Positions 1 through 64,000 of a stretch of 64,000 nt of DNA are shown piece after piece. Position 1 is the first letter of the stretch. The number at the start of each line of letters is the position of its first letter. Origin of the DNA: Kocuria massiliensis (lineage in GTDB: Bacteria; Actinomycetota; Actinomycetes; Actinomycetales; Micrococcaceae); the NCBI RefSeq assembly GCF_900169715.1, contig NZ_LT835161.1, positions 1,107,590 to 1,171,589 of the forward strand. The letters run 5' to 3'. The position numbers were made by a program, and so were the translations under genes. The notes under the pieces were generated by a model, which saw nothing but the letters and a program-made list of their open reading frames with translations, had not been told where the DNA came from and did not search any database.

Positions 1-111
1 AGACGCAAAGCAATGAGAACAGAACGCACAGACCGAACGCTCCGATCCATTTGCCGGACAACAAGAACTTGTACACGCACTACCTTTTCGTGGACCTACG
101 TAGGGGGAGTT
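1..111. other. Window-edge stretch, no gene recognised
   Basis: Frames run open through the edge on both strands but none gives a recognisable protein end. In related genomes a SURF1-type gene can lie near here; I do not see its C-terminus. Confidence 0.3.
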
Positions 112-345
112 TCATCCTCGCGGACCGAGGTCGATGGTCTCCTTGAGGAATCCTCGCGCGCCGAGGAATTCTTCTAAAAAGACCCGATGTTCCGGACACG
201 CCAGCCATACTTTACGCCTGTCGGGTGTGTGAATCGACGGATTATTCCACTCGAGCCGGAAGGCAGCCTCGGCAGAACAACCACGCCGGGAACAGGTCGG
301 GATGTCGACGCTCTCGGGGGTTCCCAAGAGATCCTGAAGATTCAT
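112..345 (-). CDS. Small conserved cysteine-containing protein of unknown function
   Basis: A 77-residue soluble protein. It has two conserved-looking Cys in CSRRGC (residues 18-23), a third Cys in ACPEH (49-53) and an aromatic/charged C-terminal half ending in an LxxFLGARGFLKE-like segment. Spaced Cys and His suggest a small metal-binding or redox fold, but this is inference. The start at 345 has an AGGAAGG ribosome site upstream; the frame stays open to 642, but that extension runs into DUF3099 in another frame. Proteins of this type are often (mis)annotated in Micrococcales as acetone-carboxylase-like. It sits 70 bp downstream of the DUF3099 gene on the same strand. Confidence 0.6.
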   Translation of the reverse strand: MNLQDLLGTPESVDIPTCSRRGCSAEAAFRLEWNNPSIHTPDRRKVWLACPEHRVFLEEFLGARGFLKETIDLGPRG

Positions 346-415
346 GCGTACCGCCTTCCTCGTGGTCACGGTCCTCGGCCTCAACACCGTCGGATGGAAG
401 CCAATGGATGGCTCG

Positions 416-931
416 CTAGTACTGGTGCCCAGTCCGGTATTCCCCGTCGATGACGTCGTCCGACGGGGGAGAGCTCGGCGCTTCGCCAGGAGAACCATGG
501 CTGATGTCGTCACCGTTCTGCTCGCCATCATCCGGTTTTTGATGTCCCCGCGATTCCTCGGCCGAATAGGTTTGCCCAGGAATAAGTTCTCGTGGCTGCC
601 GACCGGGATCGTAAGAAACATCACGAACTTCCGCCCGGTCATTACCGTTGGCCAAAACCACCGCGACCCACGGCAAAACGACGACGCCGACGACGGCCAC
701 CCAGCGAATCCACCCGTCGAACGCGACTGCCACGATCAAACACACGATGCGAAGTCCCATCTGCAAGGCGTATCGCTTCATGCGATGGTCGATGCCTTCG
801 CTATGGGGCGCCTGGGCACCGGTGATGGTGTGGACGTCCTGAGGCTCATCGTGAGCGTCGGACTTTTCTCGATGATCGCGAGGTGACAACGCCGGTCCCT
901 CCTCCCGGAATCGTGATGTTGAGGACCGCAT
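416..931 (-). CDS. DUF3099-family small membrane protein
   Basis: The 171-residue protein has a charged N-terminus containing VHTITGA (33-39), then two closely spaced hydrophobic segments (about 58-76 and 78-95) and a hydrophilic, Ser/Asp/Glu-rich tail. The VHTITG segment followed by a double membrane segment is the hallmark of actinobacterial DUF3099. Function is unknown; it should sit in the cytoplasmic membrane with both termini inside. The ATG at 931 has no convincing ribosome site, so a start a few codons further in (before VHTITG) is possible. It diverges from fabG, leaving about 170 bp shared upstream DNA. Confidence 0.7.
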   Translation of the reverse strand: MRSSTSRFREEGPALSPRDHREKSDAHDEPQDVHTITGAQAPHSEGIDHRMKRYALQMGLRIVCLIVAVAFDGWIRWVAVVGVVVLPWVAVVLANGNDRAEVRDVSYDPGRQPRELIPGQTYSAEESRGHQKPDDGEQNGDDISHGSPGEAPSSPPSDDVIDGEYRTGHQY

Positions 932-1085
932 AAAGAATCATTGTCTCACTTTGGAGCACGGTTCGGGCGCCGAAGTGGGTCTTTGGTGGCCGATTGCGTC
1001 AATATCCACACGGACACGGGCCATGGCTCGGATAGGATGAAGGATTGAATACCGCATCAGGAGTCCGGTCCTCGAGGCCGGTTGA

Positions 1086-1847
<762 letters not shown>

Positions 1848-1944
1848 ATTCACCGATTTTTGGCCGTTGGTTTCAGCCAGCGACCGTTGAAAACATCAAT
1901 ATCGCGTCCTCGGTAGCCTCCGAAGACGCCGTAGAAAGGACAGC

Positions 1945-2688
1945 ATGGGCGCTCTGGACAATAAATCCGTAATCGTGACCGGTTCCTCGCGAGGGGTTGG
2001 CGCTGACACCGCCAAGATTCTCGCCTCCGAAGGAGCGGGCGTCGTGATCAATTACCGACAGAAGGCTCCCCGGGCCAATAAAGTCGTCCAGGCCATTGAG
2101 GAAGCTGGCGGCCGCGCCGTCGCCGTGGGAGCTGACATCACCAACCACGACGACGTCCAGCAGCTGGTCGACGCCGCCGTATCGAATTTCGGCGGACTCG
2201 ACGTCTTGGTGCTGAACGCCTCAGGTGGAATGGAAACTGACTTGGGCGAGGACTACGCTCTTCGCCTCAACCGCGACGCTCAGTTGGATTTGTTGCGGAC
2301 CGCAGCGGCCTCCATGAAGGAAGGCTCACGCGTTGTCTTTGTGACGTCGCACCAGGCTCACTTCATTCACGACGTCGAGACCATGCCCGAGTACGAGGCT
2401 GTGGCCAAGTCAAAGAGGGCCGGCGAGGACGCCCTCATCGCTGAGATTCCCGCATTGAAGGAGAAGGGGATCTCGTTGGTCGTTGTTTCTGGCGACATGA
2501 TTGAGGGCACTGTTACGGCAACGCTTCTCAATCGGGCCCGCCCGGGAACGCTCGAAGAGCGTCGCAATGAGGCAGGCAAGCTCTACTCCGTTGAAGAATT
2601 CGCCCAAGAGGTCGCCGCTATGGTCACGGCCGACGTCGAAACCGGCCACGTGGAACTCGTGGGCGGAGCGAAGGGCTTCCTCAACTAA
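1945..2688 (+). CDS. SDR oxidoreductase with FabL-like enoyl-reductase motifs
   Basis: A 247-residue Rossmann protein. The cofactor loop is TGSSRGVG (12-19), followed by NAS (91-93) and Ser135. The active-site Tyr150 is followed by Lys at 157, i.e. Y-x6-K, not the Y-x3-K of classical SDRs. Y-x6-K is the spacing of enoyl-ACP reductases, and its combination with TGSSRGVG is that of Bacillus FabL. The usual VDGG C-terminus is missing. Located directly after fabG, it may supply the last reduction step of fatty-acid elongation; that is inference. The start has AAAGGA 6 nt upstream. A strong terminator follows. Confidence 0.7.
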   Translation: MGALDNKSVIVTGSSRGVGADTAKILASEGAGVVINYRQKAPRANKVVQAIEEAGGRAVAVGADITNHDDVQQLVDAAVSNFGGLDVLVLNASGGMETDLGEDYALRLNRDAQLDLLRTAAASMKEGSRVVFVTSHQAHFIHDVETMPEYEAVAKSKRAGEDALIAEIPALKEKGISLVVVSGDMIEGTVTATLLNRARPGTLEERRNEAGKLYSVEEFAQEVAAMVTADVETGHVELVGGAKGFLN

Positions 2689-2702
2689 AGCTCGGGACAC
2701 AG

Positions 2703-2740
2703 CTGGGGCGTGGCACCATCATCACGGTGCCACGCCCCAG
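2703..2740. terminator. Bidirectional terminator between SDR gene and serB
   Basis: A perfect 15-bp inverted repeat (2703-2717 with 2726-2740) closes an 8-nt loop, lying between two converging genes. Confidence 0.85.
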
Positions 2741-2758
2741 TTCCATATCCGGAGGCCG

Positions 2759-3706
2759 CTACATACCGATGAGATGCCGCACGGCGTCGAGCCGTGGGAA
2801 GTTGATCTGCGCGTCCGCGACCTGTCGCAGAACCGGCTTGGCGTTGTAGGCCACCCCGAGCCCGGCACGATCCAACATCATCGCGTCGTTGGCGCCATCT
2901 CCGACCGCCACGACGTTCGAGGGCTTCACACCGAACTTTTTGGCCCATTCCTTAACGGAATCCTGTTTGACCTGACCGTCAACGATGGTTCCACGGACTT
3001 CGCCGGTCAAACGATCGTCCTTGATCGTCACGTCATTCGCCCTGGCACATTCGATGTCTAGCTGACGAATCACTGGCTTCAAGATAGTGATGAATCCACC
3101 GGATACGACGCACACCGGGTTGTCCGAAACGTGGAAGGCGTTAACCAATTGGAGTGCTCCAGGGTTCAACACGAGGGAACGCGAGACACGATGCATGACG
3201 GCTTGGTGTTGCCCGGAAAGAGTTGCAACTCGTCTCCTGAAGGACTCTGAGAAGTCCATGTCCCCGCGCATCGCCTGCTCCGTCACTTGGGCAACTTCGT
3301 GACGCACCCCGGCCACGGCGGCAAGTTCATCGATCACCTCTCCGTCGAGGAGCGTCGAGTCCGCGTCCATGACAAGCATGCGCCGATCAGCCGTAAGGAT
3401 CGCTGGGTCGACGACGTTGAGGTCGTACCCCTCGAGGCCGCGGCTTAGTGGATCGGGGCGCAAGGTGCCACGCAATTCCGCGAGATCATGAGGCCAGCGA
3501 ACATCCAAGGTGACAACGCTGTACTGGGGGCCGCCACGTTGTGCGGCTCGCCGCCCATCAGCCCGGACTTCCGGCAAGGCTGGCACGGAGTAGTCAATGC
3601 CATTCAGGATCTGGGCACCGGCATCCTCAACGTAGCGATACAGGTCTCGATGCCGATCAGCGGGGGCGCCCACCCTCAGGGCAACGATTCGCAGGTTTTT
3701 GCTCAT
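2759..3706 (-). CDS. serB: Phosphoserine phosphatase SerB
   Basis: A 315-residue HAD-family phosphatase that hydrolyses O-phospho-L-serine, the last step of serine synthesis. Motif I is DADST (114-118; Asp114 nucleophile, Asp116 acid/base), motif II is in VSGGF (201-205), and motif IV is GDGANDAMML (269-278). The N-terminal ~100 residues form an ACT-like regulatory part, as in actinobacterial SerB. I chose ATG at 3706 (protein starts MSKNL) since a GGGAAAT purine run precedes it; two upstream in-frame ATGs would add an unconserved tail. It converges on the SDR gene and diverges from the ABC ATPase. Confidence 0.9.
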   Translation of the reverse strand: MSKNLRIVALRVGAPADRHRDLYRYVEDAGAQILNGIDYSVPALPEVRADGRRAAQRGGPQYSVVTLDVRWPHDLAELRGTLRPDPLSRGLEGYDLNVVDPAILTADRRMLVMDADSTLLDGEVIDELAAVAGVRHEVAQVTEQAMRGDMDFSESFRRRVATLSGQHQAVMHRVSRSLVLNPGALQLVNAFHVSDNPVCVVSGGFITILKPVIRQLDIECARANDVTIKDDRLTGEVRGTIVDGQVKQDSVKEWAKKFGVKPSNVVAVGDGANDAMMLDRAGLGVAYNAKPVLRQVADAQINFPRLDAVRHLIGM

Positions 3707-3801
3707 ATTTCCCATCCTATGGATGGAAGGCTCAGGTTCCCAGGTATGAATGCTCTCCACTTGCCGAGTGTCACGGCTAGGTAAGTCGGGCCGACGTGGC
3801 T

Positions 3802-3807
3802 TAAAGT
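3802..3807 (+). promoter_or_regulatory. -10 element for leaderless ABC ATPase mRNA
   Basis: TAAAGT lies exactly 6 nt before the ATG at 3814, and no Shine-Dalgarno sequence is present. No clear -35 element. Confidence 0.45.
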
Positions 3808-3813
3808 CGAGAC

Positions 3814-4602
3814 ATGAGTGCTGTTTTGGAGCTAGTTAACGTCTCCGTGGTGCGGGGACAGGGCCAACGACTAATCGACGGAATCACGTGGACCGTACGG
3901 GAAGGGGAGCGTTGGGCAGTGCTCGGCCCCAATGGCGCCGGCAAATCGACGTTGATGAGCGTCTGCGCCGCGCGATTGCATCCGACCTCGGGCATGGTGG
4001 ATATCCTGGACGAAATTTTGGGGGCCGTGGACGTCTTCGAACTGAGGCCTCGGATCGGTTTGACTTCGGGCGCCATCGCTTCACAGTTTCCGGCGTCCGA
4101 AAAGGTCCGAGACGTCGTCGTCACCGCAGCCTATGGCGTTACGGGACGTTGGCGTGAGGGCTACGATCAGATGGATCACGAGCGCGCCCAAGAACTGCTC
4201 GAGCAATGGGGCGTATCCCACCTGGCGGACCGAACTTTTGGTTCCTTGTCCGACGGCGAACGGAAGCGTGTTCTGATTGCCCGCGCTCTCATGACCGACC
4301 CGGAACTCATGATTCTCGACGAGCCGGGGGCCGGAATGGATATTGCCGGCCGTGAAGACCTCGTGGCGCGCCTGACGGACCTCGCGCAAGACCCCGATGC
4401 GCCGACCACTCTGTTAGTCACCCACCATCTCGAGGAATTGCCCCGCGGCCTCACACATCTGCTCCTGTTGAACCACGGCCGCGTCGTCGCGCAAGGCCCC
4501 ATCGATGAGGTCCTCACCTCGGAAAATCTCAGTGAAGCCTACGAGATGCCTCTCAAACTGACCTCCGTGGATGGCCGTTACACGGCGTTCTCCGCGAACT
4601 AA
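3814..4602 (+). CDS. ABC transporter ATP-binding protein
   Basis: A 262-residue ATPase subunit. It has Walker A GPNGAGKST (38-46), signature LSDGE (145-149), Walker B LMILDEP (165-171) and the H-loop in VTHH. Its sequence pattern is that of single-domain ATPases of the YlmA/ModF-like kind found alone in actinobacteria. No permease is encoded nearby, so it may pair with an unlinked permease or act in a non-transport role. The stop overlaps the next gene by one base (TAATG), which suggests translational coupling with the TSUP exporter, although TSUP proteins do not normally need an ATPase. Confidence 0.8.
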   Translation: MSAVLELVNVSVVRGQGQRLIDGITWTVREGERWAVLGPNGAGKSTLMSVCAARLHPTSGMVDILDEILGAVDVFELRPRIGLTSGAIASQFPASEKVRDVVVTAAYGVTGRWREGYDQMDHERAQELLEQWGVSHLADRTFGSLSDGERKRVLIARALMTDPELMILDEPGAGMDIAGREDLVARLTDLAQDPDAPTTLLVTHHLEELPRGLTHLLLLNHGRVVAQGPIDEVLTSENLSEAYEMPLKLTSVDGRYTAFSAN

Positions 4603-5384
4603 TGTCCATTCTGGAAATTTGCATCATATTGGTTGCTGGCCTCTGGGCCGGTGCCATTAATACAATCGTCGGTTCAGGCACTCTCGTGACCTTTCCGGTG
4701 CTCGTGTCGATGGGCGTGCCACCGGTCACAGCCACGATTTCCAATGCCATGGGCCTGATCGCCGGGAACTTCACTGGCGCTTGGGGGTACCGAAAAGAGC
4801 TCAAGGGATTAGAACGCACCCTCTGGAAGCTCATTCCGTGTTCCCTGATCGGTGGGATCCTCGGTGCCTACCTTTTGTTGCACCTACCCGCCAGTGTTTT
4901 TGAGGCTGCTAGCCCGATTCTCATCGGTGTGGCGTTGCTTTTCGTGATCTTCCAGCCGAAACTGCAGGCTATCGTCCGAAAGAGGCGCGAAGGCACAGAG
5001 TTGCCGTCCGAAGAGAGCGACCATCAACCGCCGATACTTTATGCGTTGGTATTCTTCGCCGGCGTCTACGGGGGCTACTTTGTGGCTGCCCAAGGGGTCC
5101 TTCTCTTGGGGATATTGGGCGTCTTCCTCCTCGCATCACTCCAGGGTGCCAACGCCATCAAGACCGTCTTAGTGGCCAGCGTTAACCTCATCGCAGGAAT
5201 CTCATATCTTTTGTTTGCGTTTGATCGAATCGACTGGTGGGTGGTCCTCCTGATCGCCATCAGCTCGACCGTCGGTTCCTGGGTGGGGGCCAAGATCGGA
5301 CGACGATTGAAGCCGGTGGTTCTTCGGAGCATCATCGTGATCCTGGGACTTGCCGCCATCGTCAAGATGGTCTTTCTCGACTAG
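4602..5384 (+). CDS. TauE/SafE (TSUP) family permease
   Basis: A 260-residue polytopic membrane protein with about eight hydrophobic segments in two related halves. The N-terminal half has the LWAGAINTIVGSG motif (about 14-27) and the second half has the matching VYGGYFVAAQGV (about 154-165); these duplicated glycine-rich motifs define TSUP carriers. Family members export sulfite, sulfonates or related organic anions; the substrate here is unknown. It overlaps the ABC ATPase stop by one base. The spoU gene follows 27 bp later with its own ribosome site. Confidence 0.85.
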   Translation: MSILEICIILVAGLWAGAINTIVGSGTLVTFPVLVSMGVPPVTATISNAMGLIAGNFTGAWGYRKELKGLERTLWKLIPCSLIGGILGAYLLLHLPASVFEAASPILIGVALLFVIFQPKLQAIVRKRREGTELPSEESDHQPPILYALVFFAGVYGGYFVAAQGVLLLGILGVFLLASLQGANAIKTVLVASVNLIAGISYLLFAFDRIDWWVVLLIAISSTVGSWVGAKIGRRLKPVVLRSIIVILGLAAIVKMVFLD

Positions 5385-5411
5385 GCCGCGACACATTTTT
5401 TCGGAGCACCT

Positions 5412-6317
5412 ATGAATAACCCTCAATATGGACCGGCCGAGCTGGCCGCCCGCGCGGCCCACGTTGACACGATTCCCAATGTCGTGCGCGTGGCCCAGCA
5501 GCAGATCGCAGATTCCCATGGCCGTGCTGACGAACGAGTGCTCAGGGACTTGCGCTTCTATCGTGGACTGACCGACGTCCGCATGCGCACGTCGCGAGAA
5601 TCGGAGTGGGGCGTTTACATCGCCGAATCATCCAAGGTCTTGCGACGAGCCCTCGATGCAGGCCACGCCCCCTTGTCTTTTCTCATGTCGGACAAGTGGG
5701 CTGCGGATTTGGAAGACGTCCTTCGAGCGTGGCCGGAGGTCCCTGCCTACGTGAGCGACGACGCCACGCTGGAAGACCTCACGGGCTTCCACCTGCATCG
5801 GGGAGCACTGGCCGTGATGCGGCGTCCACAACCGTTGAGTGTTCGCGAGGTTATTCGTGGAGCTCGACGCGTAGCGATATTGGAGGACATCGTGGATCAC
5901 ACGAACGTCGGCGCCATATTTCGCTCAGCGGCAGCTCTGGGTGTCGACGCCGTCTTGGTCTCGCCGCGCTGCGCGGACCCGCTGTATCGACGCTCGATTC
6001 GAGTCTCGATGGGTACAGTATTCCAAGTTCCGTGGGCTCGTTCGGAATCGTGGCCGGATGATGTGGAGGCACTCCACGAAGCCGGCTTCACCACGGCGGC
6101 CCTCGCCCTGGAACCGGATTCCATCACCCTCGACGAGCTCTCAGCCCGGAACGAAGACAAACTTGCCCTCATTCTCGGAACCGAAGGGCATGGCCTGAGC
6201 CGGGCTACTGTTACGACCGCACAGGAAACGGTCATGATCCCCATGGGCCACGGGGTCGATTCACTCAACGTAGCGGCGGCTTCGGCCGTGGCCTTTTGGG
6301 AAACGCGTGTCCGCTGA
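5412..6317 (+). CDS. SpoU (TrmH) family RNA methyltransferase
   Basis: A 301-residue SPOUT methylase. The N-terminal ~140 residues form the RNA substrate-binding region. The C-terminal knot carries motif 1 (DHTNVGAIFRSAAALG, 162-177), motif 2 (ILGTEGHGLS, 254-263) and motif 3 (SLNVAAA, 284-290). It should transfer a methyl group from AdoMet to a ribose 2'-OH in rRNA or tRNA; the exact target cannot be read from sequence. GGAG precedes the ATG at good spacing. It is encoded just before rpmE2, fitting a translation-related unit. Confidence 0.85.
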   Translation: MNNPQYGPAELAARAAHVDTIPNVVRVAQQQIADSHGRADERVLRDLRFYRGLTDVRMRTSRESEWGVYIAESSKVLRRALDAGHAPLSFLMSDKWAADLEDVLRAWPEVPAYVSDDATLEDLTGFHLHRGALAVMRRPQPLSVREVIRGARRVAILEDIVDHTNVGAIFRSAAALGVDAVLVSPRCADPLYRRSIRVSMGTVFQVPWARSESWPDDVEALHEAGFTTAALALEPDSITLDELSARNEDKLALILGTEGHGLSRATVTTAQETVMIPMGHGVDSLNVAAASAVAFWETRVR

Positions 6318-6475
6318 TTCCTTCTCTTCTTGCAGTACACGTGGTAGCGTTATGTGGTCGCCGTACCGCGGCGTCCTCCGTGGCGTGTTCGAACAATATA
6401 TCGACCGCCCCGTGGAGAATCTCAGCTTTACTCCCTAGGCCTGGCAAAATCCAGTCCGATTGAAAAGGTAGACCC

Positions 6476-6736
6476 ATGCAGACCGATATTCACCCGGATT
6501 ACCACGCGGTCCTCTTCCGCGATCTCGCGTCCGGCAAGACCTTCCTGACCCGTTCGACCGCCACCAGCCAGAAGACTGAAACCTGGGAAGACGGCAACGA
6601 GTACCCCTTGATCGAGGTCGAAATCTCCTCCGAGTCGCACCCGTTCTACACGGGTAAGCAGCGCATCATGGACTCGGCCGGTCGCGTCGAGCGCTTCAAT
6701 GCTCGCTTCAAGAACTTCGGCAAGGCTGGCAAGTAA
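6476..6736 (+). CDS. rpmE2: 50S ribosomal protein L31 type B
   Basis: An 86-residue L31 of the type B (zinc-free, C-minus) form. It starts MQTDIHPDY, carries SHPFYTGKQ and contains no cysteines, so it lacks the zinc-binding motif of type A L31. Its C-terminus [10 protein letters not shown] is typical of the family. In many actinobacteria the C-minus paralogue is induced under zinc starvation by Zur, but I see no convincing Zur site in the 158 bp upstream. AAAAGG precedes the ATG. A terminator follows at once. Confidence 0.93.
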
Positions 6737-6755
6737 CCAGCCCCTCGCTGAGAAG

Positions 6756-6785
6756 GTGCCGGGAATCTTTCACGATTCCCGGCAC
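6756..6785 (+). terminator. Rho-independent terminator after rpmE2
   Basis: A perfect 12-bp stem (6756-6767 with 6774-6785) with a 6-nt loop is followed by TTTCT. Confidence 0.9.
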
Positions 6786-6859
6786 TTTCTGTATGTTCAG
6801 AGTAAAATCGGTCGGGTTAACTGACCCCCGAACATCACCGAACCTGACGGAGTATCCGA

Positions 6860-7885
6860 ATGTCGCTGAACGACGACCTCCTGGACAACGGCAACGAGCC
6901 GCAGCCCCGGCGCCGAAAAAAGAGGCGCGGGGGACTCATCGCGCTCGGCATCTGCGGGACTCTGCTCTTGGTCGGCGTGATCGCCGTTGGGGCCTATTTT
7001 GCCAACCTGGCCCACAACTTTGATTCCGGAACCAAAAAATTCGCCAACGCCCTGCCGGACGACAAAAATCGGCCGAAAGAAGACGGCTCTTATAACGTTT
7101 TGCTCCTCGGCAGCGACTCGCGTCAAGGGGAGGCCGATGAAAAAACGGTTTCCGGTCAGCGCGCGGACACCATCATGCTCCTCCACGTTCCCGCCGATGG
7201 GGGCCAGGCGTACCTGATTTCCATCATGCGTGACACCTGGGTCGATATTCCGGGACACGGCAAGGCAAAGATCAACGCGGCCCTCGACCAAGGGGGTATT
7301 CCCTTGGAGGTCCAAACAATCGAGCAGTTGCTGGACACCAGAATTGACCACGTCTCCGGCATCAATTTCGAAGGCTTCCGTGACTTGACCAATTCCGTCG
7401 GCGGCGTCACCGTCGATGTTCCTGTGGCGTTCACGACCGATCACGGTGAGTCCTACGACAAGGGCCCACAAAAGATGAACGGGGACCGCGCGCTAACCTT
7501 CGTCCGGGAACGCTATGCCTTCGCGGACGGGGACTATCAGCGGGTTCGCGACCAGCGTGCCTATATTCGTGGCCTCATGAAGGCCATCGGCGACCCGCAA
7601 AACTTCGCCAACCCGCTCAAGGTTAACGACATGGTCAAAACCTTCTCGCCCTATGTACAAGTCGATGACTCGCTCAATTCCACGGAAGCGGCAAAGATTC
7701 TGATGAAAATGGGGCCCAACGGCTTCAAGAACATGAAGATGATGACTCTGCCGAATGCCGGGACCGGGTGGTCCGACGACGGCCAGTCCATCGTCAATCT
7801 GGACGAGGGAGCCGTCCAGGAACTCAGCAAGGCCATGAAGGATGGAACCATGGATCAATTCGCCAAGACCGCAGGAACCGACTAG
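6860..7885 (+). CDS. LytR-CpsA-Psr (LCP) family cell-wall glycopolymer ligase
   Basis: A 341-residue type II membrane protein. It has a basic cytoplasmic N-terminus, one membrane helix (about 25-50) and an extracellular LCP domain containing LLLGSDSR, ISIMRDTW, GGVTVDVP and LTFVRERYAFADGDYQR. The conserved Arg and Asp residues of those motifs bind the polyprenyl-pyrophosphate. The family transfers teichoic acid-like or arabinogalactan-like polymers from the lipid carrier to peptidoglycan. It lacks the LytR_C domain carried by the second LCP protein at the right end of the window. GGAG precedes the ATG. Confidence 0.88.
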   Translation: MSLNDDLLDNGNEPQPRRRKKRRGGLIALGICGTLLLVGVIAVGAYFANLAHNFDSGTKKFANALPDDKNRPKEDGSYNVLLLGSDSRQGEADEKTVSGQRADTIMLLHVPADGGQAYLISIMRDTWVDIPGHGKAKINAALDQGGIPLEVQTIEQLLDTRIDHVSGINFEGFRDLTNSVGGVTVDVPVAFTTDHGESYDKGPQKMNGDRALTFVRERYAFADGDYQRVRDQRAYIRGLMKAIGDPQNFANPLKVNDMVKTFSPYVQVDDSLNSTEAAKILMKMGPNGFKNMKMMTLPNAGTGWSDDGQSIVNLDEGAVQELSKAMKDGTMDQFAKTAGTD

Positions 7886-7903
7886 CCGCGAAGCGCGACA
7901 CGC

Positions 7904-7950
7904 GAAGCGACGTCGTGCCTCAGAGACTCATGAGGCCACGACGTCGCTTC
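7904..7950. terminator. Bidirectional terminator overlapping the aarF 3' end
   Basis: A 14-bp perfect stem (7904-7917 with 7937-7950), extended inward by five more pairs after one bulged base. The right arm codes for the last residues of the converging AarF-like protein. Confidence 0.75.
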
Positions 7951-9620
7951 GGTCGTTTAACCCGAAGGCGAGCCGAGCTCAAAATGTATCCGCTCAACAG
8001 ACCCGCACCACCCGCGCCTCCGCTGATGAGGAGCCCCTTCCAGCTTCGATAGCCTTCCGGGTGCGTCGAAATAATCTTGGCGGAACCATTCACCAAAGCG
8101 GCCAAGACCGCACCGGCAACCAATCGGTTCCCGACGACCTCGACGCGGTCGATAATTTCTTCCAGCTCATCCGCGCGGAGATGGACGTCAAAGCCGCCAT
8201 TTTCGATGACGCTCATGATCTTTCGTAAGGAGCTTGGCACCTCGACGCCGAACCCCACGGTCTCCCGAGTCATGGCAGTAAGCCGCTTGAGAATGGCCTC
8301 CACCGAAACCCTGCTCGATACGAATGCCGTCGCAAAAGGCTTGAGGACGGCGATGAAATCAAAGTCCGGGTCGATCAGCTCACCCAAAGATTCGGCCGTC
8401 GCGATCATGCGGATCAAGAGCGCCGCTTCTGAGGGCAGGCTGAGCTGATGCCGGTGCAACAAGGCCATAACGTCCGTGAGCACCCTGCCAATATTCAGAT
8501 CGTCAAGGCTTTGCCCGGAGTACTGACGGATGATGCGCCCAAGATCTGCCTCAATTTCCTGAGGCGTGACATTACGGCCGTGTGAATTGGTGAGACGGAT
8601 GACGGCGCGGCTGCACTGCTTTATGTTCTGGGTCGTCACGCCAATCAGCAAGGGAAGCATGCTGTCGCGGAAGTCTTCGCTCAGCTCGCCGCACATGCCG
8701 AAGTCGATCAGATTGATGGCGCCGTCTGGGCGCACAAACAGATTGCCCGGGTGAGGATCCGCGTGGAAGTAGCCGAACTCAAAGATCATCCGGCACATCG
8801 CACCGGTCGCATTCACCGCGAGCCGATGTCGATCGATTCCGTGGGCGTCGAGCGCGTCCACATTGCTGATTTTGATTCCACCAACGCGTTCTTGCGTCAG
8901 GATGCGCGAAGTCGTTGCTTCCCAGTAGATGTGGGGGATATGCAATTCAGGATCATCGTGGAAGAAATTCGCGAACCGATCGCAGTGCGTTGCCTCGATG
9001 GTGTAGTTGAGCTCCTCCAAGAGCGTTCGGGAGAACTCCGCGCTCAGTTCTACAACGTCGTACTGCTTGGCTAAGGGAACATACCGGCTCAACAGCGTCG
9101 CGAGGTCGCTGATGATATCTAGGTCCTGATGAACTTCTTCGAGAACGCCCGGTTTGCGGAATTTAACCACGACATCCTGCCCGTGCAAAACCCCCGCGTG
9201 GACCTGCCCGATAGACCCCGACGCCAGGGGAGTGGTGTCAATGGAATCGAACTGTTCCAACATGGTTTGCTCGGGCTGTCCGGCCAAGGAGTCCATGAGC
9301 TCCTCGTAGGGAACGACCGTTGCGTCGTCCTGCAATTTGCGCAGTTCTTGCGTGTAGCTCGTCGGTAGGAGGTCTTGTCGAGTCGAAATGAGCTGACCGA
9401 CCTTGATGAAGGTCGGGCCAAGCTCTTCAAGGGCCATCCTCAAATGCTGAGGTTGGGTGAGGCGCTCACCGGTTTCGGTGCGTCGGACCCGATGCAATGG
9501 GCCGGCGATCGGGGCGCCCAACCCCTCCACCAGGAATCCCAATCCGTGACGAATGAAGACGTCGGCAATCTGGAGAAAGCGGTCGGTCCGAGAGCGAGCG
9601 CGGGTGAGCAATGGTGTCAC
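7920..9620 (-). CDS. AarF/UbiB (ABC1) family atypical kinase
   Basis: A 566-residue protein with the ABC1 kinase-like fold. It has the KxGQ motif in FIKVGQ (71-76), an alanine/glycine-rich nucleotide loop in ASGSIGQVH (133-141), the lysine-containing VVKFRKPG, a catalytic-loop equivalent DPHPGNLF, and the metal-binding IDFG. A hydrophobic C-terminal hairpin anchors it in the membrane. UbiB relatives act as ATPases supporting quinone synthesis; here menaquinone would be the relevant quinone, by inference. Its GTG start abuts the stop of the upstream gene with no visible ribosome site, so coupling to it is likely. Confidence 0.88.
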   Translation of the reverse strand: MTPLLTRARSRTDRFLQIADVFIRHGLGFLVEGLGAPIAGPLHRVRRTETGERLTQPQHLRMALEELGPTFIKVGQLISTRQDLLPTSYTQELRKLQDDATVVPYEELMDSLAGQPEQTMLEQFDSIDTTPLASGSIGQVHAGVLHGQDVVVKFRKPGVLEEVHQDLDIISDLATLLSRYVPLAKQYDVVELSAEFSRTLLEELNYTIEATHCDRFANFFHDDPELHIPHIYWEATTSRILTQERVGGIKISNVDALDAHGIDRHRLAVNATGAMCRMIFEFGYFHADPHPGNLFVRPDGAINLIDFGMCGELSEDFRDSMLPLLIGVTTQNIKQCSRAVIRLTNSHGRNVTPQEIEADLGRIIRQYSGQSLDDLNIGRVLTDVMALLHRHQLSLPSEAALLIRMIATAESLGELIDPDFDFIAVLKPFATAFVSSRVSVEAILKRLTAMTRETVGFGVEVPSSLRKIMSVIENGGFDVHLRADELEEIIDRVEVVGNRLVAGAVLAALVNGSAKIISTHPEGYRSWKGLLISGGAGGAGLLSGYILSSARLRVKRPKRRRGLMSL

Positions 9621-11171
9621 CTAGCGACGCGAGCCCGAGCCGCGGCCGTTCGAGTAATCCTCGCCCACGGTTTCGTAGTCGTCCGAGTGCTCCCACTCCG
9701 GATACGAGTAGCTTTCGTCGTATTCGGAAGGCTCCGTATCTTCCTCAAAATCGACATCTTCCTCCTCCGACAGATGCTGATCGGAGTAATACCCGTCGTT
9801 CACCTCGGGTGATTCGTCGTACTTCGCGACGTCGATAGTGTCCGTGGCGGCCTCGGGCTCGGCTTCTTCCAGGTCGAGGTCTTCCGCATTGGGGGAAAAG
9901 GGCTCCTGCTCCGGTCGTTGTTCGAGGGCTTGCTCTTCCTGGTCGGCTTCGGCACCCTCAGGCTCTTCAGACTGGTCCAGGGCCTGAGGTTCGTGGTCAG
10001 ACGCGGAAGGACCACCGGTCGGGTTGATATCGATTTGGTCGTACATCCGACCAGACCCCTGGAATCGCGACATGTAGACGCCGGCGAATACCACCGATGC
10101 ACCGACGATGATGCCCAACACACCGAGAATCGGCTTGAAGAAAATCAGCACGATGCCCAGGATCAAGATCAGCGCACCGAGGACGCCCAAGCCCCATCCT
10201 GAGCCTCCGCTGTGTCGATGACGCTCCACAAATCCGGCCTTGGTCGCAGACGAGCTTCCGTGAGTATCCGGGTGGAGCCGTTCGACGGCGTCGTCGGGCT
10301 TTTCGGCTCGCTTCAAGCTGGGGTTCTCTTCCGCCTCGCTCGGCACGTAACTCGGGTCGAGGTCATATGAATCTTGTTTGGCCTTGAGGAGAGGCAAGGA
10401 ATTGGGCAGATCCGTGTACCAAGAGCTCGGGATTTCGTCGGCGCGAACCGTCTGGACGGTGAGAGACAGCTCGAATGAGCTACCACGGATGGTTCCCCAC
10501 ACGGCGGTCAACTTGTTGTGCTGGAAGGCGTGACGAACCACGGGCGCCAGCTGTTCAGACATCTGGGTGCTGAGGCGTCCGACGATGCGACGGTCGTGCA
10601 AGACGTCCACGACCTCGACCTCGCTGCCGTCCGCCAGCTTGTGACGGTTCGCCTCAAGGGTCAGAATGACGCGGCCCTCGCCAGACATCGGGAGGACGTC
10701 GTGGAGGTACTCAGCATGTTCGTTCTCGTTAAGAACCTTGACGCTGGACCCCTGGGGGAGAAGAGCCGCGTGGAGGGGAGACGCATTGATCGGGAAGAGC
10801 AGTTCCGGGCGCGAAACGGAGAGGATCGCGCGGGTTTCCAGGCGAGGATGATCACCATCGCGCCGTTGGGTCGCCCAGAATCGAATCGGCGCGACGGGCG
10901 TGTATCCCGAATAGATGATGCGTGCCAGGGGATTCCAATAACGTTCGGAATCCTTCACGGTCATTCGGGCCACCTTGTAACCGTTGACCCAAATCGCGAT
11001 GCTCTCGGGAAAGACGGGGTTGTCGGGCTCCGGAACCAGCTGAGCCGTCGCGTCGACGACCTGCTCACGATCCAAGCGTTTTCCGTCGAAGAGCCGCAAA
11101 ATCTCGGCGTCGTAATAGTCCTCGGTGACAAGCTCCAAGGACCCACGGTCGTTGAGCGCGTAATCCGTCAC
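9621..11171 (-). CDS. Two-domain membrane protein of unknown function with acidic tail
   Basis: A 516-residue protein I do not recognise as a named family. The soluble N-terminal half looks like a duplicated ~95-residue module: IAIWVNGYKVARM (58-70) with IRFWATQ, and ILTLEANRHKLADGSEVEV (169-187) with GRLSTQMSEQ and WGTIRG. This resembles HIRAN-like nucleic-acid-binding modules, but that is a guess. A linker leads to two membrane helices (about 326-345 and 348-367). The last ~135 residues are extremely Glu/Asp-rich, then a short GRGSGSRR basic end. GGAG precedes the GTG start. It is probably co-transcribed with the aarF-like gene. Confidence 0.7.
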   Translation of the reverse strand: MTDYALNDRGSLELVTEDYYDAEILRLFDGKRLDREQVVDATAQLVPEPDNPVFPESIAIWVNGYKVARMTVKDSERYWNPLARIIYSGYTPVAPIRFWATQRRDGDHPRLETRAILSVSRPELLFPINASPLHAALLPQGSSVKVLNENEHAEYLHDVLPMSGEGRVILTLEANRHKLADGSEVEVVDVLHDRRIVGRLSTQMSEQLAPVVRHAFQHNKLTAVWGTIRGSSFELSLTVQTVRADEIPSSWYTDLPNSLPLLKAKQDSYDLDPSYVPSEAEENPSLKRAEKPDDAVERLHPDTHGSSSATKAGFVERHRHSGGSGWGLGVLGALILILGIVLIFFKPILGVLGIIVGASVVFAGVYMSRFQGSGRMYDQIDINPTGGPSASDHEPQALDQSEEPEGAEADQEEQALEQRPEQEPFSPNAEDLDLEEAEPEAATDTIDVAKYDESPEVNDGYYSDQHLSEEEDVDFEEDTEPSEYDESYSYPEWEHSDDYETVGEDYSNGRGSGSRR

Positions 11172-11223
11172 TGCGAATCTCCTCTAATATCCCTCAATAC
11201 CCGAAGCAGGTCCTCCTAGAATG

Positions 11224-11310
11224 TCACAACTTGGCCCCTGGAGATCGGTAATCGCGGCGAATCTTACGGTCGTGTTCCTCGCCGTCCCGCGGATCGTCAG
11301 GGTGCCACAT
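11224..11310 (-). CDS. Possible 28-residue small protein downstream of pepN
   Basis: An ATG 8 nt after the pepN stop opens a 28-codon frame, MWHPDDPRDGEEHDRKIRR and onward, ending at TGA. The composition is strongly charged, unlike random sequence, and a weak AAAGAA purine run precedes it. It fills the pepN to 516-residue-gene interval. Short length makes coding status uncertain. Confidence 0.3.
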   Translation of the reverse strand: MWHPDDPRDGEEHDRKIRRDYRSPGAKL

Positions 11311-11318
11311 CAGGTTCT

Positions 11319-13916
11319 TTAAATTTTGGACCATAGATCGCGTATGCGCGACGTCCTGATCGCGTCCTCAGAACGTTCGGTCAGTTCACGGCGCAAGGCC
11401 CGGGGCGCGTCAGGATGATCTGCGAGCCATTCCTGGGTTGCAGCCACGGGGTCGACGTCGTCGTCCACGGTGGGGAACAGGCCCCTGACAATTCGGGTCG
11501 CCATACCGATCGAGTGGTCTGCCCAGACCGCGCCGAGTCCGTCGAAGTACTGAGCCCCTTGCCCTTGCCTCAGAGCTGGGTCGCCGGTCATTAAGCCCAC
11601 TGCCGTCGCCGACAGTAGGTCGTTGGAGAGATCCTCGCCGAAGATCCTTTCCCAAGCCAGAGCCTTCTCGTCTGTGCTCGGCAAGGCGGCTAACGAACGC
11701 GCGTGACCGATGGCGGCGTACTGGCTGGGGTTTGCTGCATAGGACTCTTCGAGGGCGGTACGGGTGAGACGACCGTGAGCGGCAAGCGCCGTCCGAGCCA
11801 GCCACTGGATCTGGTCTCCCAATGTCAGGCCTCGCCACGGGGTGCCCGGATGGGTTGTCGCCCAGTCCAGGAGCTCGTAGGCAATGTCGGCCAGCGCTCC
11901 AGATTCACGGCCCAAGACAAGGCTGTGCTGTACCAGAACTCGTTGCTGGTCGCTTCCTTCCTCTACCGATGCCAAGCCGTCCCGCAGGTGTGCGGCCAAG
12001 GACTCGAGCTGTGACGTCCGTTCCGGTTCAGGGACATACGACCGCAGTGCCGTACCCGCATGGATCAGTAGGGTGTCCAGCAGGGTAGGGGAATTCTCGC
12101 GGCTGAGTCCCCGGCCCACATGCTCGAGGTAACGGCGAGGATCGATCTGGCCCAGCCGAACCATGTTCCACAGCGAGCTGCCCAAGACGCCCCGGTCCAA
12201 CGGATCACTGATCGTGTGTCCATACTCCAGCGCCGTCTCGACATCGGACTCGGACAGCAGGGCTAGGGCATAGGTCTGATCATCCTGATTGACCACAACG
12301 ATGCTCTCGGCGTCGCCGGCGGGAGAGACGTCCAGGGATACGGTCGTCGACGTGCTCTCGGCACCCGCGGATACCTCGCAGGGAACCACCTGGGTTCGCT
12401 GCAGGGAGCCGGCGTCCAAAGAGAATGTCGCGAGATTGAGCACATGGGGGCGACCGATAGCCTGCGAAGCCTCATCGGGGAAGGTTTGCGCGAGTTCTGA
12501 ACGTTGGGCGCTGTACGTCAAGTGGGTGACACCGGCCGTTTGCAACCAGGCCCGGGCCCACTCACTCAGATCGCGGCCGCAGGCCTCACTGAGGACCGCT
12601 AAGAAATCCGAGAGCTCCGCGGTCCCGAATTGATGTCGCTTGAAATAGACGCGGGCCGCCTGAATGAATTGTTCGAAGCCCACATATGCGACCAGTTGTT
12701 TGAGCACCGAAGCGCCCTTGGCATAGGTGATGCCGTCGAAGTTTTGTTTGGCCGCCTCAACATCGGGAATATCGGCGACGATCGGGTGCGTGGTCGAATA
12801 TTGATCCTGCGTATACGCCCAGGCTTTCCGACGATTGGCGAACGTCACCCACGCTTCCTCGTAGCCTCCGACCCGTTCTGCGGCCAAGGAACCCATGAAT
12901 TCGGCGAAAGACTCCTTGAGCCACAAATCGGACCACCACCGCATGGTCACGAGGTCTCCAAACCACATGTGCGACATTTCGTGCATGATGACATCGGCTC
13001 GGCCTTCACGTTGCGCCACCGTCGACCCATCGGGGAAGAGATACGACTCCGTGAAGGTCACCAATCCGGGATTCTCCATCGCACCCAGGTTGTATTCCGG
13101 GACGAAGGCCTGATCGTATTTGCCCCACGGGTACGGGTAGTCAAAAAGATCCTGGAAGAAATCGAGGCCATGCCGAACGAGGTCGAAGATATTTTCCGAG
13201 TCCATGGACTCGGCCATCGATTGCCGGCAATACAGGGTCATGGGCGTGACCCCTGAATCTGACCCGCTTCGTCGATACAAGGAGCTCACCGCGTGGTACT
13301 GACCGGCGAGCAAGGTCGTGATGTACGTCGACATGCGTTGAGTCGGAGCGAAGCGTCGTCGCGAAACCCCCTCGAGTACGGGGTCGTCTTCGGTCGCCAC
13401 AATCTCTGTATTCGACGCGACGACCCAGTCGCTCGGGGCCGTGACGGTGAAAGAGAAATTCGCCTTGAGGTCCGGCTGCTCAAAGGTGGGAAATACACGG
13501 CGAGCATCGGATGGCTCGTATTGCGTATAGAGGTACGTGCGATGATCCTGAGGATCGATAAACCGATGTAACCCTTCCCCGGAACGGGAGTACAGCGAAC
13601 GACCGTGAATCACGAGCGTATTTGTCGGCGCAAGATCAGGTAGCTCAATGCGACTGCCATGGACCACCTGTGCCAGATCCAAACGCTGCTCGTTCAGAGT
13701 CACCGAGTCGACGCTGTGGTGGATGTACTCGATGAAGGTCGACGCTGGTTCCGGGCCGGTGACGTCGGCCGAAAAGGTGATGGTCGCCTTAACGGGAAAA
13801 GACTCCATCGTCGGATCGGCTGCGTACGTCAGGTCCACGTGGACGTCGTACCGATCCATCTCAAGGAGCGCGGATCGGTTCTGGGCTTCATCAAAGGTCA
13901 AATTATCGTTACGCAC
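11319..13916 (-). CDS. pepN: Aminopeptidase N (M1 family)
   Basis: An 865-residue zinc metallopeptidase removing N-terminal residues from peptides in the cytosol. It has exopeptidase motif GAMEN (278-282) and zinc site HEMSH (312-316) with the distal Glu at 335, followed by the long helical C-terminal domain of actinobacterial PepN. I start it at the GTG at 13916 (protein reads VRNDNLTFDEAQ), which fits family N-termini. The longer frame to 13988 would run through a terminator hairpin. TATACT lies 7 nt upstream of this GTG, suggesting a leaderless transcript. It is a single-gene unit apart from the small ORF behind it. Confidence 0.92.
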   Translation of the reverse strand: MRNDNLTFDEAQNRSALLEMDRYDVHVDLTYAADPTMESFPVKATITFSADVTGPEPASTFIEYIHHSVDSVTLNEQRLDLAQVVHGSRIELPDLAPTNTLVIHGRSLYSRSGEGLHRFIDPQDHRTYLYTQYEPSDARRVFPTFEQPDLKANFSFTVTAPSDWVVASNTEIVATEDDPVLEGVSRRRFAPTQRMSTYITTLLAGQYHAVSSLYRRSGSDSGVTPMTLYCRQSMAESMDSENIFDLVRHGLDFFQDLFDYPYPWGKYDQAFVPEYNLGAMENPGLVTFTESYLFPDGSTVAQREGRADVIMHEMSHMWFGDLVTMRWWSDLWLKESFAEFMGSLAAERVGGYEEAWVTFANRRKAWAYTQDQYSTTHPIVADIPDVEAAKQNFDGITYAKGASVLKQLVAYVGFEQFIQAARVYFKRHQFGTAELSDFLAVLSEACGRDLSEWARAWLQTAGVTHLTYSAQRSELAQTFPDEASQAIGRPHVLNLATFSLDAGSLQRTQVVPCEVSAGAESTSTTVSLDVSPAGDAESIVVVNQDDQTYALALLSESDVETALEYGHTISDPLDRGVLGSSLWNMVRLGQIDPRRYLEHVGRGLSRENSPTLLDTLLIHAGTALRSYVPEPERTSQLESLAAHLRDGLASVEEGSDQQRVLVQHSLVLGRESGALADIAYELLDWATTHPGTPWRGLTLGDQIQWLARTALAAHGRLTRTALEESYAANPSQYAAIGHARSLAALPSTDEKALAWERIFGEDLSNDLLSATAVGLMTGDPALRQGQGAQYFDGLGAVWADHSIGMATRIVRGLFPTVDDDVDPVAATQEWLADHPDAPRALRRELTERSEDAIRTSRIRDLWSKI

Positions 13917-13923
13917 ACCACAG

Positions 13924-13929
13924 AGTATA
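13924..13929 (-). promoter_or_regulatory. -10 element for leaderless pepN mRNA
   Basis: TATACT on the minus strand ends 7 nt before the GTG start at 13916; no ribosome site is present. Confidence 0.5.
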
Positions 13930-13967
13930 GGAGTTTTACCTTGTAACTCTCGGACGCACAAGCGGAT

Positions 13968-14008
13968 AAGGGGCGGAAGCACGGTCATTTTCCGTGCGTC
14001 CGCCCCTT
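13968..14008 (-). terminator. Terminator after the acyl-CoA dehydrogenase gene
   Basis: A 17-bp stem with one mismatch (13968-13984 with 13992-14008) and a 7-nt loop. It lies between the dehydrogenase stop and pepN on the same strand. Confidence 0.8.
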
Positions 14009-14044
14009 GTCATGTCGCTATGCTCAGCAGCGATCTCTCCGTGC

Positions 14045-16264
14045 CTAACGGCGTTTGCCCGAACCAGACGACTTCATCTTCATCAGCGTCTTTTCATCCA
14101 CCGGAGCATCCGACGAGGCCCGTAGTTTTCGGAAGTATTCCGCAGCGTCAGCCTGTCGCACCTCTTCCAGACCACTGGAAATTTCGGCGCGGAGATGTGC
14201 CTGGGTCCAGCCAAAGCCTTCCACGAGTTGCAAGGAATAGGGCTCGATTTTGTCGAGGAGCCGATTGATGTACTCCTCCAGCGCCCGACCGCGTTGCGTG
14301 GAGATGAGGCCGTAGGACACGTACCACCCCAAATTCTTGTGGATCAGCGTGAGACCGTACAAATCTCGCAACCAGGTCATGACTTCGTGGGTTTTTCCGT
14401 CCAAGGAATCGACGACGTCGCTCATGGCTTCCCACGCGAGGAGTTCACCGTGCGAACGGGCGGCATCGATCAACTTAACCTGTTGGCTGTTAAAGACCTT
14501 GGTCGCATCGGTGGCCGACATCTTTCGTGCCGGCCGGAGCGCCTCGGCGGCCTCTGAGACCTTGGTGTGCACGCGATCCTGCATGAGTTCACGCTGCCAC
14601 TTGGGGTCCTTGAGGGCCTTGGCCGACTTTTTCTGAGTACCCGTATCGTGAATGAGCTGGGCAACGCTCCGAAGTCCCGTGCGATTGAATGCAAGGTCTT
14701 CCGCGCGAGAGGACACATATTTGGTGATCGTTCCGACGTCGAGCCCCGCGAATTCCTTCGAGTAGTCACCCAACAAGCGCTTAGCCACCAGCTGCAAAAG
14801 CACGTGGTTGTCACCCTCGAACGTCGCATAAACATCCAGGTCTTGGTAGAGCGACGTGAAACGGTTCTTGGTCATGAAGCCTGCACCGCCGGTAGCTTCA
14901 CGGCACTCCTGCAGGGTCTCCAAAGCACCCCACGTAGACAGTGGCTTGAGCGACGCCGCCAAGGTCTCCAATTCCGCACGATTTTCCGGCGTGTCCTCTC
15001 TGCCCGAGAAGACATCATCAAAGGTCGATAGCAATCCGTGATGGGCAAAGGCCTGGGCGTAAGTGCGGGCCAACAGAGGCAAAAGCCGACGCCGATGGAG
15101 CTGATAGCTCATGAGCGTTGCTTCGGTCTCTCCGCCCGCGGAGAACTGACGCCTCTCATATGCGTATCGGATGGCGATGCTCAACGCGATCTTGGAGGCA
15201 TTGACGGACGAGCCGTCCAGGCTCACGCGGCCTTGAACGAGTGTTCCGAGCATCGTGAAGAATCGGCGACCTGGAGAATCAATGGGGGAGGAGTAGGTCC
15301 CGTCGTCGGCAACGTCCCCATAGCGATTGAGCAGATTGGTCCGGGGAATCCGGACATGGTCGAAAGCCAACCGGCCATTATCGATTCCGTTGAGGCCGCC
15401 CTTGTGCCCGTCGTCTTCGGACTGGATACCGGGAAGATTCACCCCGTCTTCGTCGCGAATCGGCACGTAGAACGCGTGGACTCCATGGTTGACTCCCTCG
15501 GTGATCAGCTGAGCAAAAACCACGGCCGCCTTGCCATGCTGAGCGGCATTACCGAGAAATTCCTTCCACGCCGATTTGAACGGAGTATTGATCACAAACT
15601 CTTCGCTGTCGGGATCGTAGGTGGCCGTGGTCGCTATGGAGGCCACGTCAGAGCCGTGGCCGATCTCGGTCATCGCGAAGGCGCCGGGAACATCCAAATT
15701 CATAATTCCTGGCAGGAAGCGGCGGTGGTGTTCCTGGGTGCCGAGTTGATGAACGGCGGCACCAAAGAGGCCCCATTGGACGCCGGCCTTGATTTGCAGA
15801 GAGGGGTCGGCCGCCACGAGCTCTTCGAACCCAGCGATATTTCCGCCGGGATCTTCGCCGCCGCCAACGTACTCAGGATAGGCGCGATGTACGACGTGGT
15901 TTTCGACCAGGATCTGAAGCTGCTGCAGGACGCGTTCGCGGTGATCCTGATAGCTGAGAGTATCGACCTTGTGCAACGCCGGATCTTCAATGAGATCCCG
16001 AACCTTCTGACGGACCTCTTTCCACGGGCCCATGAGCTTGTCGTGCAGCGTCTCGACATCGATTCGCTCGTCGGTGTCCGGTCCTTGAACGGCCTGCACC
16101 TCGTCCAGCGGGCCCTGAGACGTGCCTTCAGGTGATCCTTTGGACGCTTTCGGGTGCGACGCCGCGGCGTCATCCGTCAAGGAGGATGTGGGGTTCAGCG
16201 GCATGTTTACTCCTGAATCTGATGGGTTGGTGTGGCGGTCTGGGAGTTCCGAAGTCTGAGTCAT
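14045..16264 (-). CDS. Acyl-CoA dehydrogenase, FadE5-like
   Basis: A 739-residue flavin-dependent acyl-CoA dehydrogenase, far longer than the ~380-residue standard. It has the usual FAMTEIGHGSDV substrate/FAD loop, GRLAFDHVRIPR, and an extended C-terminal region with GGAGFMTKNR and YATFEGDNHVLLQ. Long forms of this type include mycobacterial FadE5, which dehydrogenates a broad range of acyl-CoAs. The first ~60 residues are low-complexity. AAGGAG sits 6 nt before the ATG at 16264, and the ATGA overlap with the TetR stop shows co-transcription with the regulator. It should catalyse the first step of beta-oxidation. Confidence 0.88.
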   Translation of the reverse strand: MTQTSELPDRHTNPSDSGVNMPLNPTSSLTDDAAASHPKASKGSPEGTSQGPLDEVQAVQGPDTDERIDVETLHDKLMGPWKEVRQKVRDLIEDPALHKVDTLSYQDHRERVLQQLQILVENHVVHRAYPEYVGGGEDPGGNIAGFEELVAADPSLQIKAGVQWGLFGAAVHQLGTQEHHRRFLPGIMNLDVPGAFAMTEIGHGSDVASIATTATYDPDSEEFVINTPFKSAWKEFLGNAAQHGKAAVVFAQLITEGVNHGVHAFYVPIRDEDGVNLPGIQSEDDGHKGGLNGIDNGRLAFDHVRIPRTNLLNRYGDVADDGTYSSPIDSPGRRFFTMLGTLVQGRVSLDGSSVNASKIALSIAIRYAYERRQFSAGGETEATLMSYQLHRRRLLPLLARTYAQAFAHHGLLSTFDDVFSGREDTPENRAELETLAASLKPLSTWGALETLQECREATGGAGFMTKNRFTSLYQDLDVYATFEGDNHVLLQLVAKRLLGDYSKEFAGLDVGTITKYVSSRAEDLAFNRTGLRSVAQLIHDTGTQKKSAKALKDPKWQRELMQDRVHTKVSEAAEALRPARKMSATDATKVFNSQQVKLIDAARSHGELLAWEAMSDVVDSLDGKTHEVMTWLRDLYGLTLIHKNLGWYVSYGLISTQRGRALEEYINRLLDKIEPYSLQLVEGFGWTQAHLRAEISSGLEEVRQADAAEYFRKLRASSDAPVDEKTLMKMKSSGSGKRR

Positions 16265-16962
16265 GTGTGCTCCTTTAAGGGCATGAGGATCCATTGGGTG
16301 AGCTGATCCACCGTTTGTTCGCGGGATGGGGCTTCCCCTTTGACATAGGCGCGGCTCCACTTTTCGATCACGGATTGAACCATCCCGACCACAGCTCGGG
16401 CCCAATAGTCGAGCGAGACGTCGTCCGGTAAGGAAAGTTCCCCACTCTCCTGGGCAACATTTCGCAAGGAGGCCAGCAAGAGGTGAGCGACGTGATCGGC
16501 AAAGAGCCCCAATGACGATGTCGGGGCTTCGTCACCATCCAGACGTGCCCAACCCAATCCGGCATGAGACGTCACAAATTCGTGGATGGACGGCGAACGC
16601 TGAACCATCACGAGGTACGCGTCAATCATCCGGTGCACGGTATCCGCCGGGGATGACCCGTTGGCGGCCGCCTCGACGATTTTCTGTTCCAGGCTTGACA
16701 GCAAAAATTCACCCAATGCTTGGCTGAGACCCGCTTTGTCCGTGAAGTATCGGTAGTAGACCGACTTGGACGTCCCAGAATGGGCGGCGATCTCTTCCAT
16801 AGAGGCTTGCGGACCGATTTTGTGAATCGCGTACCGGGCTTCCCGAAGAAGCTGACGACGCCGCACCTTACGGTGGGTTTGCCATCGAGTCGCGCGCCCA
16901 TCGGGGGCGGACGATTCGATGGACGCATCTTTCCGTGTTTTGACGGCCTCGTTGGTGTTCAC
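16261..16962 (-). CDS. TetR-family regulator of the fatty-acid locus
   Basis: A 233-residue repressor-type protein. A basic lead-in (25-40) precedes the helix-turn-helix, with MEEIAAHSGTSKSVYYRYF around residues 56-74. The helical C-terminal ligand domain is about 150 residues. Since it overlaps the acyl-CoA dehydrogenase by 4 bp and faces the fadA2-like operon across 137 bp, it probably controls both in response to acyl-CoA; this is inference from layout. The GTG start has no ribosome site. A TACTCT hexamer 7 nt upstream suggests a leaderless transcript, and that hexamer lies inside an inverted repeat that could be its own operator. Confidence 0.88.
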   Translation of the reverse strand: MNTNEAVKTRKDASIESSAPDGRATRWQTHRKVRRRQLLREARYAIHKIGPQASMEEIAAHSGTSKSVYYRYFTDKAGLSQALGEFLLSSLEQKIVEAAANGSSPADTVHRMIDAYLVMVQRSPSIHEFVTSHAGLGWARLDGDEAPTSSLGLFADHVAHLLLASLRNVAQESGELSLPDDVSLDYWARAVVGMVQSVIEKWSRAYVKGEAPSREQTVDQLTQWILMPLKEHT

Positions 16963-16969
16963 GATACGC

Positions 16970-16986
16970 AGAGTATCAGGTACTCT
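16970..16986. promoter_or_regulatory. Candidate TetR operator 1
   Basis: Perfect inverted repeat AGAGTA-N5-TACTCT. Its left arm is the -10-like hexamer of the TetR gene, so binding would cause autorepression. Confidence 0.45.
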
Positions 16987-16992
16987 TGACTT

Positions 16993-17010
16993 TTGTAACC
17001 CCAGTCACAA
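16993..17010. promoter_or_regulatory. Candidate TetR operator 2
   Basis: The 18-bp imperfect palindrome TTGTAAC-CCCA-GTCACAA (one mismatch) lies in the divergent interval beside a TTGACT hexamer at 16986-16991 that could be a -35 element for the fadA2-like operon. Confidence 0.4.
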
Positions 17011-17099
17011 GGGACGATGCGGTGGGAATCGGCTTCTCGCTCGAGCGAAATTCAGCGCTTTGCGCCGTCGTTCCACAACCTTCTAGATCCGGAGGATCC

Positions 17100-18404
17100 A
17101 TGTCTCAGGCCTATGTTCTCGGTGGTAACCGCATTCCGTTCGCACGTTCACACGGGGCCTATGCCTCGGTCAGCAATGTGGACATGCTGACGAGTGTGTT
17201 TGACGGATTGGCAGCTCGATTTGGCCTTGCTGGCGAGCACATCGGCGAAATCGCGGCGGGCGCCGTCCTCAAGCATCCCAAGGATTTCAACCTCACGCGT
17301 GAGGCCGTCTTGGGCTCGGCCCTTTCATCATCAACCCCCGCCTACGACGTTCAGCAGGCGTGCGCAACCGGCTTGGAAACTGTCTGGGGACTGACCAACA
17401 AGATTCGTTTGGGTCAGATGGACTCTGCCATCGCCGGCGGTGTCGATTCCGCTTCCGACGCGCCCATCGTGGTCTCCGAAGGACTCCGCCGCGGACTGCT
17501 CAAACTAGCCCGGGCAAAAACCCTCAAGCAACGACTCGCTGCCGTTTCTTCCCTGCGCCCGGCCGATATCAAGCCGCAAGCCCCGGGAACGGGTGAACCG
17601 CGCACTGGACTTTCCATGGGCGAGCATCAAGCCATTACGACCGCTGACTGGGAGATCAGCAGGGAGGACCAAGATGAGCTTGCCCTGACGAGCCACCAGA
17701 ATCTTGCTGCCGCCTACGATCGCGGATTCTTCGATGATCTGGTGACCGGCTTCCGCGGATTGAATAGGGACAACAATCTTCGTCCGGATACGTCCCTGGA
17801 GAAGCTTGCGAAGCTGAACCCGGCCTTCGGTCGCAGCCTTCCCGGCGAACCGACCATGACCGCAGGTAACTCGACGCCATTGACCGACGGCGCATCGGCC
17901 GTGCTTTTGGGCAGCCAGGAGTGGGCAGATCAGCACAACATGACACCTCTGGCCCGTGTGGTCGATGCACAGGCCGCGGCCGTGGACTTCGTCGACGGCG
18001 ACGAGGGACTACTGATGGCCCCCGCCTACGCGGTGCCACAGCTGATCGAACGCAATCATCTCGGTCTGGGAGACTTTGACTTTTACGAAATTCACGAGGC
18101 CTTCGCGGGCACCGTCCTGTGCCATCTCAAGGCTTGGGAATCTGAGACATTTGCCCGGGAAAAGCTCGGTCGCGACCAGGCCGTGGGTTCCATCGATCGG
18201 TCCAAGCTGAATGTGAACGGTTCATCGCTTGCAGCAGGCCACCCCTTCGCCGCTACCGGGGGACGAATCGTCGCCTCCCTGGCAAAGCAACTTCACGAGA
18301 AGGCCACAGAAACCGGCAAGACCCAGCGCGGACTCGTTTCTGTTTGCGCGGCGGGAGGACTCGGCGTCGCCATGATCCTCGAAGCCGAAAAGCCCGCCAA
18401 CTAG
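17100..18404 (+). CDS. Acetyl-CoA C-acyltransferase, FadA2-like thiolase
   Basis: A 434-residue thiolase. The nucleophilic Cys is in QQACATG (Cys88), the His motif in NGSSLAAGHPFAATGG, and the second Cys in VCAAGGLG near the C-terminus. IHEAFAG and MTAGNSTPLTDGA are further family signatures. It should cleave 3-oxoacyl-CoA to acetyl-CoA and a shortened acyl-CoA, or run the reverse condensation. The ATG at 17100 has GGAGGA 5 nt upstream; an in-frame start at 16986 would read through the operator region. First gene of a three-gene operon with FabG4-like and HtdX-like genes. Confidence 0.9.
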   Translation: MSQAYVLGGNRIPFARSHGAYASVSNVDMLTSVFDGLAARFGLAGEHIGEIAAGAVLKHPKDFNLTREAVLGSALSSSTPAYDVQQACATGLETVWGLTNKIRLGQMDSAIAGGVDSASDAPIVVSEGLRRGLLKLARAKTLKQRLAAVSSLRPADIKPQAPGTGEPRTGLSMGEHQAITTADWEISREDQDELALTSHQNLAAAYDRGFFDDLVTGFRGLNRDNNLRPDTSLEKLAKLNPAFGRSLPGEPTMTAGNSTPLTDGASAVLLGSQEWADQHNMTPLARVVDAQAAAVDFVDGDEGLLMAPAYAVPQLIERNHLGLGDFDFYEIHEAFAGTVLCHLKAWESETFAREKLGRDQAVGSIDRSKLNVNGSSLAAGHPFAATGGRIVASLAKQLHEKATETGKTQRGLVSVCAAGGLGVAMILEAEKPAN

Positions 18405-18440
18405 TCCACCCATAGACTTCAGGAGGAAGCTCAGAACGCG

Positions 18441-19781
18441 ATGAAGGATTCTTACACACAAATCGTTAATTCAACCCTCGGCAAGAAGGTCGCCGGGGCC
18501 CTCGGCTTACCGCAACCCGTGGAGCTGCGCCGCTACGAACCGGGGCAAGACCTGCTGAAGGATCAGAAGGTCTTGCTCATCGGAGATGACGCATCCGACA
18601 ACCTCGCCGAGACTCTTCTAGGTTGGGGGCTCGAGGTTCGACGCCACCCGGAGGCACATACGCGATACGGCGCGATCATCGTCGATTTCACGTCGGCGGC
18701 ACAGCCGTCTGACCTTCAAAGGCCGGCGCTGGCCGTCGGTTCTGCCCTCCGTAGCCTTGGGAGCTCCGGTCGGGTCCTGGTCCTAGGCCGAGACAGCACG
18801 TCGGGGGACACCCCGGAGCTCGTTGCCACCCAGGCAGGTGTCATGGGGTTCATGCGTTCCCTGGCCCACGAGATGCGCAAAGGAGCGACCTGCAATCTCC
18901 TAAGCATTGCCCCTGGAACTGCGACCCATAGTGACGCGGTCACCGGACCATTGCGATTCTTCCTGTCTTCGCGTTCCGCCTACGTCAGCGGTCAGCCCCT
19001 CACCGTGGGGTCAGGCCATGCCGAGACTCCGTCCGACGCCGATCATCCGGTTGAGGGAAAGGTTGCCGTCGTCACCGGCGCCGCACGAGGAATCGGTGAA
19101 GCCATCGTCCGCCGGCTGAGCGACGATGGCGCGAAGATTCTTCTGGTTGACGTCCCCGGGGCGGGCGAGGCGCTCACCAAGGTCGCCAATAGCGTCGGCG
19201 GCCGAGCGCTTCAGCTCGACATCACGGATCCCAAGGCAGGTCAGCGTATCGCCGAGGCGGCTCAGCAGCACTACGGCCGGTTGGACATCGTGGTGCACAA
19301 CGCCGGTATCACTCGGGATAAGACTTTGGCGAATATGGATGAGAGCAAGTGGGGATCGGTTTTGGCCGTCAATCTGGCCTCACAGTTGGCCATGAATCGG
19401 CAGCTACTCGATTCTGGGGTGCTCGGCTCGACGCCGCACGTCGTCTCCCTGGCCTCCACGAGCGGCATCGCCGGTAACCGGGGGCAGACGAACTACGCGG
19501 CGTCGAAGGCTGGAATCATCGGCATGGTCTCCGCCATGGCCCAGGAGTTCCAGAAAGCCGGAGGAACCATCAATGCGGTGGCTCCCGGGTTCATTGAGAC
19601 CGACATGACTAAGGCGATGCCAACCGTGACTCGCGAGGTCGCGCGTCGGCTGAATTCCTTACAGCAAGGCGGCCGGCCGGAGGATGTTGCCCAGGCAGTT
19701 GGCTTCCTGGTCTCAGACGCCGCCGGTTGCATCAACGGTCAGACCCTTCGCGTGTGCGGACAGTCGATGGTGGGTGCCTAA
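18441..19781 (+). CDS. High-molecular-weight 3-oxoacyl reductase, FabG4-like
   Basis: A 446-residue protein, twice the size of ordinary FabG. The N-terminal ~200 residues are a degenerate Rossmann/flavodoxin-like domain without active site. The C-terminal domain has TGAARGIG (212-219), NAG (287-289), and the catalytic Tyr352 and Lys356 in YAASK. Mycobacterial FabG4 has the same plan and reduces 3-oxoacyl-CoA with NADH. GGAGGA lies 12 nt before the ATG, a little far. The stop overlaps the next gene (TAATG), so this reductase and the MaoC dehydratase are coupled; together with FadA2 they form a four-step acyl-CoA chain module. Confidence 0.88.
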   Translation: MKDSYTQIVNSTLGKKVAGALGLPQPVELRRYEPGQDLLKDQKVLLIGDDASDNLAETLLGWGLEVRRHPEAHTRYGAIIVDFTSAAQPSDLQRPALAVGSALRSLGSSGRVLVLGRDSTSGDTPELVATQAGVMGFMRSLAHEMRKGATCNLLSIAPGTATHSDAVTGPLRFFLSSRSAYVSGQPLTVGSGHAETPSDADHPVEGKVAVVTGAARGIGEAIVRRLSDDGAKILLVDVPGAGEALTKVANSVGGRALQLDITDPKAGQRIAEAAQQHYGRLDIVVHNAGITRDKTLANMDESKWGSVLAVNLASQLAMNRQLLDSGVLGSTPHVVSLASTSGIAGNRGQTNYAASKAGIIGMVSAMAQEFQKAGGTINAVAPGFIETDMTKAMPTVTREVARRLNSLQQGGRPEDVAQAVGFLVSDAAGCINGQTLRVCGQSMVGA

Positions 19782-20764
19782 TGAAATTTCCGAGCATCAA
19801 GAGCCTCAAGCCCAAGAGCGGAGCCAGCGTACAGGGTGATTCGGCCGGCGCGGCGAAATTCTACGGCCAGATCCTGGTCAAAGAGTTGGGGGCCGCCGTC
19901 GACAAGCAGCTGCATCGCCGCGGCTCGTCGGATTCTCCGGCACGCCATGCCATGCCTGCACCCGAGGCGCTCGAAGTGGCCGAGCGTCGGGTGAAGGTCG
20001 ACGCCGAAAAGCACGCTGCTTTTTGCGCCGTCGTGCATGCGCCTGCCGGGGAGGACGCTCACGGTGGATTCCTTCACGCCATCAGCTTTCCGATCTCCAC
20101 AGAGGTGATGACGAGTCGCACGTTTCCGCTCCGGCTGCTAGGCCTAATCCACCTCAAGAATGAGGTCACGCAGCGGAGGCCCATCGCCGTGGACAGCACG
20201 GTCAAGATTCGGTCCCGGGTTAAAGAGTTCGGGACCCATCGCAGGGGAGTGACCGTCACCATTCTTTCTGAGATTTGGGACGACAAGGGCGAGCTGGCCT
20301 TCAGTGACGAGTCCCTGTATCTATCCAAGCAGGCCAAGACCACTCAAGACGACGAGACCGCCGTCCGCAAGGATTCGCAGGCGGAGTCCACGCGGCGAGA
20401 AGATCCTCGTGAAGGATTTCGGCTCATCGGACGCTGGAGACTTCCTTCCGAAACCGGTCGTAAATACGCCAAGGTTTCGGGCGATGCCAACCCGATCCAC
20501 CTCAGCGCTGCTTCGGCCAAGGTGTTTGGGTTCCCCAGTGCCATTGCCCACGGAATGTATTGCGCTTCCAGGGCCTTGGGGCAGCTGGCCGATGACCCGG
20601 CAGGCCCCGGACAATGGACGGTGGAATTTGGATCGCCCGTAGTCCTTCCGTCCACCGTGGAGATTTGGAAGGATCGGGCCGCACCTGAGGGACGACGTCG
20701 CATTCGGGGAATTGGCCGTAAGGCACGGAAGAACTTCGAATTCGCGTGGAATCGCCCGGAGTAG
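19781..20764 (+). CDS. MaoC-family enoyl-CoA hydratase/dehydratase, HtdX-like
   Basis: A 327-residue double-hotdog protein. The C-terminal half has the hydratase-2 motif GDANPIHLSAASAKVFGF with the catalytic Asp and His, then AIAHGM. The N-terminal half is a non-catalytic hotdog. It should interconvert (R)-3-hydroxyacyl-CoA and trans-2-enoyl-CoA. The ATG overlaps the stop of the reductase gene by one base. Gene set and order fabG4-htdX-like match the mycobacterial Rv0242c-Rv0241c pair, with fadA2 and fadE5 homologues alongside. Confidence 0.85.
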   Translation: MKFPSIKSLKPKSGASVQGDSAGAAKFYGQILVKELGAAVDKQLHRRGSSDSPARHAMPAPEALEVAERRVKVDAEKHAAFCAVVHAPAGEDAHGGFLHAISFPISTEVMTSRTFPLRLLGLIHLKNEVTQRRPIAVDSTVKIRSRVKEFGTHRRGVTVTILSEIWDDKGELAFSDESLYLSKQAKTTQDDETAVRKDSQAESTRREDPREGFRLIGRWRLPSETGRKYAKVSGDANPIHLSAASAKVFGFPSAIAHGMYCASRALGQLADDPAGPGQWTVEFGSPVVLPSTVEIWKDRAAPEGRRRIRGIGRKARKNFEFAWNRPE

Positions 20765-20785
20765 CTTCGAAGATCTCGGGAAGTG

Positions 20786-20806
20786 CCGATCATCACAGGT
20801 GATCGG
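20786..20806 (+). terminator. Weak hairpin after the MaoC gene
   Basis: 7-bp stem (20786-20792 with 20800-20806) and 7-nt loop, without a clear T run. Confidence 0.4.
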
Positions 20807-20817
20807 AGCTTGAGAAT

Positions 20818-20846
20818 TTGCGTGCCCGTCGAGCATCCAGTAAGTT
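20818..20846 (+). promoter_or_regulatory. Possible tRNA-Leu promoter
   Basis: TTGCGT, a 17-nt spacer, then TAAGTT, about 38 bp before the tRNA. The -10 match is only partial. Confidence 0.35.
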
Positions 20847-20884
20847 ATTACTCGTTGCCCGGGAGCTCGCTCCCGAGATCACCT

Positions 20885-20973
20885 GCGCGGGTGGCGGAAT
20901 AGGCAGACGCGCTAGCTTGAGGTGCTAGTCCTCGTATTAGAGGGTGGGGGTTCAAGTCCCCCCTCGCGCACCA
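20885..20973 (+). tRNA. tRNA-Leu (anticodon GAG)
   Basis: An 89-nt class II tRNA with a long variable arm. The acceptor stem GCGCGGG pairs with CTCGCGC (one G-U). The anticodon stem-loop CTAGC-TTGAGGT-GCTAG gives anticodon GAG, reading CUC and CUU. The T arm is GGGGG-TTCAAGT-CCCCC, and the terminal CCA is encoded. Confidence 0.97.
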
Positions 20974-20976
20974 GGG

Positions 20977-21019
20977 AAAAGGCCCCGGCCGGAACGAAAG
21001 TTTCCGGCCGGGGCCTTTT
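20977..21019 (+). terminator. Terminator after tRNA-Leu
   Basis: A perfect 18-bp inverted repeat (20977-20994 with 21002-21019) with a 7-nt loop; the right arm itself ends in TTTT. Confidence 0.93.
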
Positions 21020-21132
21020 GGTATTTAACCTCGAAATTCCCAAATATTCCCACATATTCGGACACGGCTGTGGGAAAATGACTCTGGGGCGTCGACCCCA
21101 CCACGTGAGCCTTGGGAGAGAGGACAGTAACC

Positions 21133-22095
21133 ATGACCAGTGATTTCCGGACCACCTCGAAATTGGGCATTGTCGGAGCAGGAGGAGTGGGGTCGGCCAT
21201 GGCGTACGCCGCCATGATGCGCCGGTCCGCTCGCAATATCGCCCTGTACGACATTGACGGCTCCCGAGCTGAAGCAGAAGCCCTGGATATCGCCCACAGT
21301 TCATTGTTCGCCGGTGGTACGCCCGTTGTCGGCAGCGGAGACCTCGGGATTCTCCGCGACAGCGACATGGTGGTGATCACCGCCGGGGCCAGGCAAAAGC
21401 CCGGACAAACTCGACTCGAATTGGCCGATGCCAACGTCAAGATTCTCTCCACCATGTTGCCCCAGCTGTTGGAGGTAGCACCCGACGCCGTCTACATGTT
21501 GGTCACGAATCCGTGCGACGTCCTCACTGTCGTCGCCCAGCAGATCTCAGGGCTGCCCGCCGACCGCATCTTCTCTTCGGGAACCGTCATCGATACCTCC
21601 CGGCTTCGGCTGCTCATTGGTCAAGCAGCCAACGTCGCGACCTCGAGTGTGCATGCGGTGATCATGGGGGAGCACGGAGATTCCGAATTTCCCCTGTGGT
21701 CCCAGGCCAATATCGGACAAGTTCCGATCGATGAGTGGGTCGACGATAACGGTGACCCACTATTCCCGGAGGAACGGCGCATCGAACTGGCTGAGCAAGC
21801 AATGAAAGCCGCCTATCGAGTGATCGACGGCAAAGGGTCAACCAACTACGCCATCGGCCTTGCGGGCGCACGCATCGTCGAAGCCGTCTTGGGCGATCAA
21901 GCCGCAGTACTTCCGGTGTCGACCGTCCTCGAAGACTACCGAGGCGTGAGCGGGGTTGCCCTGTCCGTTCCTTCCATCGTAGATAAGAATGGCATCCGGG
22001 AACGCTTGCAGGTTCCGATGTCCGATGAAGAACTGGCCAAGTTGCACCGTTCGGCGGAGGCTCTCGAACAGTCCATGAGCGGACTTCGATTCTGA
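21133..22095 (+). CDS. ldh: L-lactate dehydrogenase
   Basis: A 320-residue NAD-dependent 2-hydroxyacid dehydrogenase. It has the cofactor loop GAGGVGSAMA (15-24), the mobile loop GARQKPGQTR (85-94) and the catalytic His181 in GEHGDSEFP. Gln at 88 of the loop is the residue that selects pyruvate/lactate over oxaloacetate/malate, so lactate dehydrogenase is favoured over malate dehydrogenase. It suggests fermentative redox balancing alongside the respiratory chain encoded later. I start at ATG 21133, after a GAGAGGA purine run, instead of 21112. Single-gene unit between two terminators. Confidence 0.92.
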   Translation: MTSDFRTTSKLGIVGAGGVGSAMAYAAMMRRSARNIALYDIDGSRAEAEALDIAHSSLFAGGTPVVGSGDLGILRDSDMVVITAGARQKPGQTRLELADANVKILSTMLPQLLEVAPDAVYMLVTNPCDVLTVVAQQISGLPADRIFSSGTVIDTSRLRLLIGQAANVATSSVHAVIMGEHGDSEFPLWSQANIGQVPIDEWVDDNGDPLFPEERRIELAEQAMKAAYRVIDGKGSTNYAIGLAGARIVEAVLGDQAAVLPVSTVLEDYRGVSGVALSVPSIVDKNGIRERLQVPMSDEELAKLHRSAEALEQSMSGLRF

Positions 22096-22164
22096 GCGAG
22101 GTGAAGTCTCACAGTTGCCCTGCTAGATCGAACCATCGGTGTTTTCACGGGCGTAAAAGTCGGC

Positions 22165-22170
22165 TAGTTT
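22165..22170 (+). promoter_or_regulatory. -10 element for leaderless mRNA of the acidic protein
   Basis: TAGTTT lies 6 nt before the ATG at 22177, with TTTTCA 17 nt upstream as a possible -35. AGGAGC between hexamer and ATG is too close to act as a ribosome site. Confidence 0.5.
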
Positions 22171-22176
22171 AGGAGC

Positions 22177-22485
22177 ATGACTACGGAACCGCGCGTCGCG
22201 CTCAATTCGCTCATTCAGGCTCTCGAGGAACATCTGACCGCCCTGTCAGCCAAGCGCGGCGAGCAGGACACCGCCGTGGAAAATGCTTACCTCGGTATCG
22301 CGGATGCCTTTGAGGTATATGAGGACGCCATCTACGTCGCGTATAACGAAGTCACCCCGCTGGAAGTCTTCGTGGAAGATGACGACGAGGACGAAGAAGA
22401 CTACGACGAACTCGACGATCTGGACGAAGACGACGACTTCGAGGATCTCGATGAGGACGACGAGGACGAGACTCCCTCTCGGTAA
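22177..22485 (+). CDS. Small acidic protein (often labelled primosomal protein in relatives)
   Basis: A 102-residue protein. The first ~65 residues form helices (ALNSLIQALEEHLTAL and onward, including an AYLGIADAFEVYEDAIY stretch), and the C-terminal third is almost all Asp and Glu. No catalytic motif is visible. Relatives in Micrococcales carry the label primosomal protein without evidence I know of. The acidic tail could mimic nucleic acid or bind basic partners; that is speculation. It stands alone between ldh and a terminator. Confidence 0.75.
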   Translation: MTTEPRVALNSLIQALEEHLTALSAKRGEQDTAVENAYLGIADAFEVYEDAIYVAYNEVTPLEVFVEDDDEDEEDYDELDDLDEDDDFEDLDEDDEDETPSR

Positions 22486-22506
22486 TATCTCGGCCAGCTT
22501 GGAACG

Positions 22507-22540
22507 ACGGCAGGGACTCCTATCACGGAGTTCCTGCCGT
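22507..22540 (+). terminator. Rho-independent terminator
   Basis: 14-bp stem with one G-U (22507-22520 with 22527-22540), 6-nt loop, followed by TCTTCTTT. Confidence 0.9.
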
Positions 22541-22634
22541 TCTTCTTTAACGAACAGCTGACAAGTCACAATGAGTAGCCTGTAACTTCACCCACAAAGT
22601 GTGGTGCCTGAGAAGAAGCCCGAAGATGAGTATG

Positions 22635-22640
22635 TAGAGT
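22635..22640 (+). promoter_or_regulatory. -10-like element before uppP
   Basis: TAGAGT lies 6 nt before the GTG start of uppP; no ribosome site is visible. Confidence 0.4.
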
Positions 22641-22646
22641 CGAGGC

Positions 22647-23477
22647 GTGGAATGGATACAAGCAATTATTCTCGGCCTCGTTCAGGGCCTGACGGAGTTC
22701 CTGCCGATCTCATCATCGGCGCACGTGAGCATCGTGGGGCAGCTACTGCCTCATAAGGATGACCCGGGAGCCGCGTTCACCGCGATCACCCAATTAGGTA
22801 CGGAAACCGCCGTCATCTTGTTCTTCTGGCGGGACATTGTGCGCATCATCTCTCGCTGGTTCCTCTCCCTTCGAGGAAAGGTCAGCCGGCAAGACCCCGA
22901 TGCTCGCATGGGTTGGTTCATCATCATCGGATCCATCCCGATCGGTGTGTTGGGTCTGCTCCTTCAGGACTACATCGACACGGAATTCCGTAGCCTATGG
23001 ATCACCGCGACCATGCTCATCGTTTTCGGTGTTTTCCTGGCCATTGCTGACCGCATCGGAAAAGAACAGCTGAAACTCGATGACCTTAACGTCAAGCACG
23101 GCGTTCTCTACGGATTGGGACAGGCCCTCGCGTTGATTCCCGGAGTTTCACGCTCGGGCGGCACCATCATGACCGGTCTTTTCATGGGATATACCCGAAA
23201 GGCCGCAACACGCTATTCCTTCCTGTTGGCCATTCCCGCGGTCTTCCTCTCCGGTTTGTACAAATTGGCAAAGTCGCTCTCCGACGGATTTGACCCCTTC
23301 TATTCGGCCGGACCCACCATCTTGGCCACAATTATCGCGTTTGCCGTGGGCTATGTGATGATCGGTTGGCTCCTGAAATTCATTTCGAGCCATAGCTACA
23401 GCGTCTTCGTGTGGTACCGAATCGCCGTCGGTCTGCTCGTCTTCGTATTGCTCGGCACTGGCGTCATCGCCGCATAA
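22647..23477 (+). CDS. uppP: Undecaprenyl-diphosphatase UppP (BacA)
   Basis: A 276-residue polytopic membrane protein with about eight helices. It has the diagnostic [12 protein letters not shown] motif (about 16-27) and [13 protein letters not shown] around 169-181, which carry the catalytic Glu, Ser and Arg. It dephosphorylates undecaprenyl pyrophosphate to recycle the lipid carrier for peptidoglycan and other wall polymers. This links functionally to UppS and the LCP ligases elsewhere in the window. The GTG start has no ribosome site but has a -10-like hexamer 6 nt upstream. mshC follows 32 bp later. Confidence 0.93.
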
Positions 23478-23509
23478 ATCTTCCCGCCCGCTCCCGTCGA
23501 AAGGCGTCC

Positions 23510-24808
23510 ATGCGTACGTGGTCCGCACCGCACATTCCTGATCTTCAGACCGCCGGCCCTGTGCCGTCGGTATTCGACTCACGGCTCCATGAGATCGTGA
23601 AGCTTCCCGAAGACCGCGAATCGGCCTCTCTGTACGTGTGCGGAATTACTCCGTACGACGCAACGCACATGGGACATGCCGCCACGTACGTGACCTTCGA
23701 TCTGCTGAATCGGGCCTGGATCGATGCGGGATACGACGTCTCGTTTGTCCAAAACGTGACTGACGTGGATGACCCGCTCTTGGAACGAGCGGAACAGACC
23801 GGCGTCTCCTGGGAGGCTCTCGCGGAAGAGCAAACGGATCTTTTCCGTTCAGACATGGAGGCACTCAACGTCATCCCTCCGAATCACTACATTGGAGCCA
23901 CGGAGTCGGTCGATTGGATCGTTCCGTGGGTAGAGCGGATGATCGAGGACGGCTTGGCATACCGGGCCAGCGGATATACCGACGACGACGGCGTGGAGCA
24001 TCCGGACGGCGACGTCTACTTCGACGTACGAGCGGCCGCCGATACGGAACATGAGCCGGCTCGCTGGTATCTGGGATACGTATCCAATTACTCCGAACGA
24101 GAAATGGGACCGCTCTTTGCCGAACGTGGGGGAGACCCAGAGCGACCCGGCAAGAAGGATCCCTTTGACGCACTCTTATGGCGCGCTCATCGTGAGGGCG
24201 AGCCGTCCTGGGACGGAGGTTCTCTTGGTCCCGGACGCCCCGGTTGGCACATCGAATGCACCGTTATTGCCGAACGTTTTCTTGGGATGCCCTACACGGT
24301 CCAGGGCGGTGGCAATGACCTACGTTTCCCACACCACGAGATGGGTGCAGGGCATGCCTATGCGATGTCGAAGAACCGCATGGCAGAACACTACGTGCAT
24401 ACCGGCATGGTGGGACTCGACGGCGAGAAAATGAGTAAATCGAAGGGAAACCTCGTGCTCGTTTCTCGACTTCGCGAGCGAGGCGTCGACCCGTCAGCAA
24501 TCCGATTGGCCATTTTGGCGAACCACTATCGCACCGATTGGTCCTGGACACAGGAGCTTCTGGACGAGTCTGAGGCAAGGATTCAGGCTTGGCGGCGCGT
24601 CATGACGGCCGACCCCACCGACGACGACACGCGCTCTAGCGATGCCGTCATCACGGCGGTACGTCAGGCTTTAGCTCAGGATCTCGACGCTCCGAAGGCA
24701 CTTCACGCCCTCGACGAGTGGGTGTCCCAGGTGGAGGCCGGAGGCCCCGCTGGAGACCGCCGTGAAGTGGCACGTGTCGTCGAAGCCCGCTTGGGCGTCA
24801 CCCTCTGA
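23510..24808 (+). CDS. mshC: Mycothiol cysteine ligase MshC
   Basis: A 432-residue class I tRNA-synthetase-like enzyme that joins L-cysteine to glucosaminyl-inositol in mycothiol synthesis. The N-terminal motif is [16 protein letters not shown] (42-57), with Cys44 as zinc ligand and HMGH as HIGH equivalent. A second zinc Cys is at 250, and KMSKS is at 307-311. CGITPYD instead of CGPTVYD, and the absence of a tRNA-binding C-terminal extension, separate MshC from cysteinyl-tRNA synthetase. AAAGG precedes ATG 23510. Presence of mshC supports an actinobacterial host. Confidence 0.95.
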
Positions 24809-24814
24809 GGTTCC

Positions 24815-25915
24815 ATGAACGGTCATGAAGGTTATCTCATCGGCCGGATCGCGGGAATTCCGGTCCGACTCTCGAGGTCCTGGTTTCTCCTGACCATCCT
24901 GATCATCGCCGGCTACGGAAGCTACCTCTCGCAACGTTTCGTCTGGCTTGGCCCTGGAGCATACCTGGCGGCTTTTGCCTTTGCCGTGCTCCTCGCGATC
25001 TCCGTGCTCATTCATGAACTCAGCCACGGGTTGACGGCCAAGGGGTTCGGTTGGTCGGTCTCTGGCATCAACCTGACCTTGATGGGCGGCCACACGACCT
25101 TTAGGTCATCTCATGCCACCGCGGGGCGTTCCGCCATCGTCTCGCTTGCTGGCCCCGTCGCGAATCTCGTTCTGGCCGGCATCGGGTGGGGACTCCTTGC
25201 CGGCCTCGATTGGACGGGCTGGCCGGCCTTGGTTCTATATCTCATCACCACTTCGAACGGATTTGTGGGTCTGTTCAACCTCCTACCGGGTATTCCCCTC
25301 GATGGCGGCTATGCAGTAGAGGCCTTGGCGTGGAAAGTGACGAAGAACCGAGACACGGGAACCCGGACGGCCGGCGTCGTCGGTTACCTGGCCGCCGCGG
25401 GGCTCATCGCATGGCTCATACTCTCGGGCACGTGGCACAACGTGGGCATGATCGTCTTAACCATGATGGTCGCCTTCATCGTCATCTCCGGATCCTCGCA
25501 GGCATTCCGAAATGTCCACCTGCGCCAGGCCGTGGACGGAATTTCCGTCGTGGCTCTGGCGAGACCCACCACCGCCGTCAGGCTCACCGACCGTCTCAGC
25601 GCATTTCCGCCCCTCGAAGATCCCCGAGGGGTTTACCTGGTCACCGACGACCGGGGTCAAGCACGGGGTGTGGTCGATGCCGCGGCCATGGCGGAGGCAT
25701 CGGCCGTTGGCGACGACGACGTCAGTGCCGAAGGACTCATGGTTTCAGCGACGTGGGACCGCCCGGTGCCTGAGGGTCTCCAGGGGCACGCCCTGATGTC
25801 CTTTGTGGCTCAATTGCCGGGGCGCATCTGGCCTGTGAAGTCGTGGGACGGGCAGCCCACAGTGCTCTTTGAATCCGATGTGATCGAAGCGGTTCGACGT
25901 AGCCAGCGCGACTGA
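24815..25915 (+). CDS. Site-2-type M50 membrane metalloprotease
   Basis: A 366-residue polytopic protein. The zinc motif HELSH (67-71) lies in a membrane helix, and the second motif NLLPGIPLDGG (155-165) supplies the third ligand. The C-terminal ~120 residues resemble a degenerate CBS pair. Enzymes of this SpoIVFB-like subtype cut membrane-bound substrates; the substrate is unknown. It starts 6 nt after the mshC stop, so it is in the same transcript, a pairing common in Micrococcales next to the pupylation cluster. Confidence 0.88.
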   Translation: MNGHEGYLIGRIAGIPVRLSRSWFLLTILIIAGYGSYLSQRFVWLGPGAYLAAFAFAVLLAISVLIHELSHGLTAKGFGWSVSGINLTLMGGHTTFRSSHATAGRSAIVSLAGPVANLVLAGIGWGLLAGLDWTGWPALVLYLITTSNGFVGLFNLLPGIPLDGGYAVEALAWKVTKNRDTGTRTAGVVGYLAAAGLIAWLILSGTWHNVGMIVLTMMVAFIVISGSSQAFRNVHLRQAVDGISVVALARPTTAVRLTDRLSAFPPLEDPRGVYLVTDDRGQARGVVDAAAMAEASAVGDDDVSAEGLMVSATWDRPVPEGLQGHALMSFVAQLPGRIWPVKSWDGQPTVLFESDVIEAVRRSQRD

Positions 25916-26003
25916 TGCCCAGCGCGTCCATGAAGCGCGGCCCAACGTGCGAGAATGGTGCGCGAATCAATTTCGATCGTGAATCGTCAGGAGTCGCACT
26001 TTC

Positions 26004-27047
26004 ATGGCCTCAGAATCATCGGAGCATCGGCCAACGTCCGTAACCGGCGCGCAAAACCGCAGGGGCCCCTTCCGCGCAGGTGAACGGGTGCAGCTCACGG
26101 ACGAACGCCGTCGCATGAACACCATAACCTTGGTGGAAGGTGGTGAATTTCACACCCACCGAGGGGTTCTGCTTCACGACGATTTGATTGGCAAGCCCGA
26201 AGGAACCGTCATCTCCAATTCCGTCGGGTTCCAGTATCAAGCGCTGCGCCCGTTGCTCAAGGACTTCGTTCTGTCGATGCCCCGCGGTGCCGCCGTGGTC
26301 TATCCGAAGGATGCCGGCCAGATCATCACTATGGCGGATGTCTTTCCGGGGGCGAGGGTGATCGAAGCCGGTGTTGGTTCCGGCGCTTTGAGCATTTCCT
26401 TGCTTCGTGCCATCGGCGATTCCGGTCATTTGCGTTCCTTCGAGCGTCGTGAGGAATTTGCCGATATTGCTGCCGGCAATGTCGAAACGATGTTTGGCGG
26501 CCCGCATCCCGCGTGGGAACTCACCCTTGGCGACCTCGCTGAACAACTGGGGGAGTTTGAAGCGCCGGGCACCGTTGATCGCGCGATTTTGGATATGCTC
26601 GCCCCCTGGGAGTGCGTATCCGCCGTCGCGACTGCTCTCGCTCCGGGCGGCGTGATCATGTGCTACGTAGCTACGGTGACGCAGCTATCTCGCGTTGCGG
26701 AGGCATTGCGCGCGGATGGTCGCTTCACCGAACCCGAATCCTTCGAGACTATGGTGCGCGGATGGCACGTCGAAGGACTCGCCGTCCGGCCCGACCACCG
26801 CATGGTCGCACACACAGGATTCCTCATCTCGGCTCGCAGACTCGCCGATGGTGCGCAACGCCTGGCTCCCAAGCGACGAGCCTCGAAGTCAGATTTCACC
26901 GAAGAAGACATGAATGCATGGACTCCGATGTCGTTGGGCGAGCGGAACGTCTCAGACCGTAAACTGCGCCGTGCCGGACGGGATGCCCAACGGCAAGCGC
27001 AGAACGCCGCACGCTCCGGACACGATGCGGACACTAGTGGTCAGTAA
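26004..27047 (+). CDS. trmI: tRNA (adenine-58-N1)-methyltransferase TrmI
   Basis: A 347-residue AdoMet-dependent methylase. An N-terminal beta domain (FRAGERVQLTDERRR, GGEFHTHRG) leads into the Rossmann domain with VIEAGVGSGALS as AdoMet loop and DMLAPWE as the catalytic-region motif. A charged, disordered ~50-residue tail follows. It should methylate A58 in the T loop of tRNAs. GGAG lies at a slightly long distance from ATG 26004. Its position directly before arc is the standard actinobacterial order. Confidence 0.9.
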   Translation: MASESSEHRPTSVTGAQNRRGPFRAGERVQLTDERRRMNTITLVEGGEFHTHRGVLLHDDLIGKPEGTVISNSVGFQYQALRPLLKDFVLSMPRGAAVVYPKDAGQIITMADVFPGARVIEAGVGSGALSISLLRAIGDSGHLRSFERREEFADIAAGNVETMFGGPHPAWELTLGDLAEQLGEFEAPGTVDRAILDMLAPWECVSAVATALAPGGVIMCYVATVTQLSRVAEALRADGRFTEPESFETMVRGWHVEGLAVRPDHRMVAHTGFLISARRLADGAQRLAPKRRASKSDFTEEDMNAWTPMSLGERNVSDRKLRRAGRDAQRQAQNAARSGHDADTSGQ

Positions 27048-27073
27048 CGTCGCCGCGGTGAGAACATGGATTC

Positions 27074-28783
27074 ATGGCCGAATCTGAATCCACGATCAAC
27101 CCGCGCGACCACGAGATGACCCTCCGGCAGCTCAATGTCTTGCGCGACCAACGCTTGAACCTCAATAAACAGTTGAAGGAATCAACGTTACGCAACGACA
27201 AATTGGTCCGTGCCCTGGAAGGGGCACGTAGCGATATTCAGCGTCTCAAGCAGGCCATCGCTCAAGATCTCGAAGCTCCCATGAACCAGGCCCAAGTGGT
27301 CCGGGTCAATCACCGCAATATCTGGTCGTCTTCCATGAACGACGACGTCGCCCCGCTCGTATCGACCCAAGCCAGCCTGGACGTGGTGATGGGCGGGCGC
27401 CGGATCAGGATCCCGGTGAGCCCTGTGCTATCGCTCGATGAGGTCAAAGTCGGCATGACCGTATTGCTGACGGAAACCGTCGGGGCATGTGCCTGCGTCG
27501 GATATCGCGAAACCGGTGAGATTGCGAGCGTCCGGGAGATTTTGGGTTCCGACCGTTTGGTGTTGGGGACCGGTTCGAATAACCAAGTCGTCGCCCTGCG
27601 TTCGGGACAGTTGGTCGAATCCGAGGTCAAGATTGGCGACGCCGTCTCCTTCGATTCGGCCAGTGGCATCGCGCTGTCGCTCGTGCCTAAATCCGACGCC
27701 GAAGACCTGGTGCTGGAAGATACTCCGAATGTTTCCTACGAGGACATCGGTGGCCTGACGCCTCAGATCGAACAGATCCGCGATGCCGTCGAACTTCCGT
27801 TCTTGTACCCGGAGCTGTATCGAGAGCACGATCTCAAGCCGCCGAAGGGCATTCTTCTCTATGGTCCTCCCGGAAACGGCAAGACCTTGATCGCTAAGGC
27901 CGTGGCCAAGTCCCTGGCCGATCGGATGACCGGTGACGCGCAAGACGGCACATTGCGCGGATACTTCCTCAACATCAAGGGCCCGGAATTGCTCGACAAA
28001 TTCGTCGGTGAAACCGAGCGGCAGATCCGCGCCATCTTCGCCCGCGCCCGGGATAAGGCTACGGCAGGAAACCCCGTCGTCATCTTCTTCGACGAGATGG
28101 AATCGCTGTTCCGAACGCGTGGTGCGGGCAAGTCTTCCGACGTGGAAACGACCATCGTTCCTCAGCTCCTCGCCGAGATCGACGGCGTCGAGTCGTTGGA
28201 CAACGTCATCGTCATCGGCGCCACTAACCGCGAAGACATGATCGACCCTGCCGTTCTTCGGCCCGGTCGACTGGATGTCAAGGTTCGCATCGATAGGCCC
28301 GATTACCAAGGCACCGGCGAGATCTTTGGACTCTATGTGCACTCCGAGCTGCCGCTTCGTGCGGACGACGTCTCGAAGTACGGTGGCGACCGAAATGCAC
28401 TGGCTGCATCCATGATCGAAACGGTGGTGGCCGACATCTTCACCCGGGACGAAGAGCATCGGTACTTGGACGCCGTCTTGGTCGATGGCCGGCGAATCCC
28501 CGCGTATTGGTCGGATTTCCTCTCGGGTGCCTTGATCCACAACATCGTGGATCGTGCCAAAAAACTCGCCATCAAATCCTTCCTGGACGATGAGGTGAAG
28601 GGTTTGAGCGTCGAGCATCTCGTGGAGAGCGCCCGGACGGAATTCTTGCAACAGCGTGATTCCGCATCACGAGGCGACGTTGAAGATTGGCTGGGACGAA
28701 TTGGGCATTCGGTTCCGCTCTCAGGCATTGAATTTCCTAGCGGAAGCCTGGAGGCCAGCCACTCTGAACGAGGAATTTCATGA
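27074..28783 (+). CDS. arc: Proteasome-type AAA ATPase ARC (Mpa)
   Basis: A 569-residue AAA+ unfoldase. The N-terminal coiled coil (about 14-66) binds Pup. The tandem OB domains span about 75-205. The ATPase has Walker A GPPGNGKT (264-271) and Walker B VIFFDE (336-341). It unfolds pupylated proteins. The C-terminus ends LEASHSERGIS and has no tyrosine-containing QYL/GYL tail, which Mpa uses to open the 20S proteasome. This fits the missing prcBA genes. It lies 26 bp after trmI and overlaps dop by 4 bp. Confidence 0.93.
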   Translation: MAESESTINPRDHEMTLRQLNVLRDQRLNLNKQLKESTLRNDKLVRALEGARSDIQRLKQAIAQDLEAPMNQAQVVRVNHRNIWSSSMNDDVAPLVSTQASLDVVMGGRRIRIPVSPVLSLDEVKVGMTVLLTETVGACACVGYRETGEIASVREILGSDRLVLGTGSNNQVVALRSGQLVESEVKIGDAVSFDSASGIALSLVPKSDAEDLVLEDTPNVSYEDIGGLTPQIEQIRDAVELPFLYPELYREHDLKPPKGILLYGPPGNGKTLIAKAVAKSLADRMTGDAQDGTLRGYFLNIKGPELLDKFVGETERQIRAIFARARDKATAGNPVVIFFDEMESLFRTRGAGKSSDVETTIVPQLLAEIDGVESLDNVIVIGATNREDMIDPAVLRPGRLDVKVRIDRPDYQGTGEIFGLYVHSELPLRADDVSKYGGDRNALAASMIETVVADIFTRDEEHRYLDAVLVDGRRIPAYWSDFLSGALIHNIVDRAKKLAIKSFLDDEVKGLSVEHLVESARTEFLQQRDSASRGDVEDWLGRIGHSVPLSGIEFPSGSLEASHSERGIS

Positions 28784-30366
28784 TCTTCGAACGTGCCATG
28801 GGCACCGAAACGGAATTCGGCATCATCTGCCCGGACAACCCTGGAGCCAATGATTCGGTGCTGTCGACCTTGGTGGTCGACAGCTACCCCCATGCGGCCG
28901 CCGAATCCGGGTGGGATTATGCCTCCGAATCGCCGTTGGAAGACGCCCGTGGGTTCCAGATGGGGCAATCGGAAGCACACCCGAGTCAGCTGACCCATCA
29001 AGGTCACGTATTGACCAGCGAAGACATCGCTCGGGAGGTTCTGGATGATTCCCCGAGCATGGTGAACCGATCGTTCTGGGACCGTGCCGTGATGAACCGC
29101 GTGTTGCCTAATGGGGCCCGTTTTTATGTGGACCATGCGCATCCTGAGTATTCCGCGCCGGAGACCACCAACCCCTGGGACGCGACGATTTGGGACCTCG
29201 CAGGCGATCGCATCGCTGCTGCGGCGGCCACGTCAGTCGGACGCAGGTACGCCGAGTCGTGGCCAGAGGCCATCCACCTCTACAAGAACAACACGGATAA
29301 TAAGTCCGTCTCTTACGGCGCTCACGAAAATTACCTAGTTCCCCGATCCCTGAATTTCCAGAAACTCGCGCGTCATCTCTTGCCGTATTTCGCGACGCGT
29401 CAAGTCATCACGGGCGCCGGCCGTGCGGGCATCGGCGCGAATCATGTGAGGCCTGGCTTTCAGATCAGCCAACGGGCCGACTTCTTCGAGCGAGAGATCG
29501 GCTTGGAAACCACCATCCGCCGGCCGCTCGTCAACACCCGGGACGAACCTCACGCGGACCCCGAGCGCTTCCGTCGCCTCCACGTGATTACGGGAGATTC
29601 GAACCTGTCTCATACTTCGACACTCCTTAAACTGGCGAGCGCGGCCGCCGTGCTGACGCTCATCGAGCACGACGAGGTGCCGGACCTCACGTTGGCAAAC
29701 CCGGTGCAGGCCATGATCGAGACAAGTCATGACCTGACGTTGGAGCGACTCCTGACGCTCAAGGACGGACGTCGAATGACGGCCGTACAGATTCAACGGG
29801 CTTATGCCGAGGCCGCCCAACAGTTGGCGGAAAAACGTGGATGGAACGACGAGCGAACTCGGCGGACATTCGACCTCTGGTTCCATGTTCTTGAGGCTTT
29901 GGAAAACGATGTGTTGTCGTTGGCTAACCGCTTGGATTGGGTTGCCAAGTACGCTCTCATCCGGCAATACGAAGGACGCGGTGTCGGTCTTGACGATCCC
30001 AAGATTCAGGCACTTGACCTTCAATATGCCGATTTACGACCGTCGAAAAGTCTGTACACCAAGTTGGTCTCTTTGGGCCGCATGAAAACTCTTGTGGACG
30101 ACGCCTCAATCGACGACGCCGTCGTCGAGCCTCCCGAAAACACTCGGGCTTACCTCCGCGGCAAGATTTTGGGCCGTTGGCCTCACCAGGTGGATTCCGC
30201 AGGGTGGGATGTCTTCACGGTCACAGACCCGGCAACGGATCGGCGACACCGGTGGCTTATGGAGGACCCCGCGCGGTGGACTCGCGAGGAAACCGAGCAT
30301 GTGATCAATTCCAGCTCGAACGCGCATCAGGCCCTGTCCCGTCTGGGCCTGCGTAAAATTCAATGA
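28780..30366 (+). CDS. dop: Pup deamidase/depupylase Dop
   Basis: A 528-residue protein of the glutamine-synthetase-like PafA/Dop family. It has the N-terminal Glu-containing GTETEFGI loop (8-15), the nucleophile region NGARFYVDHAHPEYSAPE, and INTRDEPHAD-type C-terminal signatures. The longer interdomain loop after GTETEFG, compared with PafA, identifies Dop. It converts the C-terminal Gln of Pup to Glu and also removes Pup from substrates. It overlaps arc (ATGA) and precedes pup by 21 bp. Confidence 0.93.
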   Translation: MIFERAMGTETEFGIICPDNPGANDSVLSTLVVDSYPHAAAESGWDYASESPLEDARGFQMGQSEAHPSQLTHQGHVLTSEDIAREVLDDSPSMVNRSFWDRAVMNRVLPNGARFYVDHAHPEYSAPETTNPWDATIWDLAGDRIAAAAATSVGRRYAESWPEAIHLYKNNTDNKSVSYGAHENYLVPRSLNFQKLARHLLPYFATRQVITGAGRAGIGANHVRPGFQISQRADFFEREIGLETTIRRPLVNTRDEPHADPERFRRLHVITGDSNLSHTSTLLKLASAAAVLTLIEHDEVPDLTLANPVQAMIETSHDLTLERLLTLKDGRRMTAVQIQRAYAEAAQQLAEKRGWNDERTRRTFDLWFHVLEALENDVLSLANRLDWVAKYALIRQYEGRGVGLDDPKIQALDLQYADLRPSKSLYTKLVSLGRMKTLVDDASIDDAVVEPPENTRAYLRGKILGRWPHQVDSAGWDVFTVTDPATDRRHRWLMEDPARWTREETEHVINSSSNAHQALSRLGLRKIQ

Positions 30367-30387
30367 TGGAGAAAGGACAGGATCACC

Positions 30388-30588
30388 GTGGCACAATTTC
30401 GTGAATCATCGCAGCCGTCGGCACAGGATCAGTCGCAAGAAGAAGACGTGAGCCTTGTGCGGGGTGAACATTCCCTGGACCACGATCTCGTCAGCGAAAC
30501 CGACGACATCTTGGATGAAATCGACAGCGTTCTGGAAGAAAACGCGGAAGACTACGTCCGTGGGTTCGTCCAGAAGGGCGGCCAGTAG
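30388..30588 (+). CDS. pup: Prokaryotic ubiquitin-like protein Pup
   Basis: A 66-residue, highly acidic, disordered protein ending VQKGGQ. The terminal Gly-Gly-Gln shows it must be deamidated by Dop before ligation. The central ETDDILDEIDSVLE segment matches the helix that binds the ARC coiled coil. GTG start with AAAGGA upstream. pafA begins 5 bp after the stop; the proteasome genes prcB and prcA, which in mycobacteria lie between pup and pafA, are absent here. Confidence 0.96.
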   Translation: MAQFRESSQPSAQDQSQEEDVSLVRGEHSLDHDLVSETDDILDEIDSVLEENAEDYVRGFVQKGGQ

Positions 30589-30593
30589 GCTAC

Positions 30594-32027
30594 ATGCAAC
30601 GCAGGATCTTCGGAGTAGAAACCGAGTTTGGCATCCGATTTTCCATGTCAGGGATGGGCCATTTGGGTCCCGAGGAGGCAGCACGGAAGCTGTTCCGCCC
30701 TGTCGTGGATTGGGGCCGCTCGTCGAACGTGTTCCTCGAAAACGGCGCTCGGCTGTATTTGGACGTCGGATCGCACCCGGAATACGCAACGGCAGAATGC
30801 GCCGAGCTGACGGACCTCGTACGGCAAGACAAGGCCGGCGAACGGCTCTTTGAGCGCTTGGCGCAACGCGCCGAGGAAGCCCTGATAGCCCAGGACATGC
30901 CCGGGCGATTGCACCTTTTCAAGAACAACGTCGATTCTGCCGGCCACTCGTTTGGCTCTCACGAGAACTATTTACTTTCGAGGAAAGCAGAGTTTTCACG
31001 CCTCGTTCGCTTCTTGGTTCCGTTCCTCGTCAGCCGGCAGATCGTGGTGGGCGCGGGTCGAGTCCACCCAACCGGTCCGCCCGAGGCCCAAGGCGCTCCT
31101 GGAACGGGCGAGGCTTCGTACTCGTTCTCACAACGCGCCGACTATGTATGGGAGGCTTCATCCTCGGCGACCACGAGATCGCGCCCCCTCATCAATACCC
31201 GCGACGAGCCTCACGCCGATGCCTCACAGTATCGCCGCCTCCACGTCATCGTGGGAGATTCCAACATGTCCGAGACCACGACCTTGGCTCGGCTGGGCAT
31301 GACAGACGTCATCTTGAGAATGATCGAAGATCACGCGAACCTCGAGGACCTGGAACTCGCAAATACGGGCCAGGCGCTCAGGACGATCTCTCACGATCTC
31401 ACCGGTCGCGAAACGGTCGAGCTGAAAGACGGACGACACATGTCGGCCTTGGACCTGCAACGGTATTACCTAGAGGCGGCACAGAGCTTCTTGGCAGCAC
31501 ATGGGTCTCACCGTTCGGAAACGGACTATGTCATGGATCTTTGGGCGCGCACCTTGGACGCGGTAGACCGTCAAGATACATCCTCCATCGACACCGAAAT
31601 CGACTGGGCGATCAAGAAGAAATTGCTCGACCGTACCGCCGCAAAGCGTGGCTGCGATTATTCAGATCCTAAAATGGCCCAACTGGACTTGGCTTATCAC
31701 GACATCAATCGGGCCCGCGGTATCTACTATCTTCTCGAACGCAAAGGCCAAGCAAGGCGTTGGATCGATGAGGAAAGCGTTATCCGCGCGGAGTCCGTTT
31801 CGCCGGAAACTCGTGCCCGGATTCGCGGTCGGTTTATCGCCGCTGCACAACACGCCGGGTCCGACTACACGGTGGATTGGGTCCACTACAAGATTAATAA
31901 TGTCCCCGCGATGGCCCATGTATGCCAGGATCCCTTCGCCACGTTCGATGAGGACATTGAACGAACCATAGAACTCCTGCGAGAAGCGACGGCTTCGGGG
32001 TCAACCCCCATGCCACCGCTGATCTGA
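30594..32027 (+). CDS. pafA: Pup-protein ligase PafA
   Basis: A 477-residue ligase of the glutamine-synthetase superfamily. It has GVETEFGI at 7-14 (ATP/metal Glu), NGARLYLDVGSHPEYATAE with the catalytic Asp, and the HLFKNNVDSAGHSFGSHENY and NTRDEPHAD motifs. It phosphorylates the C-terminal Glu of Pup and forms an isopeptide bond to substrate lysines. It lies in the arc-dop-pup-pafA operon with 5 bp spacing to pup. The gene looks intact, so pupylation should work even though no proteasome is encoded here. Confidence 0.95.
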   Translation: MQRRIFGVETEFGIRFSMSGMGHLGPEEAARKLFRPVVDWGRSSNVFLENGARLYLDVGSHPEYATAECAELTDLVRQDKAGERLFERLAQRAEEALIAQDMPGRLHLFKNNVDSAGHSFGSHENYLLSRKAEFSRLVRFLVPFLVSRQIVVGAGRVHPTGPPEAQGAPGTGEASYSFSQRADYVWEASSSATTRSRPLINTRDEPHADASQYRRLHVIVGDSNMSETTTLARLGMTDVILRMIEDHANLEDLELANTGQALRTISHDLTGRETVELKDGRHMSALDLQRYYLEAAQSFLAAHGSHRSETDYVMDLWARTLDAVDRQDTSSIDTEIDWAIKKKLLDRTAAKRGCDYSDPKMAQLDLAYHDINRARGIYYLLERKGQARRWIDEESVIRAESVSPETRARIRGRFIAAAQHAGSDYTVDWVHYKINNVPAMAHVCQDPFATFDEDIERTIELLREATASGSTPMPPLI

Positions 32028-32070
32028 CACGTCCAGGAATTTCGCCGTCGAGTCATCTAGAGTCGACGCC

Positions 32071-32133
32071 GTGCCCTTGGACGTCACGAATCGTCCCGAC
32101 CGCAAACACAGTGAGGAAATATTCCGTGCGTAG
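32071..32133 (+). CDS. Possible 20-codon leader ORF upstream of the FKBP lipoprotein
   Basis: A GTG 7 nt after a TAGAGT hexamer (32058-32063) opens a 20-codon frame. It overlaps the FKBP start by 8 nt and contains that gene's GAGGAA ribosome site. Coding status is uncertain. Confidence 0.25.
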   Translation: MPLDVTNRPDRKHSEEIFRA

Positions 32134-33085
32134 ATCCCTGAAAATCTCTGCCGCAACCGTAGCCCTGGCGCTTGCCTTGGCCGGTTGCAGCAATGATCAC
32201 GGCCTCGACTCCATCGACTACAAGGATCAAGGCGCGGACAAGGCGCCGTCGATCTCCTTTGAGACCCCGTTGACCGTGAAAGACGACTCAACGCGTCAGC
32301 TCAAGGAAGGTGACGGAGAGAAGGTTGGCACGGGAGACACCATCCTCGTCAACGCGGCTGTTTTCAACGGAGCGGACCAAAAGAGCCAAGGGGACACCTA
32401 TTCCGGCGCTCCCATCCCGATTACCGTCAATGACGACTTGAAGGACAAGCTGCCGAAGGTCTACGACATCCTCAAGGATTCCAAGGTTGGAACCACATTC
32501 GCCTACGCGAAGAAGCCCCAAGACAACGCCAGCGCAGGCGCATCGGGCGGTTCGGATGCCAGTGCCGTCGAGATCTACAGCATTTCGAAGAAGCTGAAAA
32601 AGTCGGCCGACGGAGAAACAGTTCCTCCGAAGGAAGGGCTACCGAAGGTCACGATGAAGGACAGCGGACCGGAGATTTCGATCCCCGAGGGCCAGCCTGA
32701 TCCGACGACGTTGACCTCGCAAAACCTGATCAATGGCAACGGTGATGAGGTCAAGGAAAGTGACCAAGTTTTCGTCAAGTACTCCGGTGTGAAGTGGTCG
32801 GACGGAAAACAGTTTGATTCGAACTGGACTAAAGACCCAAACGGGTTCCCGCTGAACCAGGTCATCAAGGGCTGGACCGAGGGCCTCAAGGGCAAGAAGG
32901 TCGGTGACCGGGTGCTCTTGGTCGTACCGACGGATAAGGCTTATGGCACCAAGGAATCCTTGGGTGCAAACGCACAGCAACCGGCAGGACCGTTGGTCTT
33001 CGTCGTCGACATTCTCGGGACGTCGAAGGCCGATCCCGCTCAGGGCGCGGGGCAGGGCACCGGCCAGGGCACAACACAGAAGTAG
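32126..33085 (+). CDS. FKBP-type peptidyl-prolyl isomerase lipoprotein
   Basis: A 319-residue secreted lipoprotein. A short basic signal peptide ends at the lipobox LAGC, so the mature protein is anchored to the outer face of the membrane. Two FKBP-like domains follow: a degenerate first one, and a second with VFVKYSG, GKQFDSNW, VIKGWTEGLKG and VPTDKAYG. It should assist folding of exported proteins. I start at GTG 32126, since GAGGAA lies 7 nt upstream; an in-frame GTG at 32111 has none. The tail is a Gly/Gln/Thr repeat. Confidence 0.85.
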   Translation: MRRSLKISAATVALALALAGCSNDHGLDSIDYKDQGADKAPSISFETPLTVKDDSTRQLKEGDGEKVGTGDTILVNAAVFNGADQKSQGDTYSGAPIPITVNDDLKDKLPKVYDILKDSKVGTTFAYAKKPQDNASAGASGGSDASAVEIYSISKKLKKSADGETVPPKEGLPKVTMKDSGPEISIPEGQPDPTTLTSQNLINGNGDEVKESDQVFVKYSGVKWSDGKQFDSNWTKDPNGFPLNQVIKGWTEGLKGKKVGDRVLLVVPTDKAYGTKESLGANAQQPAGPLVFVVDILGTSKADPAQGAGQGTGQGTTQK

Positions 33086-33137
33086 AACTCTCGAGCTATC
33101 GCGGAGGCATCCCGCGGGGCTCTCAGAAAGGATCGAT

Positions 33138-33533
33138 ATGTCATTTGGACAACGCAATCTGGATCGCACCAAACCTGAGGTAGATTTCCCCGACGGCCCG
33201 GTTCCCACCGAATTACGGAGCATCGACATCATCGAAGGCGCGGGCCACGAGGTTCAGCCCGGAGACCAGGTTCAGTGCCATTACGTGGGCGTGACTTACG
33301 AAGACGGTGAAGAATTTGACGCTTCATGGAACCGTGGCGAACCGCTCGCATTCCGAGCGGGTGTTGGCCAGGTCATCGAGGGTTGGGATCAGGGGCTTCT
33401 CGGCATGAAGGTCGGAGGCCGCCGCCGTCTCGAGATTCCGTCTCAGATGGCCTACGGCGAGCGGGGCGCTGGGGGAGCCATCGGGCCTAACCAGGCGCTC
33501 GTCTTCGTCGTGGACCTCGTGGACGCCCGATAG
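33138..33533 (+). CDS. FKBP-type peptidyl-prolyl isomerase
   Basis: A 131-residue single-domain cytosolic FKBP. It has VQCHYVGVTYEDGEEFDASW, the active-site VIEGWDQGLLGMKVGG and RRRLEIPSQMAYGERGAGG, and ends VFVVDLVD. It catalyses cis-trans isomerisation at proline. GAAAGGA lies 7 nt before the ATG at 33138. It follows the lipoprotein paralogue by 52 bp. A UUCG hairpin comes right after the stop, directly before pafBC. Confidence 0.92.
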   Translation: MSFGQRNLDRTKPEVDFPDGPVPTELRSIDIIEGAGHEVQPGDQVQCHYVGVTYEDGEEFDASWNRGEPLAFRAGVGQVIEGWDQGLLGMKVGGRRRLEIPSQMAYGERGAGGAIGPNQALVFVVDLVDAR

Positions 33534-33538
33534 TTCAG

Positions 33539-33566
33539 GAGCGGGGTCGCTTCGGCGGCCCCGCTC
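33539..33566 (+). terminator. UUCG hairpin between fkbp and pafBC
   Basis: A 12-bp stem with one G-U closes a TTCG tetraloop. No T run follows; only 7 nt separate it from the pafBC ATG, so it may act as attenuator or mask the start region. Confidence 0.7.
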
Positions 33567-33573
33567 AGTTCTC

Positions 33574-35728
33574 ATGGCTACGACCGTACCTGAGAGGCTC
33601 TTCGCCTTATACAGTCTCCTCGTCTCCCAAGAGCGCCCCATGACCAGGGCGCGCATCCGGGAGAGTATTGACGCATATCGGAGTGCGAGCTCTGATGCGG
33701 CTTTTGAACGGACCTTCGAACGAGACAAATCGGCGTTGCGGCGTCTGGGGATGCGCCTGCAAACGAATACTTTGCGCGGAGAACCGGTCTATAGCCTGGA
33801 CCGCAATCGCCTCTGGCTGTCGGAAGAAACATTTTCGCCTTCCGACAAGTTGACCCTGGGGGTCGCGGCCCGCCTTTGGTCGGACCCTCACTATGCACGG
33901 GATGTAGATCGCGCGGTGAGGCGACTCGGATATCGTGACGAGAATTCCACCGAACCTCACAATCGCTGGAGTCCGGCGTTGAATGGGGGAGGAGATCACC
34001 TCGATCTCGTGCTTGAGGCTCTCGCCCAAGGCACCGAATTGCGCTTCAACTACCGCCGTGTCGATTCCTTCGACGCTTTGCCCCGCATCATGAGGCCCTG
34101 GGGAGTAGGGCAACGATTCGGGCACTGGTACGTCGGTGGTTGGGACTCTGACCGGAAAGCCTTTCGCACGTTCCGCTTGTCCAGGATGAGCGCCATCACG
34201 CAATCGTGGACCACGCTACCGGCAGCCGACCCGGAGTTTTCCATGGCTCGAGTGCTTGCCGGAATCACCGAATCTCAGAGTCCTGCGGTAAAACTCACCT
34301 TTCCCACCCATGCTTGGCCCATGGTCATGGACTGGGTCGAAGACGGCACAGCGCTTCGCGGGATGGATGCGCTCTCGGAAATTCCTTCCTCGATGGAGCA
34401 AGGCCAAGTGGGGAGCGCATCGATTACTGTCGATGTCCCGGATATCCAAGAGTTGATCCGGTGCCTCGCGGAACTGGGTGGTGCTGTCACGGTCGAGGTC
34501 AGCAACGACGCTGGATTCTCCAGCGCGGAGATCAATGATCGGGTCGAGGCACAGGCTCGGCACGCTGTCGAATTGCAGGACGAAGTCTCCTCGGCCTATA
34601 CCTCGGGGGCCGTGCAGATTGAAGCCCCGCGCAGGGAACGTCATCGAGAGGCGAGCGAGCGACGGTTCGTTCGTCTCGTCGATCTCGCATCATTCCTCGG
34701 ATCGCATCAGGGTTGCACGACGGGAGAGATCGCGAAGCATCTGGACATTCCGCCGTCGCAAATCAACAAGGATTTGATGGCCTTGGCCAACGCTGGATCT
34801 GAGCTACTGGGCAGCGCCTACATGATGGTGGACGCACATGACGACGTCGTCCGGGTCGAGCTTCCGCGAGAGCTGGATCAGCCCCTCAGCCTCGCTCCTG
34901 ACCAGACCATTCGTCTCGTTCTCGCCTTGCATCTTTTGGGGGAGATCAGCCCAGGACACCGTGAGCAGACTCGGGGCATCGCCGATAAGCTCGCAAAAAC
35001 GGTGACCCTCGCTAGCGTCGAGTCCGATCAGCTCTCGGTCCATCTCGAATCCATTACCACGGAACATCTGTCTATCCTGCGCGAGGCAGCTGACGAAGGC
35101 CGTCATGTAGGCATCCTGTACCGTTCACGGTCGCAAAGCTCCGCTACGTGGCGCACGGTGCGGCCCACTAAGGTTTATGCAGACGGACCCACGTGGTACG
35201 TCAGCGCCGCCGACGCCAAAGACGGCCTAGAACGCACCTACCGGGTCGCATCTATTCGGGCCATCGAACGTGAGACGCCACCTGTCCGCCGACGCCAAAG
35301 ACGGCCTAGAACGCACCTACCGGGTCGCATCTATTCGGGCCATCGAACGTGAGACGCCACCTGTCCCGGGTGTCCCTGCTGAATCCACGGCGGCTCACGG
35401 TGGTGACAACGAATCGCCGCAAGATACCACCGCTCACATGTGGGTCGATGCCTCGTGCCCCGAGCTTTCGGCTCTCATGAATGGAACTCAACTCGGCCAG
35501 GCACGGATATCGCGTGCGGATGGTTCCAGCATCGAGGGACAGCTCATCGAGGTTAGGGTTCGCAGCTGGTTCAGTCTGTACCGGATGATGTTGCACCACG
35601 CGGGGCGCATGGCATTGTGGCAGCCACAATTGTGGGCACCAGAATGGCGAAGAGAGCTCTATCGACGCCGGATTCTACAGAATCCCTGTGACCCAAGCGA
35701 TCGGCCAGGTCAGCCTACTCACAGTTGA
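33574..35728 (+). pseudogene. pafBC: Fused PafBC transcriptional activator, frameshifted by a 79-bp duplication
   Basis: Encodes two tandem HTH-WYL units: HTH about 1-60 with a WYL domain (WYVGGWD, 185-191), then HTH about 360-425 with a second WYL domain (WYVSAAD, 541-547). This is the fused form of mycobacterial PafB and PafC, known in Arthrobacter, which activates LexA/RecA-independent DNA-damage genes. The frame stops at 35352 after 592 residues because bases 35207-35366 contain a perfect 79-bp tandem duplication. After residue 571 a foreign 21-residue tail replaces the C-terminal WCX part, which continues in the +1 frame to 35728. Removing one copy gives 691 codons. There is no ribosome site before the ATG. 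Confidence 0.85.
35207..35366. repeat. Perfect 79-bp tandem duplication inside pafBC
   Basis: Bases 35207-35287 and 35286-35366 are identical over 81 nt, giving a 79-bp unit plus a shared CC at the junction. The CC dinucleotide is the likely microhomology. 79 is not a multiple of three. Confidence 0.98.
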
Positions 35729-35737
35729 TGGATGCGT

Positions 35738-35743
35738 ATAATG
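35738..35743 (+). promoter_or_regulatory. Consensus -10 (TATAAT) for the tat operon
   Basis: Perfect TATAAT ends 6 nt before the ATG at 35750, fitting a leaderless transcript. No clear -35. Confidence 0.55.
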
Positions 35744-35749
35744 GAACCC

Positions 35750-36121
35750 ATGCCTTGGTGGTTTTGGATACTCTTGTGGACGGCGCTCGTCCTCGTATCC
35801 GCGGCCGTCCTCGGATTACTGATGTGGTGGGTCATCCGTCGGTTCTTCAAACTGTTGGATGAGATCGGCACCCTTGGACAAGATATGACAGAGCGATGGG
35901 AGAAGTCGTCGAGTTCTGTGGCCACCGGAATACGTGAAGCCCCGGTTCCCGGCATTCTGATACCCGTTCATCAAGCTCGCGAGGAGTATCTTCGCGAACG
36001 CACGAAGCGACACGAACGTCACGTCGCCCAACGCATCGCGCGCCGTGACCACCGCGGTCAGCCTCAGAACGTGAGGGACCTATACCGCGGTGATAAGAAA
36101 GGAAAATCTCATGCTCGGTAG
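35750..36121 (+). CDS. Conserved membrane-anchored protein upstream of tatA
   Basis: A 123-residue protein beginning [10 protein letters not shown]. One N-terminal membrane helix (about 2-32) is followed by an amphipathic, later very basic region rich in Arg, His and Lys. I recognise no domain. A protein of this plan is usual between pafC and tatA in actinobacteria; a role near the Tat translocase is only inference. Start chosen at 35750 because TATAAT lies 6 nt upstream; in-frame ATGs at 35732 and 35741 would overlap that promoter. The stop overlaps tatA by 11 bp. Confidence 0.65.
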
Positions 36122-36416
36122 GCTCTTCGATCACCCCCTCTACTTGGTGATCCTTCTGGTCATCATCCTGTTGTTGTTTGGCGCTCCGAAACTTCCTGGC
36201 ATGGCCCGAAGCTTGGGCCAGTCCATGCGTATCTTCAAGTCCGAAGTCAAAGAAATGAAGGACGACAAGTCCGACAAATCTGGCCAGGGTCAGAAGAACA
36301 GCGTGGTTAATGGAGAGGTCGTCAGCAATGGCGACGTCGACTCGAACGGTTCGCACGCGCCCGGTGGCGCCACCGCCGAGCCCAATGTGCGTGATCAGGG
36401 GACGTCGCACCGCTGA
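36111..36416 (+). CDS. tatA: Twin-arginine translocase subunit TatA
   Basis: A 101-residue protein. It has a single N-terminal membrane helix ([18 protein letters not shown]), the FGxxxLP hinge, the amphipathic helix with [15 protein letters not shown], then a polar Asn/Ser/Gly-rich tail. It forms the size-fitting pore element of the Tat system for folded proteins; the Rieske protein QcrA encoded at 47.9 kb is a typical Tat-dependent substrate in actinobacteria. GAAAGGAAAA precedes ATG 36111. tatC follows 90 bp later. Confidence 0.92.
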
Positions 36417-36506
36417 TCGTTGGTCTCGACGAGTAGGTCCGTGCTGGAAAGGCATGGACCGCTTGGCGCTGTACCGACCTTGGAGACACAAGGACACTCA
36501 GAAAAC

Positions 36507-37361
36507 ATGGCTTCAAAGTACAGCCGGAAGGGAAATCCCGAGGCACAGATGGCCCTGCGGGAGCATCTCCGGGAATTTCGCAATCGGTTAATTAAGGCCG
36601 CCATCGCCACGGTCATCGGCGCCGTCGCAGGGTTTTTCTTTTACAATCCCGTCATGAAGGCGATCACGGAGCCTATCGCCGAGATCGCCTCCGAGCATGG
36701 CCGTCACGCCACCATCAACTTCAACGGAGTGGCCTCCGCTTTTGACGTGATGGTTCAGGTTTCGCTGGCCATCGGTTTGGTCCTCGCCTCACCAGTGTGG
36801 CTCTACCAATTGTGGGCCTACATCATGCCGGCCCTTCATAAGCGGGAGAAGCTCTATGCCTTGAGCTTTATCGGAGTCTCCGTCCCGCTTTTTCTTCTCG
36901 GAATCTTCATTGCGTGGCTGTGCATGCCGGCCGCAGTTTTCACGCTCACGGCATTTACCCCCGAAGGTCAGTCAAACTTCATCGAGGCCAAGACCTACAT
37001 CTCGTTTGTCGTCAAGCTGATTCTCTCCTTCGGAATTTCATTCGTGGTGCCAGTGGCCCTGGTTGGAGTCAATATGATGGGGCTGATCCGCGGACGGACC
37101 ATCCTCAAGTCCTGGCGCTGGGTCGTGGTCATCGTTGCGTTGTTGGCTGCTATGACTGCTCCAGGAACCGACGTCATGACGATGTTCTACCTCATGGCGC
37201 CGCTACTTCTCCTGTTCTTCCTCGCCATCGCGATTTGTATCTTCAATGACAAACGACGGGATAAGAAGAACGCCAAACTCGCAGAATCCTATGGAATGGA
37301 AGCCGACCAGGCGACCCCTGCCGGACGACTCAAGGATTTAGGTCTCGAACCCAAGGATTAA
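36507..37361 (+). CDS. tatC: Twin-arginine translocase subunit TatC
   Basis: A 284-residue protein with six membrane helices. It has the N-terminal MALREHLREFRNRL motif, the conserved ASPVWLYQLWAYIMPAL region and TAPGTDVMTMFYLMAPLLLL, all TatC signatures. It is the receptor for twin-arginine signal peptides. ATG 36507 follows AAGGA at 12 nt; an upstream in-frame start at 36420 would add a non-conserved stretch. No separate tatB is seen, the usual TatA-TatC pair of many actinobacteria. Confidence 0.93.
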   Translation: MASKYSRKGNPEAQMALREHLREFRNRLIKAAIATVIGAVAGFFFYNPVMKAITEPIAEIASEHGRHATINFNGVASAFDVMVQVSLAIGLVLASPVWLYQLWAYIMPALHKREKLYALSFIGVSVPLFLLGIFIAWLCMPAAVFTLTAFTPEGQSNFIEAKTYISFVVKLILSFGISFVVPVALVGVNMMGLIRGRTILKSWRWVVVIVALLAAMTAPGTDVMTMFYLMAPLLLLFFLAIAICIFNDKRRDKKNAKLAESYGMEADQATPAGRLKDLGLEPKD

Positions 37362-37432
37362 CGTTCTGGGAATACTCCAAGACGCTCATCCGGCGGTGAG
37401 CGGAATTCGGTCAGGTCAAGGATCTAGACCGG

Positions 37433-37438
37433 TAGGGT
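37433..37438 (+). promoter_or_regulatory. -10-like element before helY
   Basis: TAGGGT lies 7 nt before the ATG at 37446. Confidence 0.35.
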
Positions 37439-37445
37439 GGGGTAT

Positions 37446-40277
37446 ATGCCTAGTTACGCCGACCAATACCGCGCGGCTCGGGCGCGAAACGAGTACTTGC
37501 GCTCTCCGCTTGGCGCCTTTGAAGAGTCGCTGAACTTTCCCCTGGATGATTTTCAGCGCGAAGCCTGCGAAGTCCTCCAGCAGGGAGATGGCGTTTTGGT
37601 GGCGGCACCCACCGGAGCCGGCAAAACTGTGGTGGGGGAGTTCGCCGTCTATTTGGGTCAGCAACAGGGCAAAAAGGCCTTCTATACGACCCCCATCAAG
37701 GCCCTCTCCAACCAAAAATTCCAGGACCTGTGCAAGACCTACGGCTCCGAGAACGTCGGATTGCTGACTGGTGACGTGGCCGTCAATTCCGAGGCCCCCA
37801 TCATGGTCATGACCACCGAGGTCTTGCGGAATATGTTGTACGCCCAATCGAGCACGCTGGACTCGCTCGGCTACGTCGTCATGGACGAAGTTCACTACCT
37901 GGCCGATAGGTTTCGCGGTGCCGTATGGGAAGAAGTCATCATCCACCTGCCAGAATCCGTGGCGGTTGTGTCCCTGTCCGCCACGATTTCCAATGCCGAG
38001 GAATTTGGGCAGTGGCTCGACACCGTCCGGGGTTCCACCACGGTAGTCGTTTCCGAGCATCGGCCCGTGCCTCTGTGGCAGCACGTCATGACGGGACATC
38101 GCCTGCTGGATCTCTTTGCCGACAACACGACCATCTCGCGCGCCGCTGACATCGTACGTTCAGGAGACACCGAGAAACTCAAGGTCAATACCGAGTTGTT
38201 GAAGGCAACCTCGAAACGTGGGGGACCTCGGCGAGGACGCAAGGGCAAGGGCCACGGTCGTTCCGGGTCACCACGGATGCGACGCGCTCCACGCCCCGTG
38301 GTCCTCCGTTCCCTCGAAGAGGATGGTCTTCTCCCGGCCATTTACTTCATTTTCTCCAGAGCTGCTTGCGACGACGCCGTGGGCCAGTGCATCAATGCCG
38401 ACATTCGGCTCACAGACGACCGTCAAGCCCAGCTGATCCGGGCCTACATTTCGGAGGCCACAGCAGCGATTGATCTTAAGGACCTTCGAGTTCTGGGATT
38501 TGATCAGTGGCGCGAAGGCTTGAGCCGTGGAATTGCGGCTCACCACGCCGGCATGTTGCCGCTCTTCAAGGAAATCGTTGAACAACTCTTCTCGATGGGA
38601 CTCGTGAAGGCGGTCTTCGCCACGGAGACTCTTGCTTTGGGCATCAACATGCCGGCGCGGTCGGTGGTGATCGAAAAACTGTCCAAATTCAATGGCGAGC
38701 AACACGTCGACATCACGCCGGGGGAGTACACACAGCTCACTGGACGAGCCGGACGACGAGGCATTGACGTCGAAGGCCATGCCGTTGTGCTCTGGGACGA
38801 CGGCATGGACGCCCGCCAAATTGCTGGGCTGGCTTCCCGACGGACCTATCCGCTCTATTCAAGCTTCCGCCCTACGTACAATATGTCGGTCAATCTGCTG
38901 GACCATTTTGGTTCTGATCGGGCCATGAGCATTTTGGAGTCTTCTTTTGCTCAGTTCCAGGCCGATAAATCCGTGGTAAATCTGGCGTCCAAGGTCCGTC
39001 GCCAAGAGAAGGCCCTTGCTGGCTACGAAGAGTCCATGTCATGCCACCTCGGCGACTACGTGGAGTATGCAAACCTCAAGTACAACCTAAACCAAAAGGA
39101 AAAGGCCTTCGCGCGAGACCGGAAACGGGCGAACCGCGACGCCGTTGATTCCTTGTTGCAATTGCTCACCCCAGGGGACGTGATCGAAATTCCGCGCGGT
39201 AGGAGTGCAGGAACGGCGGTCGTCGTCGGCAAACCCCAAGGAGGGTTTGAATCACGGGTTGGCATCGTGACCCTTTCCGCTCATCTCCGTGTGGTGGGAC
39301 CCTCCGACTTTGACGGCGACGTCAACGTGATCTCAAGGGTTAAGGTTCCCAAACACTTCACGGGGCGCACCCCGGAAGAGCGTCGTGACATGTCGGCTCG
39401 CGCCACAGCCGCACTTGACGCCGGAAAACCGCCCCGCTCTATTTCGGCCCCTGTATCTCCGGAGTTCGAGTATCGACGTGATGAGCGCGAGGGGATCGCG
39501 CGTCTTCGCAAGGCCGTCGAGAATCATCCATGCCATGGGTGTTCCGAACGCGAAGACCACGAGCGCTGGTTCAATCGTTGGGTGAAGTTGAAGAAGGAAA
39601 CCGATTCACTCCGGCATCAAATCGACTCCCGAACCAACACGATTGCTCAACGATTCGCCCATATCCTCGAATTATTGGCGGAGTACGACTACGTGGCCCC
39701 AGGAGGGGATGGTACACCTGAGCTTCAAGTACAAGGTGAAGCGCTGAGGAAGATTTATGGAGATCGCGATCTCTTGACCACACTGTCCTTACACGGCGGG
39801 TACTTCCAAGATCTGGATCCCGCGGCGTTGTGTGCGGCGATGTCGGTTCTGGTTTTTTCCGGTAAGAGGGAAGAAACGGTCTTTATGCGTCAGTATCCCG
39901 CTGGATTAGGCGGCAGGGTGGATTCGCTCCATGCGATGTGGACCGAGCTGACGAGCCGAGAGCGTCGCCACAGGCTTCCAGAGACGCCCGTTCCCGACGT
40001 CGGGCTCATGTGGTCGATCTATCGGTGGGCGAGAGGCGGTAGCTTATCCCAGTCCCTAGAACGGTCCGACCTCGTTGCGGGGGACTTCGTCCGAGCTACC
40101 AAACAGGTGATTGACGCACTAGACCAGTTGGGTCACGCCGTCGATGATGCTGACTGGCGCACCGTGTGTGAAGCCGCCATTGGACTGATCAAACGGGGAG
40201 TCATCATTCATGAATTGGATGCGCCATCAGGCGAGGACGAGACTCCGGAGTTCAGCGACATTTTCGATGAGGCATGA
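37446..40277 (+). CDS. helY: Ski2/Mtr4-like DEVH helicase HelY
   Basis: A 943-residue superfamily 2 helicase. Motif I is APTGAGKT (54-61), motif II DEVH (147-150), motif III SAT, and motif VI QLTGRAGRRG. The long C-terminal region (about 480-943) contains a beta-rich insertion like the arch of Mtr4-type RNA helicases. Probable role: ATP-driven unwinding of RNA in decay or rRNA processing; mycobacterial HelY is the named relative. ATG 37446 preferred over the GTG at 37437. Its stop overlaps the next gene (ATGA). Confidence 0.9.
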   Translation: MPSYADQYRAARARNEYLRSPLGAFEESLNFPLDDFQREACEVLQQGDGVLVAAPTGAGKTVVGEFAVYLGQQQGKKAFYTTPIKALSNQKFQDLCKTYGSENVGLLTGDVAVNSEAPIMVMTTEVLRNMLYAQSSTLDSLGYVVMDEVHYLADRFRGAVWEEVIIHLPESVAVVSLSATISNAEEFGQWLDTVRGSTTVVVSEHRPVPLWQHVMTGHRLLDLFADNTTISRAADIVRSGDTEKLKVNTELLKATSKRGGPRRGRKGKGHGRSGSPRMRRAPRPVVLRSLEEDGLLPAIYFIFSRAACDDAVGQCINADIRLTDDRQAQLIRAYISEATAAIDLKDLRVLGFDQWREGLSRGIAAHHAGMLPLFKEIVEQLFSMGLVKAVFATETLALGINMPARSVVIEKLSKFNGEQHVDITPGEYTQLTGRAGRRGIDVEGHAVVLWDDGMDARQIAGLASRRTYPLYSSFRPTYNMSVNLLDHFGSDRAMSILESSFAQFQADKSVVNLASKVRRQEKALAGYEESMSCHLGDYVEYANLKYNLNQKEKAFARDRKRANRDAVDSLLQLLTPGDVIEIPRGRSAGTAVVVGKPQGGFESRVGIVTLSAHLRVVGPSDFDGDVNVISRVKVPKHFTGRTPEERRDMSARATAALDAGKPPRSISAPVSPEFEYRRDEREGIARLRKAVENHPCHGCSEREDHERWFNRWVKLKKETDSLRHQIDSRTNTIAQRFAHILELLAEYDYVAPGGDGTPELQVQGEALRKIYGDRDLLTTLSLHGGYFQDLDPAALCAAMSVLVFSGKREETVFMRQYPAGLGGRVDSLHAMWTELTSRERRHRLPETPVPDVGLMWSIYRWARGGSLSQSLERSDLVAGDFVRATKQVIDALDQLGHAVDDADWRTVCEAAIGLIKRGVIIHELDAPSGEDETPEFSDIFDEA

Positions 40278-41143
40278 GAAAGAGAATAAGGACATTGGAA
40301 ATTTTTCGTGGCTATGAAACCGTCATGTATCGGAATGGATCCGTATATAGCCCAGCCGACCCGTTCGCGACGGCCGTCTTGGTACAGGGGGAGCGCGTCG
40401 TATGGGTCGGGGAAGAGGCCGGCGCGGACTCCGTCGTCGATGACTCGATGCACACCGTCGACCTCGACGGACTGATTTTGGTCCCGGGTTTTGTGGGGCG
40501 AATCGACGCTTCTCAGGCTTCGCAAGATACGGATGTCCAACTGGCGCAGTCAGGCTACACGGCGAGCGTCGTGGCGCAGGACGATTCATGGCACCTTCGA
40601 CAGGTATTCACGGATCAAACGTTGGATCTCCCGTCAGCCGTCCGAGTAGCCGAGACAAGCCAAAACTTCACGGACATCGAAGATAGCGGGCTCCTGCTGT
40701 CCGCCGACCTCAACGACGAGCAATGGATCGACGTCGTGAAAGACCAGTTGAAGGCAGGCTCAGCTGTCGGCCTGGTCAGCTCCAGTAGCGTCGTTGGTGA
40801 CTCTACGGCGTTGAACCCCTGGGAATGGGCGACCCGAGGACTGAGACTGAATTCCCAAGATTCTGTGGGTTTGCCGAGTCGCGCCACGTTCACCGCTCAG
40901 ACACGAGGGCTCAGGCGACTGTTTAGGGCCGGCGGACCGTTCGGCGGCCAAATCGTTCCCGACGCGCCCGCAGACTTCGTAGGCTGGCGGGCCGAAGCGC
41001 TCATGGTGCAGACGGCAGACACACGCATCGCAGCATGGAGTACAGACCCCCGGGCAAGGACCCCATTGCTTCCGGAGTTGAACGAACATTCTTTCCCAAT
41101 AGCCCAGATTGCTCGTGTAGGTTCGAGAGAGATTTCGTGGTGA
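40274..41143 (+). CDS. Degenerate amidohydrolase-like protein
   Basis: A 289-residue protein. Residues 17-80 match the N-terminal beta sandwich of metal-dependent amidohydrolases (MYRNGSVYSP, AVLVQGERVVWVGEEA, LDGLILVPGFV). The normal continuation PGFVDxHxH, with two metal His, is replaced by PGFVGRIDAS (71-80). The rest is too short for a full TIM barrel (usually 400-550 residues in all), and I see no metal-ligand set. It is therefore probably catalytically dead or repurposed. It overlaps helY by 4 bp, the place where related genomes carry an amidohydrolase gene. Confidence 0.65.
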   Translation: MRKRIRTLEIFRGYETVMYRNGSVYSPADPFATAVLVQGERVVWVGEEAGADSVVDDSMHTVDLDGLILVPGFVGRIDASQASQDTDVQLAQSGYTASVVAQDDSWHLRQVFTDQTLDLPSAVRVAETSQNFTDIEDSGLLLSADLNDEQWIDVVKDQLKAGSAVGLVSSSSVVGDSTALNPWEWATRGLRLNSQDSVGLPSRATFTAQTRGLRRLFRAGGPFGGQIVPDAPADFVGWRAEALMVQTADTRIAAWSTDPRARTPLLPELNEHSFPIAQIARVGSREISW

Positions 41144-41144
41144 C

Positions 41145-41189
41145 ATCCCAGGTCGCCTCGGGTGACCCGAATTGGTGACAACCTGGGAT
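41145..41189. repeat. Nested inverted repeats between amidohydrolase-like gene and ppm1
   Basis: A perfect 9-bp outer repeat (41145-41153 with 41181-41189) encloses a perfect 5-bp inner hairpin (41158-41162 with 41166-41170). It may terminate the helY unit or act in the ppm1 leader. Confidence 0.55.
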
Positions 41190-41272
41190 AAGGTAGCCGC
41201 CGGTACAATTAATAAGGCCAACGTCATATCGGGGATCCGCGAGGACGCGTGATCTCAGCAGGAGAATACATA

Positions 41273-42022
41273 GTGCGACTTAAGACCCTGACCGTGATCC
41301 CCACGTTTAACGAGATTGAAGCTCTTCCCGTGGTCATGAAGCGCCTTCGTGCTGCCCAGCCCGAAGTGCACGTTCTTGTGGTGGACGACAACAGCCCCGA
41401 TGGGACCGGCCAACTCGCGGACCGGCTCGCCGCAGAGGATTCATTGATTCACGTCCTGCATCGCGAAGGCAAAGGTGGCCTTGGAGCGGCGTATATTGCC
41501 GGATTCAAATGGGGTCTCGAACGCGGCTATGACGTCCTGGTTGAGATGGACGCCGATTGCTCACACCGCCCCGAAGAACTCGGCGGCCTATTGGAAGCCG
41601 TTGAGCAAGGTGCCGACCTTGCGATCGGTTCACGCTACGTTCCCGGCGGCAAGACGGTCAATTGGCCGTGGCACCGGCAGTTCCTGTCGTGGGGAGCCAA
41701 CGTCTACGCCCGAACCATGTTGGGCACCACCGTCAAGGACATTACCGCCGGCTACCGCGCGTTCAGAAGCGAAACCCTGACGAAAATTGACCTCGACACC
41801 ATTGAATCGGTCGGTTACTGCTTTCAGATCGATTTGGGCTGGCGAACTCAGCTACAGGGCCTTACTGTCGCTGAAGTTCCGATCACCTTTGTGGAGCGCG
41901 AGGTCGGGGACTCCAAAATGGATTCAGGCGTGATCTTCGAATCCATGACGAAGGTTGCCCGATGGGGCCTTGGAGCACGGCTCAAGACCTTGAAAAATAA
42001 GCTCGCTCGGGCGAAGGCATAA
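41273..42022 (+). CDS. ppm1: Polyprenol monophosphomannose synthase
   Basis: A 249-residue GT2 glycosyltransferase. It has VIPTFNE (8-14), [10 protein letters not shown] (36-45), the metal-binding DAD (93-95), and the SRYVPGG and [10 protein letters not shown] motifs typical of dolichol-phosphate mannose synthases. It transfers mannose from GDP-mannose to polyprenyl phosphate, the donor for extracytoplasmic mannosylation of lipids and proteins. The apolipoprotein acyltransferase domain fused in some mycobacterial Ppm1 proteins is absent. GTG 41273 has AGGAGA 8 nt upstream; the in-frame GTG at 41249 would include that site. Confidence 0.9.
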
Positions 42023-42044
42023 GGAAGCCACTCGGCTATACACG

Positions 42045-42083
42045 ATGAAGGGGCGGCACCCAACGCGGGTGTCGCCCCTTCAT
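42045..42083. terminator. Bidirectional terminator between ppm1 and rbpA
   Basis: 17-bp stem with one G-U (42045-42061 with 42067-42083) and a 5-nt loop between converging genes. Confidence 0.9.
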
Positions 42084-42142
42084 ATTTCCTGAACGATCAT
42101 TCGACGTTCGGCGTATTTCCTCGCTTCGAACGACCGGGGGAG

Positions 42143-42493
42143 TTACTTCTCCGGCGTGGCGAGGTCCAAGCGATCACGGTAGTACTCGATGCGCTTCTGG
42201 AGAGTCTCTTCCAACTCTTCCATGGAGCGTCGTTCCAGCAGCATGTCCCAGTGGGTACGCACCGGCTTTTCGTTGCCAGCTTCCGGCCGGGAGCCATCAA
42301 CCAAATATGCTTGCTTACCGGACTTGGCCGACCAGGTCGCGGGAATCTCGGCTTCGACCGCAAAAGTGACGAAGACTTGCTCACCGTCTTCCGTACGGTA
42401 CTCAACACGCTGACGCGGAGCGGGCTCCACGCCCTGCTCTGATTCCATGGACTGAGAGCCCAAACGCATGCCTCGCAGGCTACGGTCACTCAT
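42143..42493 (-). CDS. rbpA: RNA polymerase-binding protein RbpA
   Basis: A 116-residue actinobacterial transcription factor. The N-terminus MSDRSLRGMRLGSQS matches the RbpA tail, AEIPATW marks the core domain, and the C-terminal THWDMLLERRSMEELEETL is the sigma-interacting domain. RbpA stabilises open complexes with the primary sigma factor. The core has no cysteines, where zinc-binding RbpA proteins have Cys pairs, so this is a zinc-free form as in mycobacteria. AAGGATAAAT precedes the ATG. A compound hairpin lies in its leader. Confidence 0.95.
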   Translation of the reverse strand: MSDRSLRGMRLGSQSMESEQGVEPAPRQRVEYRTEDGEQVFVTFAVEAEIPATWSAKSGKQAYLVDGSRPEAGNEKPVRTHWDMLLERRSMEELEETLQKRIEYYRDRLDLATPEK

Positions 42494-42512
42494 AAATATT
42501 TATCCTTCCCCG

Positions 42513-42551
42513 GTGCCAGACAGTTATCGCTGATCCCATCAGCGCTGGCAC
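42513..42551 (-). promoter_or_regulatory. Compound hairpin in the rbpA leader
   Basis: An inner perfect 7-bp stem (42528-42534 with 42538-42544, 3-nt loop) is stacked next to an outer perfect 7-bp stem (42513-42519 with 42545-42551). On the transcript it ends about 8 nt before the GGGAAGGA ribosome site. Confidence 0.55.
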
Positions 42552-42683
42552 GCCCTCATTTATTCCCTTCCATGGTCTCATTGATCACCATGAACACCGA
42601 AATTTCGGGTCCCGGACGACGAATGCCGCCCAACCGCCCCGCAGGGACGAGATGAACGGCATTCATCGGGAAACCTAAATGAC

Positions 42684-43862
42684 CTATTTGTCTCCAGGGA
42701 TCCCATAGGTGCTGGGGGACTGCCCCGTGGATCCGCCCTCATTGGACGCGTTCGTCGTCCCTGGGACCTCATCGCGATCAGCTGTCGGGGTCGAGTCGAC
42801 ATCAATGCTCGACGGCGGCATCTCAAATTCGTCTGGGTCCACCATCGTCTGATTCGGATCTGCCTTGAGATCGTCCTCGGTCACTTTGAGCACAGGGGAG
42901 TCCACGATCGGGTCGTCGACGTCGTCCGGAACCTCGACGTCCTCCTCATCGTCGGAGACGTTGGTGAAGGGGTTCATGGGGTCAACCCCAGAGCCGTCGT
43001 CGCCAAAGGCCTTACCGATACCACGCAGCGCATCGCCCAGCTCGGTCGGAATGAACCACAGCTTGTTGGCATCGCCTTCAGCAAGCTTCGGCAAGGTCTG
43101 AAGGTACTGGTAACTGAGCAGCTTCTGGCTCGGCTTCGCCTTGTGAATCGCGCTGAAGACCTTATGAATGGCCTGAGCCTCACCGTCGGCGCGAAGAATC
43201 GAGGCCTTAGCGTCACCTTCTGCCGAAAGAATCGCCGCCTGGCGTTCACCTTCTGCGGTGAGAATCTGCGATTGCTTCTGTCCCTCAGCGGTAAGAATCG
43301 CTGCACGACGATCCCGCTCAGCACGCATTTGCTTTTCCATCGAATCCTGAATGGATACCGGGGGCTGAATTTCCTTGATATCCACGCGGGAGACGCGCAG
43401 ACCCCAGCGTCCTGTGGTGCTGTCCAACACGCCACGGAGCTCCGCATTGATCTGGTCGCGGGAGGTCAACGTCTGCTCAAGATTGAGGCCACCGACGACG
43501 TTACGCAAGGTCGCGCTCGTGAGCTCATCCACGGCGTGAATGTAGTTGGTGATTTCGTATGTAGCGGCACGAGGATCCGTCACCTGGAAATAGACCACGG
43601 TATCGATTCCGACGACGAGGTTGTCTTCAGTAATCACGGACTGCGAGGGAAACGAGACGACCTGTTCGCGAAGATCGATCAGAGGGAGAACCCTGTCAAT
43701 GAATGGGACGATAAAGTGCAATCCCGGATTGAGCGTCGTCTGGTATTTACCGAGACGTTCCACGATTCCTGCACGGGCTTGGGGGATAATCCGCACTGCT
43801 TTAAAGACCGTGATCACCACAAAAATGATGATCAGGACCAGCACGATGATGAGCGGGGTCAT
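42684..43862 (-). CDS. SPFH/Band-7 family membrane protein (paraslipin-like)
   Basis: A 392-residue protein. An N-terminal membrane helix (2-24) leads into the SPFH domain (about 25-180; IIPQARAGIVERLGKY, RVSRVDIKEI). Four back-to-back 11-residue repeats follow (187-230), of the pattern AAILTAEGQKQ, predicted as coiled coil. The last ~110 residues are acidic and disordered. Family members form large rings that organise membrane proteins. It is paired with an NfeD-type gene 35 bp upstream on the same strand, the classical stomatin-NfeD operon. Confidence 0.9.
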   Translation of the reverse strand: MTPLIIVLVLIIIFVVITVFKAVRIIPQARAGIVERLGKYQTTLNPGLHFIVPFIDRVLPLIDLREQVVSFPSQSVITEDNLVVGIDTVVYFQVTDPRAATYEITNYIHAVDELTSATLRNVVGGLNLEQTLTSRDQINAELRGVLDSTTGRWGLRVSRVDIKEIQPPVSIQDSMEKQMRAERDRRAAILTAEGQKQSQILTAEGERQAAILSAEGDAKASILRADGEAQAIHKVFSAIHKAKPSQKLLSYQYLQTLPKLAEGDANKLWFIPTELGDALRGIGKAFGDDGSGVDPMNPFTNVSDDEEDVEVPDDVDDPIVDSPVLKVTEDDLKADPNQTMVDPDEFEMPPSSIDVDSTPTADRDEVPGTTNASNEGGSTGQSPSTYGIPGDK

Positions 43863-43897
43863 GCGACTACCTTTCAGGTGGTTCTTTTATTCGGGAT

Positions 43898-44380
43898 CTA
43901 GAGTGTGGTGCTATCTTGTTCTGTCTCGGGAGCTTCATTGCTCACGATTGCTGTTGCACCCTCAATGCGTTGAACGACAGCTTCGTGTCCAGTAGGAATC
44001 GGCGCCGAATCACCAACGGTTCGCGCCGTCCAATGATCGCCTTCAAGCCGAATGAGTCCCGTCTTGTCGGACACGGCCTCCAAAACTTCCACGTGTTGGC
44101 CGATCAGTCGGTCGACATTGGTCGGAGCGTGTGGGGAATTCCGACGAAGACGTCGCAGCATAATGGGACGCACCAAGAACAGCAGAAGAATTGCCACGAC
44201 AGCGAAAACGATGACTTGGACCGTCCAGCTATCAACTGCCAATGCTGTCAGCATTGCAGCTAGGCAACCGAACGAAAGCATCAAGCAGAAAAAGTCGAGC
44301 GACAGCATTTCGATGACGCCCAAAATGATCGCTGCTATGAGCCAGACGTCCACCGGATTCTCGACAATCCACGTCAGCAC
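43898..44380 (-). CDS. NfeD-like membrane protein
   Basis: A 160-residue short NfeD. It has three to four membrane helices (about 10-75) and a C-terminal OB-fold (about 85-148; LIGQHVEVLEAVSDKTGLIRL, HWTARTVGDS). It lacks the ClpP-like protease domain of long NfeD. It probably works with the SPFH protein encoded immediately downstream. GTG start with AAAGGA 7 nt upstream. Confidence 0.88.
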   Translation of the reverse strand: MLTWIVENPVDVWLIAAIILGVIEMLSLDFFCLMLSFGCLAAMLTALAVDSWTVQVIVFAVVAILLLFLVRPIMLRRLRRNSPHAPTNVDRLIGQHVEVLEAVSDKTGLIRLEGDHWTARTVGDSAPIPTGHEAVVQRIEGATAIVSNEAPETEQDSTTL

Positions 44381-44542
44381 GATTGAGTCCTTTCACGGGG
44401 TATATATCTATCGTGCATGATTCGGTCGGCGAATACATCAACGGCAGACCGTCCAGGCAGAGATCTATACAACCGATAATCTACATTATGTAAAGTACAA
44501 GAATCTGGACGCCCCTATTGGCTGCCGAATCCATGTCCGCGG

Positions 44543-44548
44543 TAGATT
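44543..44548 (+). promoter_or_regulatory. -10 element for leaderless DUF3054 mRNA
   Basis: TAGATT ends 6 nt before the ATG at 44555; TTGGCT 19 nt upstream is a possible -35. Confidence 0.45.
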
Positions 44549-44554
44549 CGACGC

Positions 44555-44968
44555 ATGACTCCTTCCCCCACACTTCACTCCGAACGCCGCGCAGCACCAT
44601 CTATGCCCGTTTGGGCCTTTGCCATCATCGATGCACTCTTGATCATGATCTTCGCTGGCATCGGCCGAGCCTCTCACGGAGAAGCTATTTCGGGTATTGC
44701 CATGACGGCATGGCCGTTCCTCGTGGGCGGCGCCGTGGGATGGATCGTCAGTCGCGCGTGGCGTCGACCTGAAATCATCTTTCCTACCGGAGTCGCCATA
44801 TGGGTCTCCACCGTCGTCGTCGGCATGATTCTTCGCGCGATCACAGGTGCCGGGACGCACTGGTCGTTCATCATCGTCGCAACCATCGCGACCGGCGTTT
44901 TTCTCCTGGGATTCCGCCTCGTAATTCGCTTGATTCAGCGATTCGCGCACGGTCCGACCGCGAAGTAA
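44555..44968 (+). CDS. DUF3054-family membrane protein
   Basis: A 137-residue protein with four membrane helices. The signature is GRASH (37-41) in the first hairpin and RAITGAGTHWSFIIVA in the third/fourth helices, as in DUF3054. Function is unknown. It is encoded alone; the 174 bp upstream are AT-rich relative to the surroundings and shared with the nfeD promoter region. It converges on trpD across 58 bp. Confidence 0.82.
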   Translation: MTPSPTLHSERRAAPSMPVWAFAIIDALLIMIFAGIGRASHGEAISGIAMTAWPFLVGGAVGWIVSRAWRRPEIIFPTGVAIWVSTVVVGMILRAITGAGTHWSFIIVATIATGVFLLGFRLVIRLIQRFAHGPTAK

Positions 44969-45003
44969 AGCAAAAAACGCTGGCTACTCCCCGAGCGTAT
45001 CAC

Positions 45004-45029
45004 TAACCTTCAACTTATACCTAAGGTTA
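45004..45029. terminator. Weak AT-rich hairpin between DUF3054 gene and trpD
   Basis: A perfect 7-bp stem (45004-45010 with 45023-45029) with a 12-nt loop; the right arm includes the trpD stop codon. Confidence 0.4.
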
Positions 45030-46082
45030 ATCTTGGAGGAACCGAATCCAATCCTGCAGCACACGATGCGCGCTTCCGGAATCGATGGACTCCTCCGCAC
45101 TATGTATGGCCTCGTTCAACCGGTCCGGCAAGGGCCGATCCACATCGCTCGAGGCCGATACCAGACCAGCGGCCGCATTAAGGACCACGGTGTCGCGAAT
45201 CGGCCCCTTCTCCCCCGCAATGACCCGCCGAATCACATCTGCGTTGAATTCGGCATCCTTACCGGTGATGTCGCCCAACGTATTCGAGGGCAGGTTCAAA
45301 TCGGCAACTTCAATGACGCTCTCCTGAATCTGCCCATCGAACGCCTCCCAGATGCGGGACGGGCCGATCAAGCTCAATTCATCGAGATTGAGTGGCCCGA
45401 TAAATACCAAGGCGTGTTGCCGACGACGAGCAAAAACATCCGCCATAAGTGGTGCAATCCGAGCATTCGATACACCGATAACGGATGAATCGACCCGAGC
45501 GGGATTAGCTAGCGGTCCCAAAAAGTTAAAGATCGTCGGGACGCCCAGCGTCTTCCGGATCGGGCCGATATATCTCATGGCCGGATGGTATGTATTCGCG
45601 AAGAGGAACGAGATTCCGACCTCATCGGCGGAGGCTTCGACGCGATCAGCAGGCGCATCCAGCGGCAAACCTAGGCGCTCAAGAGCATCCGCGGACCCCG
45701 TGGAGGACGACGACGCCCTGTTTCCATGCTTGACGACCTTCAGGCCCGTCCCGGCAATGACCAACGAAGCCATCGTCGAAATGTTGACCGTATTGTGCTG
45801 GTCTCCCCCGGTGCCCACGATGTCCACGGCGTCGCGCGGGCCGTGATAATCCTTGGCCATGCTGAGCATTTGTTCGGAAAGCCCGTGAAGTTCCTCGGCC
45901 GTCTCCCCCTTGGTATGCAAACCCACCAAGAAGGCCGCAACGTGGACCGGGTCGGCAGCGCCGGTCATCATGTCTTTCATGGCCCAGGCAGCCTCGTCGT
46001 AGGTCAGATCTTCGTGACGTTCAATCGCGTTGATCAGCGACTTCCAGCTGGTTTCACGTGCGTGGAGTGACGAATCGTTCAT
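45027..46082 (-). CDS. trpD: Anthranilate phosphoribosyltransferase TrpD
   Basis: A 351-residue enzyme that transfers phosphoribose from PRPP to anthranilate in tryptophan synthesis. The PRPP loop is GTGGD, followed by NISTM and KHGNRASSS; the second half has FNFLGPLANPA and the GRIWE-like region. It is not in a trp operon: the neighbours are DUF3054 and ctaE, which is the usual place of trpD in Micrococcales. TAAGGT lies 6 nt before the ATG with CTGACA 19 nt further, so a leaderless transcript is likely. Confidence 0.94.
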   Translation of the reverse strand: MNDSSLHARETSWKSLINAIERHEDLTYDEAAWAMKDMMTGAADPVHVAAFLVGLHTKGETAEELHGLSEQMLSMAKDYHGPRDAVDIVGTGGDQHNTVNISTMASLVIAGTGLKVVKHGNRASSSSTGSADALERLGLPLDAPADRVEASADEVGISFLFANTYHPAMRYIGPIRKTLGVPTIFNFLGPLANPARVDSSVIGVSNARIAPLMADVFARRRQHALVFIGPLNLDELSLIGPSRIWEAFDGQIQESVIEVADLNLPSNTLGDITGKDAEFNADVIRRVIAGEKGPIRDTVVLNAAAGLVSASSDVDRPLPDRLNEAIHSAEESIDSGSAHRVLQDWIRFLQD

Positions 46083-46088
46083 CCCTCA

Positions 46089-46119
46089 ACCTTACGGGAT
46101 CACAGCCCGCACCTGTCAG
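46089..46119 (-). promoter_or_regulatory. Leaderless promoter for trpD
   Basis: On the minus strand CTGACA (46114-46119), 19 nt, TAAGGT (46089-46094), 6 nt, then ATG. Confidence 0.5.
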
Positions 46120-46297
46120 CGATACTCTCGAACCCTGACGTATCCCTGGACGCTCCCTGGATAAACACGTGTGGCCCTCGTCCCACCGTTACGTGACCTT
46201 AATACCTACAGGGCGCGAAAAGCCCCGAATTCCCGCGGATTTCCAACGATCTGCGGCACGCTCCGTGACACGCCGGAGGGCACAAACGGCGTTCCTG

Positions 46298-46327
46298 TTG
46301 GTTCGACGGGAGTTTTACCGACATAAT
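46298..46327 (+). promoter_or_regulatory. Leaderless promoter for the ctaE-qcrCAB operon
   Basis: TTGGTT (46298-46303), 18-nt spacer, CATAAT (46322-46327), 6 nt, then the GTG at 46334. Confidence 0.55.
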
Positions 46328-46333
46328 GTCTAT

Positions 46334-46972
46334 GTGACAACTGCAACCCAAACTCACAGTAAGTCGGCACAACCGACGCTCAATCGCCCGAACATCGTGT
46401 CCGTTGGCACGGTGGTTTGGCTCGCGAGTGAGCTGATGTTCTTCGCCGGACTCTTTGCCATGTACTTCACCCTGCGCGCCACGGTGCCCGAGGTGTGGGC
46501 CGAAAACACCCACCACCTTGATGTTCCGCTCGCGCTGGCAAATACGATCGTCCTCGTCTTGAGTTCGGTCACTTGCCAGTTTGGCGTGTTCAAGGCGGAA
46601 CAGCTCAAGGCACGACGCACCGGTTCTATCTGGCAGGTCGGCCAGTGGGGAATGATCGAGTGGTTCTTCCTCACCTTCATCATGGGCGCGTTCTTCGTCA
46701 GCATCCAGTCGATGGAATATGCAACCCTCGTCTCGGAGGGCGTCTCGATTGCCGGTAGCGCCTATGGTTCGGCGTTCTACATCACCACCGGATTCCACGC
46801 TCTTCACGTGACTGCGGGACTCATCGCATTCCTGTTCATCATTGGGCGCGCCTATGTTGCCAAGCGCTTCGGTCATTACGAAGCGACCTCGGCAATCGTG
46901 GTGTCCTACTACTGGCACTTCGTCGACGTGGTCTGGATTGTGCTGTTCCTCGTCGTCTACTTCGTCAAGTAG
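46334..46972 (+). CDS. ctaE: Cytochrome c oxidase subunit III
   Basis: A 212-residue protein with five membrane helices (the short actinobacterial form). It has WLASELMFFAGLFAMYF, the Glu of IEWFFLTFIMGAFF, and FHALHVTAGL and HFVDVVWIVLF near the C-terminus. It is the non-catalytic core subunit of the aa3 oxidase. I take GTG 46334 (protein reads VTTATQTHSK); the overlapping ATG at 46332 hits a stop at once. No ribosome site; promoter geometry suggests a leaderless mRNA. First gene of the ctaE-qcrC-qcrA-qcrB operon. Confidence 0.94.
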   Translation: MTTATQTHSKSAQPTLNRPNIVSVGTVVWLASELMFFAGLFAMYFTLRATVPEVWAENTHHLDVPLALANTIVLVLSSVTCQFGVFKAEQLKARRTGSIWQVGQWGMIEWFFLTFIMGAFFVSIQSMEYATLVSEGVSIAGSAYGSAFYITTGFHALHVTAGLIAFLFIIGRAYVAKRFGHYEATSAIVVSYYWHFVDVVWIVLFLVVYFVK

Positions 46973-47030
46973 ACGTCGTTTCAGCGGTCCGTCCCCACAT
47001 CAATCACACACAGACAAAGGAACTCCTGAC

Positions 47031-47825
47031 GTGAAGGCACTTTCTCAAAAGCGGCGTCATCCGCTGGCGGCCATCATTCTTTTGGCTGTCGCTCTTGTCC
47101 TGACTGGCGGCCTCTATGCAGTTGCCTCAGCCACCAACCAGGCCAAGGCCGACTCCTCACAGAGCTACACAGCAGATGACATTGCTGCCGGACAAAAGTT
47201 GTTCCAGTCGAACTGCGCCACTTGCCACGGCACGAGTGCTGAAGGCACCCAGGACGGGCCGTCCCTGATCGGTGTCGGCGCGGCCGCGGTGGACTTCCAG
47301 GTCGGCACGGGCCGTATGCCCATGCAGATGCAGGGTACTCAGGCCCAGATCAAGCCGGGTCAGTTCAACGACGAGCAGACCAAGCAGCTCGCCGCCTACG
47401 TTTCTTCCTTGGGTGCAGGCCCCGGCGTGCCGGATGCGGAATCCTTGGACACGAGCAAGGGCGATGCCGCTAACGGCGCCAAGGTCTTCCTGGCCAACTG
47501 CGCCATGTGCCACAACGCGGCAGGCGCCGGCGGTGCCCTGACTCGCGGCAAGTTCGCGCCGACGCTCATGGGCGTCTCCGAGCAGCACATCTACGAGGCC
47601 ATGGAAACCGGCCCGCAAAACATGCCGGTGTTCAACGACGCCAACATCACGCCCGACGAAAAGCGCGATGTCATCACTTACCTGAAGGCACAAGAAACCA
47701 ACAGCTCCCCCGGCGGACTCGCGCTGGGCTCCCTTGGCCCGGTTTCTGAAGGCTTGTTCATCTGGACTATCGGACTCGGAGTCGTCGTAGGCTTCACCGT
47801 CTGGCTGACCTCGCGGTCCGCATAA
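47031..47825 (+). CDS. qcrC: Di-haem cytochrome cc subunit QcrC
   Basis: A 264-residue membrane protein with an N-terminal signal anchor (about 12-34), two c-type haem sites, CATCH (62-66) and CAMCH (157-161), and a C-terminal membrane helix. Distal Met ligands are plausible in the RMPMQM and NMPVF segments. It passes electrons directly from the bcc complex to the aa3 oxidase, replacing a soluble cytochrome c. GTG start with AAAGGA 9 nt upstream. Confidence 0.95.
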   Translation: MKALSQKRRHPLAAIILLAVALVLTGGLYAVASATNQAKADSSQSYTADDIAAGQKLFQSNCATCHGTSAEGTQDGPSLIGVGAAAVDFQVGTGRMPMQMQGTQAQIKPGQFNDEQTKQLAAYVSSLGAGPGVPDAESLDTSKGDAANGAKVFLANCAMCHNAAGAGGALTRGKFAPTLMGVSEQHIYEAMETGPQNMPVFNDANITPDEKRDVITYLKAQETNSSPGGLALGSLGPVSEGLFIWTIGLGVVVGFTVWLTSRSA

Positions 47826-47883
47826 GCCCAGCAGGGCATCACACACTTACTAGTAGCTCGTACCAAGGAAGTTAGAGGAACAC

Positions 47884-48975
47884 ATGGGCAACCATCGTGA
47901 CGGAGCACCGGATCATTCCGGCGCCGTTGCTACCTCAGAAGATCAGAACCAGGAAAAATTTCCGGATCCTGGTCTGCCGCATCACGAACCACGTCTGACC
48001 GACCTTGATCCTCGGCGTGCTAAGCGTGCCGAACATCAGGTCTCCTGGCTGTTCATTCTGTCGATCGTTGGCGCTTTCATTTTCTGGATCGGGTTCTTCG
48101 CGATCAAAGCTAACGGCGACATGTACGACGTCAATAACCCGGATCCCACCAGCAATCTGCGCTTGCAGAACCTGCTTCTCGGTCTCGGTATTGCGTGCAC
48201 GATGTTCGGCATCGGAATCGGCATTGTTCACTGGGCACGTACGCTGATGCCTGACCACGAGATGGTCGAGATGCGTCACGAAATCAGCTCCGAGGATTCA
48301 CGAGCGGAAGCTCAGGAGATCGTCGAAACAATCATCGACGAATCCGGTGTGAAGCGTCGTCCTCTGATGCGGAACACCTTGATCGGTGCCATTATCCTGG
48401 CGCCCCTCACCTTTGTGACTCTGTTCCGCGAACTCGGGCCGATCGATACCAAGGTTCTCTCTCACACCTTGTGGGATAAGGGAGTTCGCCTGGTTCGCGA
48501 CCCTTCCGGAACTCCCATCAAGGCCGCCGACGTGACCATGGGCTCCGCTTACCACGTTCTTCCCGAGAACATTCTCGATATCTCCCACGAAGATGGTTAC
48601 CTCGAGGAAAAGGCCAAGGCCGTTGTTCTTCTGATGCGCATGGATCCGGAGGAGTTGCACGTTTCCGAGGATCGCAAGGACTGGAACGTCGACGGCATCA
48701 TCGCCTACTCCAAGGTTTGCACGCACGTTGGTTGCCCCATCGCTCTGTACGAGCAGCGGACGCACCACCTGCTGTGCCCCTGCCACCAGTCAACGTTCGA
48801 CGCTGCAAATGAGTGCGCCGTGGTCTTCGGCCCCGCCGCCCACGCGTTGCCGCAGCTTCCGATCACCGTCGATTCCGAGGGCTACCTCGTTGCCCGCAGC
48901 GACTTCCACGAGCCGGTTGGCCCGGCCTACTGGGAACGCGGCAAGCAAAAGCAAGAGATGGCGAGTGAGGCTTAA
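47884..48975 (+). CDS. qcrA: Rieske iron-sulfur subunit QcrA
   Basis: A 363-residue protein with an extended N-terminus and three membrane helices (about 53-73, 95-117, 163-181), the actinobacterial type. The [2Fe-2S] ligands are Cys279 and His281 in CTHVGC and Cys298 and His301 in CPCH; Cys284 and Cys300 form the disulfide. It is part of the menaquinol-cytochrome c reductase. Insertion of its folded C-terminal domain probably needs the Tat system encoded at 36 kb. The next gene starts 2 bp after the stop. Confidence 0.95.
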   Translation: MGNHRDGAPDHSGAVATSEDQNQEKFPDPGLPHHEPRLTDLDPRRAKRAEHQVSWLFILSIVGAFIFWIGFFAIKANGDMYDVNNPDPTSNLRLQNLLLGLGIACTMFGIGIGIVHWARTLMPDHEMVEMRHEISSEDSRAEAQEIVETIIDESGVKRRPLMRNTLIGAIILAPLTFVTLFRELGPIDTKVLSHTLWDKGVRLVRDPSGTPIKAADVTMGSAYHVLPENILDISHEDGYLEEKAKAVVLLMRMDPEELHVSEDRKDWNVDGIIAYSKVCTHVGCPIALYEQRTHHLLCPCHQSTFDAANECAVVFGPAAHALPQLPITVDSEGYLVARSDFHEPVGPAYWERGKQKQEMASEA

Positions 48976-48977
48976 TC

Positions 48978-50606
48978 ATGTCTAATGCCGTAAACGAATA
49001 CCAGGCCTCGACCACCCCCGGCCGTATCGCGAACTTTGTTGATACTCGAGTGGGCATGTCGGGAATCGTGCGTGAATTTGGCCGCAAGATCTTCCCGGAT
49101 CACTGGTCCTTCATGTTTGGCGAAGTCGCTCTATACAGCCTCGTCATCCTGATTCTCTCGGGAACCTACCTGACCTTCTTCTTCGACCCGTCGATGACCT
49201 CTAAGGTCTACGACGGTAGCTACGTACCCATGAAGGGCGTCGAGATGTCGGCGGCATATGCATCCGCATTGCATATCTCGTTCGATATCCGTGGCGGCTT
49301 GTTTATGCGTCAGGTCCATCACTGGGCCGCTCTCATGTTCGTCGTCGCCATTGCTGTGCACATGATGCGCGTGTTCTTCACTGGCGCATTCCGTCGCCCT
49401 CGCGAGTTGAACTGGGTTGTGGGCGGCATGCTGTTCGTGCTCTCCATGGCTGCCGGATTCACCGGTTATTCACTCCCCGATGACGTGCTGTCCGGTAACG
49501 GTCTCCGCATTATCGACGGCGTCATGAAGGCGATCCCGCTGGTCGGTACTCACCTCTCGCTCTTCTTCTTCGGGGGTGAGTTCCCAGGCCACGCCGTCAT
49601 CGGCCGCTTGTACACGTTGCACATCATGATTGTGCCCGCGCTCATCTTGCTCACGGTCGCTATTCACCTCTTCATGGTGGTCGTCCACAAGCACACCCAG
49701 TACCCCGGCCCCGGACGTACCGAAAAGAACGTTGTCGGCTTCCCTGTTGGTCCGGTTTACGCCGCCAAGGCAGGCGGGTTCTTCTTCGTGGTCTTCGGAA
49801 TCATCGCCTTGATGGCCGGAACCGTCACGATCAACGCCATTTGGAACTACGGTCCCTACGATCCCTCCCCTGTTCAGGCAGGTACGCAGCCTGACTGGTA
49901 TATCGGTTGGGTCGATGGCGCACTACGTCTGATGCCGGGCTCCTGGCCCTTCCACTGGCAGTTGCAGGCAGGTGGCACCTGGGTGTTGGCAGTGTTGCTC
50001 CCGATGGTGCCCGCTGCGATCCTGTTGGGCTGCTTCTTCCTGTGGCCGTGGATCGAACGTTGGGTTACCAAGGACAACCGTGAACACAACATCCTGGATC
50101 GCCCCCGTAACGCTCCGTTCCGTACGGGCGCAGGCGTGGCCGGTGTGACCTGGTACGCCGTCATGATGACTGCGGCAAGCTCCGACTTGATCGCGACGCA
50201 CTTCCACGTCGCTCTCAACGACGTCGCCTACGTGCTCCGGTTCCTGTTCTTCTTCGGACCGTTCATCGCCTTCGAGATCACGCGCAGGATCTGCCTCTCC
50301 TTGCAGAGGAAAGACCGCGAATTGGTCCTCCACGGTGTCGAAACCGGCCGGGTCGTTCAACTTCCCCACGGTGAATTCATCGAAGTACATGAGCCTCTCA
50401 ATGAGTACGACATGTACCGCCTGGTGGACTTCAACTCCCCGAAGGTCACTCCCGCTCAGCCGAACAAGAAGGGCAAGATCACTGGCGCCGAGAAGGTTCG
50501 CGGTCGCATCTCCCGCTTGTTCTTTGAGGACAGGGTTGCTCCCGTAACTCCCTCTGAGCTGGAAGCTGCTCACAAGCATCACGAGATTGAGGCAGGCGGT
50601 CACTAG
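48978..50606 (+). CDS. qcrB: Cytochrome b subunit QcrB
   Basis: A 542-residue di-haem cytochrome b with a long C-terminal extension of the actinobacterial kind. It has HHWAALMFVVAIAVHMMRVF with haem His, GYSLPDDVLSG, and HIMIVPALILLTVAIHLFMVVVHKH with the second His pair. It oxidises menaquinol and sends electrons to QcrA. Last gene of the operon, closed by an 18-bp terminator. Confidence 0.95.
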   Translation: MSNAVNEYQASTTPGRIANFVDTRVGMSGIVREFGRKIFPDHWSFMFGEVALYSLVILILSGTYLTFFFDPSMTSKVYDGSYVPMKGVEMSAAYASALHISFDIRGGLFMRQVHHWAALMFVVAIAVHMMRVFFTGAFRRPRELNWVVGGMLFVLSMAAGFTGYSLPDDVLSGNGLRIIDGVMKAIPLVGTHLSLFFFGGEFPGHAVIGRLYTLHIMIVPALILLTVAIHLFMVVVHKHTQYPGPGRTEKNVVGFPVGPVYAAKAGGFFFVVFGIIALMAGTVTINAIWNYGPYDPSPVQAGTQPDWYIGWVDGALRLMPGSWPFHWQLQAGGTWVLAVLLPMVPAAILLGCFFLWPWIERWVTKDNREHNILDRPRNAPFRTGAGVAGVTWYAVMMTAASSDLIATHFHVALNDVAYVLRFLFFFGPFIAFEITRRICLSLQRKDRELVLHGVETGRVVQLPHGEFIEVHEPLNEYDMYRLVDFNSPKVTPAQPNKKGKITGAEKVRGRISRLFFEDRVAPVTPSELEAAHKHHEIEAGGH

Positions 50607-50637
50607 TCTTCACGGCTAGGCCAAATACCTCGTCTAG

Positions 50638-50678
50638 GAAAGGCCCTCGAACTCCGTAATGGAGTTCGAGGGCCTTTC
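50638..50678 (+). terminator. Terminator of the ctaE-qcrCAB operon
   Basis: A perfect 18-bp stem (50638-50655 with 50661-50678) with a 5-nt loop, followed by TT. Confidence 0.93.
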
Positions 50679-50679
50679 T

Positions 50680-51962
50680 TCATGCGCTAGCTGGATTGAT
50701 GGAGTACCGGGAGCTACAACCGCCGTCTGCACGTTGACGGAGGCGGGGTATTCTCGCCGCCCGCTTCAGGCCAGTTCTTGTGGCGGAGTCGTCTAGTGGT
50801 TCTAGACGCCTTTGTCCACCGGCGTCGTGGCTACCCAATAGATTCGCTCTACTCCGTCGGTGGTCTCCCATTGTCCGTCCACTCATGGAGGTGACACATC
50901 GGCAGGTAACTTTCCGGGGAGCACTTCTTAGCACCTGTACGTGTGGGGTGCGCTCTCCCTCATTTCCTGTCAGATCGTTGTCGAGCAACCGATAGACCGG
51001 CTGCGCAAATACCGAAGAACCACGTGTCGATTCTATCCGCTCGAAACTTCTCTCCCAGTGGCCTCGGCGGGATCTCACCCCGCTGAAGATCCGAAGAATG
51101 TTGCTCGAGTCTCGGAGGACTACACGGTGTCGGCAATGGGTGGCAGGGACGCGATGCTGGAGCCTATACGATCGCGAACAACACATTCGGTAGCGTATGT
51201 CCGATTTGGTGGTGGTTGCCTTGCGTCTTTCGATCTGTTCGGTGGCGTTTGTCCGTATCGGTTGAGATTGCCATGCGGGCTTCGGTCCGTTTAGAGGCGT
51301 TTGTCCGATTTGGTGGGGTTTTCCGTGCGGTCTCCGGTCTGTTGAGCGGGGTTTGTCCGTATCGGCGGCGGCAACCGTTCGGTAGGTCGCTCGTTCGGTG
51401 GGGTTTACCCAATTTGGTGGGGCCTGCAGCTGTTAGGAGGCGGTGTAGCCACCACCTAACGGAATTAAGCACATCCGATTCGGGTAAGCGCCACCCAACG
51501 TCGAGACTTTTCCGTCTCTACGCTCTCCACTCGTGATGGTAGGCGCCCGCCAACCGGGCAACCGCCGCCTAAGAGCCGGATGCCACCCGGCCCCGATGAG
51601 CGACTAACGGCGACGGGCGGTGGACACCCCCCCTCCTGATGCTCCAGTCGGACCCCTCAATAGCCGCGGTTCGGCTGTCCACGACAGCCCGGGTCGCAGG
51701 GCAGCAGCCAACATGCTCTACAACAAAGATGTGGCACCACCCTACGCGTGCCCCGTGCATTGGGCGGACCCAACCTCCGCGACAATTGCTACTACACGCA
51801 GCGCACATGCTGCCATCCCGCACATGCGCCGTCCCAAGTTCAGTTTCCCCTAGCCCTTGCGCAAGCGCTTGGAGAAATCTCGCGTAGTCTCCGGCGGGCG
51901 CGGAAGTTACACGAGTCCTGAAGCTGTCGGTCCCCCGGGGCCTCCACCAACGTGGCCATGCA
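50680..51962. other. 1.3-kb stretch with no recognisable gene
   Basis: The only long gene-free interval in the window. Open frames on both strands give low-complexity, Arg- or Ser-rich translations with no domain. It contains a 7-bp perfect inverted repeat around 50790-50808 (CGTCTAG-TGGTT-CTAGACG), the 52-bp tandem array, and an imperfect 12-bp hairpin at about 51432-51460. It may hold a noncoding RNA or a decayed region; I cannot say which. Confidence 0.7.
51198..51425. repeat. Degenerate tandem array with exact 52-bp period
   Basis: Units start at 51198, 51250, 51302, 51354 and (partial) 51406. The first four begin TGTCCG and end GTT. Units 1 and 3 share TGTCCGATTTGGTGG; units 2 and 4 share TGTCCGTATCGG, so the array alternates A-B-A-B. 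Units 1 and 3 agree at about 39 of 52 positions. The period is not a multiple of three. Confidence 0.85.
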
Positions 51963-51995
51963 AAAGCCCCCATGCTCTACGAGCATGGGGGCTTT
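51963..51995 (-). terminator. Terminator of the ctaC-ctaD-ctaF operon
   Basis: A perfect 15-bp stem (51963-51977 with 51981-51995). Read on the minus strand the second arm runs into TTTT. Confidence 0.9.
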
Positions 51996-52020
51996 CTAGC
52001 GTCAAGAAACCTATTTGTCC

Positions 52021-52422
52021 CTAGTGGGCATGGCTTCCGCGGTTGTATTCATAGACCCAACCAACAAGTGCCACCAAAGCTACCGGAACGGCAAGCATCA
52101 GCAGCCACCAGCCGATGGCCAAGGCGACGACGCCAATCGTGGCGGCAATGCCCAGAAGGAGAGGCCACCAGCTCCACGGCGAGTAAAAACCGTAGTCACC
52201 GGCCGCGTCGGCGATCTCACCGTCGAGGTTATCCGACGGCTGGTTCGGGTGCTTCTTGTTGGTGAAGCCAAAGAAGAAGCCCAGGAACGCCGACATCAGA
52301 GCGGTCAGCAACAGAGCGGGGAATCCAACCCATTCCTCAAAATTGGTCATGTATCCGTAGACAATGCTGACCGGAACGAGGAAGACGAACAAGCCCCAGA
52401 AGAGAATGCTATTTTCGCGCAC
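52021..52422 (-). CDS. ctaF: Cytochrome c oxidase subunit IV CtaF
   Basis: A 133-residue membrane protein with four helices: one pair near 6-25 and 33-54, and a second pair at about 86-122. The loop carries DGEIADAAGDYGFYSPWSWWP, a signature of the actinobacterial oxidase subunit. It stabilises the aa3 complex. GTG start with a strong AGGAGG 7 nt upstream. It follows ctaD by 11 bp. Confidence 0.93.
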   Translation of the reverse strand: MRENSILFWGLFVFLVPVSIVYGYMTNFEEWVGFPALLLTALMSAFLGFFFGFTNKKHPNQPSDNLDGEIADAAGDYGFYSPWSWWPLLLGIAATIGVVALAIGWWLLMLAVPVALVALVGWVYEYNRGSHAH

Positions 52423-52433
52423 GTTGTGACCTC

Positions 52434-54137
52434 CTAGGAATTCACCGTGGCGGCCTTGCGGGCAGCCGAGGCGACGTCGTGGTTCGTGGACAGTTCCGGA
52501 TGGTGCAGGTCCAACGCGGGGCGCTCAGAGCGGATTCGCGGAAGAGCCGTGAAGTTGTGGCGCGGGGGCGGGCAAGACGTTGCCCATTCCAGCGATCCAC
52601 CGAATCCCCACGGATCGTCCACTTCAACCTTCTTGCCATTTCGGGTGGTGATGTAAACGTTCCAGAAGAACGGCAACATCGACAGCGCGAGGATCATGGC
52701 GCCGATGGTCGAGAACTGGTTCATCCAGGTGAAGCCGTCCTCCGGCAAGTAGTCCGCGTAACGACGGGGCATGCCGTCCACACCGAGCCAGTGCTGGATG
52801 AGGAACGTGGCGTGGAAGCCCACGAACAGCAACCAGAAGTGAATCTTCCCGAGACGCTCATTGAGCATCTTGCCGGTGAACTTCGGCCACCAGAAGTACA
52901 GGCCACCGAACATGCAGAACACGACCGTACCGAAGACCGTGTAGTGGAAGTGAGCCACCACGAAGTACGAATCGGACAGATGGAAGTCCAGCGGCGGCGT
53001 AGCCAAGATGATGCCGGTGACGCCACCGAAGAGGAAGGTCAGCAAGAAGCCGAACACCCACAGCAGAGGCGTTTCAAACGTCATGGACCCTTGCCACATC
53101 GTTCCGATCCAGTTGAAGAACTTCACGCCCGTGGGCACCCCGATCATCATCGTCATGAACGAGAAGAACGGAAGCATCACGGCACCGGTCACGTACATGT
53201 GGTGCGCCCACACCGTCACGGAAAGGGCAGCAATCGAAATCGTCGCGTAAACCAGTCCCTTATAACCGAAGATCGGCTTGCGAGAAAAGACGGGAATGAT
53301 TTCCGAGACCACACCGAAGAATGGAAGGGCCAGCACATACACCTCTGGGTGGCCGAAGAACCAGAAGAGGTGTTGCCAGAGAATCGCGCCACCATTTTCG
53401 GCGTCAAAGATATGGCCGCCCAGTCGTCGATCCATACCGAGGGCAAACAGAGCTGCAGCCAGCGGCGGGAAGATCATGATCAGCAGAATTGCCGTGATCA
53501 GGGTGGTCCAGGTGAAGACGGGCATACGCCACATCGTCATACCCGGTGCGCGCATGCACAGAATGGTCGTGATGAAGTTGACGCCGCCCATGATGGTGCC
53601 GAAGCCCTGGAGGGCGAGTCCGAAGACCCAAAGGTCACCGCCCACGCTGGGGCTGTACGTCGTCGAGTTCAGTGGTGCGTATGCGAACCAACCGAACGAT
53701 GCAGCGCCCTGCGGGGTGATGAAGCCCGAGATAGCGACGAGTGAACCAAACAAGAAGAACCAGAACGCCAACGCATTGAGGCGAGGGAACGCCACGTCAG
53801 GCGCGCCCAGCTGAAGCGGAACGATGACGTTGGCGAACCCAACGAACACCGGCGTTCCGAACATCAGCAACATCAGCGTGCCGTGCATGGTGAAGAGCTG
53901 GTTGAACTGATCCTTGGTCTCAAGGATCTGCATTCCTGGCTGGAACAACTCCAAGCGCATGACGAGCGCCATGATGCCAGCGAGCAGGAAGAACGTGATG
54001 GAGGCGATCAAGTACATGTACCCGATCGTCTTGTGGTCGGTCGAGGTCAACCAGCTGACAATGATCCGGCCTCGCGAGCGAGGAACGGTACGTTGAGCAA
54101 CCGTTGATTCTTCAGCTGAATACTCGAGTGTAGACAC
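52434..54137 (-). CDS. ctaD: Cytochrome c oxidase subunit I
   Basis: A 567-residue, 12-helix haem-copper oxidase subunit. The CuB site has [14 protein letters not shown] with the cross-linking Tyr, and WAHHMY. The haem a/a3 His lie in FTMHGTLM and [11 protein letters not shown]. It reduces oxygen and pumps protons. GTG 54137 preceded by GGGGAG; the frame stays open to 54260 but that overlaps ctaC. Ten base pairs separate it from the ctaC stop. Confidence 0.96.
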
Positions 54138-54147
54138 CGGTACTCCC

Positions 54148-55005
54148 CTACTTCGATTCGTTCTTGGTGGGATTGCGGTTGTACTCATCACCGAGGCGTC
54201 CGTTATTGCCCTGGTCCTTGAGTTCCTGCATGTGCTTGTCGTAGTCGGACTTGGAAACAACCTTCACATTGAAAAGCATCTCCGAGTGGTACTCACCGCA
54301 GAGCTCGGCACATTTACCCTGGTAGTCGCCAGGCCCGCCGGTCTTGAAGTCCATGTAGTTGGTCTGTCCCGGGATCGTGTCGATCTTCTGCAAGAAGGCC
54401 GGTACCCAGAACGAGTGGTTGACATCGCGAGACTTCAGCTGGAGCTCAACTTCGGTGTTCTCCGGCAGGTAAAGGGTCGGAAGGGAATTCTCCACGCCAG
54501 GCTTGCCATCGAGGTGACCCTGCGTTCCCGAGGTGTACGTGTTGCTATCCAGGTAATTGAAGTCCCAAGCCCATTGCTTGCCGTAAACCTCAACGGTGAC
54601 TCCCGGATGGTCCCACCGTGCATCAACGGAACGCTCGGCACGGTCGGAGAACGAGAAGAGGCTGACAATCAGGATGATCGGGATGATCGTGTACATGATT
54701 TCCAGCGGAAGGTGGTATCCAAGCTGGCGGGGGTAGCCGGTCTCGCCCTTGCGGCGACGGTAGGCGATGATGCACCAGAGCATCAAGCCCCAAGTCACCA
54801 GGCCGACCGCGAGAGCAGCGATCCAGGAGCCAATCCAAAGATCCATGATCGTGTCGACGTTGTCCGTCGTACCGCGCTTAGTTGGCAAGAAGCCGTTTTC
54901 GGCGGTCTCCGAACAACCCGTCAACAGCAGCGTGGCGGCGGCGGTCGCGCCAACGGCAACGATGCCCTTAACGCGGCTGCTACCGGTTCGGTTCTGCGAA
55001 CTCAC
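54148..55005 (-). CDS. ctaC: Cytochrome c oxidase subunit II
   Basis: A 285-residue lipoprotein subunit. The signal peptide ends in lipobox LTGC (about 28-31), two membrane helices lie at about 54-80 and 101-120, and the cupredoxin domain has the CuA site [12 protein letters not shown]. It accepts electrons from QcrC. GTG start with GGAAGGG upstream. First gene of ctaC-ctaD-ctaF; a perfect 13-bp palindrome lies about 120 bp upstream. Confidence 0.95.
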
Positions 55006-55123
55006 AGACTGCCCTTCCTCTTCTATGCGTGCGTGTGATGAAAACGGTGGCCCAGGCGAAAATCCTGGACGGGCCGGTCACCTCTATCTTAGAGCCAGCT
55101 TACTCGCACCTGCGGATTCCCGC

Positions 55124-55136
55124 TGACACTGTGTCA
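55124..55136. promoter_or_regulatory. Perfect 13-bp palindrome upstream of ctaC
   Basis: TGACACTGTGTCA is a perfect 6-1-6 palindrome about 120 bp before the ctaC start, a candidate operator for the oxidase operon. Confidence 0.4.
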
Positions 55137-55227
55137 CCACAGTACCCGGTTTCATGCTTTGAACGGTTCCGCGACATGAGCGCGATGTGGACTCCTGAGG
55201 CCCTGATTTGGTGCGCTCCACACGCAA

Positions 55228-55266
55228 ATGGCCCGGACTCTCAGGCTTTGCCAAGGTCCGGGCCAT
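55228..55266 (-). terminator. Terminator after erpA
   Basis: A perfect 11-bp stem (55228-55238 with 55256-55266). On the minus strand it is followed by TTTGCG. Confidence 0.8.
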
Positions 55267-55298
55267 ATTACGAGCCACTCAAGCGCGATCTATGTCAC

Positions 55299-55664
55299 TT
55301 AGTGGAATGAGTCTCCACATGCGCACGAGCCTTGGGCATTCGGGTTATCAATCGAAAAGCCCTGCTTCTGGATCGTGTCTTCGAAATCGATAGTTGAGCC
55401 CTCGAGATACGGCGTACTCATGCGATCCACGATCACTTCTACGCCATTGAAATCGCGGACAGCATCGCCGTCGAGAACGCGCTCGTCGAAATAGAGCTGA
55501 TAGATCAGGCCAGAGCATCCGCCGGGCTGAACGGCAACTCGCAAACGAAGATCGGTGCGACCTTCCTGTTCCAGCAGAGCACGTACTTTCTCGGCCGCAC
55601 CATCGGTCAAGTTCACGCCATGAGTAGGCAATTCCGTGGTGGTTTCCGGGGCTACAGTCATCAT
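55299..55664 (-). CDS. erpA: A-type iron-sulfur carrier ErpA
   Basis: A 121-residue HesB/IscA-family protein. It has the three cluster ligands: Cys in QPGGCSGL and the CAC pair in SCACGDSFH at the C-terminus. It delivers iron-sulfur clusters to targets such as the Rieske protein. Three consecutive possible starts (GTG 55667, ATG 55664, ATG 55661); I chose 55664 because AAAGG lies 8 nt upstream. It is a single-gene unit with its own terminator. Confidence 0.93.
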   Translation of the reverse strand: MMTVAPETTTELPTHGVNLTDGAAEKVRALLEQEGRTDLRLRVAVQPGGCSGLIYQLYFDERVLDGDAVRDFNGVEVIVDRMSTPYLEGSTIDFEDTIQKQGFSIDNPNAQGSCACGDSFH

Positions 55665-55791
55665 CACACCGGCCTTTCTGCTCCTCGAGGAGCCCTGACA
55701 TTGGTCTCAGTTCAGTGTAACGCCGTGCTTGACGGTCGTATTCCAACGACTTTGCGGGACCGAATCAACGACGTGACGGTGCAAGCAGGGT

Positions 55792-57177
55792 CTATTGGCC
55801 CTTCTTATTCATATGGGTCAAGAACAACGCTTCGGAGACAATAGCTCGCTGGAAGTCCGGGATATACAACGATTCATTGGCACTATGCGCTCGGGTATCC
55901 GGGTCTTCGATGCCAGTAATGAGGATGGAAGCCTGGGGAAAAGTTTCGACGAGCGAGGCGACAAAGGGAATTGACCCACCCATTCCCATCAACACGGGCT
56001 CTGTGGACCACGCTGAGCGCATGGCACCCAGGACTGCTTCGGCGGCTTCGCTGGTGACGTCGGCCTCGAAGGGCTGACCCGCCTCCCCCGCTTCATAATC
56101 GACCTCGCTTCCCCACGGAGCATGCTTGCTCACGTGCTCCGACAAGAGGCGGTGAGCTTTCTCGGGATCTTGCCCCGGGGGAACTCGAAGGCTCACGCGG
56201 GCACGTGCGGTGGCGGCCATCGTATTAGATGACTGATCCACGGGAGTGACATCCATGCCGATGATCGACAGGGCAGGCTGTTGCCACAGTCGCGAGGCCA
56301 CACTTCCGACACCCGTCAGCGGCGCTTCGGGAAGCGTGCCGGCATCCTTCCGAAAGTCTGATTCCTCATAGGTCAGGCTCGGCTCATCGCCCCGCACAAG
56401 CCCCTCGACGGCCACCGACCCTTTGTCGTCATGAAGGGAGGCCAGTAGACGCACCATGGCTGTATTGGCATCGACGACCGGACCGCCAAACATTCCTGAG
56501 TGCAATGCGTGATCCAAGGTTCTGACGGTGATAGTTCCCGAAATAACACCACGCAAACTCGTGGTCAGAGCGGGCACGCCGGCCCGCCAATTCGAGGAAT
56601 CAGCGACGACGATGGCATCCGCTTCAAGCTTGTCACGGTAGGTTTGCAGGAAGTTCTTGAAGCTCGGAGAACCTGCTTCTTCCTCACCTTCGATGAAGAG
56701 AGTAATGCCTAGGCCAAGGTCGTCACCACAAACTTCTTGAACTGCCGCAACCGACGTCAGGTGGGTCATGACACCCGCCTTGTCGTCGGCGGCGCCACGG
56801 CCGTACAGACGGTCCCCGATCTCCGTGGCGGCCCAAGGATCCGTGTTCCAATCGGCACCGTCACCCACCGGTTGCACATCGTGATGCGCGTACAGCAAGA
56901 CCGTGGGATATCCAGGGCTCGGCTTCTTGTGAGCGACGACCGCCGGCATGCCGTCCCGACCATCTGGTTGTTGCGCCGTCAAAATCTCGACTTCGTCGAA
57001 CCCTGCCTCTCGCGCGAGTTCCTTGACGGCTTCGGCGCTCTCTCGTACCTTCGTCAGATCGTGACTCTCCCACGCGACCGACGGAATGGCGACGAGCCGT
57101 TTCAGGGTTTCCAGCGCCGAAGAGAAGCGGCTGTCTACGGAATTCTTGACTTCAATTTCAACTTGAGGATTAGGCAT
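55792..57177 (-). CDS. M20-family dipeptidase
   Basis: A 461-residue di-zinc peptidase. Metal ligands lie in YAHHDVQP, GRGAADDKAG and EGEEEAGSPSF; the dimerisation (lid) domain carries TLDHALHSGMFGG, and a final metal His lies in RAHSANE. It resembles actinobacterial dipeptidases of the carnosinase/CPG2-like group. It should hydrolyse dipeptides in the cytosol; precise specificity is unknown. It diverges from the DUF3043 gene over about 105 bp. Confidence 0.9.
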   Translation of the reverse strand: MPNPQVEIEVKNSVDSRFSSALETLKRLVAIPSVAWESHDLTKVRESAEAVKELAREAGFDEVEILTAQQPDGRDGMPAVVAHKKPSPGYPTVLLYAHHDVQPVGDGADWNTDPWAATEIGDRLYGRGAADDKAGVMTHLTSVAAVQEVCGDDLGLGITLFIEGEEEAGSPSFKNFLQTYRDKLEADAIVVADSSNWRAGVPALTTSLRGVISGTITVRTLDHALHSGMFGGPVVDANTAMVRLLASLHDDKGSVAVEGLVRGDEPSLTYEESDFRKDAGTLPEAPLTGVGSVASRLWQQPALSIIGMDVTPVDQSSNTMAATARARVSLRVPPGQDPEKAHRLLSEHVSKHAPWGSEVDYEAGEAGQPFEADVTSEAAEAVLGAMRSAWSTEPVLMGMGGSIPFVASLVETFPQASILITGIEDPDTRAHSANESLYIPDFQRAIVSEALFLTHMNKKGQ

Positions 57178-57271
57178 ATATTCACGCTTTCCAGGGTGTG
57201 CCGGGATCTAGGTTGTGAGAGCCACTCTAGGACTCCCCCAGCTACTGACGGTAATAGCTACGAGTTTCACG

Positions 57272-57277
57272 TATCCT
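57272..57277 (+). promoter_or_regulatory. -10 element for leaderless DUF3043 mRNA
   Basis: TATCCT lies exactly 6 nt before the GTG at 57284. GAAGGA directly abuts the GTG and is too close to serve as a ribosome site. Confidence 0.5.
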
Positions 57278-57283
57278 GAAGGA

Positions 57284-57883
57284 GTGTTCGGAAGCAAGAA
57301 GAAAACCTCCCATGACAACGCCGCAGAGGATCAGTCATCGCCTTCGATGACTGAAGCCGAAGCGCATACGCAACAGGGAAAGGGCCGCCCAACTCCCACG
57401 CGCAAGGAACGTGAACAGGCCCGTAAACGGCCGTTGGTCCCTGATGATCGAAAACTTGCCAAGGAAAAGCAGCGGCTTGCCGCACAAGAAGCGCGACAGC
57501 GTCAGAGCGAAGCCATGCGAACAGGCGATGACCGTTACTTGCCGATCAAAGACCGTGGCCCTCAACGCCGATTCCTTCGAGACTATGTTGATGCCCGATT
57601 CAATATCGGTGATTATTTCATCATCGTGCTGCTCGCGATATTCATCATCGGCCTCCTCATGCCGCTACATATCCAGCAGTACACGATTTGGGTCATGTGG
57701 ATCTTCATCGCCATTTGGGTATTGGACTTTTTCATTTTGTGGCGCAAACTCAAGCGAGTCGTCGTCGAGAAATTTGGTTCCGCCGAGCCAGGCTCCGGCA
57801 TGTACGTCTTCAACCGGGTCATGATGATCAGGAAATTGCGCATGCCCAAGCCCATGGTCAGACGCGGCGAGTTCCCTTCCTAG
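57284..57883 (+). CDS. DUF3043-family membrane protein
   Basis: A 199-residue protein beginning VFGSKKKTS. The first ~100 residues are basic and disordered, with KGRPTPTRKEREQARKRP as family signature. Two membrane helices (about 110-130 and 134-155) and a basic C-terminus follow. Function is unknown. GTG 57284 matches family N-termini; the longer frame from 57215 does not. It is a single-gene unit ended by a hairpin terminator. Confidence 0.87.
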   Translation: MFGSKKKTSHDNAAEDQSSPSMTEAEAHTQQGKGRPTPTRKEREQARKRPLVPDDRKLAKEKQRLAAQEARQRQSEAMRTGDDRYLPIKDRGPQRRFLRDYVDARFNIGDYFIIVLLAIFIIGLLMPLHIQQYTIWVMWIFIAIWVLDFFILWRKLKRVVVEKFGSAEPGSGMYVFNRVMMIRKLRMPKPMVRRGEFPS

Positions 57884-57901
57884 AGGCCCTCGACATCACA
57901 G

Positions 57902-57949
57902 AAAGGCACGGACCGATTCCTCCATAGAGGAACTCGATCCGTGCCTTTT
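57902..57949. terminator. Bidirectional terminator between DUF3043 gene and pyrD
   Basis: An 11-bp outer stem and a 6-bp inner stem separated by an internal loop. The right arm ends in TTTT. Confidence 0.85.
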
Positions 57950-57966
57950 GCGTTACTCGCTTTCCC

Positions 57967-59061
57967 TCAGGGTCGACCCTGACGGCGTCGAAACTTTGCC
58001 AGTCCGCGATTGATTCTTGCGGCCCAGAACGGCCCTTCGTAGAGAAAGGCCGTATACCCCTGGACTAGATTCGCACCGTGATCTAACCGTTCTTGAACGT
58101 CCTCCGCAGTACTCACCCCTCCGACAGAGATGATCGTCATCTCTGAACCGACATGTTGTCGCAGCATTTTTAAGACGGCGAGAGACCGTTCGCGCAACGG
58201 GGCACCGGACAGACCGCCTGCGCCACAGTGGGCAATTTCGTCGGGAGTAGAACGAAGACCTAAGGACTGACGCTCGATGGTGGTATTCGTCGCAATGATT
58301 CCGTCGAGATTCACGTCTAGGGCGAGATCTCCGATGGCAGCGATCTCCTCGTCCGTCAGGTCCGGGGCAATCTTAACGAGCAAGGGTACGTGGCGGCGTG
58401 CGGCGTCGTCGGCGGCCTTCCCGACCTCCGTCAACAATGGTCGCAGGGATTCGATGTGCTGAAGGTCCCTGAGCCCGGGGGTATTCGGCGAACTGACATT
58501 AACCACAAGATAGTCGGCTTGCGGCGCGAGAGTTCTGGCGCTGTGGAGGTAATCCTCAACGGCGTCGTCGAGGGCGACTTTTTTAGTTTTGCCGATGTTG
58601 ACCCCGACGACGGGACGAGTTCCGTCACGGTGATCGTGCCAGAGATCAGCGTGAACCGATGCGAGCCGTGGTCCTATGGAATCCGCACCGTCGTTATTGA
58701 ATCCCATTCGATTGATGACGGCCCGATCCTCGATGAGGCGAAAGAGTCGAGGCCGCGGATTCCCCGGTTGAGCCTGTCCCGTGACCGTACCGACTTCCAC
58801 GTGCCCGAATCCGAGGTCGGTTAACGCATTGACGCCGGTAGCTCCTTTGTCGAAGCCGGCGGCCAACCCAAACGGGGACGGAAAGGTCATTCCCAAAGCC
58901 TCGGTCTTGAGTCGAGGGTCGGGGGCCAGAGCTCGGCGTAGAACCTTGGAGAGGCCCCAGGCCCGAAAGGCTTTGATTCCCGTGAATCCCCACGAATGTG
59001 CCTTTTCGGCGTCCATTCCGGAGAAAACGATCTTGAAAAAAGTGGGGTAGATTCTGGGCAC
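57967..59061 (-). CDS. pyrD: Dihydroorotate dehydrogenase (quinone), class 2
   Basis: A 364-residue FMN enzyme of pyrimidine synthesis. The N-terminal ~40 residues (YPTFFKIVFSGMDAEKAHSWG) form the membrane-associated quinone-binding helices of class 2. AAGFDKGATGVNAL and the catalytic-base Ser in NVSSPNTPGLRDLQ are family motifs, and VKIAPDLTDEE and ISVGGVSTAEDVQ follow. Electrons go to menaquinone. GTG 59061 has AGGAG 5 nt upstream, better than the in-frame ATG at 59097. Confidence 0.93.
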   Translation of the reverse strand: MPRIYPTFFKIVFSGMDAEKAHSWGFTGIKAFRAWGLSKVLRRALAPDPRLKTEALGMTFPSPFGLAAGFDKGATGVNALTDLGFGHVEVGTVTGQAQPGNPRPRLFRLIEDRAVINRMGFNNDGADSIGPRLASVHADLWHDHRDGTRPVVGVNIGKTKKVALDDAVEDYLHSARTLAPQADYLVVNVSSPNTPGLRDLQHIESLRPLLTEVGKAADDAARRHVPLLVKIAPDLTDEEIAAIGDLALDVNLDGIIATNTTIERQSLGLRSTPDEIAHCGAGGLSGAPLRERSLAVLKMLRQHVGSEMTIISVGGVSTAEDVQERLDHGANLVQGYTAFLYEGPFWAARINRGLAKFRRRQGRP

Positions 59062-59129
59062 CCTGACTCCTGGTCGTTGTCCTGACGATTTAACCATCTA
59101 TCTAAACTTGAGGTTTTGCGTCGCGGGGA

Positions 59130-59906
59130 TTAGCCCGAAACCGCATCGACCGCCGCACCATACCGGCGATCACGACGCGCGTATTCCTCAATCGCCTTCC
59201 ACAACACCAAGCGGTCGACGTCGGGCCAGAGAACATCCATGAAAACCATTTCCGCGTACGCACTTTGCCACAAGAGGAAATTCGAGAATCGCTGTTCCCC
59301 GGAGGTCCGAAGAAACATGTCCACGTCGGGCAGTTCCGGAGCATACAGGTACTTGGCAAAGGTTTTTTCCGATATCTGCCCCGGTTTAATGACCCCTTGC
59401 GCCGCATCACTGGAGATTCTGGCAGCGGCATCGGCAATTTCGGCACGCCCACCATAATTCACGCACATCACGAGCGTGCACACGGTGTTGCCTTGCGTCT
59501 CCCGTTCGCAAATTTCTAGTTGCCGGATGACGGACTTCCACAATTTCGGCCGTCGGCCGGCCCAGCGAATACGCACACCCCACGACTTGAGGGTTTCCAG
59601 CTGCCGTTCCAGGACGTCGCCGCAGAATCGCATGAGGAAGCTGACCTCGTCGAGCGAACGTTTCCAGTTTTCCGTGGAAAAGGCGTACGCGCTGACGACC
59701 GGCACTCCCATCTCAATGGCACCGGCGACGACATCGAGCAGTGCACGTTCACCCGCTTTGTGGCCTTCATTTCGGGGCAGGCCTCGCTCGTTGGCCCACC
59801 GGCCATTTCCGTCCATGACAACGGCGACATGTTGTGGAATGAACTTCTGCGGGATCTCGGGAGCCTGTTGCCCCGACGGGTGAGGATATGGCGCTAGAAC
59901 CACCAT
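59130..59906 (-). CDS. uppS: Isoprenyl (undecaprenyl) diphosphate synthase UppS
   Basis: A 258-residue cis-prenyltransferase. The catalytic Asp32 is in VMDGNGRWA; the downstream motif [13 protein letters not shown] binds the isopentenyl pyrophosphate. It builds the C50/C55 lipid carrier used by the cell-wall enzymes (UppP, Ppm1, LCP ligases) encoded in this window. GAAAGGA precedes ATG 59906, and the start overlaps the recO stop by one base, so the two are coupled. Confidence 0.93.
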
Positions 59907-60661
59907 CAATTCCTTTCGAGCAACGCGAACGAGCGGAACTCCCGTTCCACGTGCCACTGTACATAACGTTGGAGGAGGTCCCCGACCTTGTTGGCCACCT
60001 CGCTGTTCCGGACGGAATCAAGGGATTCCCAATCTCCCCGAGCGACCGACTGAAAGTAGGCCACTGCGGCAGCCGATAGCGGCCGGTCGCCCGCTTGCGC
60101 ACAAGAATCGCAAACAAGCCCGCCCCCAGCCATGCTCCACGCGCGGAGGTTGTCCTCGGAACCACATCGAACACAGCGCTCGGTCTCGATATACCAACCA
60201 CCAATTTTCATGGCTCGAATCAGAAAGGAGTTGAAGATATCGGAGACTTCGTGGGCCGATCGGGCCAAAGCGGAGAGAGCGCCCGCCGTGAGATTGTAGA
60301 GCTGATGTCCCGTTTCTTCATCGGCCTGTGCCAGGTATTCGGCAACCTCAGCGATGCCGACCGCGTGTGTGTAGGCGACATAGTCGGCGACGATGGGGGC
60401 CGCATAGGCCTTACGGGTGACCGCTTGCGTCACGGTATCCAAATTGCGTCCGTAAACCAGGGACACATCGCTGATCATAAAAGGCTCGAGCCGGGCACCC
60501 AGCTTCGATGTACTGCGCCGAACGCCTTTGGCGACTGTCCGAATCAGTCCGTGATGGGCCGATAAACCCACGACGATTCGATCCGATTCCCCCAGCGGAT
60601 ACGTCCTGAGAACGATGAGGGTATCCCGGTAGCTCCGAGACGCTGCAGTGGTGGTAGGCAC
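59906..60661 (-). CDS. recO: DNA repair protein RecO
   Basis: A 251-residue recombination mediator. The N-terminal OB fold spans about 1-80 ([34 protein letters not shown]). The helical C-terminal domain has a zinc site CVRCG with CDSC. RecO loads RecA on gapped DNA with RecR. GTG start without ribosome site; AATAAT lies 6 nt upstream. It is followed directly by uppS, the normal recO-uppS pair of actinobacteria. Confidence 0.92.
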
Positions 60662-60667
60662 TTCATG

Positions 60668-60673
60668 ATTATT
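60668..60673 (-). promoter_or_regulatory. -10-like element before recO
   Basis: AATAAT on the minus strand ends 6 nt before the GTG at 60661. Confidence 0.4.
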
Positions 60674-60694
60674 TCACGCCTGACCACGGCGTTC

Positions 60695-60746
60695 GGTCTG
60701 GTCCGCTTCGGGGCGCCTGCACGACGTCGTCGAGGCGGACCAGACC
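60695..60746 (-). terminator. Possible terminator between leuA and recO
   Basis: A perfect 12-bp stem (60695-60706 with 60735-60746) closes a 28-nt loop. No T run follows on the minus strand. Confidence 0.55.
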
Positions 60747-60759
60747 AAGCCTGTCCGGA

Positions 60760-62668
<1,909 letters not shown>

Positions 62669-62737
62669 CGAGTCGTCCGGTGTCCACATCGTGATACACC
62701 CGGGCCTCGGCAGCTCCTCTGAGATGGTTCCCGTGAA

Positions 62738-64000
62738 TTAGTACTCGAAGGCCTGCTGACAGGTCTGCTGATCTGCCGTCTGCCCGTTCGCTCCCCCGAC
62801 GATCTTTTGCGACGAGTCCTTCTTCACGGTGTCGCCCGACGTGAAATCTTTACCAACGGTGACACTGATTCCAGACAATCCCGCAGTTTCAACTACCTCC
62901 GTGGACCCCACACCGAAGTGGCTCGCAAGTTCTTGGGCTTGATCCTGGTAGCCGGCAGGGTACTGAATAGTCGTCTTATCGGAAGAATCCGCAAGCTCCT
63001 GGTACGTCACGTTGCTGTATCCCAAGTGTTCAACATTCGAACTCAAGTCCTGGGCGCGACCCTGTTTACCCGACGCATTCGACATCGACACCGGAACGGT
63101 GCGGTCGATCGACGCCGTCGAGGACTGATCGGGCTGAGGCGACTTGTCATCCTGTGAGTCGGCCAAGGAGCCATCTTTTTGCAACGTTTTGAAGACCTGT
63201 TCTGAGTCCGCGCTGAGCTGCAACTTGTTCTGGTCGTAGGTATAGGGCTCGGTCGGAACCGTTGCGAAGACAATCTTCGACAGGTCTACGCCTGACAAGA
63301 TTCGTCCGACACTCACAAGGGTCGCGGGATCAGTAAATCCTTGATCCACGGTGACGTTCTGAGTGACAGCCTCCGCGATACCGTACATCTTGCCCGGATT
63401 AGATAGCGTTCCTTGTGACTTCACCTTCCGCATCAAGGACGCGAGGAAGCCCTGCTGGGCCTGAATGCGGCTGGTGTCAGAGCCATCACCAAAACCATGG
63501 CGGGAACGCAGGAAGGCCAGAGCTTGCTCGCCCTCGACGTCGGAGTGTCCAGCGGGCAGGTCAAGTCCGGAATATTCATCCTTAATCGGCTTATTGACGC
63601 ACACGTTGACGCCGCCCACCACCGAGCTGAGCTGCTTTACCGCGTTGAAGTCCACCAGCATGAAGTGATCGACGTTGACGCCTGTGAGTTTATTGATCGT
63701 CGCCACCGTGCAACCGGGTCCACCGTTGGTCAGCGATTCGTTGATCTGGGTATCCTGTTCGGCCGGATAAACCTTTCCGTCGGAGCCCTTGCACTGTGGA
63801 ATATCGACCATCAGGTCCCGAGGGAACGAAAGAACGTTGACGTTCTTGTGGTCTTCGCTGATCTGCATCAGCATCATGACGTCTGAGCGAGCACCCGATT
63901 CCTCGTCGCTCGCACTCCCATAATTGGAGTTATTTCCAGACCGAGTGTCGGAGCCAATGACCAAAATATCGAGGGGGCCGTCGGCGAGTTGGGAGCCGCC
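62738..64000 (-). CDS. LCP-family cell-wall ligase with LytR_C domain (5' end cut by window)
   Basis: At least 420 residues are visible; the N-terminus and membrane anchor lie beyond base 64000. The frame is open at the edge, reading SQLADGPLDILVIGSDTRSG into the LCP domain. The domain has VNVLSFPRDLMVDIP, GGVNVCVN, and the lipid-pyrophosphate motif LAFLRSRHGFGDGSD. A linker (about 270-310 of the visible part) leads to a C-terminal LytR_C domain. It should attach wall glycopolymers to peptidoglycan, like the shorter LCP at 6.9 kb. Its TAA lies about 70 bp upstream of the leuA leader ORF. Confidence 0.92.
   Translation of the reverse strand, partial: GGSQLADGPLDILVIGSDTRSGNNSNYGSASDEESGARSDVMMLMQISEDHKNVNVLSFPRDLMVDIPQCKGSDGKVYPAEQDTQINESLTNGGPGCTVATINKLTGVNVDHFMLVDFNAVKQLSSVVGGVNVCVNKPIKDEYSGLDLPAGHSDVEGEQALAFLRSRHGFGDGSDTSRIQAQQGFLASLMRKVKSQGTLSNPGKMYGIAEAVTQNVTVDQGFTDPATLVSVGRILSGVDLSKIVFATVPTEPYTYDQNKLQLSADSEQVFKTLQKDGSLADSQDDKSPQPDQSSTASIDRTVPVSMSNASGKQGRAQDLSSNVEHLGYSNVTYQELADSSDKTTIQYPAGYQDQAQELASHFGVGSTEVVETAGLSGISVTVGKDFTSGDTVKKDSSQKIVGGANGQTADQQTCQQAFEY

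Follow-up and report, generated by a model that had tools for sequence, protein, structure and literature searches.

Previously, tandem duplications within pneumococcal capsule genes have been reported to inactivate them by frameshift (Waite et al. 2001, 2003, as cited in PMC4022640), and in cap8E/wchA, tts and the type 3 capsule locus such duplications reportedly cause phase variation. This is the closest known kind of event to the one that we describe in pafBC of an actinobacterium, where a duplication within the gene would likewise inactivate it and could revert if one copy is lost. However, the pneumococcal target is a surface polysaccharide gene with reported phase variation, whereas the target here is a DNA-damage regulator and the case is known from sequence only. 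Tandem-copy changes near Pup-system genes, including dop, have also been described in Mycobacterium tuberculosis Erdman (PMC12817950). There the repeats lie in promoters and a change in expression is proposed, whereas the repeat here is coding and truncating.

Fused PafBC proteins are named for Kocuria rhizophila and Thermobifida fusca (PMC6789036), and the WCX fold has been described for PafBC in the same report. In the solved structures, PafB is joined to PafC through mutual binding of the WCX domains, which, together with the WYL domains, form a tunnel for the activating single-stranded DNA (PMC6789036, PMC11804915). About 15% of WYL proteins are reported to combine HTH and WYL without a WCX domain (class B; PMC6789036). 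When pafBC is deleted in M. smegmatis, the MIC of mitomycin C falls from 160 to 4 ng/ml (PMC5656591), which supports, for mycobacteria, the role in DNA repair that the initial annotation of this locus had assigned to PafBC. Our literature search found no paper on PafBC in Rothia, nor on a truncated or pseudogene pafC in DNA damage.

The window, that is, the whole 64,000-nucleotide stretch of DNA that was analyzed, comes from a genome of 2.43 Mb in four contigs (G000). We infer that its genus is Rothia in the GTDB sense, and this name is used here for genus-level counts. On contig C4 of this assembly, a run of 159 N (L130:716-874) marks either masked sequence or a gap in the assembly. The locus reads dop-like, pafA, two FKBP genes, pafBC, tat genes and helicase, with putative gene names assigned partly by homology. 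The open frame at 30594..32027 (plus strand), upstream of pafBC in the same locus, resembles Pup ligase; we take it to be pafA, and it has a match in 35/35 genus genomes. A paralogue at 28780..30366 (plus strand), presumably dop-like, is the second pafA match in its own genome (41% identity). Elsewhere in the window (51186-51365), two ORFs, each at least 120 aa long, have between them a 52-bp unit in about 3.5 imperfect copies.

The pafBC open frame (33574..35352, plus strand) adjoins pafA and encodes 592 aa in the order HTH-B, WYL-B, WCX-B, HTH-C, WYL-C, followed by 21 foreign residues (572-592) after the last native residue, 571. Pfam places WYL in two stretches of the product (2.1e-29, 101.7 bits), the WYL-B domain spanning 33994..34200 (residues 141-209), and HTH_PafC at 34663..34995 (residues 364-474; 3e-18, 66.2 bits against a cut-off of 32). 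HTH_PafC and two WYL domains thus stand in one chain, as in fused class C proteins of the WYL family, and the product matches the solved PafBC structure 6sj9 (6.2e-37). Like that fused protein from Arthrobacter aurescens, the gene carries HTH-WYL-WCX twice per chain and lies beside pafA; over the shared part it aligns to its relatives at 23-61% identity. However, the fused actinobacterial PafBC is complete, whereas the product here ends after WYL-C: WCX-B is in the chain and WCX-C is out of frame. In a structure model of the 592-aa product (mean pLDDT 69.7, pTM 0.34), residues 569-592 fall below 50. A viral relative was searched for, and none was found.

The interruption is caused by two identical copies of 79 bp (79/79), set head-to-tail inside the fused gene on the plus strand. 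Copy 1 (35207..35285) encodes the end of WYL-C, and copy 2 (35286..35364) is read out of frame up to the stop at 35350-35352. The identity is prolonged by the CC at 35365..35366, a 2-bp junction microhomology that gives 81/81 at offset 79; the unit is otherwise ordinary coding sequence. A duplication of 79 bp shifts the reading frame, and the product lacks WCX-C. A chance origin of the repeat is ruled out, as the expectation of a repeat of this type in 64 kb is effectively zero. On removal of one copy, (2155-79)/3 gives 692 codons including the stop, which matches the 691-aa orthologue (L032) of the nearest relative, G044. The reading of the gene as pafBC, the 592-residue product with its foreign tail of 21 residues, the 81/81 identity (79/79 plus a 2-bp overlap at the shared CC), the native C-terminus open to 35728 in another frame and the 691 codons after deletion of one copy, all given by the initial annotation, agree with these results.

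The displaced frame (35270..35728, plus strand), a mechanically called ORF of 152 aa from GTG 35270, carries the native C-terminus. Its core at 35426..35665 (plus strand) is modelled with a WCX fold, the predicted order being strand-helix-strand-strand-helix-strand with a C-terminal helix (mean pLDDT 67.7, most of the core 87-94). Alignment shows that the conserved LxRxMxHHxG block is retained, and Foldseek gives PafBC and DriD as the best matches, with weak E-values from 0.026 upward. Pfam yields no match for this frame at E 0.001, nor a separate WCX match in any of four intact relatives; the WCX call therefore rests on alignment, fold model and position. No stop codon occurs in this frame at 35367-35725. 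Its identity is 40% to L032 and 36% to L034, these two sharing 35% with each other; the corresponding values for the N-terminal part are 60.5%, 51.3% and 54.3%. The displaced end has thus diverged much as the relatives have from each other and is free of stops, which indicates that it has not decayed, and an old pseudogene is ruled out on the same grounds. Separate translation of WCX-C from GTG 35270 was also considered and rejected, as no ribosome-binding site was seen by eye.

It is conceivable, if unlikely, that the genome is really single-copy and that the second copy is an overlap left in place when contig ends were joined or a gap closed. The copies are perfectly identical, and 79 is an odd number, as de Bruijn k-mer lengths are. 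The two-copy form is known from one strain's assembly, whose sampled part contains N (a single N besides the 159-base run), so that a duplicate could stem from the filling of a gap or the joining of contigs. However, an assembly error would be expected to merge tandem copies into one and not to add them (PMC12817950), and two sister genomes are interrupted by other means at the same spot. A joining fault might also repeat itself, but in the window and a further 800 kb of the same genome we found no other perfect duplicate whose unit exceeds 33 bp. In this sample (about 36% of 2.43 Mb, scanned for units of 15-1000 bp), the pafBC repeat is the longest perfect tandem duplication, the remaining ones having units of 15, 18, 23, 15 and 33 bp. 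Its standing as the longest in 864 kb argues against a general assembly fault, though not against a single one.

Close relatives speak for a young mutation. Each of seven (G003, G006, G008, G018, G022, G024 and G044) has one open pafBC frame of 677-723 aa, the nearest, G044, having 691 residues. Between the HTH_PafC match and the stop they have 204-219 residues, as against 118 in the window. Repeats of the 79-bp type are absent from the relatives' pafBC loci that were scanned, these seven included. Since 7/7 close relatives are intact and free of the repeat, the two-copy form is, judged by sequence comparison, derived and recent. This bears out the recency proposed at the outset, where a two-copy form shared by all close relatives would have counted against it; the form occurs in 0/7 of them.

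It had further been proposed that the duplication could act as an off/on switch. As in tandem-duplication phase variation, a perfect duplication that shifts the frame is present in pafBC, and frequent gain and loss of a copy would give mixed PafBC-on and PafBC-off cells, by analogy with the phase-variable pneumococcal capsule genes. The predicted PafBC regulon, described below, is still present, which counts in favor. However, the duplication does not recur at the relatives' loci scanned, and just 2 bp of microhomology is available to drive repeated gain. Furthermore, the other linker interruptions in the genus, a frameshift at or near a homopolymer and a nonsense codon, are unrelated mutations, and a nonsense codon does not revert in this way. 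The switch is therefore unsupported, and we consider an evolved reversible device of this kind very improbable. A fresh loss mutation, which the initial annotation had also offered, is the best-supported reading, with WCX-C lost here and the relatives intact.

What is new here is that two further Rothia genomes have pafBC interrupted in the same WYL-C/WCX-C linker. In G017, the frame shifts at or near a C6 run in this linker, near L192:3483 (L016 / L192); the remaining WCX-C lies in another frame, and no repeat is found at the interruption. In G039, an in-frame TAG occurs in the same linker on the minus strand, after a 566-aa frame (L122:1221-2918). WCX-like sequence stands behind this TAG (44% over 25 residues to G007, E 4.5e-4), and no start codon is evident there by eye. 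Alignment places the ends of all three frames in the one linker. A programmed frameshift was discarded, as no slippery site in common was seen by eye.

HTH_PafC was detected at E 0.001 in 26/35 genus genomes, of which 25 were kept, the match in G004 being on a short fragment of a contig. Those without a match number nine and include G023 (contig edge), G001 (gene in pieces) and G046 (none at all); in G009, G010, G014, G019, G021 and G043, the locus has a diverged frame (724-830 aa) that still aligns to PafBC. The distance from the end of the match to the stop is 110 residues in G039, 118 in G000 and 144 in G017, as against 181-224 in the other 22/25 genus genomes. In the family, 361/395 genomes match HTH_PafC, and the comparison drew on the best 150 of the 361. 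Out of these 150 came 78 genomes of other genera (20 with short frames, G378, G396 and the rest, a non-random choice), with distances of 197-270 residues. Early-ending pafBC thus occurs in 3/25 genus genomes vs 0/78 from other genera (Fisher p = 0.013, by a post hoc test selected after the pattern had emerged, each genome being one strain in a single assembly). Whole-frame length, which gave 1/150 short and p 0.009, was set aside as insensitive, because it scores the window's broken frame at 647 vs 648 for an intact one. In G001 (L115), pafBC lies in two frames and pafA is interrupted too, which may reflect poor assembly or decay. In G396 (L190), of another genus in the family and the one that scored as short by whole-frame length, pafBC is split in WYL-B near residue 201 and the C-terminal end is kept.

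Loss of WCX-C might be tolerated or even advantageous, the shortened PafBC, which keeps both HTH and both WYL domains, still working or having altered sensitivity, so that such alleles recur in the genus. Three interruptions by three mutation types in one linker, together with the 3/25 vs 0/78 contrast, would fit, as would the partial binding retained by a PafC variant with three WCX substitutions (PMC11804915). However, WCX-C is kept in 7/7 close relatives, and in the solved structures dimer and tunnel are held by the WCX domains (PMC6789036, PMC11804915). G046 (L108) has pafA but no pafBC between the FKBP gene and tatC, nor HTH_PafC anywhere in its genome, which suggests plain decay. The Fisher p was moreover 0.064 with the first 36 family genomes, and the comparison rests on single assemblies and a non-random family sample. 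We thus regard tolerated or advantageous loss as quite doubtful. A bolder version would have Rothia repeatedly and selectively removing the WCX-C of PafBC by duplication, homopolymer slip or nonsense, so that one wall of the sensing tunnel is lost, both DNA-binding and both ssDNA-sensing domains are kept and the damage response is retuned or unleashed, the duplication being the form that can be undone; this too seems improbable to us. It is the loss of WCX-C that recurs in the genus, and not a device for reversion.

Candidate PafBC target promoters speak to the age of the truncation. The published PafBC consensus is tTGTCRgtg-8-TannnT (PMC5656591), and G000 has one exact site, 6 bp before radA. 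The relatives suggest that the ninth base may also be C, and the resulting genus form, TTGTCRGTS-N8-TANNNT, was picked after these sites had been seen. It gives six sites in G000 (L119:918-940, L173, L174, L175, L176 and L177), 6-62 bp ahead of ORF starts, in a scan that considered downstream ORFs only. The genes behind these six predicted promoters are radA and sbcD (named by NCBIfam), recA (presumably so, by similarity), a PD-(D/E)XK/RNase H nuclease gene that we label RecB-like, an HD-domain gene and one of 104 residues for which Pfam gives no match. Transcripts from two of the six predicted promoters, which lie 6 bp ahead of the start codon, might be leaderless. With one mismatch allowed, the pattern scored 9 vs 5 for a reversed control in G000 and 12 vs 4 in G044, a background that is not negligible; the exact genus-form matches kept were 6/9 and 6/12, and 3 and 6 were dropped.

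A predicted site is kept at all six genes in G044, and four of these were confirmed in G003. Among 11 other genus genomes searched with the genus form, 6 have 1 to 4 sites, and none were found in G009, G012, G017, G041 and G046 (5/11). Since G017 is without sites, the regulon argument does not extend to that genome. G039 has four, two of them before recA and the RecB-like gene and two that match none of the six genes. Because its sites at recA and the RecB-like gene are kept, the truncation in G039 may be tolerated or also recent. LexA is present in G000, with 7 palindromic places for the LexA-box pattern vs 4 for its control. In G000, the predicted PafBC regulon looks to be in working order, which is what a recent failure of PafBC would lead one to expect.

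Taken with a young duplication, a recent failure could have come about as follows. Replication slippage or a comparable event, using 2 bp of microhomology, would have doubled 79 bp within the fused pafBC; as 79 is not divisible by 3, the frame would be lost directly after WYL-C and a stop reached 21 codons on. The shortened PafBC would probably be unable to form the activated, ssDNA-bound dimer. Since WCX domains help to build both the ssDNA tunnel and the dimer, it should be a poor or dead activator. PafBC-driven induction of recA, radA, sbcD and the other predicted targets would then be weak or absent, and the LexA branch would stay. In M. smegmatis PafC, mutation of three WCX-C aromatics reduced binding of ssDNA and RNAP without abolishing it (PMC11804915). 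As this variant still binds, loss of WCX-C may not be null; that PafBC has lost all function is likely, though short of certain. With one copy removed, the pafBC frame could be restored. We therefore consider it probable that the truncation is a recent mutation that weakens or abolishes PafBC and is mechanically revertible without being an evolved switch, one instance of a truncation of PafBC that recurs in the genus.

If the duplication were an assembly error, the cases of G017, G039 and G046 would be unaffected. That three different truncations cluster in one linker hints, modestly and in a way that can be checked, at domain-specific selection. If real, the locus offers a natural truncation of PafBC with its predicted promoters in place, which would allow the role of WCX-C to be tested. 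It could also show whether an actinobacterium manages without its main RecA-independent activator of the damage response.
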